Shown here one piece after another: positions 1 to 64,000 of a stretch of 64,000 bases of DNA (positions are counted from its first letter, which is position 1; the number at the start of each line of letters is the position of its first letter). A model generated the notes under the pieces. The model was not told the DNA's origin and did not search any database. It saw only the letters and a list, made by a program, of their open reading frames with translations. Position numbers and translations under genes: made by a program. This stretch comes from Acidimicrobiaceae bacterium (GTDB taxonomy: Bacteria; Actinomycetota; Acidimicrobiia; Acidimicrobiales; RAAP-2), in the NCBI GenBank assembly GCA_003141095.1, contig PLKM01000015.1, positions 22,931 through 86,930 of the forward strand. Direction: 5' to 3'.

Positions 1-1
1 C

Positions 2-502
2 GCCCTTTCGATTCAGGCCGGCACCTCCAATCTCCCGGCCATTGTTTCGAGCACCCTCGCCCACCCCAACTGGGTCTCGGGGCCGTCGCGGCTTTTGGCG
101 CTCGTAGCCCTGGTGATCGTGATCATCGCCGAAACCGGCAGGCTGCCGGTCGATAATCCCGCAACCCACCTCGAACTCACCATGATTCACGAGGCCATGA
201 TCCTGGAATACGCGGGGCCGGAGTTGGCGCTCGTGACCCTCGGTGGCGCGATGCGTCTCGGACTGCTCTTCTCGCTCGTCGCCAACCTCTTCTTCCCGTG
301 GGGCATTGGTTCGAATGGATCACTCGTTGGCCTTCTCGTGGGCGTGCTCGCGCTCGCGCTCAAGACGTCGGTGATCGCAGTGGGCGTGTCGCTCATCGAG
401 ATCCACAGCGCCAAACTTCGTCTCTTTCGTCTACCCGAGCTGCTCGCCGGTGCCTTTGTGATGTCGGTGCTCGCAGTGATCACGGGACTGGTGACGCGAT
501 GA
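2..502 (+). CDS. HyfC/HycD (NuoH)-like membrane subunit of a group-4-hydrogenase-related complex, 5' truncated by window edge
   Basis: Reading frame open to the window start; motif AETGRLPVDNPATHLELTMIHEAMILEYAGPELAL typical of HyfC/HycD/NuoH; followed by HyfE/F/G-like genes. Confidence 0.85.
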   Translation, partial: ALSIQAGTSNLPAIVSSTLAHPNWVSGPSRLLALVALVIVIIAETGRLPVDNPATHLELTMIHEAMILEYAGPELALVTLGGAMRLGLLFSLVANLFFPWGIGSNGSLVGLLVGVLALALKTSVIAVGVSLIEIHSAKLRLFRLPELLAGAFVMSVLAVITGLVTR

Positions 503-1158
503 ACGCCGCCACCTACACCGGCGCGCTGGAGCTGGCGGCGGGAGCCGTGCTCGTCTCTGCCGTGATGACCCTGTGGCGGCGTCAGGTGCGCACCATCGTC
601 ACCATGCTCAGCCTCCAGGGCATTTCATTGGCGGCCGTCGCGTTGATTCTCGCGGCGCACGAACACGACGGCGCGCTCGCCCTCACCGGTCTCCTGGTTC
701 TCATCGTGAAGGGTGTCATCGTACCCGGTCTGTTGCGCCGGATCGCCCGTCTTGATCCGCGTTCGCGTGAAACGACGCCCCTCGTGAACGTGCCGGCTTC
801 CCTGGTCTTTGCCGCGGTGCTCATTGTCTTGTCCTACGTCGTGAGCGCCCGGGTGACGTCGGTGGCGCCGTCGGTGGCGACTCGCATGGTGCCCATCGGT
901 GTCGCGACCGTACTCGTCGGGTACTTCATGCTCGTGACGCGACGTCGGGCCGTCTCCAAGGTTGTCGGTCTCATCCTCGTCGACAACGGCATCGCGCTCG
1001 TCACCTTCCTTCTGACGTCCGGCGTGCCCCTGATTGTCGAACTGGGATCATCCCTCGACGTCTTGTTGGTCGTGGTGGTCTTGCAGTTCCTCGTCATCAA
1101 CATGGGCGAGCAGCTTCGACGCTCCGAACTCGATCAGATGAAGGAGCTCCACGACTGA
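499..1158 (+). CDS. HyfE-like membrane subunit
   Basis: ATG at 499 overlaps the previous stop (ATGA); hydrophobic 219 aa protein in the position of HyfE/HycP; position in operon. Confidence 0.75.
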   Translation: MNAATYTGALELAAGAVLVSAVMTLWRRQVRTIVTMLSLQGISLAAVALILAAHEHDGALALTGLLVLIVKGVIVPGLLRRIARLDPRSRETTPLVNVPASLVFAAVLIVLSYVVSARVTSVAPSVATRMVPIGVATVLVGYFMLVTRRRAVSKVVGLILVDNGIALVTFLLTSGVPLIVELGSSLDVLLVVVVLQFLVINMGEQLRRSELDQMKELHD

Positions 1159-2624
1159 TGCTCTGCGAAATCACCCTCGTCGTCCCGCTGCTGGTGGGTA
1201 TGCTCGCCGCCGCGTGCCCGTGGCATCGCTGGATTGGTTGGACCATGGCGGGATCCTCCGCGACCGTACTGGCCCTCGGCGTGGCCCTGTGCCTGCGAAC
1301 AGCGTCCAAGGCGCCGATCACGGCGCTGCACGGATTCCTTCGCGCCGACTCCCTCAGCTCCTTCATGGTCGTCGTCATCGGCGTGGTGTCGCTGCTCGCC
1401 ACGCTCCAAACGCCGCGCACCATGCGCCAGGAGATGGAGGCGGGCATCACCACGCGTCGCTACGCCGGCCACTACGCCACGTTGATGCAAGCCTTCATCA
1501 CCTGCATGCTGCTCGCCGTGCTGGCGGCGAACCTCGGCGTGCTGTGGGTCTCCATCGAGGCCACGACGATCGCCACGACGTTCCTCGTCAGCCACCGGCG
1601 CACCGATAGGTCGCTCGAGGCCTCCTGGAAGTACCTGATGCTGTGCTCGGTCGGCATCGCCCTCGCCTTCTTCGGCACCGTGCTCGTCTACTTCGCCGAG
1701 CTGCACGTCGGCGGAGGGCATCTCCAGAGCGCGTCACTCGACTGGACGTCGGTGATGGCCAGTGCCCATCACCTCAATCCCGACGTGATGCGTCTCGCGC
1801 TCGCCTTGCTGATCCTGGGCTACGGCACCAAGGTGGGGCTGGTGCCGATGCATAGCTGGCTTCCCGACGCGCACAGCCAAGCCCCCGCGCCCGTGTCGGC
1901 ATTGATGTCGGGCGTGCTGCTGTCGGTCGCCTTCTACGCCCTCTTGCGCTTCAAGGCGATTGCCGACGCCGCGTTGGGTCCAGCCTTTCCACGCGAGCTC
2001 TTCATCGTCGTCGGCCTCGCCTCACTGGTACTCGCCGCGACGATGCTAATCGCCCAGCGCGACTACAAGCGCATGCTGGCCTATTCGAGCATTGAGCACA
2101 TGGGACTGCTCGCGCTGGGCGCCGCCGCCGGAAGTCCCCTCGCCATCGCCGCGGTCCTTCTGCACATTCTCGGTCACGGTGTCACCAAGTCGGTGCTGTT
2201 CCTCTCGTCGGGCGAGATCCACCACGCCGCCGGAACCACCGAGATCGCGAAGGTCTCCGGACTCTTGTCACGACAGCCGGTGCTCGGCGGCGTCTTCGGC
2301 TTCGGCCTGCTCGCGCTCTTGGGATTCCCCCCCTTCAGCCTCTTCGTCAGCGAGTTCACCATGGCCCGGGCCGAGGTGGACTCCGGGCTCTGGTGGGTCG
2401 TCGCCCTGTCGCTCGTCTGTCTCGCGGTGATCTTCGGGGCCATAGCCATGCATGGTCGACAGATGCTCCTGGGCGACGCGGTGACGACCAACGGACCCAC
2501 CGCGACCGTTCGATCGGTCGCGCTTCCGCTCATCACGGGTCTCGTGTTCTGTGCGGTAATCGGCATCTCGGCGTGGCCCCTCCAGTCACTGCTGCACGAC
2601 GCGGCTCGCGTGGTGGTGCGATGA
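1158..2624 (+). CDS. HyfF-like proton-conducting membrane transporter (NuoL/M/N family)
   Basis: 488 aa, antiporter-like motif KVGLVPMHSWLPDAHSQAPAPVSALMSG; operon context. Confidence 0.88.
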   Translation: MLCEITLVVPLLVGMLAAACPWHRWIGWTMAGSSATVLALGVALCLRTASKAPITALHGFLRADSLSSFMVVVIGVVSLLATLQTPRTMRQEMEAGITTRRYAGHYATLMQAFITCMLLAVLAANLGVLWVSIEATTIATTFLVSHRRTDRSLEASWKYLMLCSVGIALAFFGTVLVYFAELHVGGGHLQSASLDWTSVMASAHHLNPDVMRLALALLILGYGTKVGLVPMHSWLPDAHSQAPAPVSALMSGVLLSVAFYALLRFKAIADAALGPAFPRELFIVVGLASLVLAATMLIAQRDYKRMLAYSSIEHMGLLALGAAAGSPLAIAAVLLHILGHGVTKSVLFLSSGEIHHAAGTTEIAKVSGLLSRQPVLGGVFGFGLLALLGFPPFSLFVSEFTMARAEVDSGLWWVVALSLVCLAVIFGAIAMHGRQMLLGDAVTTNGPTATVRSVALPLITGLVFCAVIGISAWPLQSLLHDAARVVVR

Positions 2625-4102
2625 CGGGCATCCGGTCCATCGATGAGATCGGGGTCGATGAACTTCACGGGCGCTCGACGACGCTTCTCGACGCCGGTCA
2701 CCGTTTGGCGACGGTCGTGGCGCACGACGACGGCGATTTCCTACGCGTCGTGTACGTCTTCACCATGGGACCGCCGGACGTGCGACACGAACTCGTGGTC
2801 CGACTCAACGCCACGAGCCCGGTGGTGCCGTCGCTGAGCGATCTCTCCTTCGTCGCGAGCCGGTTCGAGCGAGAGCTCCACGACACCTTCGGCATCGTCC
2901 CTGCCGGCCACCCGTTCGTGCGCCCGCTCGTGCGCCACCAGCACTGGCCCGAGCGCTGGTATCCCCTTCGCCGCGACGCCGGTCCCATGCCGGCGATGCG
3001 CGACGACAGCGCTCCCTATCCGTTCATTGAGGTCCAGGGCGCCGGCGTGTACGAAATTCCGGTCGGCCCGGTGCACGCCGGGCTCATCGAGCCGGGGCAC
3101 TTCCGCTTCTCCGTGGTGGGCGAGACCATATTGAAAATGACCGCCCGGCTGTGGTACGTGCACCGGGGCATCGAGCGGATGCTCCAAGGCGCCGACGTCG
3201 CGAGCGGACTTCAGATCGCCGAGCGGATCTCGGGTGACACCGCCGTCGGCCACTCGCTGGCCTACTGCATGGCCGTGGAGGAAGCCCGCGGGCTCGTCGT
3301 GTCCGACGATGCGTTGGTGCTACGCGCAGTGCTGTTGGAGATGGAACGGCTGTACAACCACGTGGCCGATGTTGGCGCGCTGTGCAATGACGTCAGCTTC
3401 GGCGTCGCCGACGCCCGCGCGTCGGTCATTCGCGAGCAGTTGCTGCGCCTCAACGAATCCGTGACGGGTCATCGGTTCTTGCGCGGTGCGATCAGCGTGG
3501 GTGCGACCAGCGTGAAGAGGCTCCCCAGTCGATCGGAACTTCTCGACGTCGCCGAGCAGTTCGAGGCACTGGTGCGACTCGCAACCTCCAACAGCGTGGT
3601 CGTGGACCGCTTCGAGGGAACGGCCGTGCTTTCGGCGAAAGACGCCCTCGCGATCGGCACGCTCGGTGTCGTGGCCCGGGCATCGGGGCTCGCGATCGAC
3701 GCGCGCGCGCAGCACCCTTTTCTGGCGTCACCCTCCCCCTTCGAGCCGGTGATTCATCAGGCGGGTGACGTGATGGCCCGATTCGACCAACGCGTCGGTG
3801 AAGTTCGCGCCTCGCTGCAGCTCGTCGAACATTTCTGCACGATGGCGACGCCGCTGGCTGGCAGCAGTGAGGTGGTGACGCCCGCCCTAGGCTCGGGGCT
3901 CGGCTTGGTCGAGGGATGGCGCGGCACCATTGTCCATCGCGTGGAACTTGACCGCGACGGAATGATTTCGCGTGGTCGAGTCGTCGATCCGTCCTTTCAT
4001 AACTGGCCCGCCCTTTCCATTGCATTGGCCGACACGATCGTGCCGGATTTCCCGCTGGCCAACAAGAGCTTCAACCTTTCGTACGCCGGCAACGACCTGT
4101 GA
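2621..4102 (+). CDS. HyfG-like (NuoC-NuoD fusion) large subunit lacking NiFe-ligand cysteines
   Basis: ATG at 2621 overlaps HyfF stop; NuoC-like FERELHDTFGIVPAGHPFVRPL; L1-equivalent ERISGDTAVGHS and L2-equivalent DPSFHNW without Cys. Confidence 0.85.
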   Translation: MTGIRSIDEIGVDELHGRSTTLLDAGHRLATVVAHDDGDFLRVVYVFTMGPPDVRHELVVRLNATSPVVPSLSDLSFVASRFERELHDTFGIVPAGHPFVRPLVRHQHWPERWYPLRRDAGPMPAMRDDSAPYPFIEVQGAGVYEIPVGPVHAGLIEPGHFRFSVVGETILKMTARLWYVHRGIERMLQGADVASGLQIAERISGDTAVGHSLAYCMAVEEARGLVVSDDALVLRAVLLEMERLYNHVADVGALCNDVSFGVADARASVIREQLLRLNESVTGHRFLRGAISVGATSVKRLPSRSELLDVAEQFEALVRLATSNSVVVDRFEGTAVLSAKDALAIGTLGVVARASGLAIDARAQHPFLASPSPFEPVIHQAGDVMARFDQRVGEVRASLQLVEHFCTMATPLAGSSEVVTPALGSGLGLVEGWRGTIVHRVELDRDGMISRGRVVDPSFHNWPALSIALADTIVPDFPLANKSFNLSYAGNDL

Positions 4103-4345
4103 TCCACGGTTCGGTTCTTCCGGAGTGCACCCGGTAGCGATACTAGAAACAAGCCAACTCGTTCTTGAGTTCCCGCCAGGTCTGGCCAAGGGTGCCACGG
4201 AGAAGGCCCCTCGACACGCGGTTGCCCGCCGGCTCAGTGCCCCGAGAGAGCCGACGCTCGCGTGACGGATCCTCGCTGATCACTGATCGAGGATCAAGCC
4301 AGGACCTCAAACACAAGGGGCGGTGTTCTTGGATAGTCTGGCCTC

Positions 4346-4777
4346 GTGAAGCGCCTTGTGGCCGCTGCCGTGATAACTGTTGCCTACGCGTGGTGGGCCA
4401 CCAGTGTCGCCCCCTTCACCGCGATTTGCTACGTGCTGATCGCCGTCCCGTCAGTCCTCGCGGTGGTGCTCTACGCCGCTGTGGGTGCCTTTTCACGTGA
4501 CCGGACGGACATCGCGCGCTACTACCAGGCAAGGGCCGGCGACTCGTCGTTCTCGAGCATCACCCCGTGGTTGCTCGTGCTTTGCTGTGTCCTGGCTCTC
4601 GAGAGCGTCGGACTCGCTCTCGGCGGTCGGTCACCGGGCGTCCCCACGCTCAGCACGGCGGTCGATCATCTTCTCGTGGAGCACTGGGAACGCGGCATTC
4701 TCTTCGTGCTGTGGGTATGGGTGGGGGCCAGTCCGCTCTGGCGCCTCTGGCGACAACGACAGAAGAATCAACGCTGA
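4346..4777 (+). CDS. small integral membrane protein
   Basis: 143 aa, GTG start, hydrophobic segments. Confidence 0.6.
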   Translation: MKRLVAAAVITVAYAWWATSVAPFTAICYVLIAVPSVLAVVLYAAVGAFSRDRTDIARYYQARAGDSSFSSITPWLLVLCCVLALESVGLALGGRSPGVPTLSTAVDHLLVEHWERGILFVLWVWVGASPLWRLWRQRQKNQR

Positions 4778-4778
4778 T

Positions 4779-4988
4779 ATGTACGCGACGATCGGCTGGC
4801 TCGTACTCTTAGGGGCCAGCATCCTTATCGAGGCATACGGACGATTCCGGTCGGCGAGGACCTCGAGTCTGGCCCGATTGGGAGCGCTGCTCGCGACACG
4901 GATTCCGGGTCGAGTCGTCCTGCTGCTGATCTGGGTATTTGTCGGCGTGCATCTCTTCGCGCGCTACACCCTTTCCCATCACTCGTAG
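4779..4988 (+). CDS. small membrane protein, 69 aa
   Basis: MYATIGWLVLLGASILIEAYGRF...; immediately downstream of the previous ORF, ATG at 4779. Confidence 0.5.
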   Translation: MYATIGWLVLLGASILIEAYGRFRSARTSSLARLGALLATRIPGRVVLLLIWVFVGVHLFARYTLSHHS

Positions 4989-5136
4989 CGGGCTCGCAAA
5001 ATCGGGCAAACCCGCGGGGTTTCGCACGCGACCTCGTCAAAAGGCGCCGCGCGAGCCAACGTGAGAGATCCCACGAGACGAGCTTGCGTCCAGGGCAGCC
5101 GGGCCGAGCGCTCGAAGAGACGACCCCGGCGAGGGC

Positions 5137-7038
5137 TTACCCGTTGATGAAAGGCCAACTGGCAAGGCGGCGCAGAAGGTTCATCTTCTTCAGCTGGTGG
5201 CTGCTCATTCGACTGATGATGTCGTCCAACGCCGCCACCGCCTCGGCAATATAGGGTCCCTTGTTCAACATGACGCACTCAGCGCGGCCCGCCATCGCCG
5301 CGTCCGAAATCTCCGCGCGCGAGGGCTGACCGGTTCTCGCCATCTGGTCGAGGACCTGCGTCGCCCAGATCACCGGGACATGGGCAGCGTCGCACAGCCA
5401 CAGCATCTCCTCTTGCACCTCGGCGAGTCGTTCAAAGCCGCACTCGATAGCCAGATCACCGCGCGCCACCATGACCCCAACGCAGTTCGAGGCCATCGCC
5501 GCGAGCAGCATCTCCGGCAAGGCGGTGAAGCCCCGCACCGTCTCGATCTTGAGCACGATGCCGATGTCGCCACCCCCCAGCTCTTCGAGATGGTGGCGCA
5601 GGGACGAGACGTCGGACGAGCTCTGGGCGAACGAAAGTTCTACCAAGTCAGCGTGGTCCACCACGAAGCGCAGGATTCGCTCATCGTCGGGGCCGATTGC
5701 GGGAAGGTGAAGGCCGCTGTCGGGCACGTTGATACCCTTCTCCGCTCGAAGCTTCGAGCCCCCGGGTGCCGCCATGGTGATTCGAATGTCCGCGTCGCTC
5801 GAGCGCGTGGCAACGACAACTCCTCCGATTTTCCCGTCGTCGAAGAACACCCGGTCGCCACTGTTTAGCGCCTCGAACACTTCAGGCATCGTGCACCCAA
5901 TCTTGCGTCGGCCCGGCGGCGGTGGTCCGTTGCTCGTCGAGCTGGCCGTGACCCTGGGTCCGTCCGCCGACACGGGCGTGAGGTCTGTCGTAAGCGTCAA
6001 GACGTCACCCACGTGCAGGACCACTGCCTGCTCCAGCGCCGGCAGCGAGCCAACCGCCGCTTCGCGCTTGTCCGTCGTGATCAGCCTGGTGCCCGTGCCA
6101 AGGTACGTGGTGTCGCTGGTCTCGATCCACGCGCCCGCTTCGACGATCGATGTCACCTCGAGTGTTCGCGGCGAGTCTCTGGTGTCGCTCAAGCGGATCT
6201 GGTCGCCGGTGCGTAACGTCGCGAGCCACTCGGCGGGGACCGGTATCGATGGTGGCTGTCCGCCGCGCGAACCTACGGTCGAACCCAACCTGTCCGCCGC
6301 GACCAACAGAGCTCGCGCCGGCGAGACCGAACGACCCAGGGCGTCGCGTTGCGGGCGCAGTCGAACGACCCTCGGACCCGGTTCGATCGGTCCGGTGCGC
6401 AACTTCGGCCCCGGCAGATCCATAAGGATGGGGCACGCGCGCTGGACCTCTCCCGCAGCCCGTCGGATGTTTTGCGCCATTCGCTCCCACTGTGCCGGCT
6501 CGTCGTGGGCACAGTTGATTCGTGCGCAGTCCATGCCCTTTTCCATGAGTTGCGTGACGAGCGCATAGTCGTCGGCGGCCTCGCTGGGCATGGTGACGAG
6601 GATCCGGGTAGACCGACCGGGACGGAGCGGCCCGAGAAGAGCCAGTGTGTTGGTCTCGAGGATGGATCGTCCTTCTCGAAAGCTCACGGCGGTCTCGGTG
6701 CGCGGCCGATCCCCACTGCCGGCGAGCACGTGCAGGTTGTCAATAACCCGTTCAAGGGTCGCGATGACGTGTTCTTCAGTGCGCCCGAGGGACGACAGAC
6801 CCAACTCCGCCAGCGCGTCTTGAATGTCGCGCAGGTCGTACTGGCGCAACGTGAGGTAGTCGATCAGATTCGCCGCGCTCTGCCGGTGACCCGGACGAAC
6901 GCGCTCGAAGATCGACGCCGACTCCACGTGGCGCTGGCGCATCTCGGCGTGAAGGGACTCCAACGTCCGGGTGAGTTCCGCCAGAGAAGGGCCAGGAGCA
7001 GGATGGTCGGCGCAATTATTGTCGAAAGGCATCTCCAC
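5137..7038 (-). CDS. pyruvate-kinase-like protein with N-terminal extension and no C-terminal regulatory domain
   Basis: Motifs LPGPKLRTG, VLKIETVRGF, MVARGDLAIECG, WATQVLDQMARTGQPSRAEISDAAMAGRAECVML. Confidence 0.82.
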   Translation of the reverse strand: MEMPFDNNCADHPAPGPSLAELTRTLESLHAEMRQRHVESASIFERVRPGHRQSAANLIDYLTLRQYDLRDIQDALAELGLSSLGRTEEHVIATLERVIDNLHVLAGSGDRPRTETAVSFREGRSILETNTLALLGPLRPGRSTRILVTMPSEAADDYALVTQLMEKGMDCARINCAHDEPAQWERMAQNIRRAAGEVQRACPILMDLPGPKLRTGPIEPGPRVVRLRPQRDALGRSVSPARALLVAADRLGSTVGSRGGQPPSIPVPAEWLATLRTGDQIRLSDTRDSPRTLEVTSIVEAGAWIETSDTTYLGTGTRLITTDKREAAVGSLPALEQAVVLHVGDVLTLTTDLTPVSADGPRVTASSTSNGPPPPGRRKIGCTMPEVFEALNSGDRVFFDDGKIGGVVVATRSSDADIRITMAAPGGSKLRAEKGINVPDSGLHLPAIGPDDERILRFVVDHADLVELSFAQSSSDVSSLRHHLEELGGGDIGIVLKIETVRGFTALPEMLLAAMASNCVGVMVARGDLAIECGFERLAEVQEEMLWLCDAAHVPVIWATQVLDQMARTGQPSRAEISDAAMAGRAECVMLNKGPYIAEAVAALDDIISRMSSHQLKKMNLLRRLASWPFING

Positions 7039-7385
7039 GCTCCTGGCTCTCTCAGGCCCCCGCTCGTCGATCCCCTTGAGAATCTCTCTCTTGCGACGAC
7101 GAGCGACTATGTAACCTTCGTTGAACTTGCGGCGATGTGCAAGGGCCTAATGTCACTCGCGTCTTCTCGAACGCGAACCCGCTTCGCAATGATGTCGGGG
7201 AGACCCGGCGGATGTTGGACCCGGGGTTCGAGGACGATGTCATCAGCCACGACCCCTTCGCCGCACGCCAACAACCGCTAAGCGAACTCCACCCAAGCGT
7301 GACGCGAGAGCAAGTTAGGTTAGGGATTATGTTTACGGGCGAGCCTCGTTGAATTACACCAGAATGGAAGCAACAGGAGGCATTC

Positions 7386-9938
7386 GTGCCGGTTGAAAAG
7401 TCGATTGATGGACGAAGGCGGACCGAGGTCTCCTACGACGACCTGTTCGACATCGCGATGAACCTCCGCTGGACCTGGAAGATCGAGGCGAGGCGCCTCT
7501 TCGCGAGTCTCGACCCTAACGCGAGCCCCGGAGCGCTCGAGTGGCCGCACCGACTCATGTTGGGCCTAGGTCGCGCCAGGGTCGAGGAACTCTTGAGCAC
7601 CCGTCCGGAGATTGCCCAGCTGGCCCAGAAGGTGGTCGTTGACTTTCGGTTCTACGCAGCCAAGACCGCCAAGACCTGGTTCACGAATCAACACCGAGGC
7701 CAACGAGATCTCGTCGTCGCGTACTTCGCGGCCGAGTACGCGCTGACCGATTCGCTCCCGATCTTCGCCGGCGGTCTCGGAACGGTCGCCGCCGAGCATC
7801 TGAAAGCGGCCAGCTCGCTGGGCGTGCCACTGATCGGCGTAGGTCTCTTGTATCGGGGCACGTCGCATCAATGGCTCGATCGTGACGGCCACCAACACGA
7901 GGCGTGGGATATGACGTCGCCGTCCCAGATGCCAATAGAGCCGGTGCGAGACCCCCAAGGACGAGTGGTGCAGGTCACCGTGTCGCTACCGGGGCGTGAT
8001 CTGCGGGTGGCCGTCCATCAGGCCCGGGTCGGCCGCAACCGGCTCTACCTGCTGGACGCCGCCGTCGCCTCGAACTCGGCCAGGGATCGGGCCCTGACCT
8101 CACGGCTCTACGACAGCGACGTGGATACCCGATTCGCCCAGGAACTCATCCTCGGCGTGGGCGGCGTGCGGGCGTTGGCCGCCGTGGGCGTCGAACCCGA
8201 CGTGTTGCACCTCAACGAGGGCTACACCGCTTTTGCGGTGCTCGAACGCGTGCGCCGGGTGATGGCCCAGGAAGGGCTGAGTTTCGCCGAAGCCCGCATT
8301 GCGGTGCGCGCGGGTGTCGTCTTCACCACGCACACCCCGGTGGCGGCGGGACACGACTACTTCGAGCCAGCGGTGGCGCGACGCTTCCTCGCCCCCTACG
8401 CCGCCCAACTCGGCGTCGAGCTCGACTCGCTGGTCTCGCTCGGACGCTTCAGCCCCGAAAATCCCGATGACGCGTTCTGCCCGACGGTATTGGCGCTGCG
8501 CTCGGCCGGCCACCGCAACGGCGTGAGCCGCTTGCACGGCCGTGTGACCCGTGAGCAGTGGGCGGGACTGTGGCCCCGACTCCCGCTCGAGGAGGTCCCG
8601 ATCGGCCACGTGACCAACGGCGTCCATCTGGAATCATGGACGTCGAGCAAGTCCAACGAACTCCTGACGTCGATGGTGGGGACGCAGTGGCGCACTACGC
8701 CGGGCGACCCCGTCATGTGGTCCAAGCTGCTCGACGTCGACGACGGCGCCCTCTGGCAAGTGAAGAATGACGCCCGCGCCGAGCTGGTTGACTTCACCCG
8801 CCGGCGCGCGCGCCAAGAGCAGGCCCGTCGACACGCGCCGATCGAGCGGGTGACGGCGGTCACGCTGTTGGACCCCGATCGGCTGACCATCGGCTTCGTG
8901 GGTCGCTTCGTCGCCTACAAACGTCCGACCCTGCTGCTGAGCGACCCCGAGCGCCTCGCTCGCCTCTTGAAGGATCCCGAGCATCCGGTCCAGATTGTCT
9001 TCGCGGGAAAGGCGCACCCCAGCGATGAGGGTGGCAAGCAGCTTCTCCAGAGCATGATCGAATTTGCGAGCCAGTTCGGGGTCGAGGACCGGGTCGTCTT
9101 CATCGTGGACTTCGACACCACGATGGATCGCGCACTGGCCCAGGGAGTGGACATCTGGCTCAACACCCCCCGACGCCCCTTGGAGGCGTGCGGGGTCGGA
9201 GGGATGAAGGCGGGGATGAACGGCGCACTGAACTTCAGCACCCTGGACGGCTGGTGGGACGAGGCCTGCCTCGACGCTGACTCGATGGCGCCGCCCATTG
9301 GTTTCTCGATCGGTACGGCGCGAACGTACGCCGATGATGACACCCAGGACGCCCTGGACGCCGACTCCCTCTACGACATCCTCGAGCACGAGATAGTGCC
9401 GCGGTTCTACGACCGCGATGACGCGGGGGTCCCGCGGGCGTGGATGGCGTCGGTGAAGCAGTCCATGTCCACCTTGGCGCCGACCTGGGACTCGCTGCGC
9501 ATGACGCGCGAGTACACCGAGTCGTACTACCTGCCCGGACTGGCAAGGGTCCGACAGTTGCGCTCGGCGGGAGCGGTGTTGGCGCGCAACTTGACCCGCG
9601 AGGTCGAGCGGCTGATGAGCAACTGGCCGGATCTCACGGTGGCGATCACCCACCAAGATCCGGCGAGCGAGAAAGGCCGTCGGGTCGAGCTGGTGGTGGG
9701 ACTCGGGAGGTTGGACCCGGCTGACCTGCTCGTGCAGTTGTGGCTCTCCTCGGAGGGCTCGTCGGCGCGTACCGTCGACGCGACCCTCGTCGAGCGCGCG
9801 CGCTCCGAGGCCCGTTACGTCGCCACCGTCGAGCCATCCGCCGACGGCAGGGCCGAGACCGTAGTCGCGCGGGTGCTTCCGTCACCTCGCCACACCGATA
9901 ATGAGGCGATTCCCGGACTGATTACGTGGTCCCAATGA
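7386..9938 (+). CDS. glgP: alpha-glucan phosphorylase (GlgP1)
   Basis: 850 aa; AEYALTDSLPIFAGGLGTVAAEHLKAAS, THTPVAAGHDYF, PLEACGVGGMKAGMNGALN; AGGAGG RBS upstream. Confidence 0.9.
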   Translation: MPVEKSIDGRRRTEVSYDDLFDIAMNLRWTWKIEARRLFASLDPNASPGALEWPHRLMLGLGRARVEELLSTRPEIAQLAQKVVVDFRFYAAKTAKTWFTNQHRGQRDLVVAYFAAEYALTDSLPIFAGGLGTVAAEHLKAASSLGVPLIGVGLLYRGTSHQWLDRDGHQHEAWDMTSPSQMPIEPVRDPQGRVVQVTVSLPGRDLRVAVHQARVGRNRLYLLDAAVASNSARDRALTSRLYDSDVDTRFAQELILGVGGVRALAAVGVEPDVLHLNEGYTAFAVLERVRRVMAQEGLSFAEARIAVRAGVVFTTHTPVAAGHDYFEPAVARRFLAPYAAQLGVELDSLVSLGRFSPENPDDAFCPTVLALRSAGHRNGVSRLHGRVTREQWAGLWPRLPLEEVPIGHVTNGVHLESWTSSKSNELLTSMVGTQWRTTPGDPVMWSKLLDVDDGALWQVKNDARAELVDFTRRRARQEQARRHAPIERVTAVTLLDPDRLTIGFVGRFVAYKRPTLLLSDPERLARLLKDPEHPVQIVFAGKAHPSDEGGKQLLQSMIEFASQFGVEDRVVFIVDFDTTMDRALAQGVDIWLNTPRRPLEACGVGGMKAGMNGALNFSTLDGWWDEACLDADSMAPPIGFSIGTARTYADDDTQDALDADSLYDILEHEIVPRFYDRDDAGVPRAWMASVKQSMSTLAPTWDSLRMTREYTESYYLPGLARVRQLRSAGAVLARNLTREVERLMSNWPDLTVAITHQDPASEKGRRVELVVGLGRLDPADLLVQLWLSSEGSSARTVDATLVERARSEARYVATVEPSADGRAETVVARVLPSPRHTDNEAIPGLITWSQ

Positions 9939-12900
9939 GTGGCGACCACGGCTCACCAATCGCCCCCGCGCTGGCCGAGCTGGCGCGCGAACGTGGCGTC
10001 GCCACCTCGTACGAAGACGGTCTCGGTGCCACGCGGTGGGCGAGCCCGGATTCGATCCTGGCGGTGCTCAACGCCTTCGGTGACATCGACCAGCTTTCGT
10101 CGCCGGGCGACGCCCGCTCGAGCCTGCTTGCGTGGCGCCATCGCCGCGTCGAGCGCATCGTGGAACCGGTGTACGTCGTCGACGAAGGAGTCGAGACGGT
10201 GGTCCCAATTCGACTGGGACGAAAAGCCGCCGGCCTGGAGTGCCGCGTGGAGTTCGAATTCGGCGGCGAAATCTCCTGGAACGTCCGCGCCGACTCGCTG
10301 GTGACGCTCGCCCGCACGCCGAGCAAGAGCGCCGAAGGAACGGTAGTCGGACTGGCGCTTCCGGCGATGCGCATCGGCTATCACAAGCTGCATCTGCTCG
10401 TGGGGCGACGCCTCGCCCGCTCGACGATCATCGTTCGTCCACTGCGGGGGGTTCACAGCCGGTTCTCACGCGAATGGCGGGCTTTCTCGGTGCAGGCACC
10501 CGTCTTCTCCCTGCACTCGCAGCGCAGCTGGGGCAGCGGCGACGTCGGTGATCTTGACGAATTCGCCCGGATGGTCGCGAATCAGCACGTGAGCGTCGTG
10601 TCGACGCTGCCGTTGCTGGCGACGTTCGGGCCGAGCGACTTCGAAGCCAGTCCTTACCGGCCGGTGAGCCGACGATTCTGGAGCGACCGATGGATCGCCC
10701 TTGACCGGGTCGACGATCTGGCGCGATCACCGTCGGCGCGCCATCTGATGAACGACACGTACTCACCCGCTCGACGCGCGGCGTGGGTCGTGAACGGCGT
10801 CGTTGACGGAGCCGCCGCCTTCGCCGCCAAGCGAAACGTCATCCAGGCGTGGGCCGCGACGCAGAGTGATTTCACCGTGCGCGACAGCAGCGCGCTGTAC
10901 TCGTACGTCATGGAGAATCCTGACGTGAACGACTACGCCCGCTTCCGAGCGGCGGGTGAGAGGTTCGGCCTGGACTTTCACCGCTGGCCGTCGACCGCGC
11001 GAAGCGGGCTGCTGCGGTGGAACGACGTCGATCCCACCCTGGTGCGGTACCACCTGCTCGCCCAGTGGATCATCGACGGACAGATGACCGAGTTGGCGTC
11101 GAATCTCTCGCAGCGTGGACAGACCCTGGAACTTGACATCCCGGTCGGCGTCCATCCCTTTGGCTACGACGTCTGGAGGAATCCAGAGCAGTACGTCGGC
11201 TCGATGTCGATTGGAGCCCCGCCCGATGAACTCGGGCCCCAGGGCCAAGACTGGGGTTCGCCGCCACTGCACCCCGAACACTGTCGAGAGAACGGGCACG
11301 ATCAATTCCGCGCCGCGCTGCGATTCCATATGCGCGTTGCCGGAGTCGTGCGCATTGACCACGTGATGGGCCTGCAACGACTCTTCTGGATTCCCGAGGG
11401 TGCCTCACCCGAGCAGGGCCTCTACGTTTCGATGCCGCTCGAGGAGCTACTGGCCGTCGTCGCCATCGAGGCCCAGCGTCTGGGTGTTGACGTGGTCGGC
11501 GAGGACCTCGGCACCGTCGAGGACGGTTTACGCGACGCCATGCTTCGCGAGGGGCTGCGGCGCACGTACGTCGCGCAGTATGCCATTCGCGTCGAGGAGG
11601 ACGAGCTCGAGGAAGTGCCCGTCGGATCGGTGGCGTCATTCGCGACCCACGACACCGCGACCTTCGCGGGCTGGTGGAACAGCGTCGACATCGACGAACG
11701 CGTGCAGCTCGGGTTGCTCGACGCCCCCTCGGCCGAGAGGATGCGCCAGCGCCGCGCCGACGAGCGCCGCGCCCTCGCCCTCGCGCTGGGTCGCACCGAT
11801 AGCGATGAGCCCAATGACGTGCTCGTTGCCGTGCACGAATACCTCGCCCGCAGCGACGCCGGACTGGTGATGGTTCAGCTCGACGATCTCCTGGGAGAGA
11901 CCTCGGCGACAAATCTTCCGGGCACCTCGACGCACCGGGCGAACTGGAGCCGTCTGGCGCGACTGAGCCTGGAGGAGTTGGCCTCTTCCACGACCTTGGC
12001 CAGCGCGCTCGCACCACTGAGCGAGCAACGCGGCTACCCCTCAGCATCCAACGGACAGCAGGCTCTGGCGAGAGGAGAGCCGCTCGAGGTGACGCGGCTC
12101 ACCTCGAGCGACCTGCATCTGTTGAGCGAGGGACGCCATTTTCGTCTCTACCAACACCTGGGATGCCACTCCATGGTCGTCGACGGCGTCGCGGGGTGCT
12201 ACTTCGCAGTGTGGGCGCCCAACGCGGATCGAGTTTCGGTAGTTGGGGAGTTCAACCAGTGGGATGCCAACGGCCACCCGCTCGCTCCCAGGGAGAGTTC
12301 GGGAGTGTGGGAGGGATTCGTTCCAGGGGTCGGTGAGCTGACGACCTACAAGTACCGCCTGCATTCGCGACTCGGCGGCGAAGAGTTCGACAAGACTGAT
12401 CCCTTCGGCAGGTTCTTCGAAGTCTCGCCGGCGACGGCGACGCGAGTGTGGAACTCGGCCTTCGCCTGGGGCGACGACCAGTGGATGGCGGCACGCTCGA
12501 CGTACCGCGCCATCGAGCGACCGATGTCGACCTACGAGCTGCACCTCGGTTCTTGGCGCCGCGTGCCCGAAGAGGGGAATCGCTCGCTCACCTATCGCGA
12601 GCTCGCGCCACTCCTCGCGGCCTACGTCAACGAGATGGGCTTCACCCACGTGGAGCTGATGCCCGTGATGGAGCATCCGTTCTACGGCTCTTGGGGCTAC
12701 CAAACAACTGGGTACTTCGCGCCCACGTCGCGCATGGGGACACCCGACGACTTCAAGTATCTGATCGACCAGCTCCACCAGGCCGGCATCGGAGTGATAC
12801 TCGACTGGGTTCCCTCGCACTTTCCGGCCGACGCCTTCGCACTGGCCGAGTTCGACGGGTCCCACCTCTACGAGCACGCCGACGCGCGCCAGCGAGTCCA

Positions 12901-13969
12901 CCCTGATTGGCTGAGTTGGACCTTCAACTACGGGCGCAACGAAGTGCGCAGCTTCCTGATCTCCAATGCCTGCTTCTGGCTTGACGAGTACCACGCGGAC
13001 GGGTTGCGCCTCGACGCGGTCGCCTCCATGCTGTACCTCGACTACTCGCGCAAACCTGGCGAGTGGGTGCCCAACCGCCTCGGGGGCCGTGACGATCTTG
13101 AAGCCGTCGAGTTCATACGCCAATGCGCTACCGAGATAACGAGTCAGTTCCCCCAGGCGGTCGTGATCGCCGAGGAGTCAACGGCGTGGCCCTCCGTCAC
13201 GCGTCCGGCCGCCGACGGAGGGCTAGGCTTCACCTTCAAGTGGGATCTGGGCTGGATGCACGACACGCTGGACTACCTGCAGCGCGATCCGATCTTCCGA
13301 CGCCACCATCAGAACGAGTTGACGTTCCGGGCGCTCTACGCCTCGGATGAACACTACGTTCTGCCTCTCTCACACGACGAGGTCGTCCACGGCAAGGGCT
13401 CGCTGTTGGCGAAGATGGCTGGCGATGACTGGCAGAAACGTGCGAACCTGCGGCTGCTGTTCGGCTACCAGTACACGATTCCGGGCAAGAAGCTGCTCTT
13501 CATGGGTGCCGAGTTCGCGCAGCAGAGCGAATGGAACCACGAGGCCTCGCTCGATTGGCACCTGCTCGACTACGACGACCACCTCGGCGTCGCCCGATGG
13601 GTGCAGCGACTCAATGCCCTGTACGGCGAGAGCCCGGCGCTGCACCGCGACGATCGAGGCGGCGGGGAGTTCGAATGGATCAGCTGTGACGACGCGGAGC
13701 GCAGCGTGCTCGTCTGGTCGCGCGGCGTCGGGGACGACTCGATGTTGGTGCTGGCTAATTTCACCCCGATACCACGCGACAACTACGAGGTGGCGGCGAC
13801 GGCGGCGACGTGGGTCGTGATGGCCAACAGTGACGACCTCGCTTACGGCGGCAGCGGCTACTCGTCGAGCGCGGAGTTTTCGACGCTCGAGGGAGACGAT
13901 CCTTCACGCCACGTGCTGCGCGTCACGCTGCCTCCCCTGTCGCTGGTCGTACTGAAACGGAAGGTCTAG
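9926..13969 (+). CDS. fusion protein: 4-alpha-glucanotransferase (MalQ, GH77) + 1,4-alpha-glucan branching enzyme (GlgB, GH13)
   Basis: Single 1347-codon ORF; GH77 motifs RIDHVMGLQR, GEDLGT, ATHDTATFAGWW; GH13/GlgB motifs GLRLDAVASMLYLDYSR, VVIAEES, LSHDEVVHGKGSLL. Confidence 0.93.
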   Translation: MVPMSGDHGSPIAPALAELARERGVATSYEDGLGATRWASPDSILAVLNAFGDIDQLSSPGDARSSLLAWRHRRVERIVEPVYVVDEGVETVVPIRLGRKAAGLECRVEFEFGGEISWNVRADSLVTLARTPSKSAEGTVVGLALPAMRIGYHKLHLLVGRRLARSTIIVRPLRGVHSRFSREWRAFSVQAPVFSLHSQRSWGSGDVGDLDEFARMVANQHVSVVSTLPLLATFGPSDFEASPYRPVSRRFWSDRWIALDRVDDLARSPSARHLMNDTYSPARRAAWVVNGVVDGAAAFAAKRNVIQAWAATQSDFTVRDSSALYSYVMENPDVNDYARFRAAGERFGLDFHRWPSTARSGLLRWNDVDPTLVRYHLLAQWIIDGQMTELASNLSQRGQTLELDIPVGVHPFGYDVWRNPEQYVGSMSIGAPPDELGPQGQDWGSPPLHPEHCRENGHDQFRAALRFHMRVAGVVRIDHVMGLQRLFWIPEGASPEQGLYVSMPLEELLAVVAIEAQRLGVDVVGEDLGTVEDGLRDAMLREGLRRTYVAQYAIRVEEDELEEVPVGSVASFATHDTATFAGWWNSVDIDERVQLGLLDAPSAERMRQRRADERRALALALGRTDSDEPNDVLVAVHEYLARSDAGLVMVQLDDLLGETSATNLPGTSTHRANWSRLARLSLEELASSTTLASALAPLSEQRGYPSASNGQQALARGEPLEVTRLTSSDLHLLSEGRHFRLYQHLGCHSMVVDGVAGCYFAVWAPNADRVSVVGEFNQWDANGHPLAPRESSGVWEGFVPGVGELTTYKYRLHSRLGGEEFDKTDPFGRFFEVSPATATRVWNSAFAWGDDQWMAARSTYRAIERPMSTYELHLGSWRRVPEEGNRSLTYRELAPLLAAYVNEMGFTHVELMPVMEHPFYGSWGYQTTGYFAPTSRMGTPDDFKYLIDQLHQAGIGVILDWVPSHFPADAFALAEFDGSHLYEHADARQRVHPDWLSWTFNYGRNEVRSFLISNACFWLDEYHADGLRLDAVASMLYLDYSRKPGEWVPNRLGGRDDLEAVEFIRQCATEITSQFPQAVVIAEESTAWPSVTRPAADGGLGFTFKWDLGWMHDTLDYLQRDPIFRRHHQNELTFRALYASDEHYVLPLSHDEVVHGKGSLLAKMAGDDWQKRANLRLLFGYQYTIPGKKLLFMGAEFAQQSEWNHEASLDWHLLDYDDHLGVARWVQRLNALYGESPALHRDDRGGGEFEWISCDDAERSVLVWSRGVGDDSMLVLANFTPIPRDNYEVAATAATWVVMANSDDLAYGGSGYSSSAEFSTLEGDDPSRHVLRVTLPPLSLVVLKRKV

Positions 13970-16024
13970 ATGCCGATCGCGGGTTTCCATCTCCACTTCT
14001 ACCAGCCACCCCGTGAGAACCCCTGGCTGGGCGTGGTCCCCAACGAATGGAGCGCGTGGCCCTACCACGACTGGAACGAGCGAATCACGGCGGAGTGCTA
14101 CCGGGCAATGATCGCGGTCGCGTTGCCCCACAGCGACGACGGAGGGACCGAGCTGAACGAGCCCCTGGCCAAGAGCAGTTTCGACGTGGGCCCGACGCTG
14201 CACCACTGGATCGAGCGTTACGCCCCTGACGTTGATCAAGCCCTCGCGTATCAGGTGAGCCACGTCGCGGCTTCGCCGCGTTCGGTCGTCGTCGCGGCAC
14301 CGTACGTTCACGCGATCCTTCCCCTCGCTCGAGCGACGGACCGCGAACGGCTCGTGGCGTGGGGAATCGCTGACTACCAGCGACGTTTCGGCGAGGGCCC
14401 GCTCGGAATGTGGCTACCCGAAACTGCGGTCGACCTCGACACGCTCGAAACGTTGGCGCGCCAAGGGATCCGCTACACGATCCTGATGCCGGGCCAAGCG
14501 GCTCGGATCCGCGAACCCGGAGGTGCCTGGCAACAGGTGGATGTTCATTCGTTGGACACCTCGCGGCCCTACCTGGTTCGTCTGAGTGAAGGCCGCACGA
14601 TCACCGTCGTGTTCGGACACGGCGATCTCTCCCAGCGCGTGGCCTTCGGCGATTTGGTCGACAACGGTACGAAACTCGCCGACACGATGATGGAGTCATT
14701 GGACGTCGGTCGCGACGGCGCGGTGCTGCTCGTGACCGACGGCGAGACCTTTGGCCACCACCACCGCTTCGGCGACCTGGGTCTGGCCTGGGCGATGCGC
14801 CGCTTGCAACGCCACTACGGAGTGGACACGACGCTCGGCGAGTGGTTGGCCACGCAGGAACCGACGTTCGAAGTCGAACTCGCACCGGTCTCATCCTGGA
14901 GTTGCGCTCACGGCGTTGAACGATGGCGTAGCGACTGCGGGTGCGTCACCGGTTCGCAGCCGGGCTGGCGTCAGGACTGGCGTACGCCGTTGCGCGAAGC
15001 TCTCGACTGGCTTCGCGACACTCTAGGAAACGCCGTCGACGTCGAACTCGTCACCTTGGTCGAATCTCCCGACGAGACACTGTGCGACTACGGAACAGTG
15101 CTGACCGGGGCGCTCGGCCCCGCCGAGTTCGTGCGCGCCCATCAGGCCCGAGGCCTCGATGACGACGAGACGACCAAGGTTCTGGAACTGTGCGAGATCT
15201 ATCGGAACTTGCAATTCAGCTTCACCAGCTGCGCCTGGTTCTTCGCCGATCCTGCGGAGATCGAAACGGCAATAGTCCTGCGCTACGCGGCCGTTGCCCT
15301 GGAGCTGGCTGTGCGGACTCTGGGTCTGGGGCTCGAAACTGAGTTCCTTACACGCCTGCAGGGCGTTCGCTCCAATCGACCTGGAGTCGACGGAAGAGAA
15401 ATTTGGCGCCAGGCCCGTGAACACTACCGTTTCGACGAAGCCCTCATCGTCGCGGGGTTCGCCGCCGAGCATCTCGCCAACGAGCACGGCGCGCGACACG
15501 ATCGAGGCTTCTGGCGCTTGGAGATGCAGCCGCCACTCGAGGACGACGAGGCGGGCACACTGCGCGTGACGCTCACCAACGCGCCAACTCTGCGCCGACA
15601 GACGTTCCTGACCCGTGCCCAGCGCAGCGGCGCACTGGGCGTGCGCGTGCAGGTGAAGGCCGACGGAGCCCAGGAGTGGTTCACGTTCGGTCTTGGTGAA
15701 CTCGGCACGGACGCCGTCGCGCTGGTCGCCTCCTCGTGGCTGGTGGGTCCCGGGAGCGTGGACTTCGAAGGCGCACTCAACCTCTTGGTCGCCGAGATGC
15801 TCATGCGCCATTCGAGTACCGACGACGCAGTCGTGCTGGTCGCCCTCGCCGGCGCGCCACGATGCGTGACTCCCGCGGGGGAGACATCCATCCGCCGGGC
15901 GTTACTCGCGATAACTGGTCAGCCCCATGAGATCGTCGACGTCGAGCTGCTGGCGCCGCTGGCGCGGGCCGTCGGACTCGACGAACTAGTGGGCAGTTCA
16001 CGACCACTCGCCGCGGGCGGGTAG
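13970..16024 (+). CDS. GH57 family glycoside hydrolase
   Basis: HLHFYQPPRENPW, GMWLPETAVDLDTLE, LVTDGETFGHHHRFGD; ATG abuts the previous stop. Confidence 0.88.
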   Translation: MPIAGFHLHFYQPPRENPWLGVVPNEWSAWPYHDWNERITAECYRAMIAVALPHSDDGGTELNEPLAKSSFDVGPTLHHWIERYAPDVDQALAYQVSHVAASPRSVVVAAPYVHAILPLARATDRERLVAWGIADYQRRFGEGPLGMWLPETAVDLDTLETLARQGIRYTILMPGQAARIREPGGAWQQVDVHSLDTSRPYLVRLSEGRTITVVFGHGDLSQRVAFGDLVDNGTKLADTMMESLDVGRDGAVLLVTDGETFGHHHRFGDLGLAWAMRRLQRHYGVDTTLGEWLATQEPTFEVELAPVSSWSCAHGVERWRSDCGCVTGSQPGWRQDWRTPLREALDWLRDTLGNAVDVELVTLVESPDETLCDYGTVLTGALGPAEFVRAHQARGLDDDETTKVLELCEIYRNLQFSFTSCAWFFADPAEIETAIVLRYAAVALELAVRTLGLGLETEFLTRLQGVRSNRPGVDGREIWRQAREHYRFDEALIVAGFAAEHLANEHGARHDRGFWRLEMQPPLEDDEAGTLRVTLTNAPTLRRQTFLTRAQRSGALGVRVQVKADGAQEWFTFGLGELGTDAVALVASSWLVGPGSVDFEGALNLLVAEMLMRHSSTDDAVVLVALAGAPRCVTPAGETSIRRALLAITGQPHEIVDVELLAPLARAVGLDELVGSSRPLAAGG

Positions 16025-16034
16025 ATTCGGTGGG

Positions 16035-18188
16035 ATGACTAAGCGCTTCGACGGTTCACTCGACATGCGACGCGCGATCGACCGCCTGGCCCGGCGGCTG
16101 CCCGAACCGCTCGAAGACCTCGCGTGGATCTCCTACAACTACCTCTGGTCCTGGACCCCCGGCGGGCGCGATCTCTTCACCAGCATTGACGCACACCGAT
16201 TCATGCTGGCGGGACAGAATCCCGTGCGTTTCCTGTGGAATCAGGCCGAGCGCGATCTCTTGCGTGCCGCGACCGACGAGGACCTGCTCGAACGCCTCAG
16301 CGAGGTGGCCCAGAAGATGGACGCCGAACTGCAGCGCCCCGGTCAACGCGTACAGGCGGGTGGACCGGTGGCGTTCTTCTGTGCCGAGTTCGGCGTTCAT
16401 TCGTCGCTGCCCGTCTACTCCGGGGGACTCGGAGTGCTCGCGGGCGACATCTTGAAGGAAGTATCGGACCAAGCCCTCGACGTGGTCGGGGTCGGGCTGC
16501 TGTACCGGCGCGGCTACCTCCATCAGCGCATGAACCTGTCCGGTTGGCAACACGAGTACTGGACTGAAATCAACACCGACCAGCTGCCCGCCGTGCGCGT
16601 CAGGGGCGCCGACGGAGCACCCCTGAGGGTGACGGTACCCGTATGGGACGGAGAACTGGCCGCCCACGTCTGGCTGGTCAATGTGGGGCGAACGCCTCTC
16701 TACTTGCTCGATGCCGAACTCGCGGAAAACAACCCGCTAGAGCGCTGGGTCAGCGCGCGTCTCTACGAGGGCTCGCGAGAAATACGATTAGCGCAGTACG
16801 CGCTGCTCGGCATCGGAGGAGTACGCGCACTCGACGCGATGGGGATCGCCCCGGGGCTTTTCCACCTCAACGAAGGTCACCCCGCGCTGGCCTCACTCGA
16901 GATCGCGTCGAAGACATCGAGCGAATTGTCCGGAGATCGGCTCGGGCTGGAGAAACTTCTGGAGATCGGCCGGGACCGATTCGCCTTCACCACGCACACC
17001 CCGGTACCAGCGGGCAACGAGACGTACGAAGCCGACCAATTCTTCTCGGTCCTCGGTCGAGCGATCGATCAAATGGGCCTTTCGCGCGAAGAGGTGAGCG
17101 CGGTGAGCCGAGTGGACCCCACTTCAACGTCCGAGCCGCTGGGGTTTTCACCGCTGGCCATCCGGTGCTCGCGCTCGACCAACGCCGTGAGCAAGCGCCA
17201 TGAAGAGGTTGCGCGCGAAATGTGGCGTCCTCTCTTCCCGGGCGTGGACGTCGCTGACGTGCCTATCACCCACGTGACCAATGCCGTGCACCTGCCGACG
17301 TGGATGAGCCCGACGATGCGAGAACTACTCACCAAGTTCTTCGGGGCCGACTGGGAGCGACACGCCGACGACCCGGGTCTGTGGAGCCACGTCGACGAGA
17401 TCCCCGATGTCGACCTCTGGCGAGCGCGCTGCGATATGCGTCTCGAGTTGGTGGAACTTATCCGTCGCGACATCGGGGTCGACCGGTTGGCGCGCGGCGA
17501 GGAGATCGCCTACGCCGAAGCGGCCTTCGACGCCTTTGATCCCACGCATCTCACCGTTGGCTTCGCACGACGACTGGCCACCTACAAACGACTCGACCTG
17601 CTGTTCTATGATCCCGAGCGCCTTCGCAGGATCATTGACGAGGATAAAGGCACTCAGTTCATCGTCGCCGGTAAAGCGCACCCCCTCGATGACGAGGCGA
17701 AGAACGTGGCGCGCAACATGTTCACCCTGAAGCGTGGCCTGGACGTTCCTAACCGCCTGGTCTTCCTCGAGGACTACGACCTGCGCGTCGCGCCGCGATT
17801 GGTCGCCGGATGCGACGTGTGGCTGAACCTGCCGAGGCCGCCCCTCGAGGCGAGTGGGACCAGCGGCATGAAGGCGGCGTTGAACGGGGGGCTTAATCTC
17901 AGCGTGCTGGACGGCTGGTGGGGCGAGGGCTACAACGGGCAGAACGGTTGGGCTATTGACGGGTCGGTGGATGATGACACCGAAGCTCAGGATGAACGGG
18001 ATGCCCGAGCGCTCTATGACCTTCTGGAAAACGAAGTCAAGCCGCTGTTCTTCACTCGAGACGCCAACGGGATACCCATTGGCTGGCTGGCGCGCACGCG
18101 AGCGTCGCTGCGAAGTTTGGGTCCGAAGTTCTGCGCGAATCGCATGGTCGACGACTACGTCGAGCGCATCTACCGCTCTGGACACTGA
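16035..18188 (+). CDS. alpha-glucan phosphorylase (GlgP2)
   Basis: 717 aa; AEFGVHSSLPVYSGGLGVLAGDILK, canonical PLP loop EASGTSGMKAALNGGLNLSVLDGWW. Confidence 0.92.
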   Translation: MTKRFDGSLDMRRAIDRLARRLPEPLEDLAWISYNYLWSWTPGGRDLFTSIDAHRFMLAGQNPVRFLWNQAERDLLRAATDEDLLERLSEVAQKMDAELQRPGQRVQAGGPVAFFCAEFGVHSSLPVYSGGLGVLAGDILKEVSDQALDVVGVGLLYRRGYLHQRMNLSGWQHEYWTEINTDQLPAVRVRGADGAPLRVTVPVWDGELAAHVWLVNVGRTPLYLLDAELAENNPLERWVSARLYEGSREIRLAQYALLGIGGVRALDAMGIAPGLFHLNEGHPALASLEIASKTSSELSGDRLGLEKLLEIGRDRFAFTTHTPVPAGNETYEADQFFSVLGRAIDQMGLSREEVSAVSRVDPTSTSEPLGFSPLAIRCSRSTNAVSKRHEEVAREMWRPLFPGVDVADVPITHVTNAVHLPTWMSPTMRELLTKFFGADWERHADDPGLWSHVDEIPDVDLWRARCDMRLELVELIRRDIGVDRLARGEEIAYAEAAFDAFDPTHLTVGFARRLATYKRLDLLFYDPERLRRIIDEDKGTQFIVAGKAHPLDDEAKNVARNMFTLKRGLDVPNRLVFLEDYDLRVAPRLVAGCDVWLNLPRPPLEASGTSGMKAALNGGLNLSVLDGWWGEGYNGQNGWAIDGSVDDDTEAQDERDARALYDLLENEVKPLFFTRDANGIPIGWLARTRASLRSLGPKFCANRMVDDYVERIYRSGH

Positions 18189-18197
18189 CTGACCCGC

Positions 18198-18233
18198 TCT
18201 CAAGGAAACTAAACAAGGACCGTTTCCTTGAGA
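18198..18233 (+). terminator. 12-bp perfect inverted repeat, terminator-like hairpin after glgP2
   Basis: TCTCAAGGAAAC - 12 nt loop - GTTTCCTTGAGA, 10 nt after the stop codon; no T-tract. Confidence 0.6.
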
Positions 18234-18340
18234 AGGACGAGCCTGTTCAGTTCACGGTGGCCCAGTGCCGCTTCAACTCACCCGTTCCCTTCTCGAGCCG
18301 CCTTACACTTCGATAAGACCGAGGACGACGAGGCGACGAG

Positions 18341-18856
18341 ATGAATCGCGGACTTCAAGTTGTACCTGTGCTGCTCGCGGGCTCTCTGTTGTTCGCGGCC
18401 TGCGCATCAGCTAAATCAGCGACGCCGACAACGAGCTCGGTGACTTCCACCACGACCGCTTCGTCGACCACCACGAGTGGCCGCACACAAGATCTTGTGG
18501 TCACTCCTTCGGTCCGCCAGGGTCTCCTTGACGCTGCCGCGGCGTATCATCAACTCCCCGCCTCGGACTACTTGGGCCTCGTCGCCGGCACGACGTACTA
18601 CGCGTTCGATCCATCGACGAATGACTTCTTCGCCGCGGCGGGACTCGAGCCCAGTCCGAACTCATTGCCGGCCCAAATCGGCGCGCAAGACGACGGCGGC
18701 TACAACTTGTTCGTACGTGCGGCTCGGTCCAGCACCTGGACGGTCTACGACGACGGCTTGGGCGCTGCCCAAGATTCGACCTGCCCCGTCGACCTGCCCG
18801 AATCGGTGCTCTCGGCATGGAATTGGAGTGCTCAAAGTTGCTACCCGCCGGGGTGA
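18341..18856 (+). CDS. putative lipoprotein
   Basis: Signal peptide with lipobox LLFAAC followed by Ser/Thr-rich linker. Confidence 0.6.
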   Translation: MNRGLQVVPVLLAGSLLFAACASAKSATPTTSSVTSTTTASSTTTSGRTQDLVVTPSVRQGLLDAAAAYHQLPASDYLGLVAGTTYYAFDPSTNDFFAAAGLEPSPNSLPAQIGAQDDGGYNLFVRAARSSTWTVYDDGLGAAQDSTCPVDLPESVLSAWNWSAQSCYPPG

Positions 18857-19012
18857 AGCCGCGGGCCACTGGGTTACAACTGACTCTTTCGAGACCAACG
18901 AATCTGCGCTGGCTGAGTCGACGGCCCGCTAGTTCAAGAACGTCAAATTGATGGCTCGTCGCTCTAGCCACACGAACATCTCCAGGGCTATTCTTCAGTC
19001 GAGAGGTGGACC

Positions 19013-19816
19013 ATGACCATTGCCTGCAAAGTGAACGGTGAGTACGCACAGAACCTGACCTGTCAACTCGACGCCGGTCAGTCGGTGTTCGCTGACGCAT
19101 CAAAATTCCGATGGAAGACATCCAACGTGGCCATCGAGACCCGTCTCTCCGTGCCGGGCGGGAACGCGAACGCCGCCGAACGACCTCAGCAGAGCGGCGG
19201 AGGTTTCTTGAAGGCGGCGATCACCACCGCGACCGAGGTGGGCAAACGGGCCCTCGCTGGTCAGAGCCTCGCCTTCCAGTGGTTCACACCAGGTGGTGGC
19301 TCGGGGCTCGTCGCATTCGCTGGTGAACTCCCTGGCCAAATTCGCGTCATTGAACTCGATGGAACAGCCGGTTGGCGAGCCGAGAGCCGCGCCTTCATCT
19401 GCGCCGAGGCGAGCGTCACCTACGACATTAGTTTTTCCGGATTCAATCTCGGCCGCCGTTCGAAGCAGGGCTATATTTTCGAGAACTTCACCGGACGCGG
19501 CACGCTCGTCCTTGGTGGCGGCGGCACGCTCGTTGAGTTGAACCCGGCCGCCTACGGAGGAAAACTCCAGGTCCACGGCGGCGCAGTCGTTGCCTTCGCT
19601 GATTCGGTCGCCTTCAACGTTGAGCGCGTCGGCGCCTTCAACGCCCAGACCGCCATGACCGCAGTCTTCGGAGGCGACGGCCTCAATCTCATCACGCTCA
19701 CCGGCGACGGACCTGTCATACTTCAGTCAACGTTGCACCGCGAGTTCGAAGCTGACGAGCACCAAGGCGAAAGCACCGCCAACCCAATGCGCCAAGGTCT
19801 GCTCGGTCGACTCTAG
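19013..19816 (+). CDS. AIM24/TIGR00266 family protein
   Basis: 267 aa with Gly-rich beta pattern (ENFTGRGTLVLGGGGTLVELN) as in AIM24 proteins. Confidence 0.7.
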   Translation: MTIACKVNGEYAQNLTCQLDAGQSVFADASKFRWKTSNVAIETRLSVPGGNANAAERPQQSGGGFLKAAITTATEVGKRALAGQSLAFQWFTPGGGSGLVAFAGELPGQIRVIELDGTAGWRAESRAFICAEASVTYDISFSGFNLGRRSKQGYIFENFTGRGTLVLGGGGTLVELNPAAYGGKLQVHGGAVVAFADSVAFNVERVGAFNAQTAMTAVFGGDGLNLITLTGDGPVILQSTLHREFEADEHQGESTANPMRQGLLGRL

Positions 19817-19834
19817 AGAGAAAGAAGGACAATT

Positions 19835-20161
19835 ATGGCCCTCATGGACAAGATGAAGGCGCAGGCGGCCCAGCTCGCCCAGAAAGCGCAGGAAGCCGGC
19901 AAGGCCGGACAGTCGAAGTTGGAGGACGTTCAGGCGCGTCGTCGAGCTGACGGCCTGCTTCGTGAGTTAGGGGCCGCCGTCTTCGCGCAGCGTTCGGGCA
20001 CCGCCGCTGACGACACCGCCGCCGAGATTGAGCGACTGGTGGCCGAGTTGTCCACGTACGAAACCGAGCACGGACCGCTCGCAGCCAGCGACACGGACGA
20101 GCCAACTACGGAAGCTCCGAAGGACGCTGAAACTCCTCCCGAAGGTGGATTCACTCTCTAA
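19835..20161 (+). CDS. small charged helical protein downstream of the AIM24-like gene
   Basis: 108 aa; 18 bp after the previous stop; RBS-like AGAAAGAAGG. Confidence 0.55.
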   Translation: MALMDKMKAQAAQLAQKAQEAGKAGQSKLEDVQARRRADGLLRELGAAVFAQRSGTAADDTAAEIERLVAELSTYETEHGPLAASDTDEPTTEAPKDAETPPEGGFTL

Positions 20162-20193
20162 CAAACGCGCACGCAGCGATGTAAATTGGCGCT

Positions 20194-20724
20194 ATGGCGA
20201 CAGATGACTCTTGCGAAACGTGCGGCTTTCAGTGGGACGCCGTCTCGGCGCCGGAGATCCCTCGGCGTATCAAGACCGCAACTGACTCGTTCGTCGACGT
20301 TCTTTTGAAGGCTGGACCGAGTGCGGACAAACGCTCGGCGCCGGAACGTTGGTCAATCCTCGAATACGGGTCCCACGTGCGTGACGTACTTATCTCAATA
20401 CGCGAGCGAATCATCACCGCCTCAATACTCGATGAGCCCACCGGTGCGGCGATTCATCGAGACGAGCGGGTGGCGCTGGGCTTCTACCGACTCGACGCAC
20501 CCGCTGAAGTGGCCGGTGAACTCTCGGCGATTTCGAATCTCTTTGTCCGAACCTTTGCATCACTCCCGACCGGATTCGAGTCGCGTGAGTTTTACTTCAG
20601 CCCGGTAACCCCAGCCAAGGTAACCATTCTCTGGGCTGGAGCACAGGCACTTCACGAGTGCGAGCACCACCTCGCCGACGTCGAAGAGAATTTCGAGCGG
20701 CTCTCGCCTGGTCGAGGGCGCTGA
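20194..20724 (+). CDS. DinB-like protein
   Basis: His pattern WSILEYGSHVRDVL...HEREH-like ALHECEHHLADVEEN. Confidence 0.65.
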   Translation: MATDDSCETCGFQWDAVSAPEIPRRIKTATDSFVDVLLKAGPSADKRSAPERWSILEYGSHVRDVLISIRERIITASILDEPTGAAIHRDERVALGFYRLDAPAEVAGELSAISNLFVRTFASLPTGFESREFYFSPVTPAKVTILWAGAQALHECEHHLADVEENFERLSPGRGR

Positions 20725-20809
20725 GCGCCGTCGTGACAACTGAGCTCGGCGAGTCCTACCAGGTGTTCTCATTGTGATGCGGTCAACGCGAGAGCCCGGA
20801 GAGGATTGG

Positions 20810-21121
20810 TCAGACGTCAGGGTCGCCGAAGAGGTGAACGTACGAGGCTTCACCCACTGAAATGTCGTACCACGAGTAGAACACCTCGCGACCTCTTCGT
20901 TGAACTGCCAGGTGCTCTGGATGCTCCGCCCACGTGCGATGACTCTCCTTGTCGGCGAATCGAACGATCGTGACTCGTTCGCCGTCGACGGCGACGTAGG
21001 ACTTCTGATCAATGAATCCTTCGATCGAGGCGGCGATTCGGCTCATCTCGGCGTCGGCGAGCTGAAACTCGCTCTCCACGCCCTCACGAAGACGACTGCG
21101 AAAAACCGTGACGATTGTCAT
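20810..21121 (-). CDS. antibiotic biosynthesis monooxygenase (ABM) domain protein
   Basis: MTIVTVFRSRLREGVESEF...; start reassigned to the internal ATG. Confidence 0.6.
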   Translation of the reverse strand: MTIVTVFRSRLREGVESEFQLADAEMSRIAASIEGFIDQKSYVAVDGERVTIVRFADKESHRTWAEHPEHLAVQRRGREVFYSWYDISVGEASYVHLFGDPDV

Positions 21122-21196
21122 GCACCAAAGGTATCGAAGCCACCCGGCGTTCGCGAACCCGCCACGCATCGCTCACCACGATGAGGCGGGGGCCGG

Positions 21197-22663
21197 TTAC
21201 CCTCTGGATGGCTGCTTCCATAAGGGTGCGGGCAGCGGGCTGCGGCGCTCGAGAATTGCCTCGATCCGACGGGCGGCTTCGATCATTGTCCATTCGCTGT
21301 GAGCACGACCAATGATCGCCAAACCGATTGGCAGCCCCTGAATCAGGCCGATGGGAAGGCACATAATTGGCCAACCCGCGATGGCGGACGCCGTCGTCGC
21401 GCAGCTGGCCGGTCCGGGGTGCACGCCCACGATGAGGTCACTCTTCCAACTCGGGCCGTACGCGGGGGCAATGACGACATCGACCCCTTCAAGCCCCGGC
21501 ATGAGACACGTGTCAATGGCCCACGTCAGACTCCTCTCGCGAGCGTCCGCGTAGACCGGCCCGCCGCGACCACCGGTGTGGATGGCGGTGAGGAAGTATT
21601 CGTGTCCGAAGTAGACCTGCTCGCGCTCGCGATGCTCGTCTTCGTAGACAATGACATCCGCCAGTGAGCGGACTCCGTCGCCGGGACGGTCCTCCAGGTA
21701 CGCGCCGAGATCATCGAGGAGCTCGGCGAACATGACGACTCCTTCGTCATTGCCCACTTGCTCGCTGGGTTGGGCCAGTTCGCGCCCGGGGATGTGAAGG
21801 CCGCCCTCGCGAAGCACGTCAACAACCTCATCGAAGAGTTGATCCGTTTGGGGGTGTCCAGTGCGCCAGTTCGACGCGACAACGAATGTTGGTGTCGCGA
21901 TCTCGTGGGGTGGGGCACTTTGGGCGAGCACGCCGTACAGCAGGGCGACATCGTTCACGCATCGCCCCATTGGCCCGGGGCTGTCCTGGCTCGCGCTGAT
22001 GGGCACCACGTGCGTCGTCGGCACGTTGCCCACGGTTGGTTTGAGTCCAACCACGCCGTTGATGGAGGCGGGACAGATTATCGAACCGTCGGTTTCGGTG
22101 CCCACGGCCAGAGGCGCCAGACCGGCGGCGAGCGCGGCCCCGGATCCCGACGACGATCCGCCCGCGGAACGGTCGAGAGCCCAAGGATTGGAGACAAGGC
22201 CCGCGCTCGAGGAGTAGCCACTGGTCGAGCGCGGGGAGCGAATATTCGCCCACTGGCTGAGATTCGTGCTGGCGAGAATGATCGCTCCCGCGTCTCGAAG
22301 TCGCGTCACCAAGGAAGCGTCGCGGCTCGGTCGGCCCAGAAGCGCCGTCGAACCGGCGAGGCCCGGAAGGCCCAATGCTTCGATGTTGTCCTTGATCAAA
22401 ACTGGGATACCGTGTAACGCTCCGCGAGAAATTCCCGCCCCTCGCTCGTCGTCGCGCTCCATAGCGACCACGCGGGCATCGGGGCTAATCGCGGCGATCG
22501 AATTCAGCGCGACGTCGGTTCCCGCGACGTCGATTGCGCCAATGCGCGCAAGGAACATATCGACGAGTTGGAGCGACGTGACGTCGCCCGCCTCCAAGCG
22601 TTGGGCAATCTCCTCAACGGAGAGAAACGCGAGTGGGGCGCTCGACGGATGCGGATCGTTCAT
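21197..22663 (-). CDS. amidase (amidase signature family)
   Basis: AS motif LDRSAGGSSSGSGAALAAGLAPLAVGTETDGSIICPAS. Confidence 0.9.
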   Translation of the reverse strand: MNDPHPSSAPLAFLSVEEIAQRLEAGDVTSLQLVDMFLARIGAIDVAGTDVALNSIAAISPDARVVAMERDDERGAGISRGALHGIPVLIKDNIEALGLPGLAGSTALLGRPSRDASLVTRLRDAGAIILASTNLSQWANIRSPRSTSGYSSSAGLVSNPWALDRSAGGSSSGSGAALAAGLAPLAVGTETDGSIICPASINGVVGLKPTVGNVPTTHVVPISASQDSPGPMGRCVNDVALLYGVLAQSAPPHEIATPTFVVASNWRTGHPQTDQLFDEVVDVLREGGLHIPGRELAQPSEQVGNDEGVVMFAELLDDLGAYLEDRPGDGVRSLADVIVYEDEHREREQVYFGHEYFLTAIHTGGRGGPVYADARERSLTWAIDTCLMPGLEGVDVVIAPAYGPSWKSDLIVGVHPGPASCATTASAIAGWPIMCLPIGLIQGLPIGLAIIGRAHSEWTMIEAARRIEAILERRSPLPAPLWKQPSRG

Positions 22664-22771
22664 GACCCAACATTAGGAGCGCACGCGCACGAACCCAGGC
22701 CGAGTCCGTCGGGGAGACGGTGTCGTCCGGCGGACCTCACCTGAGAGTTACGTCACAATCACGTTTTCGAA

Positions 22772-22796
22772 AGCTCCCATTGTTACGATGGGTGCT
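22772..22796. promoter_or_regulatory. imperfect palindrome in divergent amidase/aminotransferase intergenic region
   Basis: AGCTCCCAT-TGTTACG-ATGGGTGCT, 8 of 9 pairs complementary. Confidence 0.3.
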
Positions 22797-22895
22797 CGGG
22801 ATTTGCTTCACCCCCCGGTGGCTATACTTCAACCCTCATTAATTCCGAGCAACTCTGCCTGCAGCGAACGCTCCCCCAACTGAGAGGAATCCGCG

Positions 22896-24140
22896 ATGAA
22901 CCCATTCGAGGACATTGAATCAAACGTCCGCTACTACTGCCGTCGTTGGCCAGCAGTCTTCTCCACGGCCCACGGCTCAACGATCGTTGACGAGAATGGC
23001 ACGGAGTATTTGGACTTTTTCGCGGGCGCCGGGGCCCTTTCCTACGGCCACAACAACCCCATCCTCGTGGACGTCGCGATAGAACACCTTCGAGCGGGCA
23101 AGCTGCTGCATAGTCTTGACACCTTCACTGTCGAGAAACGCCGTTTCCTCGAAGCCATGCAGCGTTACGTCCTCGAACCTCGCCGGTTGGATATGGTCAT
23201 CCAGACGGTCGGACCAACCGGCGCGACCGCGGTTGAAGCTGCCCTGCAACTCGCGCAACGCATCACGGGCCACCGGGCCGTTGTCGGCTTCGCCGGTGGT
23301 TACCACGGCATGACCTACCGCGCGGCATCGATCTCGGCTTCGATGGGCGGGCGACAGACCAGCGCGCACCTGAAGGACTTCGTGGAGCTGCCCTTCGTTG
23401 CCCACGTCACCGAATCGGACCTTGAACTTCTCGATCAAACCCTCCGTTCAACCGTCGACGGTCAGCGGATCGGCGCGGTCATCATCGAGCCAACCCAGGG
23501 CGAGGGCGGCGCTCGCCCCTTCGACCCGGCGTACCTGCGGGCTATACGCGAACGCTGCAGTGAGCTCGACATCATCGTCATTGCCGATGAAGTCCAAGCC
23601 GGCGTGGGACGAACCGGCCCGTTCTTCTCCTTCGAAGGCTCCGCCCTCGACCCCGACATCGTGTGCGTTTCGAAGTCCATCAGTGGCCTCGGACTGCCCA
23701 TGGCGCTCAACCTCGTGCGCCGCAGCCTCGACACGTGGAATCCCGGCGAATTTTCGGGTACGTTCCGAGGCAACAACTTGGCGTTCGCCACCTCGGCCAC
23801 CATGCTCGAAACCTACTGGGCCGACTCGAATCTCGAAAAGGGCACCGAGCAGCGCGGGCTCACCGTGCGAGCCGCCCTCGAAGAGATGTCGAGTCAATTC
23901 GGCCAGGGCCGATTCGTGGTTCGCGGAAATGGGCTCTTGTGCGGCCTTGACGTGGGTGACACCCAACTCGCCGCGGACATCGCCCAGGGCGCCTTCGACC
24001 GCAAGCTCATCGTCGAAACCTGCGGCGCCGGCGACACCACGGTGAAATTGCTGCCCGCGATCGTCATTGACGAGGACCAGCTCGCCGAAGGACTCACGAG
24101 ACTAGGTGACGCCGTCGCGCAGACCCGCTCGCCACGTTGA
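22896..24140 (+). CDS. diaminobutyrate--2-oxoglutarate aminotransferase (EctB/Dat-like)
   Basis: YLDFFAGAGALSYGHNNP, GPTGATAVEAALQLA, IVIADEVQAGVGRTG, PLP Lys region VSKSISG. Confidence 0.85.
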   Translation: MNPFEDIESNVRYYCRRWPAVFSTAHGSTIVDENGTEYLDFFAGAGALSYGHNNPILVDVAIEHLRAGKLLHSLDTFTVEKRRFLEAMQRYVLEPRRLDMVIQTVGPTGATAVEAALQLAQRITGHRAVVGFAGGYHGMTYRAASISASMGGRQTSAHLKDFVELPFVAHVTESDLELLDQTLRSTVDGQRIGAVIIEPTQGEGGARPFDPAYLRAIRERCSELDIIVIADEVQAGVGRTGPFFSFEGSALDPDIVCVSKSISGLGLPMALNLVRRSLDTWNPGEFSGTFRGNNLAFATSATMLETYWADSNLEKGTEQRGLTVRAALEEMSSQFGQGRFVVRGNGLLCGLDVGDTQLAADIAQGAFDRKLIVETCGAGDTTVKLLPAIVIDEDQLAEGLTRLGDAVAQTRSPR

Positions 24141-25594
24141 GCGATACCCCACGCTGGCGCGATCTCATCGTCACGCTCGACGATCACGGCCTCAACGTCC
24201 TCGCGGATGCCGCGTCAGTCGCGGTGGCAAGCCTGCAGCGCCCGACCTCGGGGCCCAGATCGAACTTGACGCCGCGAGCCCTTCACGAGCTCATCACATC
24301 ACTTGAGATCTGCCCGGACGACGGCGTCGATCTCGACACGGTCCTCGCGGATCTGGGATCCATGGTCTGGGCACACGGTGTGGTGCCGAGCGATCCAGCC
24401 TGCGTCGCGCATCTGCATCCGCCGACCCTCGTGCCGGCGGTCGTCACGGAGTTGGCGATCGCCGCGACGAACCAGTCAATGGACTCGTGGGACCAGGCTC
24501 CCGCCGCGACCGAAGTTGAGCTGCACCTGATGAGTTGGCTCGTGCGGCTGCTCGCCATGCCCGAGACCGGTTCGGGCGTCATGACGTCGGGAGGAACCGC
24601 CTCGAACGTTCTCGCCCTCACCCTCGCACGCTCGTGGGCGGCAGCCAAGATCGACGTTGATGTCTTGAAATCTGGTTTGCCCCCCGCCGCGAGAAACTGG
24701 CGCATCCTCTGTTCCGACCAGGCCCACTTCTCCATTCAGCGCGCGAGCGCCGAGCTCGGCCTCGGCCGTGATGCCGTCATCGCGGTTGCGACAACGTCGA
24801 CGGGTTCGATGGACGTCACGGCGCTCGATGACGTCCTTGAACGAATGACTCGCGACGGGCTCCAACCCATCGCCGTCGTCGGCACCGCCGGCACGACCGA
24901 CCTCGGTGCCATCGATCCCTTGGCCGCGATCGCCGAGCGCGCTCGACGCTACGACGCCTGGTTCCACGTTGACGCGGCGGTGGCGGGTGCCCTCCTGCTC
25001 TCCAACCGGCTGCGACCGGAACTGTCTGGGATCGAGCTCGCGGATTCGGCCACCATTGACTTCCACAAACTTTGGTTCCAGCCCTTCAACGCCAGCGCCC
25101 TCGTCGTGCGCGACGTTCAACGATTCGATCTGCTTCGCGTGAAATCGAACTACCTCGACCGCGGCGACGAACTCGAGGGCATGGTGAACCTGGTCGGACG
25201 ATCGCTCGACACGTCACGTCGCTTCGATGCCGCGAAGGTGACCGCGTCACTTCGAACCCTGGGTCGTCACGCGCTCGCAGAGATGCTCGAACAGTTGGTC
25301 GATCTTTCGCAGTACGCGGGCTCGGTGATCCGGGCCCACCCGCAACTCGAGCTCCTGGCACCGCCGGCGTCGGTGATGTGCGTCTTTGACGCCATCGGCG
25401 CCGACGCGGACGACCTTCGCTCCGTCCAACAGCGCCTGCTCGCCCGAGGCGAGATGGTGCTCGGTCGCACGGAGATCAAGGGGCGTGCGGCTCTGAAGCT
25501 CACCTTCATGAATCCTCTGTCGACGAGTGACGACGTCGATCACCTCGTCGACATGGTGGTGAGGGAGCTCGACGCCGTCGTTGGCTCAAATTGA
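24137..25594 (+). CDS. PLP-dependent group II decarboxylase, probable L-2,4-diaminobutyrate decarboxylase
   Basis: TSGGTASNVLALTLAR, FHVDAAVAGALLLS, DFHKLWFQPFNASAL; TTG start overlaps the Dat stop by 4 nt. Confidence 0.75.
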   Translation: MSDTPRWRDLIVTLDDHGLNVLADAASVAVASLQRPTSGPRSNLTPRALHELITSLEICPDDGVDLDTVLADLGSMVWAHGVVPSDPACVAHLHPPTLVPAVVTELAIAATNQSMDSWDQAPAATEVELHLMSWLVRLLAMPETGSGVMTSGGTASNVLALTLARSWAAAKIDVDVLKSGLPPAARNWRILCSDQAHFSIQRASAELGLGRDAVIAVATTSTGSMDVTALDDVLERMTRDGLQPIAVVGTAGTTDLGAIDPLAAIAERARRYDAWFHVDAAVAGALLLSNRLRPELSGIELADSATIDFHKLWFQPFNASALVVRDVQRFDLLRVKSNYLDRGDELEGMVNLVGRSLDTSRRFDAAKVTASLRTLGRHALAEMLEQLVDLSQYAGSVIRAHPQLELLAPPASVMCVFDAIGADADDLRSVQQRLLARGEMVLGRTEIKGRAALKLTFMNPLSTSDDVDHLVDMVVRELDAVVGSN

Positions 25595-25610
25595 GTCCCG
25601 CTCCGCGGGT

Positions 25611-25643
25611 GCCGTGCGTTCTCTGGGGACCAGAAAACACGGC
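25611..25643. terminator. hairpin between convergent genes
   Basis: GCCGTG...TTCTCTGG-GGA-CCAGAAAA...CACGGC nested stem between convergent ORFs. Confidence 0.5.
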
Positions 25644-25668
25644 AGCGCAGCTTGAGCGAGCAACGTCG

Positions 25669-26574
25669 CTAGTGATCCCCGAATAATCTTCGAACAAATC
25701 TGATGATGGTCATCGGCAGGAAGCGCTTCACCGTGAGCAGCTGATGGCGTAGGCGCGCCAGATCTTGCAGGTCTTCCGCGTACTTCTCTTGCAGGGCCTC
25801 GTACTCCGCACGAAGGGCCTCGTGGTGCTCGACTTCGTCGAGGAGCCTGTCGGTCAGCCCAATCACCTCATCGGAGAGATTCTCGAGCGACGTCGTTGCG
25901 TCGTCTCGAACTGCCTTGATGACGAACTGATACGTCTCCGCTTCTCGATCCTTCAGGATCGCTGCCAAGACCTGGTCGTCCACGTCGGCTTTCTGGACAC
26001 CGATTTCAGTTGTAAACGCGGGCATGATGACTCTGGCAAGCTCGGTGGTCACCAATCCCGCTTCCTTGACCATTTCGAGCAGGCTCTCTTTCGTGAAGAA
26101 GTGAGCATGCGTTTTGTCGAGCAGGCCGCTATCGCGATAGGGGAATGAGCCCTTCATCAGCGCAATCTTCACGTCGGCGTGCGCGATGTTCGGTACCGAG
26201 ATCACCACCGTCCCCGAAGGGTGAAGGTGCTTGACCGACTCACGAAGTGTTTTCAGCGGATCACGCAGATGCTCCAGCACGTCGCCAAAGAGGATCGCGT
26301 CAAAGAGCTCCCCCTCTAGCTCCTCCCACAAGATGTCGTCGTCAAGGTTTCCAACTACCACTCGCTCGACCCACTGCTCCGCCGAACGAGCAACGGCGGG
26401 GTCAATTTCAATGCCGACCACGCGACACCCTTGGACGTTCAACTGCTCGCTGACGTGACCCGACGCGCATCCCGCCTCCAGCACTCGCTTGTTGAAGCCA
26501 ACCATGCGAAGCATCCACGAATGCGAGTCATTCTCAGCTCTCGGATCAATGGCCGAGTGATAATGGGAAAGCAT
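25669..26574 (-). CDS. class I SAM-dependent methyltransferase with C-terminal coiled coil
   Basis: VLEAGCASGHVSEQL, FGDVLEHLRDPL; heptad-like helix near the C-terminus. Confidence 0.8.
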   Translation of the reverse strand: MLSHYHSAIDPRAENDSHSWMLRMVGFNKRVLEAGCASGHVSEQLNVQGCRVVGIEIDPAVARSAEQWVERVVVGNLDDDILWEELEGELFDAILFGDVLEHLRDPLKTLRESVKHLHPSGTVVISVPNIAHADVKIALMKGSFPYRDSGLLDKTHAHFFTKESLLEMVKEAGLVTTELARVIMPAFTTEIGVQKADVDDQVLAAILKDREAETYQFVIKAVRDDATTSLENLSDEVIGLTDRLLDEVEHHEALRAEYEALQEKYAEDLQDLARLRHQLLTVKRFLPMTIIRFVRRLFGDH

Positions 26575-26696
26575 GATGAAAATCTAGTTCCCTTCGTTGC
26601 AATCACGACAAGCAGCGGGTCTCGAGCTGCTGCTAGAGCCGTTTCCGACGATTCCCAAGGTCCCCTGCAATGGTCGCCGGGGATAGGCTCATCGCA

Positions 26697-27530
26697 ATGA
26701 AGCCGCTGTTCGTCGTTGTTCTCATCTCGGCGGCAACCTGCGCCTACGCGTGGATTGCCTCGCTCATCACGGGTGATACGTCGTGGGTCGACCGGATTTG
26801 GTCCATCGTTCCCGCGATCTATACGTGGGTGTTCGCCGCGTCCGCGGGCTTTGCTAATGCTCGCCTGGACGTCATGGCCGGCGTCGTCACCGTGTGGGGC
26901 GCCCGGTTGACCTTCAACTTTGCTCGCAAGGGGGGCTACTCGGGCGTCGAGGACTATCGCTGGCCGGTGCTGCGCGCCTCAATGAGCACATGGCAATTTC
27001 AACTCTTCAACTTCTTCTTCATCGTGATCTACCAAAACATCATTCTCGTACTTATCGCGCTGCCCGCCTGGCGCGCGTACGAGAACCGCGCGACGCCGTT
27101 CGGCGCACTGGACCTGCTCCTCGCCGCCGCCTTCCTCGCGTGCACGGCATTGGAGACAGTCGCCGACCAACAACAATGGAACTTCCAGACGTGGAAACGC
27201 AGCGAAGCAGCGACGGGGCGCACGCCGGATCCTCAGTTTGTCCAGACCGGCCTCTTTCGCGCCTCGCGCCACCCCAACTACTTCTTCGAGCTTGCCCAGT
27301 GGTGGATCGTTTTCCTCATGGGCGCGGTCGCGGCAGGCTCGCTCCTCCAGTGGACTGTCGTCGGAGCTTTGCTGTTGAGCGTGCTCTTCGTTGGCTCGAC
27401 TTCTTTCACCGAGAAGATCACGCTCTCGCGCTACCCCGAATACGCGAACTACCAGCGCCGAACCTCGGCGATAGTGCCATGGTTTTCGAGGTCACGGACC
27501 GACGAAGTGGAGACCCTTCAGTTTGAGTGA
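26697..27530 (+). CDS. DUF1295/steroid-5-alpha-reductase-like membrane protein
   Basis: GLFRASRHPNYFFELAQWW motif; multiple TM segments; ATG at 26697. Confidence 0.8.
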   Translation: MKPLFVVVLISAATCAYAWIASLITGDTSWVDRIWSIVPAIYTWVFAASAGFANARLDVMAGVVTVWGARLTFNFARKGGYSGVEDYRWPVLRASMSTWQFQLFNFFFIVIYQNIILVLIALPAWRAYENRATPFGALDLLLAAAFLACTALETVADQQQWNFQTWKRSEAATGRTPDPQFVQTGLFRASRHPNYFFELAQWWIVFLMGAVAAGSLLQWTVVGALLLSVLFVGSTSFTEKITLSRYPEYANYQRRTSAIVPWFSRSRTDEVETLQFE

Positions 27531-27607
27531 TCACCAGTGCCGGACATGAAGATGCAGTCCCGACGAGTGAGTCACGGCTTAGCCAATCCTCGCGACGCAA
27601 GATTCGA

Positions 27608-28264
27608 TCAGGCGTGACGAAGGTGACGCTGCCTCGAGCGGAGAGCTTCACTGACAATTTCCTCCGTCGGGCTTGGTCGAAGGGCGCTGGGCTCGGCTCG
27701 TTGCACCAGCAGACCATCCAGCACGATCGTGAGGTACCGGCGCCAGAGATCGGGAGCGAGTTGATTCGTGAGACACCCGAGGGAGCTGATCATCATCTCC
27801 ATGATCGGGAAGTCCGCCTCGACAACGTCGAGTCGAAGGTAGCCGTCGCGTTGTGCGCGTTGAACCAACGCAGACAGGGCCGGAGCGATACGACACTTCG
27901 CCACGGCCAGTCGTTCGAGTCCGTAGGGAGCGCCAACCACGATGTCACGAAGCCCGCGATTCTCGCACTGGCGTTGGAGCGCCTCTTCCAAGAACCACAC
28001 GAGACCCTCCCACGAGTTGTCGTGGTCGTTCGCGGTCAAGGCGAGCGAGGCAATTTCATCGACCGCATTTTCGAAGAGCGCCCCCACGAGAGCGTCCTTG
28101 TCGGAAAAGCGCCGATACACCGTCCCCACTCCGACGCCCGCCTTCACGGCGACCTCGTCGAGTGTGGCGTCCAGTCCTCGCTCGGCAAAGACCACCGCCG
28201 CCGCCTCGAGAATCCTCTCTCGATTTCGTACGGCGTCCACCCGTAACGGTCGGCATTCTGTCAT
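27608..28264 (-). CDS. TetR family transcriptional regulator
   Basis: ILEAAAVVFAERGLDATLDEVAVKAGVGVGTVYRRFSDKDALV; divergent from the MFS gene. Confidence 0.9.
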   Translation of the reverse strand: MTECRPLRVDAVRNRERILEAAAVVFAERGLDATLDEVAVKAGVGVGTVYRRFSDKDALVGALFENAVDEIASLALTANDHDNSWEGLVWFLEEALQRQCENRGLRDIVVGAPYGLERLAVAKCRIAPALSALVQRAQRDGYLRLDVVEADFPIMEMMISSLGCLTNQLAPDLWRRYLTIVLDGLLVQRAEPSALRPSPTEEIVSEALRSRQRHLRHA

Positions 28265-28317
28265 GGGATCTTCGCTCATTCACTGCTCCTCCCTCCAATG
28301 GTACTGGGGTTTCCAGA

Positions 28318-28384
28318 TAAGTGGAACACATTCCTCCATATATCGCTATAGTTATTCGGTAAGTGGAGTAAGTAACTCCGCATA
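28318..28384. promoter_or_regulatory. tandem operator-like palindromes between tetR and MFS gene
   Basis: TAAGTGGAACACATTCCTCCATA (28318) and TAAGTGGAGTAAGTAACTCCGCATA (28360), 42 bp apart. Confidence 0.5.
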
Positions 28385-28404
28385 ATTCTCAAAGGAGACG
28401 AGCT

Positions 28405-29910
28405 GTGACCGTACTTGGTGCAACGCAACCGCACGCACGTGCGCTCGAGAATGAGACGGGGGCCGAAAGGTCGCACCGGCGCCGCTGGTCGATTTTGGCG
28501 GTGCTGGGTATTTCTCAATTGATGGTGATTCTCGACGGCACCATTGTCAATATTGCCTTACCGACGGCGCAGCAGGCGTTGCACTTTTCCAACTCCGATC
28601 GCCAGTGGATTGTCACGGCCTACTCTCTGGCCTTTGGCAGTCTCCTGCTGCTCGGTGGGAGGATTTCCGACTACATCGGTCGAAAGAATGCGCTGATCAC
28701 TGGGCTGGTCGGTTTCGCCGTGGCCTCCGCGCTGGGTGCGGCTTCGGTGAACTTCACCATGCTGGTTATTGCCCGCACGGTCCAGGGTGCCTTCGGTGCC
28801 CTGTTGGCGCCCGCTGTTCTCGCTCTTCTCACCACCACCTTCACCGATCCCGGTGAGCGCGGTCGCGCGTTTGGCATCTACGGTGCGATTGCCGGTGCGG
28901 GCGGGGCTCTCGGCCTTCTCCTGGGTGGTGTGCTCACGTCCTACGCTTCGTGGCGCTGGACGCTACTCGTCAATCTCTTCTTCGCGGTCGTGGGCGTGAC
29001 CGGTGCCGCAATTCTCATGCATAAAGACCGTGGCGTCGACCACGATCCCTTGGACTGGCGAGGCGTGCTGAGCGCCACCGGTGGCCTGTTCGCACTGGTC
29101 TACGGCTTCTCGCACGCCGAGACCACCTCGTGGAGCAATCACTTCACGATCGGAAGTTTCGTCGCGGCGGTGATACTGCTCGGAACCTTTGCTTCCGTTC
29201 AGCTCCGTGCCAAGTACCCTTTGCTGCCGCTTCGCGTCGTGCTCGATCGCAACCGTGGCGGGGCTCTCGTGGCCATGCTGGTCGCTGGATCGGGAATGTT
29301 CGGGGTCTTCCTCTTTCTCACGTACTACCTGCAAGACACGCTCGGGTTCAGCCCGGTCCTTACCGGCGTGGCCTTTTTGCCAATGGTGGTGGCCCTCTCG
29401 CTCACGGCACAACTCTCCAACATTGTGCTGCTTCCAAAGTTCGGCCCCCGTCCATTGATTCCGGTCGGCATGCTGATGGCGGCGGCCTCGCTGTTCTGGT
29501 TGACGAAGTTAGGCATCGCGAGTTCTTACCCGGTGCACATTCTCCCTGCGCTCGTCATTCTCGGCCTCGGCATTGGGCTCGTCTTCGCGCCGGCGATCAA
29601 CACGGCCACCTGGGGCGTCGAGCCCCACGACGCGGGTGTCGCGTCGGCGTCAGTGAATACCGCCCAACAGATCGGTGGCTCCGTCGGCACGGCACTGCTC
29701 AATACGCTGGCCGCGGGTGCGGCCACCACGTATCTCGTGGATCGCGCTCCAACCAAGTTGAACGTCGAGTTGGCGAACGTGCACAGCTACACCGCAGCCT
29801 TTGGATACTCGGCGATGATCTTCATCGGTGGCGCACTCGTCACCGGTCTGCTTCTACGCTCGGGTGCACCCAAGCTGTCCGAGTCCGACGTGACCGTCGT
29901 TGCCCACTAA
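28405..29910 (+). CDS. MFS transporter, EmrB/QacA (DHA2) family
   Basis: LMVILDGTIVNIALPTAQQALHFS, 14-TM-like 501 aa protein. Confidence 0.92.
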   Translation: MTVLGATQPHARALENETGAERSHRRRWSILAVLGISQLMVILDGTIVNIALPTAQQALHFSNSDRQWIVTAYSLAFGSLLLLGGRISDYIGRKNALITGLVGFAVASALGAASVNFTMLVIARTVQGAFGALLAPAVLALLTTTFTDPGERGRAFGIYGAIAGAGGALGLLLGGVLTSYASWRWTLLVNLFFAVVGVTGAAILMHKDRGVDHDPLDWRGVLSATGGLFALVYGFSHAETTSWSNHFTIGSFVAAVILLGTFASVQLRAKYPLLPLRVVLDRNRGGALVAMLVAGSGMFGVFLFLTYYLQDTLGFSPVLTGVAFLPMVVALSLTAQLSNIVLLPKFGPRPLIPVGMLMAAASLFWLTKLGIASSYPVHILPALVILGLGIGLVFAPAINTATWGVEPHDAGVASASVNTAQQIGGSVGTALLNTLAAGAATTYLVDRAPTKLNVELANVHSYTAAFGYSAMIFIGGALVTGLLLRSGAPKLSESDVTVVAH

Positions 29911-30016
29911 GCGCGTGGTGCACCCGTCGCCGGTTCAGGTGGCGGATGTGTGGCGACCTCGAAGGCTCCGATCACCCGCTCTCGACGAGCACGACTGGCG
30001 CGGCGTACTGACCGCG

Positions 30017-30403
30017 TTAGGGCTGATCGTCGAGAGTAGCGCTGGCCTTCTCGCGGACTTGTCTACGCAGTTGAAGAATACGCATGGAGCCCAAGGCCAG
30101 CACCAACAGCGCCCCGAGGGCCACGGAGCCGAGGAGTGCCACCGATAGCGGCAACGTGCCGGAGGACGTGAAGAATCGTACCTTCACGTCCTTGGGGTTC
30201 TGGAAGACAAAAATCAAAATAACTGCCAACACGACAATCGCAGGCAGTATCCGTATCCAGGCTCGAGATGTTCGCGTCGACGTAATCGGCTCTGGAGCCT
30301 CGTTCGTTGGAACAACATCATCACTGCTGAAACTGGCGCCGGAGGAGTTTTCCGGCGGCGGGCCTTCTTCGTCGTCTGCTTGACTCACCATCGGAGCCCC
30401 CAA
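30017..30403 (-). CDS. LapA/DUF1049-like membrane protein
   Basis: FVFQNPKDVKVRFFTSSGTLPLSVALLGSVALGALL. Confidence 0.7.
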   Translation of the reverse strand: MGAPMVSQADDEEGPPPENSSGASFSSDDVVPTNEAPEPITSTRTSRAWIRILPAIVVLAVILIFVFQNPKDVKVRFFTSSGTLPLSVALLGSVALGALLVLALGSMRILQLRRQVREKASATLDDQP

Positions 30404-30540
30404 TCTTCCTGCGCTACCAACTAGGCCGAGTAGACCTCAACGTCAGAGTAGTTCCACGCCGACTCGAGCGCCTGACGCCTGGCGCCTAGCGCGTCATTGA
30501 GCGCAGGAGCCACACCAGAACTCCGAGAACTCTTGTCCTT

Positions 30541-31419
30541 CTACAGATGGAATGGGGCCACCATCGAGGGGGCGGTCCGGCTCGCCCCGAGCAGCGCGAC
30601 GTGCAGCAGCGACTCAGTCGTGCGCAGCAGCGAATAGTGGTTGAAGTAGCGGCCCACTCGGAGCCCATGCGGGACTGACGGCGCGATCACGAGCGTGGGT
30701 ACCTGATTCGAGGCCTGCGAATCGTTCTCGTCAAAGGTGATGAACAGGGCCAACGATTGCGACCGGTACTGCGAGCTCGCAAGAATCAGGGGAACCATTC
30801 GACGCAGCCACGCGTCGCCAGTGGCCACCGGGCAACTGTGCATGTCATCGCAGATATTCGGAGCAATGAAAGTGAAGCCGGCGCGCAGATCGAACGGCGG
30901 CGTCAGCGGCACGTCGTTTCGCTGGCACGACGAAGCGAGTGAACGGTAGTAGACCGCCGGATTGTGCCGAGCGGCGTAGGTACCGCTCGTAACCCGGGCG
31001 CAACGCGACGGCATGGATTCGGCCAGCGCCCGCCAATCGGTACCCAGTTCGGAAAAGATGCTCGCGGATGATAACGGATGCGAGCTCGGCTCTCCGTCGT
31101 CGGTGATGCCTTGGGTCGAACCCGACGTCAGCGCGATGTAGTTCGGCAGACTGGGGTGTGAGACCGCGAAGTAGTTCGTGGCCAAACCGCACTCTGACGC
31201 GAGCGAGTTGAGGTAGGGAGCGCTCGACGAACCGATCACCGAATAGCCGACATTCTCGAGCAGAATCCACACCACGTGGTCGTAGTGCGGTGTTCCGGCG
31301 ACTCCGCACGGAGAATTTGCGGCAAGGGGACTCGACGCGCCATTGGCCGAGACCGGGCTCAGCGTTACGAGCAGTAGCACCACAAGAGCCACTCCAGAGA
31401 TCCAACCGCGAAGGCGCAC
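30541..31419 (-). CDS. secreted phosphoesterase family protein
   Basis: Signal peptide; HVVWILLENVGYSVIG...HPSLPNYIALTSGST...DENDSQ. Confidence 0.8.
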   Translation of the reverse strand: MRLRGWISGVALVVLLLVTLSPVSANGASSPLAANSPCGVAGTPHYDHVVWILLENVGYSVIGSSSAPYLNSLASECGLATNYFAVSHPSLPNYIALTSGSTQGITDDGEPSSHPLSSASIFSELGTDWRALAESMPSRCARVTSGTYAARHNPAVYYRSLASSCQRNDVPLTPPFDLRAGFTFIAPNICDDMHSCPVATGDAWLRRMVPLILASSQYRSQSLALFITFDENDSQASNQVPTLVIAPSVPHGLRVGRYFNHYSLLRTTESLLHVALLGASRTAPSMVAPFHL

Positions 31420-31522
31420 ATCCCCATCTTCGCAGTGCTCACGATCAACACGCCACTCCAGCGGGTTCGCTGAGGTCGGGGCGGCGTGAATAGCTGTACG
31501 CGACGTCCCCGCTTCTGCTTGG

Positions 31523-32173
31523 CTACTGCCGATCGGTCACGATTGCGAGGGCGCTGGGGCCCACCTCGATGTCGATCACCGGATGAAGGGCCGGATTGAG
31601 CCAACGCATGACGACGTTCAAGTCGTTCGAAGGTATCCCAACGCATCCCTGCGTCGGCACGCCGGTGCTGACGTGCAGGAAAAAGCCAGAGCCCGCTCCC
31701 TTGACCACGGGATTGGTGTTGTAGTTGATCACGACGGCGTGCGCGTAGGCCTCACCGGCGTACAAGAGATTCTCCGATGCTCCGCCTGGCGAGAGTCGGC
31801 TCTTCACGTGCTGGTTGTACTGCGCGGAGTTCGGATTCTCGTCCCACCAATCATCGGCACCCGCTCGAAAATACGGCAACTTTGTTCCGTTGTTCGCCTG
31901 GTTGCCAAAGGCTTGGGTCAATGTGAACAGGCCAATCGGGGTTCGACCGAGACCTTCTTTCGTGTGGCCGACACCGTGCACCCCAACCTCGGCAAGAAAG
32001 GGGCCGTGGACCTGAACGTACCGGCCGTCGCTCTCGAGTTCCCATGTCCTCAGCACCGCCGTGACCGAGTGGGCTGAGGTGGCTTGCACGGTGATGACCT
32101 GGCCGGGTGATACCGACGCGAATGATCCCTGGGTGGCGACACCGAGCGAGAGCCCGACGACGGCGGCGACCAA
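31523..32173 (-). CDS. L,D-transpeptidase (YkuD) family protein, start uncertain
   Basis: HVSTGVPTQGCVGIPSNDL catalytic motif; signal peptide extends upstream of the TTG used in the ORF track. Confidence 0.8.
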   Translation of the reverse strand: MVAAVVGLSLGVATQGSFASVSPGQVITVQATSAHSVTAVLRTWELESDGRYVQVHGPFLAEVGVHGVGHTKEGLGRTPIGLFTLTQAFGNQANNGTKLPYFRAGADDWWDENPNSAQYNQHVKSRLSPGGASENLLYAGEAYAHAVVINYNTNPVVKGAGSGFFLHVSTGVPTQGCVGIPSNDLNVVMRWLNPALHPVIDIEVGPSALAIVTDRQ

Positions 32174-32587
32174 GGCTGAGGCGATGACCCTTTTTCCGAT
32201 GATGGCAACCCTCTCCTTGGCGCACGCTGTCAGTTGAATGTCAATGGTCAGAGCATCCTAAGTGCCCTCGCCGGACGAGTCTCCGATGAATCAGACCTGG
32301 TGGGGGGGTAAGCCCACGCACGTCATCCACCAAGTATTTCCTCACCTGGGCGAGACAGCCGGTGACCTTGTGCCCTAACAGCGCCGCCCATATCTGAACA
32401 ATCATTGATTAAACGCGAATGCGAGGTCGATCGGTACCTGGCGCCAATGAATGAACCGAGGACCAATGACAGGGTGGAGGCTTCATCGCCGAGCGACTCT
32501 TGTGGTCGTGAACGGACGAGCGGTGAGTTGCGCCACCACGCCCTTGGGCGAAGATCGAGTCGCGACTCCTTCATTGCGTTCTCGCTC

Positions 32588-33733
32588 ATGACAATGACGG
32601 CACCCGCGCCCCCGAGCAGGGGCCAGTTCGAGACCCGACCACTGCTCGTCTTTTGGGAGATGACCAAGGCGTGCGCGCTCGCGTGCGCGCACTGTCGAGC
32701 GTGCGCACAGCGCGAGCCCGGACCGGACGAATTGACGACGCAAGAAGGCTTCGCGCTCATCGACGAACTCGCGGACATTGGCCGGCCACGACCGATCTTG
32801 ATCCTGACCGGAGGCGACTGCCTTCAGCGCGCGGACATCGTTGAAATCGCCAGCTACGCCCAGCGTCAAGGAGTGCCCGTCGCCATCTCGCCCTCCGTCA
32901 CCCCTCAACTCACGGCGTCAGTTCTCGATGAACTCCGAGCGTGCGGCGTGCACAGCGCCTCGCTCAGTCTCGATGGTTCCAACGCTTCGACTCACGACAC
33001 CCTGCGCGGAATTCCCGGGCACTACGAAGCCACGCTTGAGGGCATCAAACTCCTGAAGGAGCACGGATTCACCACCCAGATAAACACGACGGTCATGGCC
33101 AGCAATCTTCACGAATTGGCTGACATCGCCGTGACCCTGCACGACTTGGACGTCGACGTGTGGGAGGTCTTCTTTCTCATCACGATGGGGCGCGGTACCG
33201 AAGTCCTCGAATCGACCGCGCTCGAGAATGAAGACGTCTGCAATTTTCTCGTCGACGCCTCGAGATACGGTTTCACCGTTCGCACCGTTGAGGCTCCCTT
33301 CTTTCGTCGAGTGGCGGCGGCTCGAAAGCAGGATCCCCAACCGGTAGATGCGGCAATTCCGGGTCCGCTCTACCACGAGCTACGAGATCGCCTGTTCGAG
33401 AAGCTGGGTGCCCCGACGGCGCCAGTGCGGGCACCGAGTGCGGCCACTCGTGATGGCAAGGGAATCATCTTCATCGCCACGAACGGCGATATCTATCCTT
33501 CCGGATTCATGCCCTACCGCCTCGGTAACGTGCGCGAAGAGCACCTCATCGACGTCTACCGTGACAACACAGTGCTTCGTGCCATCCGCGCCGCGACCTT
33601 CGAGGAGCCGTGCGGGTCGTGCGAGTACGCCCAACTCTGCGGCGGCTCGAGGGCGAGGGCCTACGCGACCTCGGGGAACCCGCTGGGCGCCGATCCAGGG
33701 TGTCTCATCGTCGCCACATACCGGCACCACTGA
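32588..33733 (+). CDS. radical SAM/SPASM protein
   Basis: CALACAHC (CxxxCxxC); C-terminal Cys cluster CGSCEYAQLCGGSRARAYATSGNPLGADPGC; start at the internal ATG. Confidence 0.88.
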   Translation: MTMTAPAPPSRGQFETRPLLVFWEMTKACALACAHCRACAQREPGPDELTTQEGFALIDELADIGRPRPILILTGGDCLQRADIVEIASYAQRQGVPVAISPSVTPQLTASVLDELRACGVHSASLSLDGSNASTHDTLRGIPGHYEATLEGIKLLKEHGFTTQINTTVMASNLHELADIAVTLHDLDVDVWEVFFLITMGRGTEVLESTALENEDVCNFLVDASRYGFTVRTVEAPFFRRVAAARKQDPQPVDAAIPGPLYHELRDRLFEKLGAPTAPVRAPSAATRDGKGIIFIATNGDIYPSGFMPYRLGNVREEHLIDVYRDNTVLRAIRAATFEEPCGSCEYAQLCGGSRARAYATSGNPLGADPGCLIVATYRHH

Positions 33734-33897
33734 AGTCCGCCCGCGGCCAGCGGGTCAAGCGGCGCGATTCCTTCGTCGTCGTCGGCGAAACTGTTGGTCT
33801 GGGTCAGAGTTCCAGCCGCTGACGCAATTGTGGACTCCGCGCAGTGTTCATTCGCCGTTAGCGGCAATCCACGTACGACGTCGGGATTTGGCGATCG

Positions 33898-34734
33898 TCA
33901 ACTGACGACCATGGTGTCGAGGTCGAGCGAAGTGAGATCAGCGCCCACGACGACGAGGCCATCGAAATCGCTCGCCATCTCGCGCCATTGCGGCTCACTA
34001 CCCGGTGAGAGAGCGGGGACGTAGTGGGTCATGACCAGCGCCTTCACGCCACCACGCTGCGCGGTCTGAGCCGCCTGAACAACCGTCGAGTGGTAATCCA
34101 TGATGTCGTGCAGTCGCGCGCTCGGCACCTGTCGTACGAGGTCCTCGCGGATGACCGTCTGCACGTAGGCACTCGCCCCCTTCACGAGCTCATCGAGCGA
34201 CGCGCAGGGCAACCCGTCACCCGCGATGACGACGCTCTGCTCACCTTCGTCGATCCGGTACCCCAGGGTTGGCTCGACCGGTCGATGATCGGTCGCACCG
34301 GCGAGCACTACGCTCGCGCCAAGGGTAAAGGTCTCGCCCGGCCGCACTTCGAGAACTTCGAGTAACGGCCCTTCGTGGAGGTCATCGTGATGACGAAGTC
34401 GGTACCCGACGTCAGTCGCCATCGCCGAAAGGGTCGCGTCGACGAACGCCTTGGTCCCGACGGGACCCACAATCTTCAGAACCGTTGGCGTTGGGCTCAT
34501 GACCCAATGGGTCGTGATCACGTCATTGAGGTCACATACGTGGTCACTGTGCAGATGGGTGAGGACCACACCCGTCAGCATGAGAGGGAACAGACGCTCG
34601 CTCGCCAGACGCAAGACGACTCCCCGGCCACAGTCGAAAAGGATGTTGGCCGCGTTCGTTGTCACCAGCGTCGCGGGCCCCGCATGATCGGGGTGGGGAA
34701 TCGGGGAGCCGGTTCCGAGCAACGTGACCTTCAA
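33898..34734 (-). CDS. MBL-fold metallohydrolase (RNase Z-like)
   Basis: LLGTGSPIPHPDHAG, LTHLHSDHVCDL. Confidence 0.88.
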   Translation of the reverse strand: MKVTLLGTGSPIPHPDHAGPATLVTTNAANILFDCGRGVVLRLASERLFPLMLTGVVLTHLHSDHVCDLNDVITTHWVMSPTPTVLKIVGPVGTKAFVDATLSAMATDVGYRLRHHDDLHEGPLLEVLEVRPGETFTLGASVVLAGATDHRPVEPTLGYRIDEGEQSVVIAGDGLPCASLDELVKGASAYVQTVIREDLVRQVPSARLHDIMDYHSTVVQAAQTAQRGGVKALVMTHYVPALSPGSEPQWREMASDFDGLVVVGADLTSLDLDTMVVS

Positions 34735-34899
34735 TGAGTGCCCCCAATTTTGAACGAAAAATCAACCCTACGTCGTCCTCGCGTACCGGGTGTGGTTCCC
34801 TTCTCGAATAACTCCTGACAACGGCGCTCTTCTGGCGCGTTGTGCCGTGAAACACTCTTCGGACGTGGCCGAGAGATCGACCACGCCGTAGTGAGCCAA

Positions 34900-36006
34900 T
34901 CAGAGATTCCGGCTCACAAATTTCTGGATAGCCGCCTTCAGCACTGGAGAGAATGGAAGGTCCTTGGTGTAGTTGGCAGATGTGCCCGAGGCGTCGACCT
35001 TGAGCACGTGATCAATGCCCTTCAGGTGGACATAGTCGGTGTCCGCCCCGGCCCTCGAGAGCCCTTTGACGATGTGATCGGACTGGCTGCACGAAACCTG
35101 AATGTCGGCCTCACTGCACGACACAATCACCGGGGTATGCGCGGGCAGCGCCGCCGCCAAGGTGCCGGGGTCGTACTGATCGGCTTCGTAAAGATACTTT
35201 GCGTCAGAGGGGCTCAGGATGCTGTTGAGCCCGTAGGGGAGGTTCACCGCCACCTTCCCGGTCGATCGCAGACGGGCGAGTGCCTTCTTCAGCGTCGACT
35301 TGACAGTGGCCTCTAGTTTCTTGGTGATCTGGCCGGCCTTCGCTTCGACGGTGACCTGCGCGTCGACTTGGGCTGCGATGAGGTCCAAGTAGCGAATGCC
35401 CAGTGGCTCAAAGAGGCCCAGCGCGTGAATTCGAGGGACGGCTCCCGCGTGGCCGGTGGCCATCAGCAGGGCGTAGAGGGCGCCTTCGCTGTGACCGAAA
35501 ACGGCGAGTCGTTGGTCGTCAATCCCTTTTTGCGCGGCGAGGTATTTCAATGCGGCAACCGACTCCTGCTCGTAGGGGAGAATGCCAATCGAGTCGACGT
35601 TGGTGGCGTAGGAACCAAGACCGGTCTGACCACTTCCAAGCTTGTCGTAGCGAAGACTCGCCACCCCGTCGTCGCCCAGCCAGTCGGCCAGTGTCTTGAG
35701 TGTATTTATTGAACCCGTTTCCAGGGGACTGTTGCCATTGCGATCGGTGGGCCCGCTTCCGGCGATGAGCAGGACCGCCGGGACCGACTCACCGGCGTCA
35801 ACTGGGTGACGGTATGTTGCGTAAATTTTGATACCGCCCGCGAAGAACGAAACCGGCTCGTCGATCCACGAAGTGGCAGAAGTCTTGCTCGAAGCCGATG
35901 CGCCGCCTACGAACGTGCCGGCGGACACAAGGATTACGAGCAGACCCAACAACACTGAGGGCGCATGCCCGACGAGGGACCTGCCAGGAGAGATGACGCT
36001 TTTCAT
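34900..36006 (-). CDS. secreted alpha/beta hydrolase
   Basis: Signal peptide; LLIAGSGPTDRNGNS; nucleophile elbow FGHSEGALYA. Confidence 0.85.
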   Translation of the reverse strand: MKSVISPGRSLVGHAPSVLLGLLVILVSAGTFVGGASASSKTSATSWIDEPVSFFAGGIKIYATYRHPVDAGESVPAVLLIAGSGPTDRNGNSPLETGSINTLKTLADWLGDDGVASLRYDKLGSGQTGLGSYATNVDSIGILPYEQESVAALKYLAAQKGIDDQRLAVFGHSEGALYALLMATGHAGAVPRIHALGLFEPLGIRYLDLIAAQVDAQVTVEAKAGQITKKLEATVKSTLKKALARLRSTGKVAVNLPYGLNSILSPSDAKYLYEADQYDPGTLAAALPAHTPVIVSCSEADIQVSCSQSDHIVKGLSRAGADTDYVHLKGIDHVLKVDASGTSANYTKDLPFSPVLKAAIQKFVSRNL

Positions 36007-36228
36007 TACTACAAAGGTACAGAGTTCGCCTCTGCGACCACAGCGCGCGTAGCAAGGGAGAACTCATCACCCGTTAATGGGCTCGTACGCCAGTTCTCGA
36101 CGTCACCTCTTGATCGGACGGGCGGGGCCCCTATGTGACCACGACGTGGTCTGGACCGAGTGCGGCGCGACTGACGCACTCGAGATTCCATCTCGCGCCA
36201 ACGATGTTCGCGATGTGAAGCGTCGTGG

Positions 36229-36615
36229 CTACCCGAGCAGATCCCAGCGGTTTCCAAAGATGTCGCGAAAGACAACCACCCGCCCGTACGGTTCTTCACG
36301 CGGTGTCGTGAGCAGGTCAATTCCCTCTGACTTCAGCCGCTCAAGCGTCCCGTTGAAGTCATCCACTCTCAGGAAGAACCCGACGCGATCCCCCGCCTGA
36401 TCACCAACCCTCGACTCTTGCGTCTCTCCGTCAGCACGAGCCAGCAGAATTCCGGTCGTGGCATTCGCGGGGCGAACAACAACCCAACGCTTCGCACGCC
36501 CACTGCCAGTGAGTGAGGGCGAGTCTTCAATCAGATCTAAGCCCAAGACTCGGACGAAGAAGTCAATAGCCGTATCGTAATCGCGGACGACAATTGTCAC
36601 CAGATCCAGGTTCAC
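36229..36615 (-). CDS. VOC/glyoxalase family protein
   Basis: LVTIVVRDYDTAIDFFVRVLGLDLIED ... FRDIFGNRWDLLG. Confidence 0.85.
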   Translation of the reverse strand: MNLDLVTIVVRDYDTAIDFFVRVLGLDLIEDSPSLTGSGRAKRWVVVRPANATTGILLARADGETQESRVGDQAGDRVGFFLRVDDFNGTLERLKSEGIDLLTTPREEPYGRVVVFRDIFGNRWDLLG

Positions 36616-36726
36616 CGGCTCGAGGCTAGATCAACGCGCCCAGCTGCTCAGACCGTGCAGGCCAATCGTAGCGATGACGGACGTCGAAGCTTTTGGAGCG
36701 AACTTTCGAACCGATAAAATAGCCGG

Positions 36727-37617
36727 GTGGAACTGCAGAAGGTCATTCTTTACTACGGGTTCACCCCGCTTCATGATCCAGACGCCATTCTCCTCTGGCA
36801 GCGGACTTTGTGTGAGAACCTCGGCCTGCGGGGCCGCATCTTGATTTCCACCCACGGCATAAATGGCACGCTCGGGGGCGACATGTCGGCGCTGAAGAAA
36901 TACGTGAAGCAGACAAAGCAGTACCCGGGTTTCAAACACATTGACTTCAAATGGTCGGATGGAACCGGGCATGACTTTCCCCGGCTACGAGTTCGCGTGC
37001 GCGACGAGGTCGTCTCATTCGGTGCGCCCGGTGAGCTCGCGGTTGACGAACACGGCGTGGTCGGGGGTGGCGTGCACCTCAAGCCCGCCGAGGTGAATCA
37101 GCTGGTCGAAGAGCGCGGCGACGAGGTCGTCTTCTTCGATGGTCGAAACGCCTTTGAGGCAAAGATCGGCAAGTTTAGGAATGCCATCGTTCCCGATGTG
37201 AAGACCACGAGGGACTTCGTCGGCGAATTGGAGAGCGGCAAGTACGACTACTTGAAGGACAGGCCCATTGTCACGTACTGCACCGGAGGAATCCGCTGCG
37301 AGGTGTTGTCATCGGTGATGAAGAACCGAGGCTTCAGCGAGGTCTACCAGATCGAAGGCGGCATCGTTCGCTACGGAGAGGCTTTCGCCGACCGAGGACT
37401 CTGGGAGGGCTCGCTCTATGTCTTCGACTCGCGAATGAATCACGAGTTCAGCGACGAGGCCAAGGTGATTGGCGTCTGCGAACGATGCGAAGAGCCGACG
37501 AGCAAGTTCTACAACTGCGCAAATCTCGCTTGTCGCAAACTCATACTGCTTTGTGACACCTGCACGGCTGACAACGTGAGCAAGAACTGCTCACCAACTC
37601 ACGCGGACTTTCATTGA
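36727..37617 (+). CDS. trhO: tRNA uridine(34) hydroxylase (rhodanese-like TrhO/YceA)
   Basis: [50 protein letters not shown]-terminal Cys cluster. Confidence 0.88.
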
Positions 37618-37788
37618 GGACATCGTCCTACCGGAACGCTCCAGACAGATTGGCGTCCTCGCCGGCGTAGGTACTTCTACACCGGGTTTTCACCGACGCG
37701 GTGTGAAAGTATGAGTCGTGACTGATATTTCGAGAGTCGATGGCGCGAGACGGCCGAGCAATCGTCGCCGCCCCGTAGTGGTGTCCTC

Positions 37789-38571
37789 TTGGCCCAACGC
37801 ATGATTAGGGTCACTCGTCAAGGTGCCGTTGGCGTCGTGACGCTCACCCGACCCGAAGCGCGTAACGCACTCACCGGCCAGATGATGCACGCTCTCTCTT
37901 CTTCGGTGCAGGAACTCGATCACGACGAGAACGTCCGGGCCATTATCTTGACCGGAGCCGACCCGGCGTTCTGCTCGGGACTCGATCTCAAGGATTTAGC
38001 GACGACGTACCGCGACATTCAATTGACCTCTGAATCGGGTGTCGCTCAGCGGGGGCTCTTGCCGGCGTGCGCCACCCCAATCATCGGAGCGATCAACGGG
38101 CCCGCCGTGACCGGTGGCCTGGAACTCGCACTCGGATGCGACTGGATGATTGCGTCGAGGGAGCACGCGTCGTTTGCCGATACGCACGCACGCGTCGGGG
38201 TCATGCCGGGTGCCGGAATGATCATTCGACTTCCCCAACTCATCGGTGTCAATCGGGCCCGCCAAATGTCGTTCACGGGCGATTTCATCAACGCCACGGT
38301 CGCCTACGAGTGGGGCCTCGTCAATGAGGTCTGCGAGCATCAAGAGTTACTCCCCCGGGCGTTCGAGCTCGCCCGGGCCATTGGCGAAGCTGATCCCCCA
38401 GCCGTACGCGAACTGCGGTCCATGTACGAAGTGCTCGGCGGTCGGACCGACGATGACGCCTACGCGGAAGAGTCTCGCTGGAGCCGGCGCTGGATGAAAG
38501 AGCACTTCGATGCTGAGAGATTCGCGTCGCAGCGCGGCGACATCATGGCGCGAGGCAGCTCCCAGCAATGA
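37789..38571 (+). CDS. enoyl-CoA hydratase/isomerase family protein
   Basis: TRPEARNALTGQMM, AGADPAFCSGLDLKDL-like region, GPAVTGGLELALGCDW. Confidence 0.88.
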   Translation: MAQRMIRVTRQGAVGVVTLTRPEARNALTGQMMHALSSSVQELDHDENVRAIILTGADPAFCSGLDLKDLATTYRDIQLTSESGVAQRGLLPACATPIIGAINGPAVTGGLELALGCDWMIASREHASFADTHARVGVMPGAGMIIRLPQLIGVNRARQMSFTGDFINATVAYEWGLVNEVCEHQELLPRAFELARAIGEADPPAVRELRSMYEVLGGRTDDDAYAEESRWSRRWMKEHFDAERFASQRGDIMARGSSQQ

Positions 38572-38854
38572 CCGACTCAGAGTCATGAATCCCCGTCTGA
38601 GCGGGAAGTGACCGCACGATTCCCCCCTTGACGTAACCCGCCAGTCGACCGGTCATTCCTCACTAGAGCCAGCACGACCTCCAGCTTGGAAGCGAGACCC
38701 ATCAAGTCGTTGGTGTTTGGACCGACGGCTTCCCCACTGGTGCAGGGCGGCCACTCGAGCTCAGCACCCGGCAGTGCCCGTCGAAGTGGCCGGCCAACGC
38801 GGGAGATCCGAGTGATGAGTCGTGAAGGTCGACGACGGATTGATCGACGTCGGG

Positions 38855-39496
38855 TTAACGTGGCGGCGAAGACGCCCAATACTCCGGGCTCTGTCTTGAT
38901 GCGGCCAGGGCTTCTCGATCTTCGAATCCGGGCGCCAGCGACGCCGCGCCACCCGCCATCACTTGGTGGTGGTCGATGTTGAGCATCCGAATCCAACTTT
39001 GTTGACCCATGGTCAACGCAATGAAGCAGGCGAGTTCAACGAGTTCCTCCTCGTTGAAATGCGAATGAAGACGTTCCCAGAACCCGTCATCGGGATCGAA
39101 TCGCCACGTGATCGCTTCGGCGTACGAAAGCGCAGCCTTCTGACGGTCCGAATACGAGGCTGAGGATTCGAAATTCATTAAGTCGTCAAACTTTCCTTCA
39201 GTGAGACCCGCGTCGTGCGCCGCCTCGCTGCGTTGATTGCCGCAGTATTCGCACTTCACAGAGCGAGAAACATAAACACGGCAGAGTTCTTTGATCGAAT
39301 GCTCCACCACGCCACTTCTAAACAACTTCTCCCACGCGTTGTCGAAGGCCCAAAAGGCCGCGTTGGAGTGAGCTCGCACGGCGGAACTTTCCGGACGGGG
39401 CGTTCCCTCTGCGGCGCATCGATTCATGACCGCCATCATCTGATCATCCATCTCGGAAAGTGGGAAATAACTAATTCTCTGTGGCTGGTCGCTCAT
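38855..39496 (-). CDS. carboxymuconolactone decarboxylase (AhpD-like) family protein
   Basis: CEYCGNQRSEAAHDAGLTE motif. Confidence 0.8.
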   Translation of the reverse strand: MSDQPQRISYFPLSEMDDQMMAVMNRCAAEGTPRPESSAVRAHSNAAFWAFDNAWEKLFRSGVVEHSIKELCRVYVSRSVKCEYCGNQRSEAAHDAGLTEGKFDDLMNFESSASYSDRQKAALSYAEAITWRFDPDDGFWERLHSHFNEEELVELACFIALTMGQQSWIRMLNIDHHQVMAGGAASLAPGFEDREALAASRQSPEYWASSPPR

Positions 39497-39540
39497 CTTC
39501 CCACCTCTTCAACTAGTGCGGTCGTTGATGCGGATACTAC

Positions 39541-39569
39541 GAGGCGCCGCCTACAAAACCCGGCGCCTC
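39541..39569 (-). terminator. 9-bp perfect hairpin, terminator-like
   Basis: GAGGCGCCG - 11 nt - CGGCGCCTC, downstream of the minus-strand gene ending at 39666. Confidence 0.45.
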
Positions 39570-39665
39570 ATCCCAAATTCTTTTCATGTCCCGCAACGCC
39601 CGGTGTGCCGTCAGCGTCGGTGCCCAAAGGTCGAATCCACGATAGGGTTGCAGTGCGCTCGCCGT

Positions 39666-39977
39666 CTAGTCCTCGGTGCCCTTGGCCTCGAGTTCTTCGA
39701 CAATGGGGGCATAGCCGGCTCCAGTCAACATACGACGAAGGTCAACCACCTGCTGAGTATCGATGTCCTTGTGCTTCGGACGATCGAAGAACTCGGTCTC
39801 CGTTCCCAACTCCACCTGAAATCTCCCATCACGGTGTTCCTCGATTGTGCCGACCACCTCAAGGAGCGACACCACATTTCGCCACTCGATATTGTGGCTC
39901 GTCGGGTGCTGGAAGATCTTCATCAGCGTGTCACGGTGGTGATTATTGAGGCCTATCGGGCCTGGGGAAGTTGTCAT
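39666..39977 (-). CDS. conserved hypothetical small protein (HicA-like fold possible)
   Basis: HPTSHNIEWRNVVSLLEVVGTIEEHRDGRFQVELG; start set at the internal ATG. Confidence 0.6.
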   Translation of the reverse strand: MTTSPGPIGLNNHHRDTLMKIFQHPTSHNIEWRNVVSLLEVVGTIEEHRDGRFQVELGTETEFFDRPKHKDIDTQQVVDLRRMLTGAGYAPIVEELEAKGTED

Positions 39978-40044
39978 AAATACCCCTTTCACTCCCATCC
40001 TACGCTCCATTCAACCGCTTAAGGAATCCCTCGAGATCTCTTCC

Positions 40045-40485
40045 TTACAGGAGTCGCGCCGGGTTGTACTTGACCTCGCCGAGCACGATTCGGCTCTGGA
40101 TATCCCGAGCGCCCAGTTGGCGAAGGGTGTCAATGACCGACTGCAACTCGTCGGTGTTTCGACTCACGATCCATAGCTGATAGTCAAACTCGCCGGTGGT
40201 GTGAATTGCTGTGAGTACTTGGGGTACGCCGTTCAGATTGAGCTCGAAGTCGTGTCGATCAACTGACTCCTTCAGTTTGATGTCCGTCAGAGAGTGAAGA
40301 GTGCGGCCGAGTGCGGCCAAATTGAGCTCCGCGTGAAACCCTTCGATGACGCCACCTTGGCGAAGCCGACGAACGCGATCCGCGGTGCTGTTCGAGCTCA
40401 GATGCACCCGCGCCGCCAGTTGCTGGTAACTCAAGCGCGCGTCACCAATCAAAGCTTCCAGCAGTTGACGGTCGATATCATCCAT
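40045..40485 (-). CDS. Lrp/AsnC family transcriptional regulator
   Basis: MDDIDRQLLEALIGDARLSYQQLAARVHLSSNSTADRVRRL. Confidence 0.9.
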   Translation of the reverse strand: MDDIDRQLLEALIGDARLSYQQLAARVHLSSNSTADRVRRLRQGGVIEGFHAELNLAALGRTLHSLTDIKLKESVDRHDFELNLNGVPQVLTAIHTTGEFDYQLWIVSRNTDELQSVIDTLRQLGARDIQSRIVLGEVKYNPARLL

Positions 40486-40620
40486 CGCCTTCTTACCTCC
40501 CTACGGAACCTCCAAAAACTAGGCCATTAGTACTTCCTCACATCAATTCTACGGTCGTTGTAGTTCCAACTAGACATAATACCGAGTCATTTTAGGCTAA
40601 AAGTCCAATATTATGGATGC

Positions 40621-41433
40621 ATGATTTTCTTACTATTACGCCTCATTATTGCCCCCCTTGCTGTCATGGCCGGTACCGTTGCCCAGCGCCGCTTCGGTCA
40701 CGCCATGGGTGGCCTGATCATTGGCCTCCCCCTCACCAGCATTCCGATGCTGCTCTTGGTCGCCCTGCAACACGGCACCGGTTTCGCAACGTCGATGTCC
40801 AACGCTGATCTCATCGGGTCGCTGGCTGAGGTCGCGATTATCTTGGCGTACGTTCGATTGGCGGCACGGTTTTCGCCGATGCTCACGTTGGTTGGCGCCA
40901 TGGGCGCATTCGTGTTTACCGCCGCCATCATCCACCTGCTTACCTTCTCGACACTTATCGCTGGCCTGCTCGCGCTTGCAGGCTTTGCCGTTGCTCTTCG
41001 TTACTGGCCACGCAGTAAGCCACAACCGGAGCGAGATGGCAAGCATCGTCTCGTGCTCAGGGTCGCGCTCTCCACGGGCTTTACGTTCTTAGTCATGACT
41101 TCCGCGGGCTGGATCGGACCCGGCCTCGCGGGACTCGCCGCGGCCTTTCCCGTCTTGAGCATGGTCATGGCCTTCGCAACGCATCAAGAGCACGGTGCCG
41201 CCGCCTCGACTCAGTTCCTCCAGGGCGTAGCGAAGGGTTCGTTCTCCTACGTCGCGTCAATCTTCGCGTTCACCGAGTTCCTTCGAACTGGGAATCTCTG
41301 GCTCGCGTTTGCTTCGGCTCTCAGTGTTGCCTTGATCGTTCAGCTCGTTGTCCAGTACGTGGACTCGCTCCCGAGCGTGAAACGAGTACTCAGCATGTCG
41401 CTTCTTCGTTCGAGGGTTGCCTTCGAACAGTAA
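40621..41433 (+). CDS. uncharacterised membrane protein with internal repeat, candidate exporter
   Basis: 270 aa hydrophobic; GGLIIGLPLTSIPMLLLVALQHG and GLAGLAAAFPVLSMVMAFATHQEHG repeat; divergent from Lrp. Confidence 0.75.
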   Translation: MIFLLLRLIIAPLAVMAGTVAQRRFGHAMGGLIIGLPLTSIPMLLLVALQHGTGFATSMSNADLIGSLAEVAIILAYVRLAARFSPMLTLVGAMGAFVFTAAIIHLLTFSTLIAGLLALAGFAVALRYWPRSKPQPERDGKHRLVLRVALSTGFTFLVMTSAGWIGPGLAGLAAAFPVLSMVMAFATHQEHGAAASTQFLQGVAKGSFSYVASIFAFTEFLRTGNLWLAFASALSVALIVQLVVQYVDSLPSVKRVLSMSLLRSRVAFEQ

Positions 41434-41813
41434 GCGCCTAACGGCCCCCCACCACTTCATCTGGCCGCCCAGTCGGGCAAACTCCACCTCGAACGGCGAG
41501 TGAACGGTGTCACGCACGACCTCCTACCAAGAACCCTCCGCGCCCGAGTGGTCCACGACTGCTCGCCAAACTCATGGAACTGCTCTGGTCTCGAACACCA
41601 TTGGTCGGCCCACGCGCAAGCCAGTGCCACGACTCCGGGTTGTTGGTTTTGGACCGCTGTCTCGCGCCGGCTGACGGCAACGAGCGGAGCATTTCTCACC
41701 AGTTCTCGATCTAAATTATGACAACGTCCACTGAATGACAAATTCAGTTCTGGAATCATTAATCTTTGAGTGGACTACGTATGGCGTCCATTCAGGCGGA
41801 GGACGCGATGACT

Positions 41814-42524
41814 GTTACTTCGGGCCCAGGCCCCATCGCACTGGTGGGTTCGGGCGAGTACCTGCCCCAGATGGCTGAAATTGAAGCGAGCCTGATCGAA
41901 GGGCGTCCGTCGCGCTACGTCCAACTCGCAACCGCCGCCGTGCCCGACGGTCCTTCGGTGGTTGAATACTGGCATGATCTGGGCGCCGCTCAAGCAGAGA
42001 GGCTGGGCGTCGAGCCGGTGATTCTTGCGGTCAACGACCGAACGGACGCGGAGAACGGAGAACTCGCCGCACAGGTATTGGGAGCGGGACTGATCTACTT
42101 GTCGGGTGGCAACCCGGGTTACCTCGCGGATACATTGCGCGACACGGCCGTATGGAAAGCAATCGTTGATGCGTGGCGGGCCGGGGCCGCCCTCGCTGGT
42201 TGTAGCGCCGGGGCGATGGCGATGACGTCGTGGGTGCCTTCACTGCGACACCCAAAAAAGGGTGGTACTGAGGGCCTGGCGTTACTCCCGCACATGAGGG
42301 TCATCCCTCACTTCGATGCCTTCGCCGCGAGAATCCCAGATCTGGTGACTCGATTCCTTCTCCCTCACGACCCATTGGTAACTGTTGTCGGGATCGACGA
42401 AGACACCGCTCTTGTTGGTGGACTGAACGACTGGACCGTCCGGGGTCATCAGTCGGCGTGGCTACTTACCCAAGATGGTCGCGAGGAACTGCCCGCCGGC
42501 ACGATTCTCACGACGCCGGGGTGA
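41814..42524 (+). CDS. type 1 glutamine amidotransferase-like / peptidase S51-like protein
   Basis: VGSGEYLPQM, YLSGGNPGYL, LAGCSAGAMAM; ATG at 41808/41814 region plausible. Confidence 0.75.
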   Translation, partial: VTSGPGPIALVGSGEYLPQMAEIEASLIEGRPSRYVQLATAAVPDGPSVVEYWHDLGAAQAERLGVEPVILAVNDRTDAENGELAAQVLGAGLIYLSGGNPGYLADTLRDTAVWKAIVDAWRAGAALAGCSAGAMAMTSWVPSLRHPKKGGTEGLALLPHMRVIPHFDAFAARIPDLVTRFLLPHDPLVTVVGIDEDTALVGGLNDWTVRGHQSAWLLTQDGREELPAGTILTTPG

Positions 42525-42605
42525 GCGGCCGAAGTCCTGATTGGAAGTTTGGACGTAGCCTTTGGTTGTTCCGCACGCACTTTCTGTTCAACCAACGAGG
42601 CTTCC

Positions 42606-43685
42606 GTGACCACCAACGAATCAAATGACCAGTTCGAGGGCACCGAGAGCGTCACCAAGCGTTTCTGGGCAGAGTGGCGTGATGCCGTTGAGCCACGGAC
42701 CGTCGCACTCATCGTTGGCGTGCTGTTGCTTCAACTCGGATTCATCCTTTCCTACGTCGGGGCCTTTCATGCTCCCAAGCCGCACGATATTCCAATTGAT
42801 GTGGTTGCTCCGGCGTCTGCGTCGGCCAAGATCGTGTACGAACTGAACCACATCTCGGCCAACCCCCTAAAGGCGGTCGCCGTTGCCGCAACGTCTACGG
42901 CGCAGACACAACTGCGCTCGGACCAGACATCAGCCGTGTTCATCTTCAGTCCAACGAGCACCACTGACAAGCTCCTGATTACGACCGGTGGTGGCGAATC
43001 GGTCGCCACCGCCGTTACCGCGGTCATCAACCAGGTCGAAGCGCCCCAGCACCGGGCCGTGAGTGTCATCGATCTGGTTCCTGCGCAGTCCGGCGACGGC
43101 AGTGGACTCGCCGGCTTCTACCTGGTGATCGGGTGGATTGTCGGTGGCTATTTGGTTGCATCGCTGCTCGGTGTCGCGCGAGGTTCACGCCCAGCAAACT
43201 CCCGGCGGGCGGTCTTTCGACTCGGAGCCATCATCCCCTACGCCATTCTCTCGGGGCTCGGAGGCGCGCTCGTCGTCGATCAGCTCTTGGGCGCGCTTAC
43301 TGGCCACTTCGTCGCGCTGTGGCTGCTCGGAGCGATGATCGTCGCCGCCGCCGCCACGGTCACCATGGCCTTCCAAGTCCTCTTCGGGGTCTTCGGTATC
43401 GGCATCACGGTCCTTCTCTTCGTCATCCTCGGCAACCCCTCGGCCGGCGGGGCCTTTCAACCCTCGGTGCTGCCGCCATTCTGGCGCGCGCTCTCGAGCG
43501 CGCTGCCCAACGGCGCCGGCACCGACGCAGTTCGTCGAATTGTGTACTTCAACGCGGACGGTATTACCGCTCACCTGGTGGTAATACTGCTTTACGTTGT
43601 GGGAGGAGTGGTCGTGACGATAGCTGGGAGTCACTGGCACCACCATCGCCAAGACCGCATCTCGGTTAGCGCGGCTCCGGACTGA
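42606..43685 (+). CDS. membrane protein, ABC-2/DUF3533-like
   Basis: N-terminal TM, large extracytoplasmic region, C-terminal TM cluster; GTG at 42606. Confidence 0.6.
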   Translation: MTTNESNDQFEGTESVTKRFWAEWRDAVEPRTVALIVGVLLLQLGFILSYVGAFHAPKPHDIPIDVVAPASASAKIVYELNHISANPLKAVAVAATSTAQTQLRSDQTSAVFIFSPTSTTDKLLITTGGGESVATAVTAVINQVEAPQHRAVSVIDLVPAQSGDGSGLAGFYLVIGWIVGGYLVASLLGVARGSRPANSRRAVFRLGAIIPYAILSGLGGALVVDQLLGALTGHFVALWLLGAMIVAAAATVTMAFQVLFGVFGIGITVLLFVILGNPSAGGAFQPSVLPPFWRALSSALPNGAGTDAVRRIVYFNADGITAHLVVILLYVVGGVVVTIAGSHWHHHRQDRISVSAAPD

Positions 43686-43876
43686 TCCAACTCGAGAAGC
43701 GCGAGATGAAGCGACGACTGCCCATTCGCCAAACAGTGAAGATGTCGCGCGGTAGGTCGACTCCCACGACCGCCCCCCAATCAAGCCAATTCGCTACATT
43801 GCGAGGAACCAACACCGACGGAGTGAAGCATCCCGAGGCCGTACCTGGCAAGCAACGCCCTCCGATCAGTCTGCCC

Positions 43877-44515
43877 CTATGACGCCCGAGCCAAGCCGGA
43901 CGAGTTCGAGGCGCCGATGCGACTCACTGCGTGAACCAGCAAGAATCCGAATGCCACACCGATAAGAAGCTGCACCAAGAACAAGACGTGCAGGATGCCG
44001 ACGAAGTCGATCACGCCGAGAGCTAATCCACCCACTGCCATCACCAGCAGAGCCGCATCCCAGTTGGATCCTTCGATTCGCGTGTACATCCACACCGACG
44101 CAACGGACTCGAACAGCATCGTGGTGATTCCGATTGCCGTGTGAAGGAACTTCAACGGTTCGTTCAACGAATAACCGTAAGTACTCGCCAGTGTGAGCAG
44201 CATCAGAGCGCCGTAGACGCCGAGCACTACCTCGAGGCTTCGCCAGGAGGCGTTGCCCCTTCTCAACTCTCGAGCGGCCTTGAAGGCGAACAGCGCGCAA
44301 AGTCCGAATCCGAGGCTGTACGGAACTGCCGTCTTGATGTGAACTCCGTAATTGCTAAAGCCTCCCTCGTTGCGCTTGAGGACAAAACCTGGATGCAAGG
44401 ACACACAGATGGCGGAGAAAACGGCCAGCGAGATTTGACTCCAGGTTGCGTACTTCGAGGCACGAGCGCTCATGGGCCGAGTGTAATTTGGTCGCCGCCG
44501 GGTTCCCGGCCGCAT
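43877..44515 (-). CDS. integral membrane protein
   Basis: Multiple hydrophobic segments, 212 aa (or shorter start MSARASKYATW). Confidence 0.6.
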   Translation of the reverse strand: MRPGTRRRPNYTRPMSARASKYATWSQISLAVFSAICVSLHPGFVLKRNEGGFSNYGVHIKTAVPYSLGFGLCALFAFKAARELRRGNASWRSLEVVLGVYGALMLLTLASTYGYSLNEPLKFLHTAIGITTMLFESVASVWMYTRIEGSNWDAALLVMAVGGLALGVIDFVGILHVLFLVQLLIGVAFGFLLVHAVSRIGASNSSGLARAS

Positions 44516-44566
44516 CGAACGCCGTTTTCAAGAGCGGTTGAGGTTCACGCCGCGTAGGTTCTGAAC

Positions 44567-45196
44567 GTGGGCTTCTACCGAGACAGCATTGTTCCCCGTC
44601 TCGTCAATTGGACGTGTGCCAGTTCGGGATTGAGGCCGTGGCGCGCGAACATTTGCGCGGGCCTGACGGGCGCAGTCGTTGAGATTGGGTTTGGCTCGGG
44701 CACCAACGTGGAGCACTACCCCGACTCCGTGCAACGTATCTTCGCAGTCGAACCAGCAGCTGTGTCGAGGAAACTTGCTCGCAAGAGAGTCCGGCGTTCG
44801 CCAATTCCAATCACCTACAGTGGCCTCGATGGGCACGCACTTTCCCTGGCGGACGAAAGTTGCGACAGTGCCCTGTGCACCTTCACGCTTTGCACCGTGG
44901 AGGATCCAATCCAGGTATTGAATGAGATTCGCCGCGTTCTGAAGCCGGGTGGTCAACTGCACTTCCTTGAACACGGCATCTCGCCCGACGCTTCGACGGC
45001 CAAGTGGCAGCAACGCCTTGACGGTTTGGAGCAGCGCCTCGCTGGTGGATGCCACCTGATTCGCAACCCGCTCGCCCTGGTCTCTGAGGCCGGATTCGAT
45101 CTGGTCTGGAGCGAACAACGATACGCACGGGGGCCCCGGCCGTGGAGTTACTTCAGCGTCGGTGTCGGCGCCAAATCAGCGTTCGATCGTGACTGA
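44567..45196 (+). CDS. class I SAM-dependent methyltransferase
   Basis: VVEIGFGSGTNVEHYP, SALCTFTLCTVEDP, LKPGGQLHFLEHG. Confidence 0.88.
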   Translation: MGFYRDSIVPRLVNWTCASSGLRPWRANICAGLTGAVVEIGFGSGTNVEHYPDSVQRIFAVEPAAVSRKLARKRVRRSPIPITYSGLDGHALSLADESCDSALCTFTLCTVEDPIQVLNEIRRVLKPGGQLHFLEHGISPDASTAKWQQRLDGLEQRLAGGCHLIRNPLALVSEAGFDLVWSEQRYARGPRPWSYFSVGVGAKSAFDRD

Positions 45197-45345
45197 TGTG
45201 AGCGCCTCGCTTCAGTCACGATGGCGCAACGATGAAGCGTCATCGAATCCGTGAAACCGACGTCTCTTGGGACGTCTCTCGGGGGTGAAGTTGGACGAGC
45301 AACGTCCGGGGAATCACCCCAAGCACCACCCACCAGCACACGTTT

Positions 45346-46266
45346 TCATTGGACTGGAAGCCACGCGCTCGGGGCCGCCCTAAACAGACCGATGACCCCA
45401 ATTCCCACCTTCACGGTGAGATCAAGATGCGAAGGATTTTTACCCGTTTGGGTCGTTCCGTTGAAACTCCCCTGACCGTATGGATAATAGTTGATGCCGT
45501 TACTTCCACTCTCCGCGGACAGGTCCACCTGCACTCCCGGAGGAACCTCGACATTCAGATTTCCGATGGCCACCGTGGCCGTGAGGTGAACGGTCTGTCC
45601 TTCGAAATTGACCCCTCGCAGATTGAGCGTCATGTCACCTAAGGCCATCCGGTACGTCCGATGCACTTGAGTGACCGATGTCGGCTGATACGTCGTAGCA
45701 CCAGTGCCGCCGCTAAACGGCACTCCAGCGAACGAAACGTACGCGAGCACCAGGCCGGAACCAACGATGATCACGCTCAAGAGCGCGATGAAGAGCCCCG
45801 CGATGAAACGGGTGAACGAGAACCGACGCACGGGTCGACGAAGCGAAAGCGCCGCTAGTACGACGAGGAAGATCAGCCAGACGAGGCTGAGGCCCTTGCC
45901 GAATTGAACGCCCCCCAGAGCGACTGACGCAAAGAGCAGGCCGAGGCAAATCGCTCCCGCCAGAAGAACCACACTTCGCAAGCCGAACCTCTTCTGGTTT
46001 GCGGGCTCAACTTCAACGCCATCGGATGCGTAGGACGTCCCCGAGAGGGGAACCAGAGCCCACATCGCGAGGTATATCGCAGCACCGAGTCCCCACAGGC
46101 ACGTCAACAGAACGAACACCACGCGAACAATGTTGGCATCGATATCCAGTCGCTCCGCTATTCCGCCGGCGACACCGGCAATCTTTCGCTTCGTGACGCT
46201 TCGACGAAGCCCCTCAGGAACGTCTGATGCGACTTCATTTTCAACGTGCTCTTCGTCTGAGTTCAT
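45346..46266 (-). CDS. PspC domain membrane protein
   Basis: KRKIAGVAGGIAERLDIDANIVRVVFVLLTCLWG; C-terminal extracytoplasmic beta-rich region. Confidence 0.85.
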   Translation of the reverse strand: MNSDEEHVENEVASDVPEGLRRSVTKRKIAGVAGGIAERLDIDANIVRVVFVLLTCLWGLGAAIYLAMWALVPLSGTSYASDGVEVEPANQKRFGLRSVVLLAGAICLGLLFASVALGGVQFGKGLSLVWLIFLVVLAALSLRRPVRRFSFTRFIAGLFIALLSVIIVGSGLVLAYVSFAGVPFSGGTGATTYQPTSVTQVHRTYRMALGDMTLNLRGVNFEGQTVHLTATVAIGNLNVEVPPGVQVDLSAESGSNGINYYPYGQGSFNGTTQTGKNPSHLDLTVKVGIGVIGLFRAAPSAWLPVQ

Positions 46267-46352
46267 ACTCTCGATGTTAAGAAATTCCTGCTCACCCTCG
46301 ATATAGGGATAAACCCTCAGAAGGCCCCCATTCGTCAGGGTTTCCCCTGATT

Positions 46353-47660
46353 GTGACGACGGTGTCGCCGTGCCAAACTCCTGTCATCAGCAAAAAGATC
46401 TCGGCCACCAAGACAGTCCCCCCCAAACGCGTTCCCGGGCGCCCGCAGCGGCCACTTCGACGAAAAGCAGAGGGCGCGATACTCGGAGGTGTTTGCAGCG
46501 GGATCGCAAAACGGTTCGGCGTGCAAACGAAAACGGTTCGGCGACTAGCCGTCGTCAGCGTCCTCTTCCTGGCTTCGGGTCTGGTGTTGTACATGGCCCT
46601 ATGGATTGGCATCACTCGTCAGGGTGAAGACGAGTCGATCTTCACCCGAGCCCGCTCGGACAAACGTGAGAAGGAGATCCTCTTTGTCGTTTCCATAGCG
46701 GTGCTCACTCTGCTCATTGCCCTTCGCACACTGGGGCTGCACGCACTCGGGGTCTTCTTATGGCTGGTCACTCTCAGCGCCCTCGAAGCCCTCGTCGCGT
46801 GGCGTGGTTCCTCAAGCGGTGAGCGAGACCATCTCCACGATCTGGCCAATACCTCATTCGTAAAGACCTCCACAAGCAGTGACAGCTGGCAGGGGGTCGC
46901 CGTCAGAACTGGTGTCGGAGTGGTCTTCGCCATTTGGGGGATCTCCCTGATGTCGCGCGTTGGCTACGAGCAGGGGGCCGCGACGTACGTGCTCGTTGGT
47001 CTCGGCGCCATGGTGATCGGTCTGTTCGTTCTCTTTGCTCCGTGGTGGATACGGACGGTTCGAGATCTTTCGTTCGAGCGCCGAGCACGGATTCGAGCAC
47101 AGGACCGCGCCGACATGGCTGCGCACGTTCACGACTCGGTGATGCAAACCCTCTCGCTCATTCAACGTTCCGCCAACGATCCCGGTGAGGTGCGGCGCCT
47201 GGCGCGAATCCAAGAGAGGGATCTTCGAATATGGCTCGCCAACCCCGAGGCGTTCGGAACCTCGGCGAACCCGCCGCACTCCCTCGCCCAGTCCGCTCTC
47301 GACATTGAGCGCGAAATCGAGGACAACTACGGAGTAGGCGTTGACGTTGTCGTCGTCAGCGATATCGAACTCAACGAGTCCGTCGTGGCTCTCCTCGCCG
47401 CCGGCCGCGAAGCGACGCTCAACGCTGCCAAGTGGTCCGGCGCGCAGAATATATCTCTTTACATCGAAGCTGAACCCCACCAGGTTTCGATGTTTGTTCG
47501 CGACCAAGGATGCGGATTCGATCAGAACAACGTGCCCGCTGATCGGCAAGGCATCGCGCGTTCGATTATCGAGCGAATGAATCGACACGGTGGAATGGCT
47601 GTGATTCGAAGTTCACCAGGCACCGGAACCGAAGTTGAGCTTCGAGTCCCCCTTAGATGA
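46353..47660 (+). CDS. PspC-domain sensor histidine kinase
   Basis: N-terminal GAILGGVCSGIAKRFGV; MAAHVHDSVMQTLSLIQR (HisKA_3); ATPase VRDQGCGFDQ. Confidence 0.9.
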   Translation: MTTVSPCQTPVISKKISATKTVPPKRVPGRPQRPLRRKAEGAILGGVCSGIAKRFGVQTKTVRRLAVVSVLFLASGLVLYMALWIGITRQGEDESIFTRARSDKREKEILFVVSIAVLTLLIALRTLGLHALGVFLWLVTLSALEALVAWRGSSSGERDHLHDLANTSFVKTSTSSDSWQGVAVRTGVGVVFAIWGISLMSRVGYEQGAATYVLVGLGAMVIGLFVLFAPWWIRTVRDLSFERRARIRAQDRADMAAHVHDSVMQTLSLIQRSANDPGEVRRLARIQERDLRIWLANPEAFGTSANPPHSLAQSALDIEREIEDNYGVGVDVVVVSDIELNESVVALLAAGREATLNAAKWSGAQNISLYIEAEPHQVSMFVRDQGCGFDQNNVPADRQGIARSIIERMNRHGGMAVIRSSPGTGTEVELRVPLR

Positions 47661-47668
47661 GATAACGC

Positions 47669-48334
47669 TTGAACACCAACCCCCTCCGTCGCGTCTTCTT
47701 GGTGGATGATCACGCGCTGATCCGCGCCGGCATCCGCGCGGAACTCTCCGGTTTTGTCGAGATTATTGGCGAGGCGGATGAAGTGCCGGCGGCGATTGAA
47801 ATGATTATCGAGCGCGTACCCGACGTGGTGCTCTTGGATGTTCACATGCCTGATGGTGGGGGACTCGCGGTGCTGGAGGGTGTCGTCAAGGCGAATCCCA
47901 ATATAAAGTTTCTTGCTTTATCCGTCTCGGACGCCGCCGAGGACGTCATCGCGATAATCCGTGCCGGAGCTCGAGGATACGTCACCAAGAACATTGAGGG
48001 ACCTGAACTGGTTGAGGCAATCATCCGCACTGCCGGTGGTGACGCAGTGTTTTCGCGCCGCTTGGCTGGCTTCGTGCTCGACGCCTTTTCTTCTAAAGAG
48101 CACCCGATGGGTGTAATCCCTCCAGCGCTGGAGCCCGAGCTCGATCAGCTCACGCCCCGAGAGATCGAAGTGCTCCGACTCATTGCCCGGGGCTATACCT
48201 ACAAAGAAATCGCCGTCCAGCTGGACATCTCCATCAAAACCGTGGAGAGTCACGTTTCGGCCGTTCTTCGCAAGCTCCAACTGTCCAACCGACATCAACT
48301 GAGTAACTGGGCTGCTGAACGGCGGTTGCTGTGA
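47669..48334 (+). CDS. LuxR/NarL family response regulator
   Basis: FLVDDHALIRAGI, DVVLLDVHMPDGGG, LTPREIEVLRLIARGYTYKEIAVQLDISIKTVESHVS. Confidence 0.93.
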   Translation: MNTNPLRRVFLVDDHALIRAGIRAELSGFVEIIGEADEVPAAIEMIIERVPDVVLLDVHMPDGGGLAVLEGVVKANPNIKFLALSVSDAAEDVIAIIRAGARGYVTKNIEGPELVEAIIRTAGGDAVFSRRLAGFVLDAFSSKEHPMGVIPPALEPELDQLTPREIEVLRLIARGYTYKEIAVQLDISIKTVESHVSAVLRKLQLSNRHQLSNWAAERRLL

Positions 48335-48552
48335 GCCGTTAAGACGTCTTTGCTGCTCGTCTGGCGACGTTCGACAAGTACGCGCCAGAATCTGTAGCGA
48401 AGATTATCGACGAAGTAGTCAACTGCACGCGTAGGTCACCATTTCACCAGCCTTTGGCTTCTGGGCTTTGCATTAACCTTGATGTACATCAATACTTAGT
48501 TGCGAGTGCTTGATATTTCGACTTTTCGAACTTTTCACCAGGAGCGTCAAAC

Positions 48553-49629
48553 GTGACCACATCGACCGCGAAAATCATCGTTTGTGACGGCGACCAGACC
48601 GGCCAAGAGCTCCTCGTTGAGGCGCTGCGGGTTATGACCCCGGCGATACTTGGGGTTCCTCTCGAATTCGTCCACTACGACCTTTCGCTCGAGAAGCGGC
48701 GAGCGACGAACAACGACATCGTTCGTGAGGCCGCGGCGGCAATGGTTGAGACCGGTCTGGGTCTCAAGGCCGCCACCGTTACCCCTCCCGACATGGGGGG
48801 CGTTGGCTCGCCAAATCGGCTTCTCCGCGAAGGCATCGGGGGGTCGGTGATTGTGCGAACCGGCCGTCGCATCCCCGGCGTGGCGCCCGTCGTCGCCACG
48901 AACAAACCCATTATCGTGATCCGCATGGCGGTAGGTGACGCCTACGGAGCCGACGAGGGCCGAGAGGGAATCGCGGGCGACTTCACTGAAGTCGCGTGGC
49001 GCACCGAGCGCATCGAGCGCTCTACGTGTCGGTTCGTCTCAGAGTACGCCTTCAAAGCGGCCTCACAGATCGACGGGATGGTCTACGGCGGCCCGAAGTG
49101 GACAGTGTCGCCCACCTACGAGGGGATGCTCAAAGAGGAGATGGATGCCGCCGCCGCGCGATATCCCGGCGTGACGTATCGCCCCACGCTCATTGATGCT
49201 TCCTACGCCGGGCTGCTCACCGACGTGCACGAGCAGGCGCTCGTAATTCCCGCACTCAATCGTGACGGCGACTGTCTCAGTGACCTCGTGCTCGCGATGT
49301 TCGGTTCCATCGCGGGCGCCGAGTCCGTGCTCATGGCGCTCGATGAGAACCTTCACCCCCAGGTCGCCATGGCTGAGGCGCCTCACGGCACGGCGCCGAC
49401 ACTCGAGGGCAAGAACGTGGCGAACCCCATGGCCATGCTGCTCGCCGAAGCAGCGCTGCTCGACCAGGCCGCGCTTCATCTGGACTACCCGGCCTACCGC
49501 GTGGCGGGAGAACGCCTGCGCTCAGCGACACTGGCGGGCGCGGCGGCGGGCGTTCGGACCTTCGATCTCGGCGGTGAGGCGACGACGAGCGGCGTGGTCG
49601 ATGATGTCATCGCTCGTCTCAAGGCTTAG
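48553..49629 (+). CDS. divergent isocitrate/isopropylmalate dehydrogenase family protein
   Basis: IIVCDGDQTGQELL, DCLSDLVLAMFGSIAGAESVL, EAPHGTAPTLEGKNVANPMAMLL. Confidence 0.85.
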   Translation: MTTSTAKIIVCDGDQTGQELLVEALRVMTPAILGVPLEFVHYDLSLEKRRATNNDIVREAAAAMVETGLGLKAATVTPPDMGGVGSPNRLLREGIGGSVIVRTGRRIPGVAPVVATNKPIIVIRMAVGDAYGADEGREGIAGDFTEVAWRTERIERSTCRFVSEYAFKAASQIDGMVYGGPKWTVSPTYEGMLKEEMDAAAARYPGVTYRPTLIDASYAGLLTDVHEQALVIPALNRDGDCLSDLVLAMFGSIAGAESVLMALDENLHPQVAMAEAPHGTAPTLEGKNVANPMAMLLAEAALLDQAALHLDYPAYRVAGERLRSATLAGAAAGVRTFDLGGEATTSGVVDDVIARLKA

Positions 49630-51599
49630 GGCAGCACGATCTCGAAACCAAATTCGAAGTTGTCGAGACACTCCATGAACTCTTCGAGGAGTGCCACTTC
49701 GCCGGTGGCGTGAAAGTGTTCGCCGGCCATCAGTTCTTCCCAGCCGCTTGATCCGGACGCGAATGCGGAGAACGAATCGATGGTCGTCACAATCTCCACC
49801 GTTGCATGGGCGCTCCTCGAACCGTGACGAGCGTGAATGACACCGTGACGGGCGCCGAAAGTCCACAGATCGTCATCGCGATCGCTGATCACCACGTTCA
49901 CGTCGAGGTTCAAGTGCGCTGCGCGCGGACCGTTCAGTCGAACGCCCAGCAGGTCAATGAGCAGATCAGCCGTCATTGACTTCACGAGGCCCGGACCCAA
50001 GGCGTTGCCGCGCAGGCCCTTCAGCGTCGTGCCGGCGGAGCGCAGTTCCAGGGCGCCGGTCAGGTAGAAGTCGCGCCAAGGTCCCGACTCACTCTGGTAG
50101 CCCAGCTGCTCCAGGGCGTCGGCTTGAAACAAGCGCGCCCCTTCATTCTCGGGTTCGGCGAACACCACGTGATTCACGACTTCGACGACCCACCGATAGT
50201 CGCCGGCGTCAAAATACTTCTGCGCCTTCTGAAGGACCGCCGCGGCGCCACCCATGAATTCGACGTAGCGCCTCGCCGCCTCGACGGGAGGGTGGGGCCA
50301 GAGGTGGGCCGGGTTGGCATCAAACCAACCGAGATAGCGCTGATAGACCGCTTTCGAATTATGCGAGACGGTGCCGTAGTAACCGTGGTTGAAGAACTCA
50401 TCCTCGAGACCATCGGGAAGTTCCAATTGCTCGGCGATCTCGTTCGCGGTGAAACCAAGATTGGCGAGGCGCAGCGTCTGGTCGTGCACGTAGCGATACG
50501 CGTCGCGCTGGCTCGCGAGGAACCTGGTGATCGCTTCGCCGCCCCAGCGGGGCCAGTGGTGGCTCGCGAAGAGCACGTCCGCATCGGGACCGTAGAGCGC
50601 CAATGATTCGTCAATGTACTTGCTCCAGAGCAACGAATCTCGGACCTGGGCACCGCGCAGGGTGTAGACGTTGTGCTGGTTCGACGTGCAGTTCTCGGCC
50701 ATGCAGAGAGCTCGCATCTCGGGAAAGAAGATGTTCATCTCCGCCGGTGCCTCAGTGCCGGGCGTGATCTGGAACACCATGCGAACGCCGTCTATGACCA
50801 ACTCGGTGCCGGTCGATTCAATCTCCAACGTCGGGGCCGCCAACCCGACCGTGGGAAGAGCGGGCAGACCTTTGCCCAGGCCGGTATCGACGTGGCCCTG
50901 CGCATCATGCGGAAGAAGGGCTCCGTACATGTACATGGCACGTCGAAGCATCACCGTGCCCGCCAGCACGTTCTCGCTGATCGCCGCCTCTAGAAATCCG
51001 GCGGGGGCAATCAGCTCGACTCGGCCCGACGCGATGTCGTCCTCGCTGAGCACGCCATGGATGCCACCGAAATGGTCGGTGTGGCTGTGCGTGTAGATAA
51101 CCGCTTGCACGGGGCGAGGGCCCGCGTGCCCGTCAACCAACGCCAACGCCGCGCGGGCGGTCTCTTCGGCGGTGAGCGGATCAATAACGATCCAGCCGGA
51201 GTCACCGGCGACGAACGTGACATTTGAGATATCCATGCCGCGGACCTGATAGATCGATGGCGCCACTTCGAAGAGGCCGGCGATGTTGTTGAGCCGTCCC
51301 TGGCGCCACAAGCTCGGATTCACCGTCGTCGGCGGACTCTCAATCAGGGCAGCGTCGTCGAGGAATTTGTAACTGTCGAGGTCCCACACGGCGTGGCCGA
51401 AACGCCCCAGAACTTGGCGTGGAAAGCCCGGGGCGATACGACCACGCTCGGCGAGGTCGAAATCCTCATTGCCGCCCGACGCAATCCCTCGGCGCACGGT
51501 GGCCTGGTGAGCCTCTGTCGCCGCACTCGCTGGCTTGCGATCTGGTGTCAGCTCGGCCACGGCCGTACCTCCTCGTTGCACCCGTCCTGGTGAAAGCAA
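49626..51599 (-). CDS. alkyl sulfatase / MBL-fold alkyl/aryl-sulfatase
   Basis: THSHTDHFGGIHGV, AENCTSNQHNVYTLRGAQVRD, C-terminal SCP2-like domain. Confidence 0.9.
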   Translation of the reverse strand: MLSPGRVQRGGTAVAELTPDRKPASAATEAHQATVRRGIASGGNEDFDLAERGRIAPGFPRQVLGRFGHAVWDLDSYKFLDDAALIESPPTTVNPSLWRQGRLNNIAGLFEVAPSIYQVRGMDISNVTFVAGDSGWIVIDPLTAEETARAALALVDGHAGPRPVQAVIYTHSHTDHFGGIHGVLSEDDIASGRVELIAPAGFLEAAISENVLAGTVMLRRAMYMYGALLPHDAQGHVDTGLGKGLPALPTVGLAAPTLEIESTGTELVIDGVRMVFQITPGTEAPAEMNIFFPEMRALCMAENCTSNQHNVYTLRGAQVRDSLLWSKYIDESLALYGPDADVLFASHHWPRWGGEAITRFLASQRDAYRYVHDQTLRLANLGFTANEIAEQLELPDGLEDEFFNHGYYGTVSHNSKAVYQRYLGWFDANPAHLWPHPPVEAARRYVEFMGGAAAVLQKAQKYFDAGDYRWVVEVVNHVVFAEPENEGARLFQADALEQLGYQSESGPWRDFYLTGALELRSAGTTLKGLRGNALGPGLVKSMTADLLIDLLGVRLNGPRAAHLNLDVNVVISDRDDDLWTFGARHGVIHARHGSRSAHATVEIVTTIDSFSAFASGSSGWEELMAGEHFHATGEVALLEEFMECLDNFEFGFEIVLP

Positions 51600-51762
51600 C
51601 TCTAACCATCACCGCAAATTGCCCTGGCCCGGATCGGCCGCGTTGCCGCAATCGCAGGCCCGACTCGTCAAAGGTAAAGCGAAGGTGAAATTTGCAATAA
51701 AAGTAGGCCAAATAAGCGAGGTTTTCGAAGAGAGCCTTCGTTTTGCTTGCTAAAAGTGAGAC

Positions 51763-52923
51763 GTGCATAACTCTTTTGTTTTGGCCTTTGTAGTGCTGAT
51801 TGCAATTGGATTCGACTTCACCAACGGCTTTCACGACACGGCGAATGCAGTGGCCCCGACCGTGGCGACCGGCGCGTTGAAGCCTCGAACCGCAGTGCTC
51901 TTGAGCAGCTCGCTCAACCTCGTTGGAGCTTTTCTATCGCTGAAGGTCGCCGCCACCATCGCCAGTGGTATCGTCAGCCAAACCGACATCATTCTGCCTG
52001 TGGTCTTTGGCGGACTCATCGGGGCCATTGCGTGGAACGTCACGACGTGGTATTTCGGGATCCCTTCCTCGTCCAGTCACGCGCTCATCGGCGGGGTCAT
52101 CGGAGCGATGATGGCCCACGCCGGAGGCCGTGCCGTGCTCTGGAGCGGCATCGTTGGAAAAGTTCTGGCCCCCGCAGTCGCGGCACCGATCATTGCCTTG
52201 GTCATCGCCGCCATCGCCACGACCCTGGCGCGCAGACTCACCAGTAACACCGACAACGACACCAAATCCCTCGGCATGCGCGTTGGCCAGATCGGTTCCA
52301 CGTCATTGCTCTCGATTGCGCACGGCACCAACGACGCGCAAAAAACCATGGGCGTCATCACGCTGGCGCTCATCGCCAATGGCACGCTCGACGCGAACAG
52401 CGCGACGCCCAAGTGGGTGGTGGTCGTGTGTGGGCTTTCAATCGCCGCCGGGACACTCATTGGCGGGTGGCGCATTATCCGCACTATGGGACAAGGCTTC
52501 ACCAAGCTCAGCCCCACCCAAGGTTTTGCCGCCCAGATGACCTCGTCGGTGGTCATCCTTTCATCGAGCCACTTTGGAATGCCCCTCTCTACCACCCACG
52601 TCGCGACCGGTTCGATTCTGGGCTCGGGCGTGGGCACCAAGAAGCGCTCGGTACGCTGGTCGCTCGCGGGAGAGGTCGCCTTGGCGTGGCTCATCACCCT
52701 GCCCGCAGCGGCCATCTGTGGTGCCTTGGCGTTCTACGGTCAGCGACTCTTTGGCACATCGGTGGGCGTGGTGGTGATGTCGGCGCTGCTGGCGGCCTAC
52801 TGCACGGTCATCTTCGCTCTTTCGCGTAAGGACAAGATCACCGCCGACAACGTCAACGACCGTTGGGGCGAGCACGGTGAGGCGTTCGAGAAGCCCGCCG
52901 AGACCGTTAGCACCGGAGTATGA
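51763..52923 (+). CDS. inorganic phosphate transporter, PiT family
   Basis: DFTNGFHDTANAVAPTVATGAL, SSSHALIGGVIGA, HGTNDAQKTMGV. Confidence 0.93.
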   Translation: MHNSFVLAFVVLIAIGFDFTNGFHDTANAVAPTVATGALKPRTAVLLSSSLNLVGAFLSLKVAATIASGIVSQTDIILPVVFGGLIGAIAWNVTTWYFGIPSSSSHALIGGVIGAMMAHAGGRAVLWSGIVGKVLAPAVAAPIIALVIAAIATTLARRLTSNTDNDTKSLGMRVGQIGSTSLLSIAHGTNDAQKTMGVITLALIANGTLDANSATPKWVVVVCGLSIAAGTLIGGWRIIRTMGQGFTKLSPTQGFAAQMTSSVVILSSSHFGMPLSTTHVATGSILGSGVGTKKRSVRWSLAGEVALAWLITLPAAAICGALAFYGQRLFGTSVGVVVMSALLAAYCTVIFALSRKDKITADNVNDRWGEHGEAFEKPAETVSTGV

Positions 52924-52927
52924 GGCC

Positions 52928-53176
52928 ATGACCGCCCCCACCCCCGCGACCCCACTCATTGATTGGCACACGCTCGGTCAGGTTCTCTTCACGAGCGTCG
53001 TTTTGGGCATAGGTCTCGTCGTGATCTTCTCCGTCGGCGTCTACTCACTCTCGGTCTTTCGTCGCCCCGGGGCGACGATGGTGTCGCGCAGCACCAACGC
53101 AGCGCTGCTCTCGCTCATAACTCTGATCATCCTCGCGACGGGCGTCTGGGGCTTCTACATAATCATCCACAAATAG
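52928..53176 (+). CDS. small membrane protein downstream of PiT
   Basis: 82 aa two-TM protein, ATG 4 nt after the PiT stop. Confidence 0.7.
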   Translation: MTAPTPATPLIDWHTLGQVLFTSVVLGIGLVVIFSVGVYSLSVFRRPGATMVSRSTNAALLSLITLIILATGVWGFYIIIHK

Positions 53177-53242
53177 CCGAGCACCGAGGCGGGCGTTGGG
53201 ACAAACCCGACTGCCCGGGCCACCGAGGTCTAAGTTTCCACT

Positions 53243-54424
53243 ATGACGAAGAGAGAGGTCCGCTTTCCTCGTGAGTTCTCATGGGGAACATCAACGTCGG
53301 CCTACCAAATCGAAGGGGGCGGCACCAACACCGACTGGTGGCGTTTCGAGCGCACCGGGGATACTCCGGCCGTCGAACCGTGCGCCAACGCGTGCGACTC
53401 GTGGCACCGTTACGAGGAGGACCTCGACCTGCTCGTCAAGTTCGGCCTCAACGCGTTTCGACTCTCGGTCGAGTGGGCTCGGATAGAACCCGAACGCGAT
53501 GTCATCTCCACTGAAGCGCTCGACCACTACCGCCAAGTGCTTCAAGCGTGTCACGCCCGATCGATCCTTCCGGTCGTCACGCTTCATCACTTCACGCTGC
53601 CGCTGTGGGTGGCCGACGCCGGCGGGTTCGAGAGTCCCGAAATTTCGACGTGGCTGGCCAACTACGCCCGCGTCGTTGGCGAAGCTCTCGGCGAGTACAT
53701 CGGAGTGGCGTGCACCATCAACGAGCCGAACATCGTGGCGATCATGGGATACCTCGTCGGAGTGTTCCCACCTCGGGCGAGCAGTTGGGAACGGTTCGTC
53801 GCGGTCAACAAGACCATGCGCGCGTCGCACATTGCGATGCGCGACGCCCTGCGCGAGGGGCCCGGAACATTTCCCATCGGACTTCCACTCTCGATGCAAG
53901 AGTACGAAGCCGTCGACGGCGGCGAGGAGCAACTCGAGTCGCTGCGCCACGAAATGGAAGACGAGTACTTGAATGCCGTGAAGGACGACGACTACCTCGG
54001 GGTGCAGTGCTACACCAAGATGCTCATTGGCCCAAACGGCCTCGTCACGAACCCGCAAGACGAGCTCACGGAGATGGGCTACCTCTTCTGGCCCCAGTGC
54101 GTCGAGTACACGGTTCGCCGCGCGGCGCAGATTACTGGGCTTCCGATCATCGTGACCGAAAACGGCATCGGCACGAACGACGACGACCAACGCATCCGTT
54201 ACCTCGCCGGCGCTCTGCAGGGGCTCAGCAACGTCATCCGCGACGGCGTTGACGTGCGTGGCTACTTCCAGTGGTCGTTGCTCGACAACTTCGAATGGAT
54301 CCTGGGCTACGCGCCCAAGTTCGGCATCGTCGCGGTGGACCGATCAAGCTTCGCGCGGACGCCCAAGCCGTCGGCGCAGTGGTACGCGAACGCAACGAAG
54401 GGCTTTCCCGAGAGCGTCCTCTGA
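53243..54424 (+). CDS. GH1 family beta-glucosidase-like glycosidase
   Basis: FSWGTSTSAYQIEGGG, CTINEPN, PIIVTENGIG, RGYFQWSLLDNFEW. Confidence 0.93.
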   Translation: MTKREVRFPREFSWGTSTSAYQIEGGGTNTDWWRFERTGDTPAVEPCANACDSWHRYEEDLDLLVKFGLNAFRLSVEWARIEPERDVISTEALDHYRQVLQACHARSILPVVTLHHFTLPLWVADAGGFESPEISTWLANYARVVGEALGEYIGVACTINEPNIVAIMGYLVGVFPPRASSWERFVAVNKTMRASHIAMRDALREGPGTFPIGLPLSMQEYEAVDGGEEQLESLRHEMEDEYLNAVKDDDYLGVQCYTKMLIGPNGLVTNPQDELTEMGYLFWPQCVEYTVRRAAQITGLPIIVTENGIGTNDDDQRIRYLAGALQGLSNVIRDGVDVRGYFQWSLLDNFEWILGYAPKFGIVAVDRSSFARTPKPSAQWYANATKGFPESVL

Positions 54425-54593
54425 AAGCTCGCGCCAGGGCCGCATCAGCCGGTCGACACCCTGTTGAAGATTGGACTCGGCGACGAGATTGCAGTAAGTG
54501 AAGAGGACTTTCAGCGGATCTCCGACGCCTTCTTCACCGATCTGCAAGGAAAGTTCACTTGATGCCGGTCGGGGTCTGAAGTACTTTTGGCCA

Positions 54594-54974
54594 ATGACCC
54601 TGCCTCAACTTCACATCACCGCGCTTGACTGTCCAGATCCCTTGGCCCTCGCGGACTTTTACTCCAGACTCACTGGACTGGAAGTCGAGCCCCTCGGAGA
54701 TCTTCTGCCACAGGACGTCACGTGGATTGAGCTGGTGAACGACGGAAAGCCAACGCTCGGCTTTCAGAAAATTGACTCGTTCGTGGCGCCGACGTGGCCT
54801 GACGGCGCCCGACCCCAACAGTTGCATTTGGATTTCGACGTCGACGATCTCGACCGTGGCGAGCAACACGTGCTTTCTCTCGGCGCCACGAAGGCCGACT
54901 TCCAGCCCGGCGACACATTCCGGGTCTATCTCGATCCCGTAGGGCACCCTTTCTGCCTCGTACTTCGCACGTAG
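54594..54974 (+). CDS. VOC family protein
   Basis: LHITALDCPDPLALADFYSRLTGLEVEPLG ... DPVGHPFCLV; internal ATG start. Confidence 0.85.
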   Translation: MTLPQLHITALDCPDPLALADFYSRLTGLEVEPLGDLLPQDVTWIELVNDGKPTLGFQKIDSFVAPTWPDGARPQQLHLDFDVDDLDRGEQHVLSLGATKADFQPGDTFRVYLDPVGHPFCLVLRT

Positions 54975-55036
54975 TCGTACCGCGGCGCCGCGAGCGAGCG
55001 ACCCGTAGTTCGCCGCCGGAGTTCGGTCTCCTGAGC

Positions 55037-55873
55037 TCAGCTCAGGCTAAGCAGTGCGATACCTACCACGACCAGAGCAGCCGGCAGCACTATCCGGCGT
55101 ACTTTGCCTTCGTGGAAGATCACCACCCCGATAAGCGCCGCCCACAGCACACCGGTCTCGCGCAGGGCGCTCACCGCGCCCAGGGGGGCTCGGAGTTGGG
55201 CCCAAAGAATGACGAGGTAGCCCACCATCGAAAGGACCCCGCCGCTCATACCAATCGCGGCCTTGCGAGTTCCCGGCCACCAACCGCGGTCTTGACGAGC
55301 GACCACGCCAACGAGCCACACGCTTGACTCAAGCGCAAACAGCGTCAATCCGTAACGAAAGGCGTTGTGGCTCACTCGAACGCCGAGTCCGTCGACCACG
55401 GTGTAAACGGCGATCGCGACGCCGGTGGCGAGAGCCCAATAGACCCCGCGAAGTTGACCAACCCCTCCCCCGCGTCGCGCCGCCAGGCTGACGATACCCA
55501 CGACGATGCCAATGATGCCGAGCAGTCCACGCGCGCTGATGTGCTCGTTCGCAAATATCAGTCCGCCCATCGAAACGAGCAGGGGCGCGACACCTCGGGC
55601 AATGGGATAGGACCGGGAGAACTCCGTTCGACTGTACGCCCCCATGAGGAAGAGCTCGTAACCCACGTGGCACACCACCGAGAAGAGCAGATAGAGCAGC
55701 GCAGCGGATTTTGGCAGACCTACGAAGGGCCATGCAATCCAGCAAACGATCGCCACGCCGAGGTTGAGTAGGGCAAAGCTCGCGAACTGATCGTGCAGGC
55801 TCTTCGCCATGGCGTTCCACACCGCGTGGATCATCCCCGCGCCCAAGACCATCAAGACGACCGTTGTGCTCAC
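55037..55873 (-). CDS. EamA/DMT family transporter
   Basis: 278 aa, ~10 TM pattern, MIHAVWNAMAKS start. Confidence 0.82.
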   Translation of the reverse strand: MSTTVVLMVLGAGMIHAVWNAMAKSLHDQFASFALLNLGVAIVCWIAWPFVGLPKSAALLYLLFSVVCHVGYELFLMGAYSRTEFSRSYPIARGVAPLLVSMGGLIFANEHISARGLLGIIGIVVGIVSLAARRGGGVGQLRGVYWALATGVAIAVYTVVDGLGVRVSHNAFRYGLTLFALESSVWLVGVVARQDRGWWPGTRKAAIGMSGGVLSMVGYLVILWAQLRAPLGAVSALRETGVLWAALIGVVIFHEGKVRRIVLPAALVVVGIALLSLS

Positions 55874-56032
55874 GAAAACGCCACCGGTTCGTGGGACGGT
55901 GGCGACGCGATCAGCACGCCGACCATCCTACGAGTTGGGTTATTTTGCCTATTTTGCAACGCTCGAAGAGACATCGCTACAACGGATAGACTTACAATTC
56001 GCGTCTCGAGGTCTCCACTTCGAGAACACCGA

Positions 56033-56107
56033 GGACCTGTGGTGCAGCTCGGAGTGCACGCCGCCCTGTCAAGGCGGAGGTCGCGGGTTCAAATCCCGTC
56101 AGGTCCG
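56033..56107 (+). tRNA. tRNA-Asp (GTC)
   Basis: Cloverleaf GGACCTG...CTGTCAA...TTCAAAT...CAGGTCC-G; no encoded CCA. Confidence 0.92.
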
Positions 56108-56135
56108 CTCGACACCCGAAAGGGTGAAGAGGTTA

Positions 56136-56211
56136 GGTCGAGTAGCTCAGTTGGTAGAGCGCGCGCCTGAAAAGCGTGAGGTCACCGGATCGACGCCGGT
56201 CTCGACCACCA
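56136..56211 (+). tRNA. tRNA-Phe (GAA), CCA encoded, T-loop ATCGACG
   Basis: GGTCGAG/CTCGACC acceptor, anticodon loop CTGAAAA, T-arm ACCGG-ATCGACG-CCGGT, 3' ACCA. Confidence 0.92.
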
Positions 56212-56608
56212 ATCTGGTCGTCTCTTGGAATCTCTTTTCCTCGAGACGGCCATGTTTATTCTCGAGGTGTGCCGAGCGACTGCACGCGTACGCGGTGGTG
56301 ATGGAGACTCGCGGTGGGCCGCCACTGACCCACGAGCACCAAGTTTCGTCGCAACCCTCGCAGAGCAATCTCGTGTTCGCTAACCTTGCGGCTCACGAGT
56401 CCGAGGGGCTCGATTCGAGCAACGATATTCGAGTCATAGCAGCGCTCGACCAAATAGGCGCTCACGAGATTTCGATGTCTTCGCGATGTAGTGGCCGACC
56501 GATAAAAATACCGCTCGACGATGTCGTTGTCCACCTGGGCCATTGGCGAAAGCTACTGGCGAGGTGTGACGCCAGACTCGTGACACAATACGCGGGGGGT
56601 CTGAGACC

Positions 56609-57676
56609 ATGAGTGAACTGCCAAAGGTGACGCCGAACTTCGCCGAGCAGCCGGCGGAGGTGGCCTGGCCTACCGACGAGTGGCCGCGTGGCGCGTGCGA
56701 CCACCAGGCGCATCTCGAGACGATCGTCGATGAGGCCTTCAGCCTTGACGAACTCTCGATCACCAACGCCGTCGTGATCGTCCAGGGCGGCCGGGTACTC
56801 GTCGAGCGCTACGGCGGCGTGCAAGAGTTCTTCGACCGTCCGGCGGTCGTCATTGCACCGGAGAGCCTGCTCCTCTCATGGTCCATGGCCAAGTCGATGC
56901 TGCACATGATCATCGGCGGACTGGTGGATCAAGGCGTTCTCTCGCCCGATGAGCGTGCTCGCGTTCCCGAGTGGAGCGCGCCGAATGATCCCCGGCACCA
57001 GATTCGCCTGCGCGACCTGCTCGCCATGCGTGACGGACTGGCATTCGTCGAGAACTACGAGGTTGGTGAAGTGAGCCACGTCATTGAGATGCTCTTCGGC
57101 GAAGGTCAGCAGGACATGGCGGCCTACACCGCGAATCTGCCGCTCGCCCACGAGCCGGGGACTTTCTTCAACTACTCGAGCGGCACCACGAACGTGCTCA
57201 GTCGAATCGTGGCTGACCGCGTTGGCTACGGTGACGCCTATCGCTCGCACCTGCGCAGCCATCTCTTTGACCCGCTCGGCATGAAGAGCGCCGAAGCGAC
57301 CTTTGACCCGACCGGGGTCTTTGTCGCGTCAAGCTACGTCCACGCGACGGCGCTCGACTTCGCCAAGTTCGGACTGCTGTATCTGCGCGGGGGTCGGTGG
57401 GAGAACCAGCGGCTCATCTCGGAGTCGTGGGCCTCGACCGCCCAGGTCCCTCTCAGTCAGGACGAGGACAGTGGCTCCTACTACTCGTGGCAGTGGTGGG
57501 TGACCGGAGACCGCTACGGAACCTACTGGGCCAACGGCTACGAAGGTCAGATGATCAGCATCGTGCCCGCGCTCGACGCGTTGATTCTTCGATTCGGTCA
57601 CACGCCCGAGGCGAACTACCCCGCACTCGACAAATGGCGCGGCCGGGTACTCGAGGTGCTCGCGAAAGAGCCCTAG
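56609..57676 (+). CDS. beta-lactamase-fold serine hydrolase
   Basis: LSWSMAKSMLHMIIGGLVDQG (SxxK), FNYSSGTTNVL. Confidence 0.88.
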   Translation: MSELPKVTPNFAEQPAEVAWPTDEWPRGACDHQAHLETIVDEAFSLDELSITNAVVIVQGGRVLVERYGGVQEFFDRPAVVIAPESLLLSWSMAKSMLHMIIGGLVDQGVLSPDERARVPEWSAPNDPRHQIRLRDLLAMRDGLAFVENYEVGEVSHVIEMLFGEGQQDMAAYTANLPLAHEPGTFFNYSSGTTNVLSRIVADRVGYGDAYRSHLRSHLFDPLGMKSAEATFDPTGVFVASSYVHATALDFAKFGLLYLRGGRWENQRLISESWASTAQVPLSQDEDSGSYYSWQWWVTGDRYGTYWANGYEGQMISIVPALDALILRFGHTPEANYPALDKWRGRVLEVLAKEP

Positions 57677-58227
57677 GCGCCTTCGTACGAAAAGCCCAGG
57701 TCCGGTGCGCTGAATAACGCATCAAACGCCCAACCCTCGTCGCCCGCCATCGCCGCGGCCGTTCCACCGCGGTCAACCACCGCGAGCAGCAAGACCACCT
57801 CGGCGCCGTAGTCACGCACGACCCGCGCCGCCTCGAGCAGGCTGGTTCCCCGGGTCACCGTGTCTTCGACGATGACCACGCGGTCGCCAGGGAGAAGCAC
57901 GCCCGCGATTCGCCCGCCCCCGCCATGGTCTTTCACTTCCTTTCGCACGCTGAAGGCGCGAAGCATGCGGCCCCTGGTCGCCGCCACAGCGGCGGTGATA
58001 AAAGCGGCACCGTCGGCGCCCATGGTGAGTCCGCCTATCGCGCACGCGTCCGATGGAAGCCTCTCCAGGAGCAAGCTCGCCACGTCAACCATCACTTCTG
58101 GCGCGCAGATCGTCTGCTTGGAGTCAATGAACCATGCCGACGAGCGACCAGACTTCAGCACGAAGTCGCCGCGACGCACCGAATGTTCGAGCAGGTGCTC
58201 GAGCACGCGGCTTCGAGCGTCGCTCAT
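57673..58227 (-). CDS. pyrE: orotate phosphoribosyltransferase
   Basis: LKSGRSSAWFIDSKQTICAPE; PRPP loop VVIVEDTVTRGTSLLEA. Confidence 0.85.
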   Translation of the reverse strand: MSDARSRVLEHLLEHSVRRGDFVLKSGRSSAWFIDSKQTICAPEVMVDVASLLLERLPSDACAIGGLTMGADGAAFITAAVAATRGRMLRAFSVRKEVKDHGGGGRIAGVLLPGDRVVIVEDTVTRGTSLLEAARVVRDYGAEVVLLLAVVDRGGTAAAMAGDEGWAFDALFSAPDLGFSYEGA

Positions 58228-59252
58228 GACAGCACTACCGACCCGCTGCCGCTGCGCACGTGACCAACGACTGAGACCGTGAGGCCAGCACCACGGGCGA
58301 CCTCTACGGCGGAGTCGGTGTCGTCGGCGTCAACGGCCACCACCATGCCGAGACCACAGTTGAAGACACGCACCATCTCGTCCGCGCTGACTTGTCCGCG
58401 CCGCTGTATCTCCAGGAATATCTCAGGGGTCTCGAAGCTGTCCATGTGGATGACGGCGTCGCGGGTGGGCGGCAGGATTCGACCAACGTTGCCGAGGATC
58501 CCCCCGCCGGTGATGTGCGCGGCCGCGCGAAGGCCCCCGCCAAGCTCTTCACGCAAGGCCGTGATGGCGGGCGAGTAGATAACCGAAGGAACCAAGAGTT
58601 CATCGCCGAGCGTGCGCGAAGAACCTTCGTAGGCGGGTTCGCCGAGCGACGCGTCGCTCGTGATCAACACTTTTCGCGCAAGCGAGTAGCCGTTGGACCT
58701 GAGTCCCGGTGAGCCAAATCCCAGGAGCACATCGCCCTTGTGCACCTTATGGGGCCCCAGTTCGTGACCCTTTTCGACAACACCGACGGCAAACCCAGCG
58801 ACGTCGAGGTCGTCCGGGTTCATGACGCCGCCGTGTTCAGCCGTCTCGCCACCCAAGAGCGCCGTGTTCGCGAGCCGGCAACCCGCGGCAATCCCGCCCA
58901 CCAGTTCCTCGAGACGATGCGGATTAAGGGCGCCAACGGCGACGTAGTCGAGCAAGAACAGCGGCTCGGCACCCACGCACGCGAGGTCGTCGACCAGCAT
59001 CGCGACGAGGTCAATTCCCACCGTGTCGTAGCGTCCAACCTGGCGCGCCACCTCCAGCTTGGTGCCAACACCGTCGGCCGACGCCACGAGAACGGGCTCT
59101 TTGAATTTCTTGACGTTGAGGGCGAAGAGCCCCGCGAAGCCACCAATGCCGCCGAGCACCTCCGCGCGCTTCGTGCTGTCAACGGCTTCCCTGATCCGCT
59201 CTATCGCGTCGTCGCCCGTTGCAATCGAGACCCCCGCCGCGGCGTAGGTCAT
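58224..59252 (-). CDS. purM: phosphoribosylformylglycinamidine cyclo-ligase
   Basis: VASADGVGTKLEVARQVGRYDTVGIDLVAMLVDDLACVGAEPLF; start reassigned to MTYAAAG. Confidence 0.93.
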   Translation of the reverse strand: MTYAAAGVSIATGDDAIERIREAVDSTKRAEVLGGIGGFAGLFALNVKKFKEPVLVASADGVGTKLEVARQVGRYDTVGIDLVAMLVDDLACVGAEPLFLLDYVAVGALNPHRLEELVGGIAAGCRLANTALLGGETAEHGGVMNPDDLDVAGFAVGVVEKGHELGPHKVHKGDVLLGFGSPGLRSNGYSLARKVLITSDASLGEPAYEGSSRTLGDELLVPSVIYSPAITALREELGGGLRAAAHITGGGILGNVGRILPPTRDAVIHMDSFETPEIFLEIQRRGQVSADEMVRVFNCGLGMVVAVDADDTDSAVEVARGAGLTVSVVGHVRSGSGSVVLS

Positions 59253-59281
59253 TCCACCCGGCGGCTGGTCGAGGAGCCGAC

Positions 59282-60682
59282 TCACCAGCGGCCTCCGGCT
59301 GCTCCTAGAGCCACCGGGGTCGGGGCCGGGTAGTTGCCGGTCAAGCAGGCGTCGCAACACTCGCCGTCGAGTCGGATGGCGGTGCGAAGATTCTCGAGCG
59401 TGATGAACTCCAACGAGTCCGATCCGATGAAGGCGTTCATCTCGGCGACTGAACGGTTCGCGGCCAAGAGATCGACACGGGTAGGGGTGTCGATGCCGAA
59501 GTAACAGGGCCACATGAAGGGAGGCGACGAGATTCGCAGGTGCACTTCTTTCGCCCCCGCGTCGCGCAGCATTCGCACGAGCGCCTGGGTCGTCGTGCCA
59601 CGAACAATCGAGTCGTCAACGACCACGAGACGCTGGCCCTCAATGTTCTCGCGCAGCGGATTGAGTTTGCGGCGCACGCTCGCGGCACGCTTGTCTTGAT
59701 CGGGTGCGATAAAGGTGCGGCCAATGTAGCGATTCTTCACGAGGCCGTAACCAAACGGTATGCCCGAGGCTTTGGCGAATCCCTCAGCCGCCGGTATCCC
59801 CGAGTCGGGCACGCCCATCACGATGTCGGCGTCAATCGTTGACTGACCCGCGAGCAGTTCACCCATGCGTCGACGAGTGGTGTGCACCTGATGGCCCATG
59901 AGGTACGTATCGGGACGCGCGAAGTAGACGAACTCGAAGATGCACAGCATCTGCTTCTCGCCGGCGGGCTCTAGTAGCTGCACCGATTCGACACCTTCGT
60001 TGGTGATGGTAATCATCTCACCGGGTCGAATCTCTCGAATAAACGTCGCGCCCACGACGTCGAGCGCGGGCGACTCCGATGCCACGATCCAGCCTTCGGG
60101 GGCGTCCTCGGTGCCTAGGCGACCGAGGCACAAGGGGCGAAATCCGTAGGGGTCGCGCACCGCGTGCACCATGTTGGCCTCAAGGATCACCATCGAAAAC
60201 GCGCCTTCGGCCTTCGCCAGCACCTCGCCGAGCGCGCCACTCAGCGTGAGGCCCCGCTCGACGGCACGAGCCAACAGCTCGGCCACGAGGTCCGAGTCCG
60301 AGAGCATCGACGTCACTTGAATGCCCGCGACGTCGGCGAGGACCTCGGTGTTGGTGAGGTTGCCATTGTGGGCGATCGCGAAGCCCGACGAGCCCGCGGA
60401 CCGATACACCGGCTGTGCGGCGGTCCAGTTGGCCGAGCCCGACGTCGAATAGCGGGTGTGGCCAATGACGATCGATCCCGCGAGGGCGCGAAGCGTCGTG
60501 TCGGCGAACACGTGACTTACCAGCCCGTTGTCCTTGACGACAGTGATCTGCTGATTGTGAAAGGTGGCCATTCCGGCCGATTCCTGACCACGGTGCTGCA
60601 AGGCGTAGAGCGAGTCGTAACAGAGATGTGAGACGTCGCGTCCCGGAGCCACAATCCCAACAACGCCGCAAGCTTCTTTCAT
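59282..60682 (-). CDS. purF: amidophosphoribosyltransferase
   Basis: KEACGVVGIV, YDSLYALQHRGQESAGMAT, VVVDDSIVRGTTTQALVRMLRDAGAKEVH. Confidence 0.95.
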   Translation of the reverse strand: MKEACGVVGIVAPGRDVSHLCYDSLYALQHRGQESAGMATFHNQQITVVKDNGLVSHVFADTTLRALAGSIVIGHTRYSTSGSANWTAAQPVYRSAGSSGFAIAHNGNLTNTEVLADVAGIQVTSMLSDSDLVAELLARAVERGLTLSGALGEVLAKAEGAFSMVILEANMVHAVRDPYGFRPLCLGRLGTEDAPEGWIVASESPALDVVGATFIREIRPGEMITITNEGVESVQLLEPAGEKQMLCIFEFVYFARPDTYLMGHQVHTTRRRMGELLAGQSTIDADIVMGVPDSGIPAAEGFAKASGIPFGYGLVKNRYIGRTFIAPDQDKRAASVRRKLNPLRENIEGQRLVVVDDSIVRGTTTQALVRMLRDAGAKEVHLRISSPPFMWPCYFGIDTPTRVDLLAANRSVAEMNAFIGSDSLEFITLENLRTAIRLDGECCDACLTGNYPAPTPVALGAAGGRW

Positions 60683-60777
60683 GCCTTCTCCACTTTAGGG
60701 GGCATTCGATGGAAAGGCACTACGACATTCTCGCACAGACGCCAAGGTCCGTTGCGCGCCTTCTGTACGCTGGAGTC

Positions 60778-61701
60778 GTGATTGACCTGCATACGCACTC
60801 GACGTTCTCTGACGGCTCGGACACCCCGACCCTCCTGGCCCAGAATGCCCACGAGCTGGGTATTTCGGCACTGGCCCTGACCGATCACGACACCACGGCG
60901 AGCCACGGCGAAATGGCGGGTGCCTGTGCCGCCCTCGGAATAGACCTGATCACCGGCGTCGAGATCTCGCTGCGCGACAGCGTCTTTCCCAAACTCCTGG
61001 CCGATGGCCGCAAGGAGGCCCGCAACGTCCACGTGCTGGCCTACTTTGTGCCGCTGGAACCCTCGCATCCGCTGCAGCAGAAATTGGCCACGCTCCGCCT
61101 CGACCGTGACGTCAGAAATAGGGCCCTGGTCATCCTCTTGAACGAAAGGGGATTCGAGCGAATCACGCTCGACTACCTCACGTCGATGGCCGGCAATCTG
61201 GACTCCATTGGCCGTCCCCATTTCGCGCGGGCCATGTTCGAACTTCACCCAGAGATTGTGGGTGAACGCACCGACGAAGCGTGGGGCCGGGTGTTCATCG
61301 AGTGGCTGGGAAGCGACGGCAAGGCGTACATCCCCAAGACGAGCATGCCCATCGAGGAGTTCGTCGACGCGGCCAAGGGCTCCTCGACGCTCTTTTCCAT
61401 CGCCCACCCCCTGGTGAACTACGTCGACGGCGCCAGCGCATCAGCGATCGAAGCAACGATGCCGCGCGTCATGGCGTCGCTTCGCGAGCGGGGCTTCGCG
61501 GGCGTCGAGGCCTACTACGGCGGAACCAACGAGCCGACCAGGTCGCTCATGGTGAAGTTGACCCGCGACGCGGGAATGATTCCAACCGGTGGATCCGACT
61601 ATCACGGAACCTACAAGACCGACGTCAAGCTGGGCTTCGGGAAGTCGGGGGACTTGCGAGTTCCCAACGAGGTGTTGGACGAGCTACGAGCCCTGCTCTA
61701 A
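60778..61701 (+). CDS. PHP-domain phosphoesterase
   Basis: IDLHTHSTFSDGSDTP, LTDHDTT, GVEISLRD; GTG start at 60778 (alternative ATG upstream). Confidence 0.85.
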   Translation: MIDLHTHSTFSDGSDTPTLLAQNAHELGISALALTDHDTTASHGEMAGACAALGIDLITGVEISLRDSVFPKLLADGRKEARNVHVLAYFVPLEPSHPLQQKLATLRLDRDVRNRALVILLNERGFERITLDYLTSMAGNLDSIGRPHFARAMFELHPEIVGERTDEAWGRVFIEWLGSDGKAYIPKTSMPIEEFVDAAKGSSTLFSIAHPLVNYVDGASASAIEATMPRVMASLRERGFAGVEAYYGGTNEPTRSLMVKLTRDAGMIPTGGSDYHGTYKTDVKLGFGKSGDLRVPNEVLDELRALL

Positions 61702-63974
61702 TCAACCGAAGCGAGCGCGTCCTCGAGGGCAGTGCGCCGGCGCAGTTCGATGTCGCCGACGTTGAGGTCGATGACCGAGCCAATCCTCAGGGTCGCCCCG
61801 CCCACTGCTCCAAGGTCCGCTACCGGCACGCCCGCCAGGCCGGCCCGAGCAACGAAAGCCTCGACGTTGTTCGTCGCCATGACGAATCGGCCCGGGAACT
61901 CGCTGAATAGTTCGCCGTGGCTAGTCAGTTGCCTCACGGTGGCCCCGATGCCGGTTGACGCAGCCATTTCGGCCAGTGCGGTGGCGAGTCCGCCCCCGCC
62001 CACGTCGTGCACCGCGGTCACATCACTCGACGCGCCCGCGCAGATTGCCGCGATCTCGCTGGCCACAAAGCTGAACGTCGGGACCAGCGTCGACGCGTCG
62101 AATCCGGGCACATTGCCCCCCCGACGACCTCGCTTCGTGGCCCATCGGGTTCCGCCCAGTGGGTAGGGCACCGGACCCGAGGCGGCTCGCGTCCCCACGA
62201 GAACCAGCGAGTCACCCTCGTGCCACGCCCAACCCGGAGGGGGCGCAAGCAACGAGTCCACGACTCCCAGCAGCCCTACGACCGGCGTCGGGTCGATATC
62301 GTTCCCGCCGCTCTCGTTGTAGAGCGAGACGTTCCCGCCAATGACCGGAAGTCCGAGTCCGTTGCACGCCTCGGCCATGCCGTCGATGGACTCCGAGAGC
62401 TGCCACATCACCTCCGGGTGCTCGGGGTTGCCAAAGTTGAGGCAGTTCACGACGGCCTTCGCGGTTGCGCCGACGCACGCCAGGTTGGCCACGCTCTCGG
62501 CGACGGTGAGGGCGGTGCCCACGCGGGGGTCCAGTGCGCACCAGCGGGGATTCGAGTCAGTGGAAAGCGCAATCCCCCGCTCGGAGAAGGGCAGTCCGGG
62601 CCCGGCGAGGCGCAACAGCGCCGCGTCACGACCCGGTCCCACGACGGTGTTCAAGAACAGTTGCGAGTCGTACTGGCGGTAGACCCACGCGGGGTCGATG
62701 AGCAGACCCAGGAGATCGTCGTTGGGCGAACCGACGGGCTCGTCATTCGTCGGGTCGTCCGCGTGCACCGCGTCGAGGGACTCGGGGCGCTTACGCGGCC
62801 GGTCGTAGAGGGGGGCTTCGTCGGCCAGGGACGACGCGGGCACTTCGGCGAGGACCTCCCCGTCGAAGCCGCGCCGGATCCGCAGCATTCCAAACGGCTG
62901 GCCCGCGCTATCGAGCGAAGGCTCGACGACGTGGCCCACGATGCTCGCTCGCACTTCCCACTTCGCGCACAGCTGCGCAACGGCCGACCAGCTCTCGGGA
63001 GTGATGATGGCGAGCATCCGCTCCTGGCTCTCCGAGGTCATAATTTCGAAGGGTTGCATTCCCTCCTCGCGCAGCGGCACCGCCGTGATATCGACGTCCA
63101 TCCCCACGCCCCCGCGCGCCGCGGTTTCGCTCGTCGCGCAGACGAGGCCCGCGCCGCCGAGGTCCTGGATACCCACGACCAGCTTGCGATCGAGCAGTTC
63201 GAGGCACGCCTCAATGAGACGCTTCTCCTCGTAGGGGTCGCCAACTTGCACGCTGGGTCGCTTCGCGTCGTCGAGCGACTCCGCTCCGTCTTCGCCACTG
63301 AATCCCGCGGACGCCAGAACCGACACGCCGCCAATGCCGTCACGACCCGTCGATGAGCCGAGCAGCACCGCAAGATTGCCAACGCCCGAAGCCACGCCGA
63401 GCACGAGACGATCGGTGGGCAGGGCGCCGGCGCACAAGACGTTCACCAGCGGATTGGACGAGTAGCAGTCGTCGAAGGTGAGTTCGCCACCAATGGTTGG
63501 AACTCCGACCGAGTTTCCGTAGCCCGAGATGCCCGACACCACCCCTTCGACGAGCCAACGCTGGCGGGCGTCGGTGAGTTCACCGAAGAAGAGCGGGTCC
63601 ATTACCGCGAGGGGGCGCGCACCCATGGTGAAGACGTCACGCAGAATCCCCCCGACACCCGTCGCCGCACCCTGATACGGCTCAATCGCTGACGGATGGT
63701 TGTGGCTCTCGATGCGAATCGCGACCGCGATCCCGTCGCCCGCGTCAATGACCCCGGCGTTCTCACCCGGGCCCACGAGAACGTGCGGTGCCTCGGTGGG
63801 TAGGCGCTTGAGATGCATCCGCGACGACTTGTACGAGCAGTGCTCGCTCCACATCACGCCGTAGAGCGCGAGCTCGAGGGGATTGGGGTCTCGGCCAAGC
63901 ACGGAACGAATATCGTCCAGTTCGGAGTCCGTAAGACCAAGGGCGCGGTGCAGGGACTCGGGGGCGCTACTCAC
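61698..63974 (-). CDS. purL: phosphoribosylformylglycinamidine synthase large subunit
   Basis: MWSEHCSYKSSRMHLKRLP, RIESHNHPSAIEPYQGAATGVGGILRD, GNVSLYNES. Confidence 0.96.
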   Translation of the reverse strand: MSSAPESLHRALGLTDSELDDIRSVLGRDPNPLELALYGVMWSEHCSYKSSRMHLKRLPTEAPHVLVGPGENAGVIDAGDGIAVAIRIESHNHPSAIEPYQGAATGVGGILRDVFTMGARPLAVMDPLFFGELTDARQRWLVEGVVSGISGYGNSVGVPTIGGELTFDDCYSSNPLVNVLCAGALPTDRLVLGVASGVGNLAVLLGSSTGRDGIGGVSVLASAGFSGEDGAESLDDAKRPSVQVGDPYEEKRLIEACLELLDRKLVVGIQDLGGAGLVCATSETAARGGVGMDVDITAVPLREEGMQPFEIMTSESQERMLAIITPESWSAVAQLCAKWEVRASIVGHVVEPSLDSAGQPFGMLRIRRGFDGEVLAEVPASSLADEAPLYDRPRKRPESLDAVHADDPTNDEPVGSPNDDLLGLLIDPAWVYRQYDSQLFLNTVVGPGRDAALLRLAGPGLPFSERGIALSTDSNPRWCALDPRVGTALTVAESVANLACVGATAKAVVNCLNFGNPEHPEVMWQLSESIDGMAEACNGLGLPVIGGNVSLYNESGGNDIDPTPVVGLLGVVDSLLAPPPGWAWHEGDSLVLVGTRAASGPVPYPLGGTRWATKRGRRGGNVPGFDASTLVPTFSFVASEIAAICAGASSDVTAVHDVGGGGLATALAEMAASTGIGATVRQLTSHGELFSEFPGRFVMATNNVEAFVARAGLAGVPVADLGAVGGATLRIGSVIDLNVGDIELRRRTALEDALASVD

Positions 63975-64000
63975 CCCACCAAACTACTGGCCGGCGCGAC

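Follow-up and report, generated by a model that had tools for sequence, protein, structure and literature searches.

An Ehr-type membrane complex without NiFe ligands in an Acidimicrobiaceae genome, and relatives without the last [4Fe-4S] cluster

The first genes of a 64,000-nt stretch of an Acidimicrobiaceae genome (the window), together with genes immediately upstream, form an operon encoding the complete subunit set of a membrane machine whose relatives include respiratory complex I and hydrogenases and which has lost the NiFe site. The complex belongs to a described but uncharacterised family, the energy-converting hydrogenase-related (Ehr) complexes (Marreiros et al. 2013, as cited in PMC10284858). 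Its subunits, its fold, the loss of the NiFe ligands and the conservation of pocket and ion path are established here. We lean towards the view that this is the operon of a complete Ehr complex like that of Rv0082-Rv0087, in which the NiFe pocket has been rebuilt for another small protonatable substrate and drives ion transport. The Ehr family and its lack of NiFe are already known; what is new is that some relatives also lack the last [4Fe-4S] cluster.

Results

The operon has seven genes, all on the + strand, in the order ArsR regulator, HyfI/NuoB-, HyfB-, HyfC-, HyfE-, HyfF- and HyfG-like, and the window begins inside it. Upstream of the window lie the ArsR regulator (L003:9618-9965; PF01022, 9e-12), the HyfI/NuoB-like small subunit (L003:9962-10468, equal to G000:C26:19961-20467; PF01058, 5e-27) and the HyfB-like antiporter subunit (L003:10471-12468; PF00361, 5e-55). 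The HyfC/HycD/NuoH-like membrane anchor (L003:12465-13433; PF00146, 9e-36) starts 467 bases before the window, which holds its 3′ part (1..502). Next come a HyfE-like membrane subunit of 219 aa (499..1158), a HyfF-like antiporter subunit of 488 aa (1158..2624; PF00361, 4e-53; NCBIfam hydrogenase 4 subunit F, 9e-116, below its cut-off) and a HyfG/EhrL-like large subunit of 493 aa (2621..4102), recognised by HycE homology and composed of a NuoC-like and a NuoD/hydrogenase-like domain. The HyfE-like gene has an ATGA overlap with HyfC and matches the NCBIfam hydrogenase 4 membrane subunit at 3e-18, below the cut-off; relatives have a homologue at the same place. These boundaries bear out the HyfC-E-F-G-like order with short overlaps given in an earlier note on this DNA. 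That note had also stated that no HyfI/NuoB-like gene follows. None lies downstream, but the gene is present upstream of the window, followed by HyfB, so that small, NuoH-like, HyfE-like and antiporter-like subunits stand together in one operon.

The HyfI-like small subunit (168 aa) matches HycG (6e-33) and MbhJ (2e-32) and keeps all four [4Fe-4S] cysteines at normal spacing. The HyfG-like protein matches HycE (7z0s_E) at 4e-55 in phmmer, and its predicted structure (AlphaFold pLDDT 91.6) has a Foldseek TM of 0.92 to HycE. In the tree, the window's HyfG (P0001) falls in a 38-row actinobacterial clade (support 100) inside a larger Cys-less group (support 89). Mycobacterial relatives, whose HyfG is ~53-58% identical to the window's, are in the same fully supported clade, and the Ehr of Nitrospira moscoviensis and of Candidate Phyla Radiation (CPR) bacteria are direct relatives in the tree; at least 580 Ehr relatives were confirmed in a sequence scan. 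Consistent with the Ehr-like assignment made earlier, HyfG is Cys-less, the subunit set is full, and the protein groups with published Ehr apart from HycE. Such complexes have been described in Nitrospira (PMC12342949), Geobacter (PMC7894505), Margulisbacteria (PMC6349859) and CPR (PMC7304191), and share with the window's complex group-4-hydrogenase-like subunits, missing NiFe cysteines and antiporter-like membrane subunits, whereas the window's small subunit is short, with one cluster, and its operon carries ArsR. The likeness to Rv0082-Rv0087, which the earlier note had mentioned, agrees with the published order of M. tuberculosis Rv0081-Rv0087 (regulator, two oxidoreductase genes, hycD, hycP, hycQ and hycE-like; PMC6901956); compared by that published order, the two loci have their genes in the same sequence of types.

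All four NiFe-ligand cysteines are gone from the HyfG-like protein. At the L1 site, Cys-Gly-x-Cys is replaced by Ser204-Gly-Asp-Thr207 (3230..3241, +; codons at nt 3230-3232 for Ser204 and 3239-3241 for Thr207); alignments set ERISGDTAVGH against DRICGICGxAH, which is where the site had been placed before. The L2 site had been placed at DPSFHNW (3986..4006, +), but this segment aligns with AATYSNW, ~30 residues before the L2 of HycE. The true L2 (DPCYSCTDR) aligns with the C-terminal NLSYAGNDL, and Cys-Tyr-Ser-Cys is replaced there by Ser487-Tyr-Ala-Gly490 (4079..4090, +; codons at nt 4079-4081 for Ser487 and 4088-4090 for Gly490; NKSFNLSYAGNDL-stop). Hence the ligand positions read Ser/Thr/Ser/Gly and not, as first proposed, Ser/Thr/Ser/Asn. 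Every Cys-less relative whose sequence extends to L2 has Ser at its first position, and nearly all Cys-less relatives have Gly at its second; because these relatives come from more than 10 phyla, the pattern is not due to chance. The number of NiFe-ligand losses depends on the tree: two changes with a NuoD outgroup, and one, with support 17, without it. On the concatenated tree the Cys-bearing rows are scattered.

The HyfG-like protein ends at the point of cleavage of HycE-type proteins and has no C-terminal extension, and an endopeptidase is therefore not needed. The missing extension alone is not decisive, because the Cys-bearing relatives L017-L021 also lack it. A search of the source genome for two maturation families, HypD and HypF, found neither. 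This counts as weak evidence, because the genome is 93% complete yet one of its short contigs ends with a group 3b-type NiFe hydrogenase. HypD is also absent from 12 of 16 genomes with a Cys-less HyfG, including Actinopolymorpha pittospori (10.6 Mb contig) and Cryobacterium levicorallinum. The strong similarity to HycE and the group 3b enzyme elsewhere in the genome might suggest that the complex has remained a hydrogenase that binds its metal through residues other than Cys, or else that it is a decaying relic. We regard either as barely conceivable: Ser/Thr/Ser/Gly cannot form the known NiFe site, HypD and HypF were not found in the genome as described, and decay is ruled out because the new motif is strictly conserved across phyla. 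Formate hydrogenlyase HycE/HycG (7z0s) shares the fold, the order of NuoC and hydrogenase domains and the proton-relay Glu, but the window's operon is without NiFe Cys, C-terminal extension, HycB-type FeS protein and formate dehydrogenase. We conclude that the Ehr-type complex is neither a hydrogenase nor a formate hydrogenlyase, as the earlier note held, and that automated names such as the latter do mislead.

In HyfG, 65 positions are conserved in cluster-bearing and cluster-less Ehr alike, among them G205, D206, N481, K482, S483, S487, Y488, G490 and D492. Glu157 (3089..3091, +) aligns with MbhL Glu21 and Nqo4 His38, and His211 with MbhL H75; MbhL Glu21 is a proton-relay residue, and H75 likewise has a proton role (PMC11228991). 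A few members replace Glu157 (by Gly, Ala or Asp) or His211 (by Asn, Tyr or Gln). Conserved residues of the membrane subunits include E148, E200, E214, E220, E225 and E289 of HyfC, and E134, K225, K304 and K344 of HyfF, and the ion-path Glu/Lys are 94-100% conserved, a few positions excepted. Ion translocation by the Ehr-type complex is a prediction that these residues support well.

The same positions bear on two redox readings. Given an overall fold like that of NuoCD, as well as a homologous head and NuoH-like anchor shared with complex I (NuoB/NuoCD), the cluster might hand electrons on to a quinone occupying the former NiFe pocket. However, the HyfG-like protein lacks the quinone ligands of complex I, with Glu157 at the position of Nqo4 His38 and Gly205 at that of Tyr87; the small subunit carries CxxC as in hydrogenases, where complex I has a tandem CC; the operon is without NuoE-F-G-I; and the source genome has a separate true complex I. 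Moreover, there are CPR and Omnitrophota genomes that share the signature but have no UbiA-family prenyltransferase, which is suggestive only, as these are incomplete MAGs and the family is so broad a quinone marker that absence alone is informative. A quinone reductase is thus improbable. Sulfane sulfur reduction, as by MBS of Pyrococcus, has in its favour that MBS (6u8y), also of the complex I superfamily, is a characterised ion pump that lost NiFe (PMC7684303). Yet MBS holds two NiFe Cys, where the window's HyfG-like protein has none; the cluster on which MBS relies has three Cys and leaves one Fe open, and MBS has lost the equivalent of MbhL E21 (PMC7684303), whereas the window's complex keeps all four cluster Cys, normally spaced, and Glu157. 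We consider this reading very improbable.

Not every relative keeps the cluster. Of 91 small subunits compared across related operons, 16 have lost at least three of the four [4Fe-4S] Cys, and five have lost them all. The concatenated tree places three cluster losses: one spans a clade of 14 members, CPR bacteria together with some Actinomycetota, and another, in Microbacteriaceae, falls within the actinobacterial clade to which the window's complex belongs. Asp/Thr residues stand in place of the cluster Cys. The other subunits of cluster-less complexes have gained no compensating set of conserved Cys, and a second NuoB-like protein was not found in nine of 10 CPR assemblies searched, nor in two Microbacteriaceae. 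The cluster-less complexes conserve the former NiFe pocket and the proton-path Glu/Lys to the same degree as cluster-bearing relatives do, and of their subunits the small one is conserved best (mean identity 0.737; 0.684 and 0.724 for small subunits in the cluster-bearing groups). We found no description of the loss of the remaining cluster in the Ehr literature searched.

These observations are points in favour of a rival reading in which the pocket does a non-redox job: ion movement would be coupled to ligand binding or to a proton-coupled reaction (hydration, hydrolysis), or the complex would be a ligand-gated ion exchanger, and the cluster would be structural or regulatory and repeatedly lost. 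Against this, all four cluster Cys are kept at every position in 60 Ehr loci, and the cluster is therefore under selection in most of the family, including the window's complex, which is itself among the keepers. Furthermore, some members have a ferredoxin domain fused to the small subunit, as electron input would predict. One row, L149, has lost the cluster Cys but has a long branch and keeps its ferredoxin domain; it was given no weight. We regard the non-redox reading as possible but doubtful.

Discussion

The reading that we favour, an Ehr complex with a pocket rebuilt for a substrate other than H2, can be stated as a mechanism. The antiporter-like HyfB and HyfF, HyfE and the NuoH-like HyfC would form an ion-translocating membrane arm, and the HyfG-HyfI pair would make up the cytoplasmic head, which holds one [4Fe-4S] site as well as the former NiFe pocket. 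The pocket appears rebuilt around Ser204-Gly-Asp206-Thr207, Asn481-Lys482-Ser483, Ser487-Tyr-x-Gly490-x-Asp492, Glu157 and His211, and would take a small protonatable substrate in place of H2. Glu157 (MbhL Glu21, Nqo4 His38) and His211 (MbhL His75) may shuttle the substrate's protons, and turnover would push ions across the membrane along the Glu channel of HyfC and the Lys-Glu paths of HyfB and HyfF. In the least secure step, the lone cluster of the window's complex could accept electrons from a soluble carrier, e.g. ferredoxin. No second FeS protein that might feed that cluster is encoded in the window's operon, and sixteen relatives without even the cluster argue against electron transfer being obligatory.

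The neighbourhoods of relatives gave no conserved gene for a substrate, donor or partner beside the operon. What recurs is chiefly ArsR among actinobacteria and, elsewhere, sigma-54 response regulators, with scattered transporters, and no neighbour gene recurs in the cluster-less set. Formate dehydrogenase, ferredoxin and carbonic anhydrase were considered as conserved partners; none recurs beside the operons.

We know of no substrate for an Ehr complex, and the proposals to date treat these complexes as redox pumps. The earlier note likewise described an ion-translocating redox module. Residue conservation supports the predicted ion translocation; the redox part is not secured, as both close and distant relatives have lost the cluster with pocket and membrane arm unchanged. 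Given these cluster-less relatives with an intact pocket and ion path, part of the family may couple ions to a non-redox event, and "redox module" is therefore not a safe label for the Ehr family. We tentatively suggest, while thinking it somewhat less likely than otherwise, that a branch of the complex I superfamily runs without any redox centre, in the 14-member CPR/Actinomycetota clade and independently in Microbacteriaceae, and that the Ser-Gly-Asp-Thr / Asn-Lys-Ser...Ser-Tyr-x-Gly-Asn-Asp pocket is non-redox and proton-coupled family-wide, including in Rv0082-Rv0087.

The C-terminal motif NKSFNLSYxGNDL, with the corrected L2 position, provides a clean annotation signature, which is useful because genes of this kind are frequently labelled formate hydrogenlyase. 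Ehr complexes are widespread, including in mycobacteria and nitrifiers, and conserved Ehr operons with neither a NiFe site nor [4Fe-4S] ligands offer a direct test of the redox-pump assumption. If the cluster-less complexes still move ions, complex-I-type machines can use something other than electrons.

Operon organization and NiFe ligand sites

The window (G000:C26:22931-86930) begins within a gene, and the sequence upstream of it (locus L003) completes a seven-gene operon on the plus strand, in the order ArsR-family regulator, HyfI/NuoB-like small subunit, HyfB-like, HyfC-like, HyfE-like, HyfF-like and HyfG-like, with neighbouring genes overlapping or nearly in contact. The earlier note had read the HyfC-E-F-G-like order correctly; the HyfI/NuoB-like gene, which it noted does not follow them, lies upstream of the window. 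Subunit names are backed by Pfam and NCBIfam, the NCBIfam matches to the complex subunits being below curated cut-offs. The suspected similarity to a Mycobacterium tuberculosis locus was borne out, since the same gene order is reported for rv0081-rv0087 (PMC6901956). Two small membrane-protein genes 3′ of the operon (window 4346-4988) weakly match DUF6186 (PF19684).

We aligned the HyfG-like protein with HycE (7z0s_E; E 4e-55) and MbhL (6cfw_L). The CGxC of L1 is replaced by SGDT (Ser204 and Thr207), and the DPCYSC of L2 by a C-terminal NLSYAG (Ser487 and Gly490), confirming the proposed loss of all four NiFe-ligand Cys. However, DPSFHNW, previously taken for L2, pairs with AATYSNW/AATYANW ~30 residues N-terminal of it, such that the ligand positions read Ser/Thr/Ser/Gly rather than Ser/Thr/Ser/Asn. 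The protein ends directly after NDL, at the position of HycE cleavage. Its AlphaFold model (pLDDT 91.6, pTM 0.93) has HycE as best structural match (TM 0.92), and pLDDT is <50 only for residues 151-158, the β1-β2 loop, which lines the cavity in MBS, MBH and complex I (PMC7684303). Two residues, Glu157 and His211, occupy the alignment positions of MbhL Glu21 and His75, for which a proton-relay role in Mbh has been proposed (PMC11228991).

The complex belongs to the Ehr family

Lacking NiFe ligands and a C-terminal extension, the complex is not a hydrogenase, in agreement with the earlier note. Neither HypD nor HypF turned up in the genome; given that this genome carries a group 3b hydrogenase, that may reflect an assembly gap, and the lack of HypD from 12 of 16 other Cys-less genomes is better evidence. 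On a 6.8 kb contig (G000:C14, L034), the group 3b genes adjoin CooS- and CooF-like genes, assigned by eye; CooF would be a possible donor for the Ehr complex. Unlike complex I, the window's complex lacks quinone-site residues and the tandem CC; unlike MBS, it retains four cluster Cys and Glu157. We rejected both assignments.

The complex is almost certainly Ehr, and hence a further member of a published family, described in Nitrospira (PMC10284858, PMC12342949), CPR bacteria (PMC7304191), Geobacter (PMC7894505) and Margulisbacteria (PMC6349859); these papers either treat its function as unknown or suggest ion translocation driven by redox chemistry, or a formate link. A GTDB genome scan confirmed at least 580 relatives, with hosts among the matches listed including Mycobacterium, Streptomyces, Pseudonocardia, Nitrospira, Methylobacter, Acidobacteria, Rokubacteria and CPR bacteria. 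The first L2 position is Ser in every Cys-less large subunit reaching the C-terminus, and the second is Gly in nearly all.

Cys-bearing relatives (L017-L021, L108, L113, L121, L125) share the motif context NKSFELCYxCxD without a C-terminal extension. L017, L018, L019, L021, L046, L108, L113, L121 and L125, which have all four NiFe Cys in this Ehr-like context and likewise no extension, are possibly hydrogenases matured without endopeptidase, close to the Ehr branch point. Two Nitrospirota large subunits (L114, L123) have Ser ligands (SGVS/SGTS, SYSGCDM); one tree places both with Cys-bearing relatives, and the NiFe site may have been lost there a second time.

Some relatives have lost the [4Fe-4S] cluster

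All four cluster Cys are present in the window's HyfI-like subunit and in a total of 60 Cys-less Ehr loci, whereas 16 loci retain at most one. Ligand motifs are GSTNACEQE/GDDAIDGG/PGDPP in Daviesbacteria, Thermoleophilia and two more Actinomycetota (GSDNACEQE replaces GSTNACEQE in Staskawiczbacteria), and GSTNAEE/GDG/PGDPP, with zero cluster Cys, in other CPR genomes. In separate phmmer alignments with MbhJ and HycG, three cluster-ligand positions are occupied by Thr, Asp and Asp. In the Ehr operons of L040, L041, L098 (small subunit at L098:3239-3826), L110, L115, L116 and L141-L148, the NuoB-like subunit lacks three or four ligand Cys, replaced by Thr/Ser/Asp/Glu/Gly/Asn, and the NiFe ligands are lost too; no redox centre is recognisable in these complexes. 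No other subunit of the cluster-less complexes gained a conserved Cys set, and another NuoB-like protein was not found in nine of ten CPR genomes searched. We found no description of cluster loss in Ehr in the literature searched. Small subunits of L038, L039, L103, L121 and L125 differ from the window's one-cluster form in being fused to a ferredoxin-type CxxCxxCxxxCP domain.

In a concatenated tree, cluster loss falls in three places: a 14-row clade (support 99), Microbacteriaceae, nested in the window's own actinobacterial clade, and L149, where the loss is doubtful. The fourth Cys is lost in all eight Microbacteriaceae genomes with the complex, and three in two of them; operons and pocket motifs are intact in the three inspected. 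Microbacteriaceae loci L076, L077, L082, L086 and L152-L162 (Cryobacterium and others) show stepwise loss of this cluster.

Cluster-bearing and cluster-less sets alike conserve 65 HyfG positions, among them every residue of the rebuilt pocket. Along the ion path, conservation of Glu/Lys in HyfB, HyfF and HyfC is 94-100% at nearly all positions. Within the cluster-less complex, the small subunit is conserved more strongly than any other. Because these relatives manage without the cluster, we give appreciable, though minority, weight to the idea that the whole Ehr family works by a non-redox mechanism.

Proposed mechanism

Subunits, fold, and conservation of pocket and path are established so far. 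With its single cluster and an operon that shows no electron entry, the window's complex may or may not use electrons. We slightly favour a mechanism in which a small protonatable ligand would fill the former NiFe pocket, protons would travel via Glu157/His211, and HyfC, HyfF and HyfB would link the pocket event to ions.
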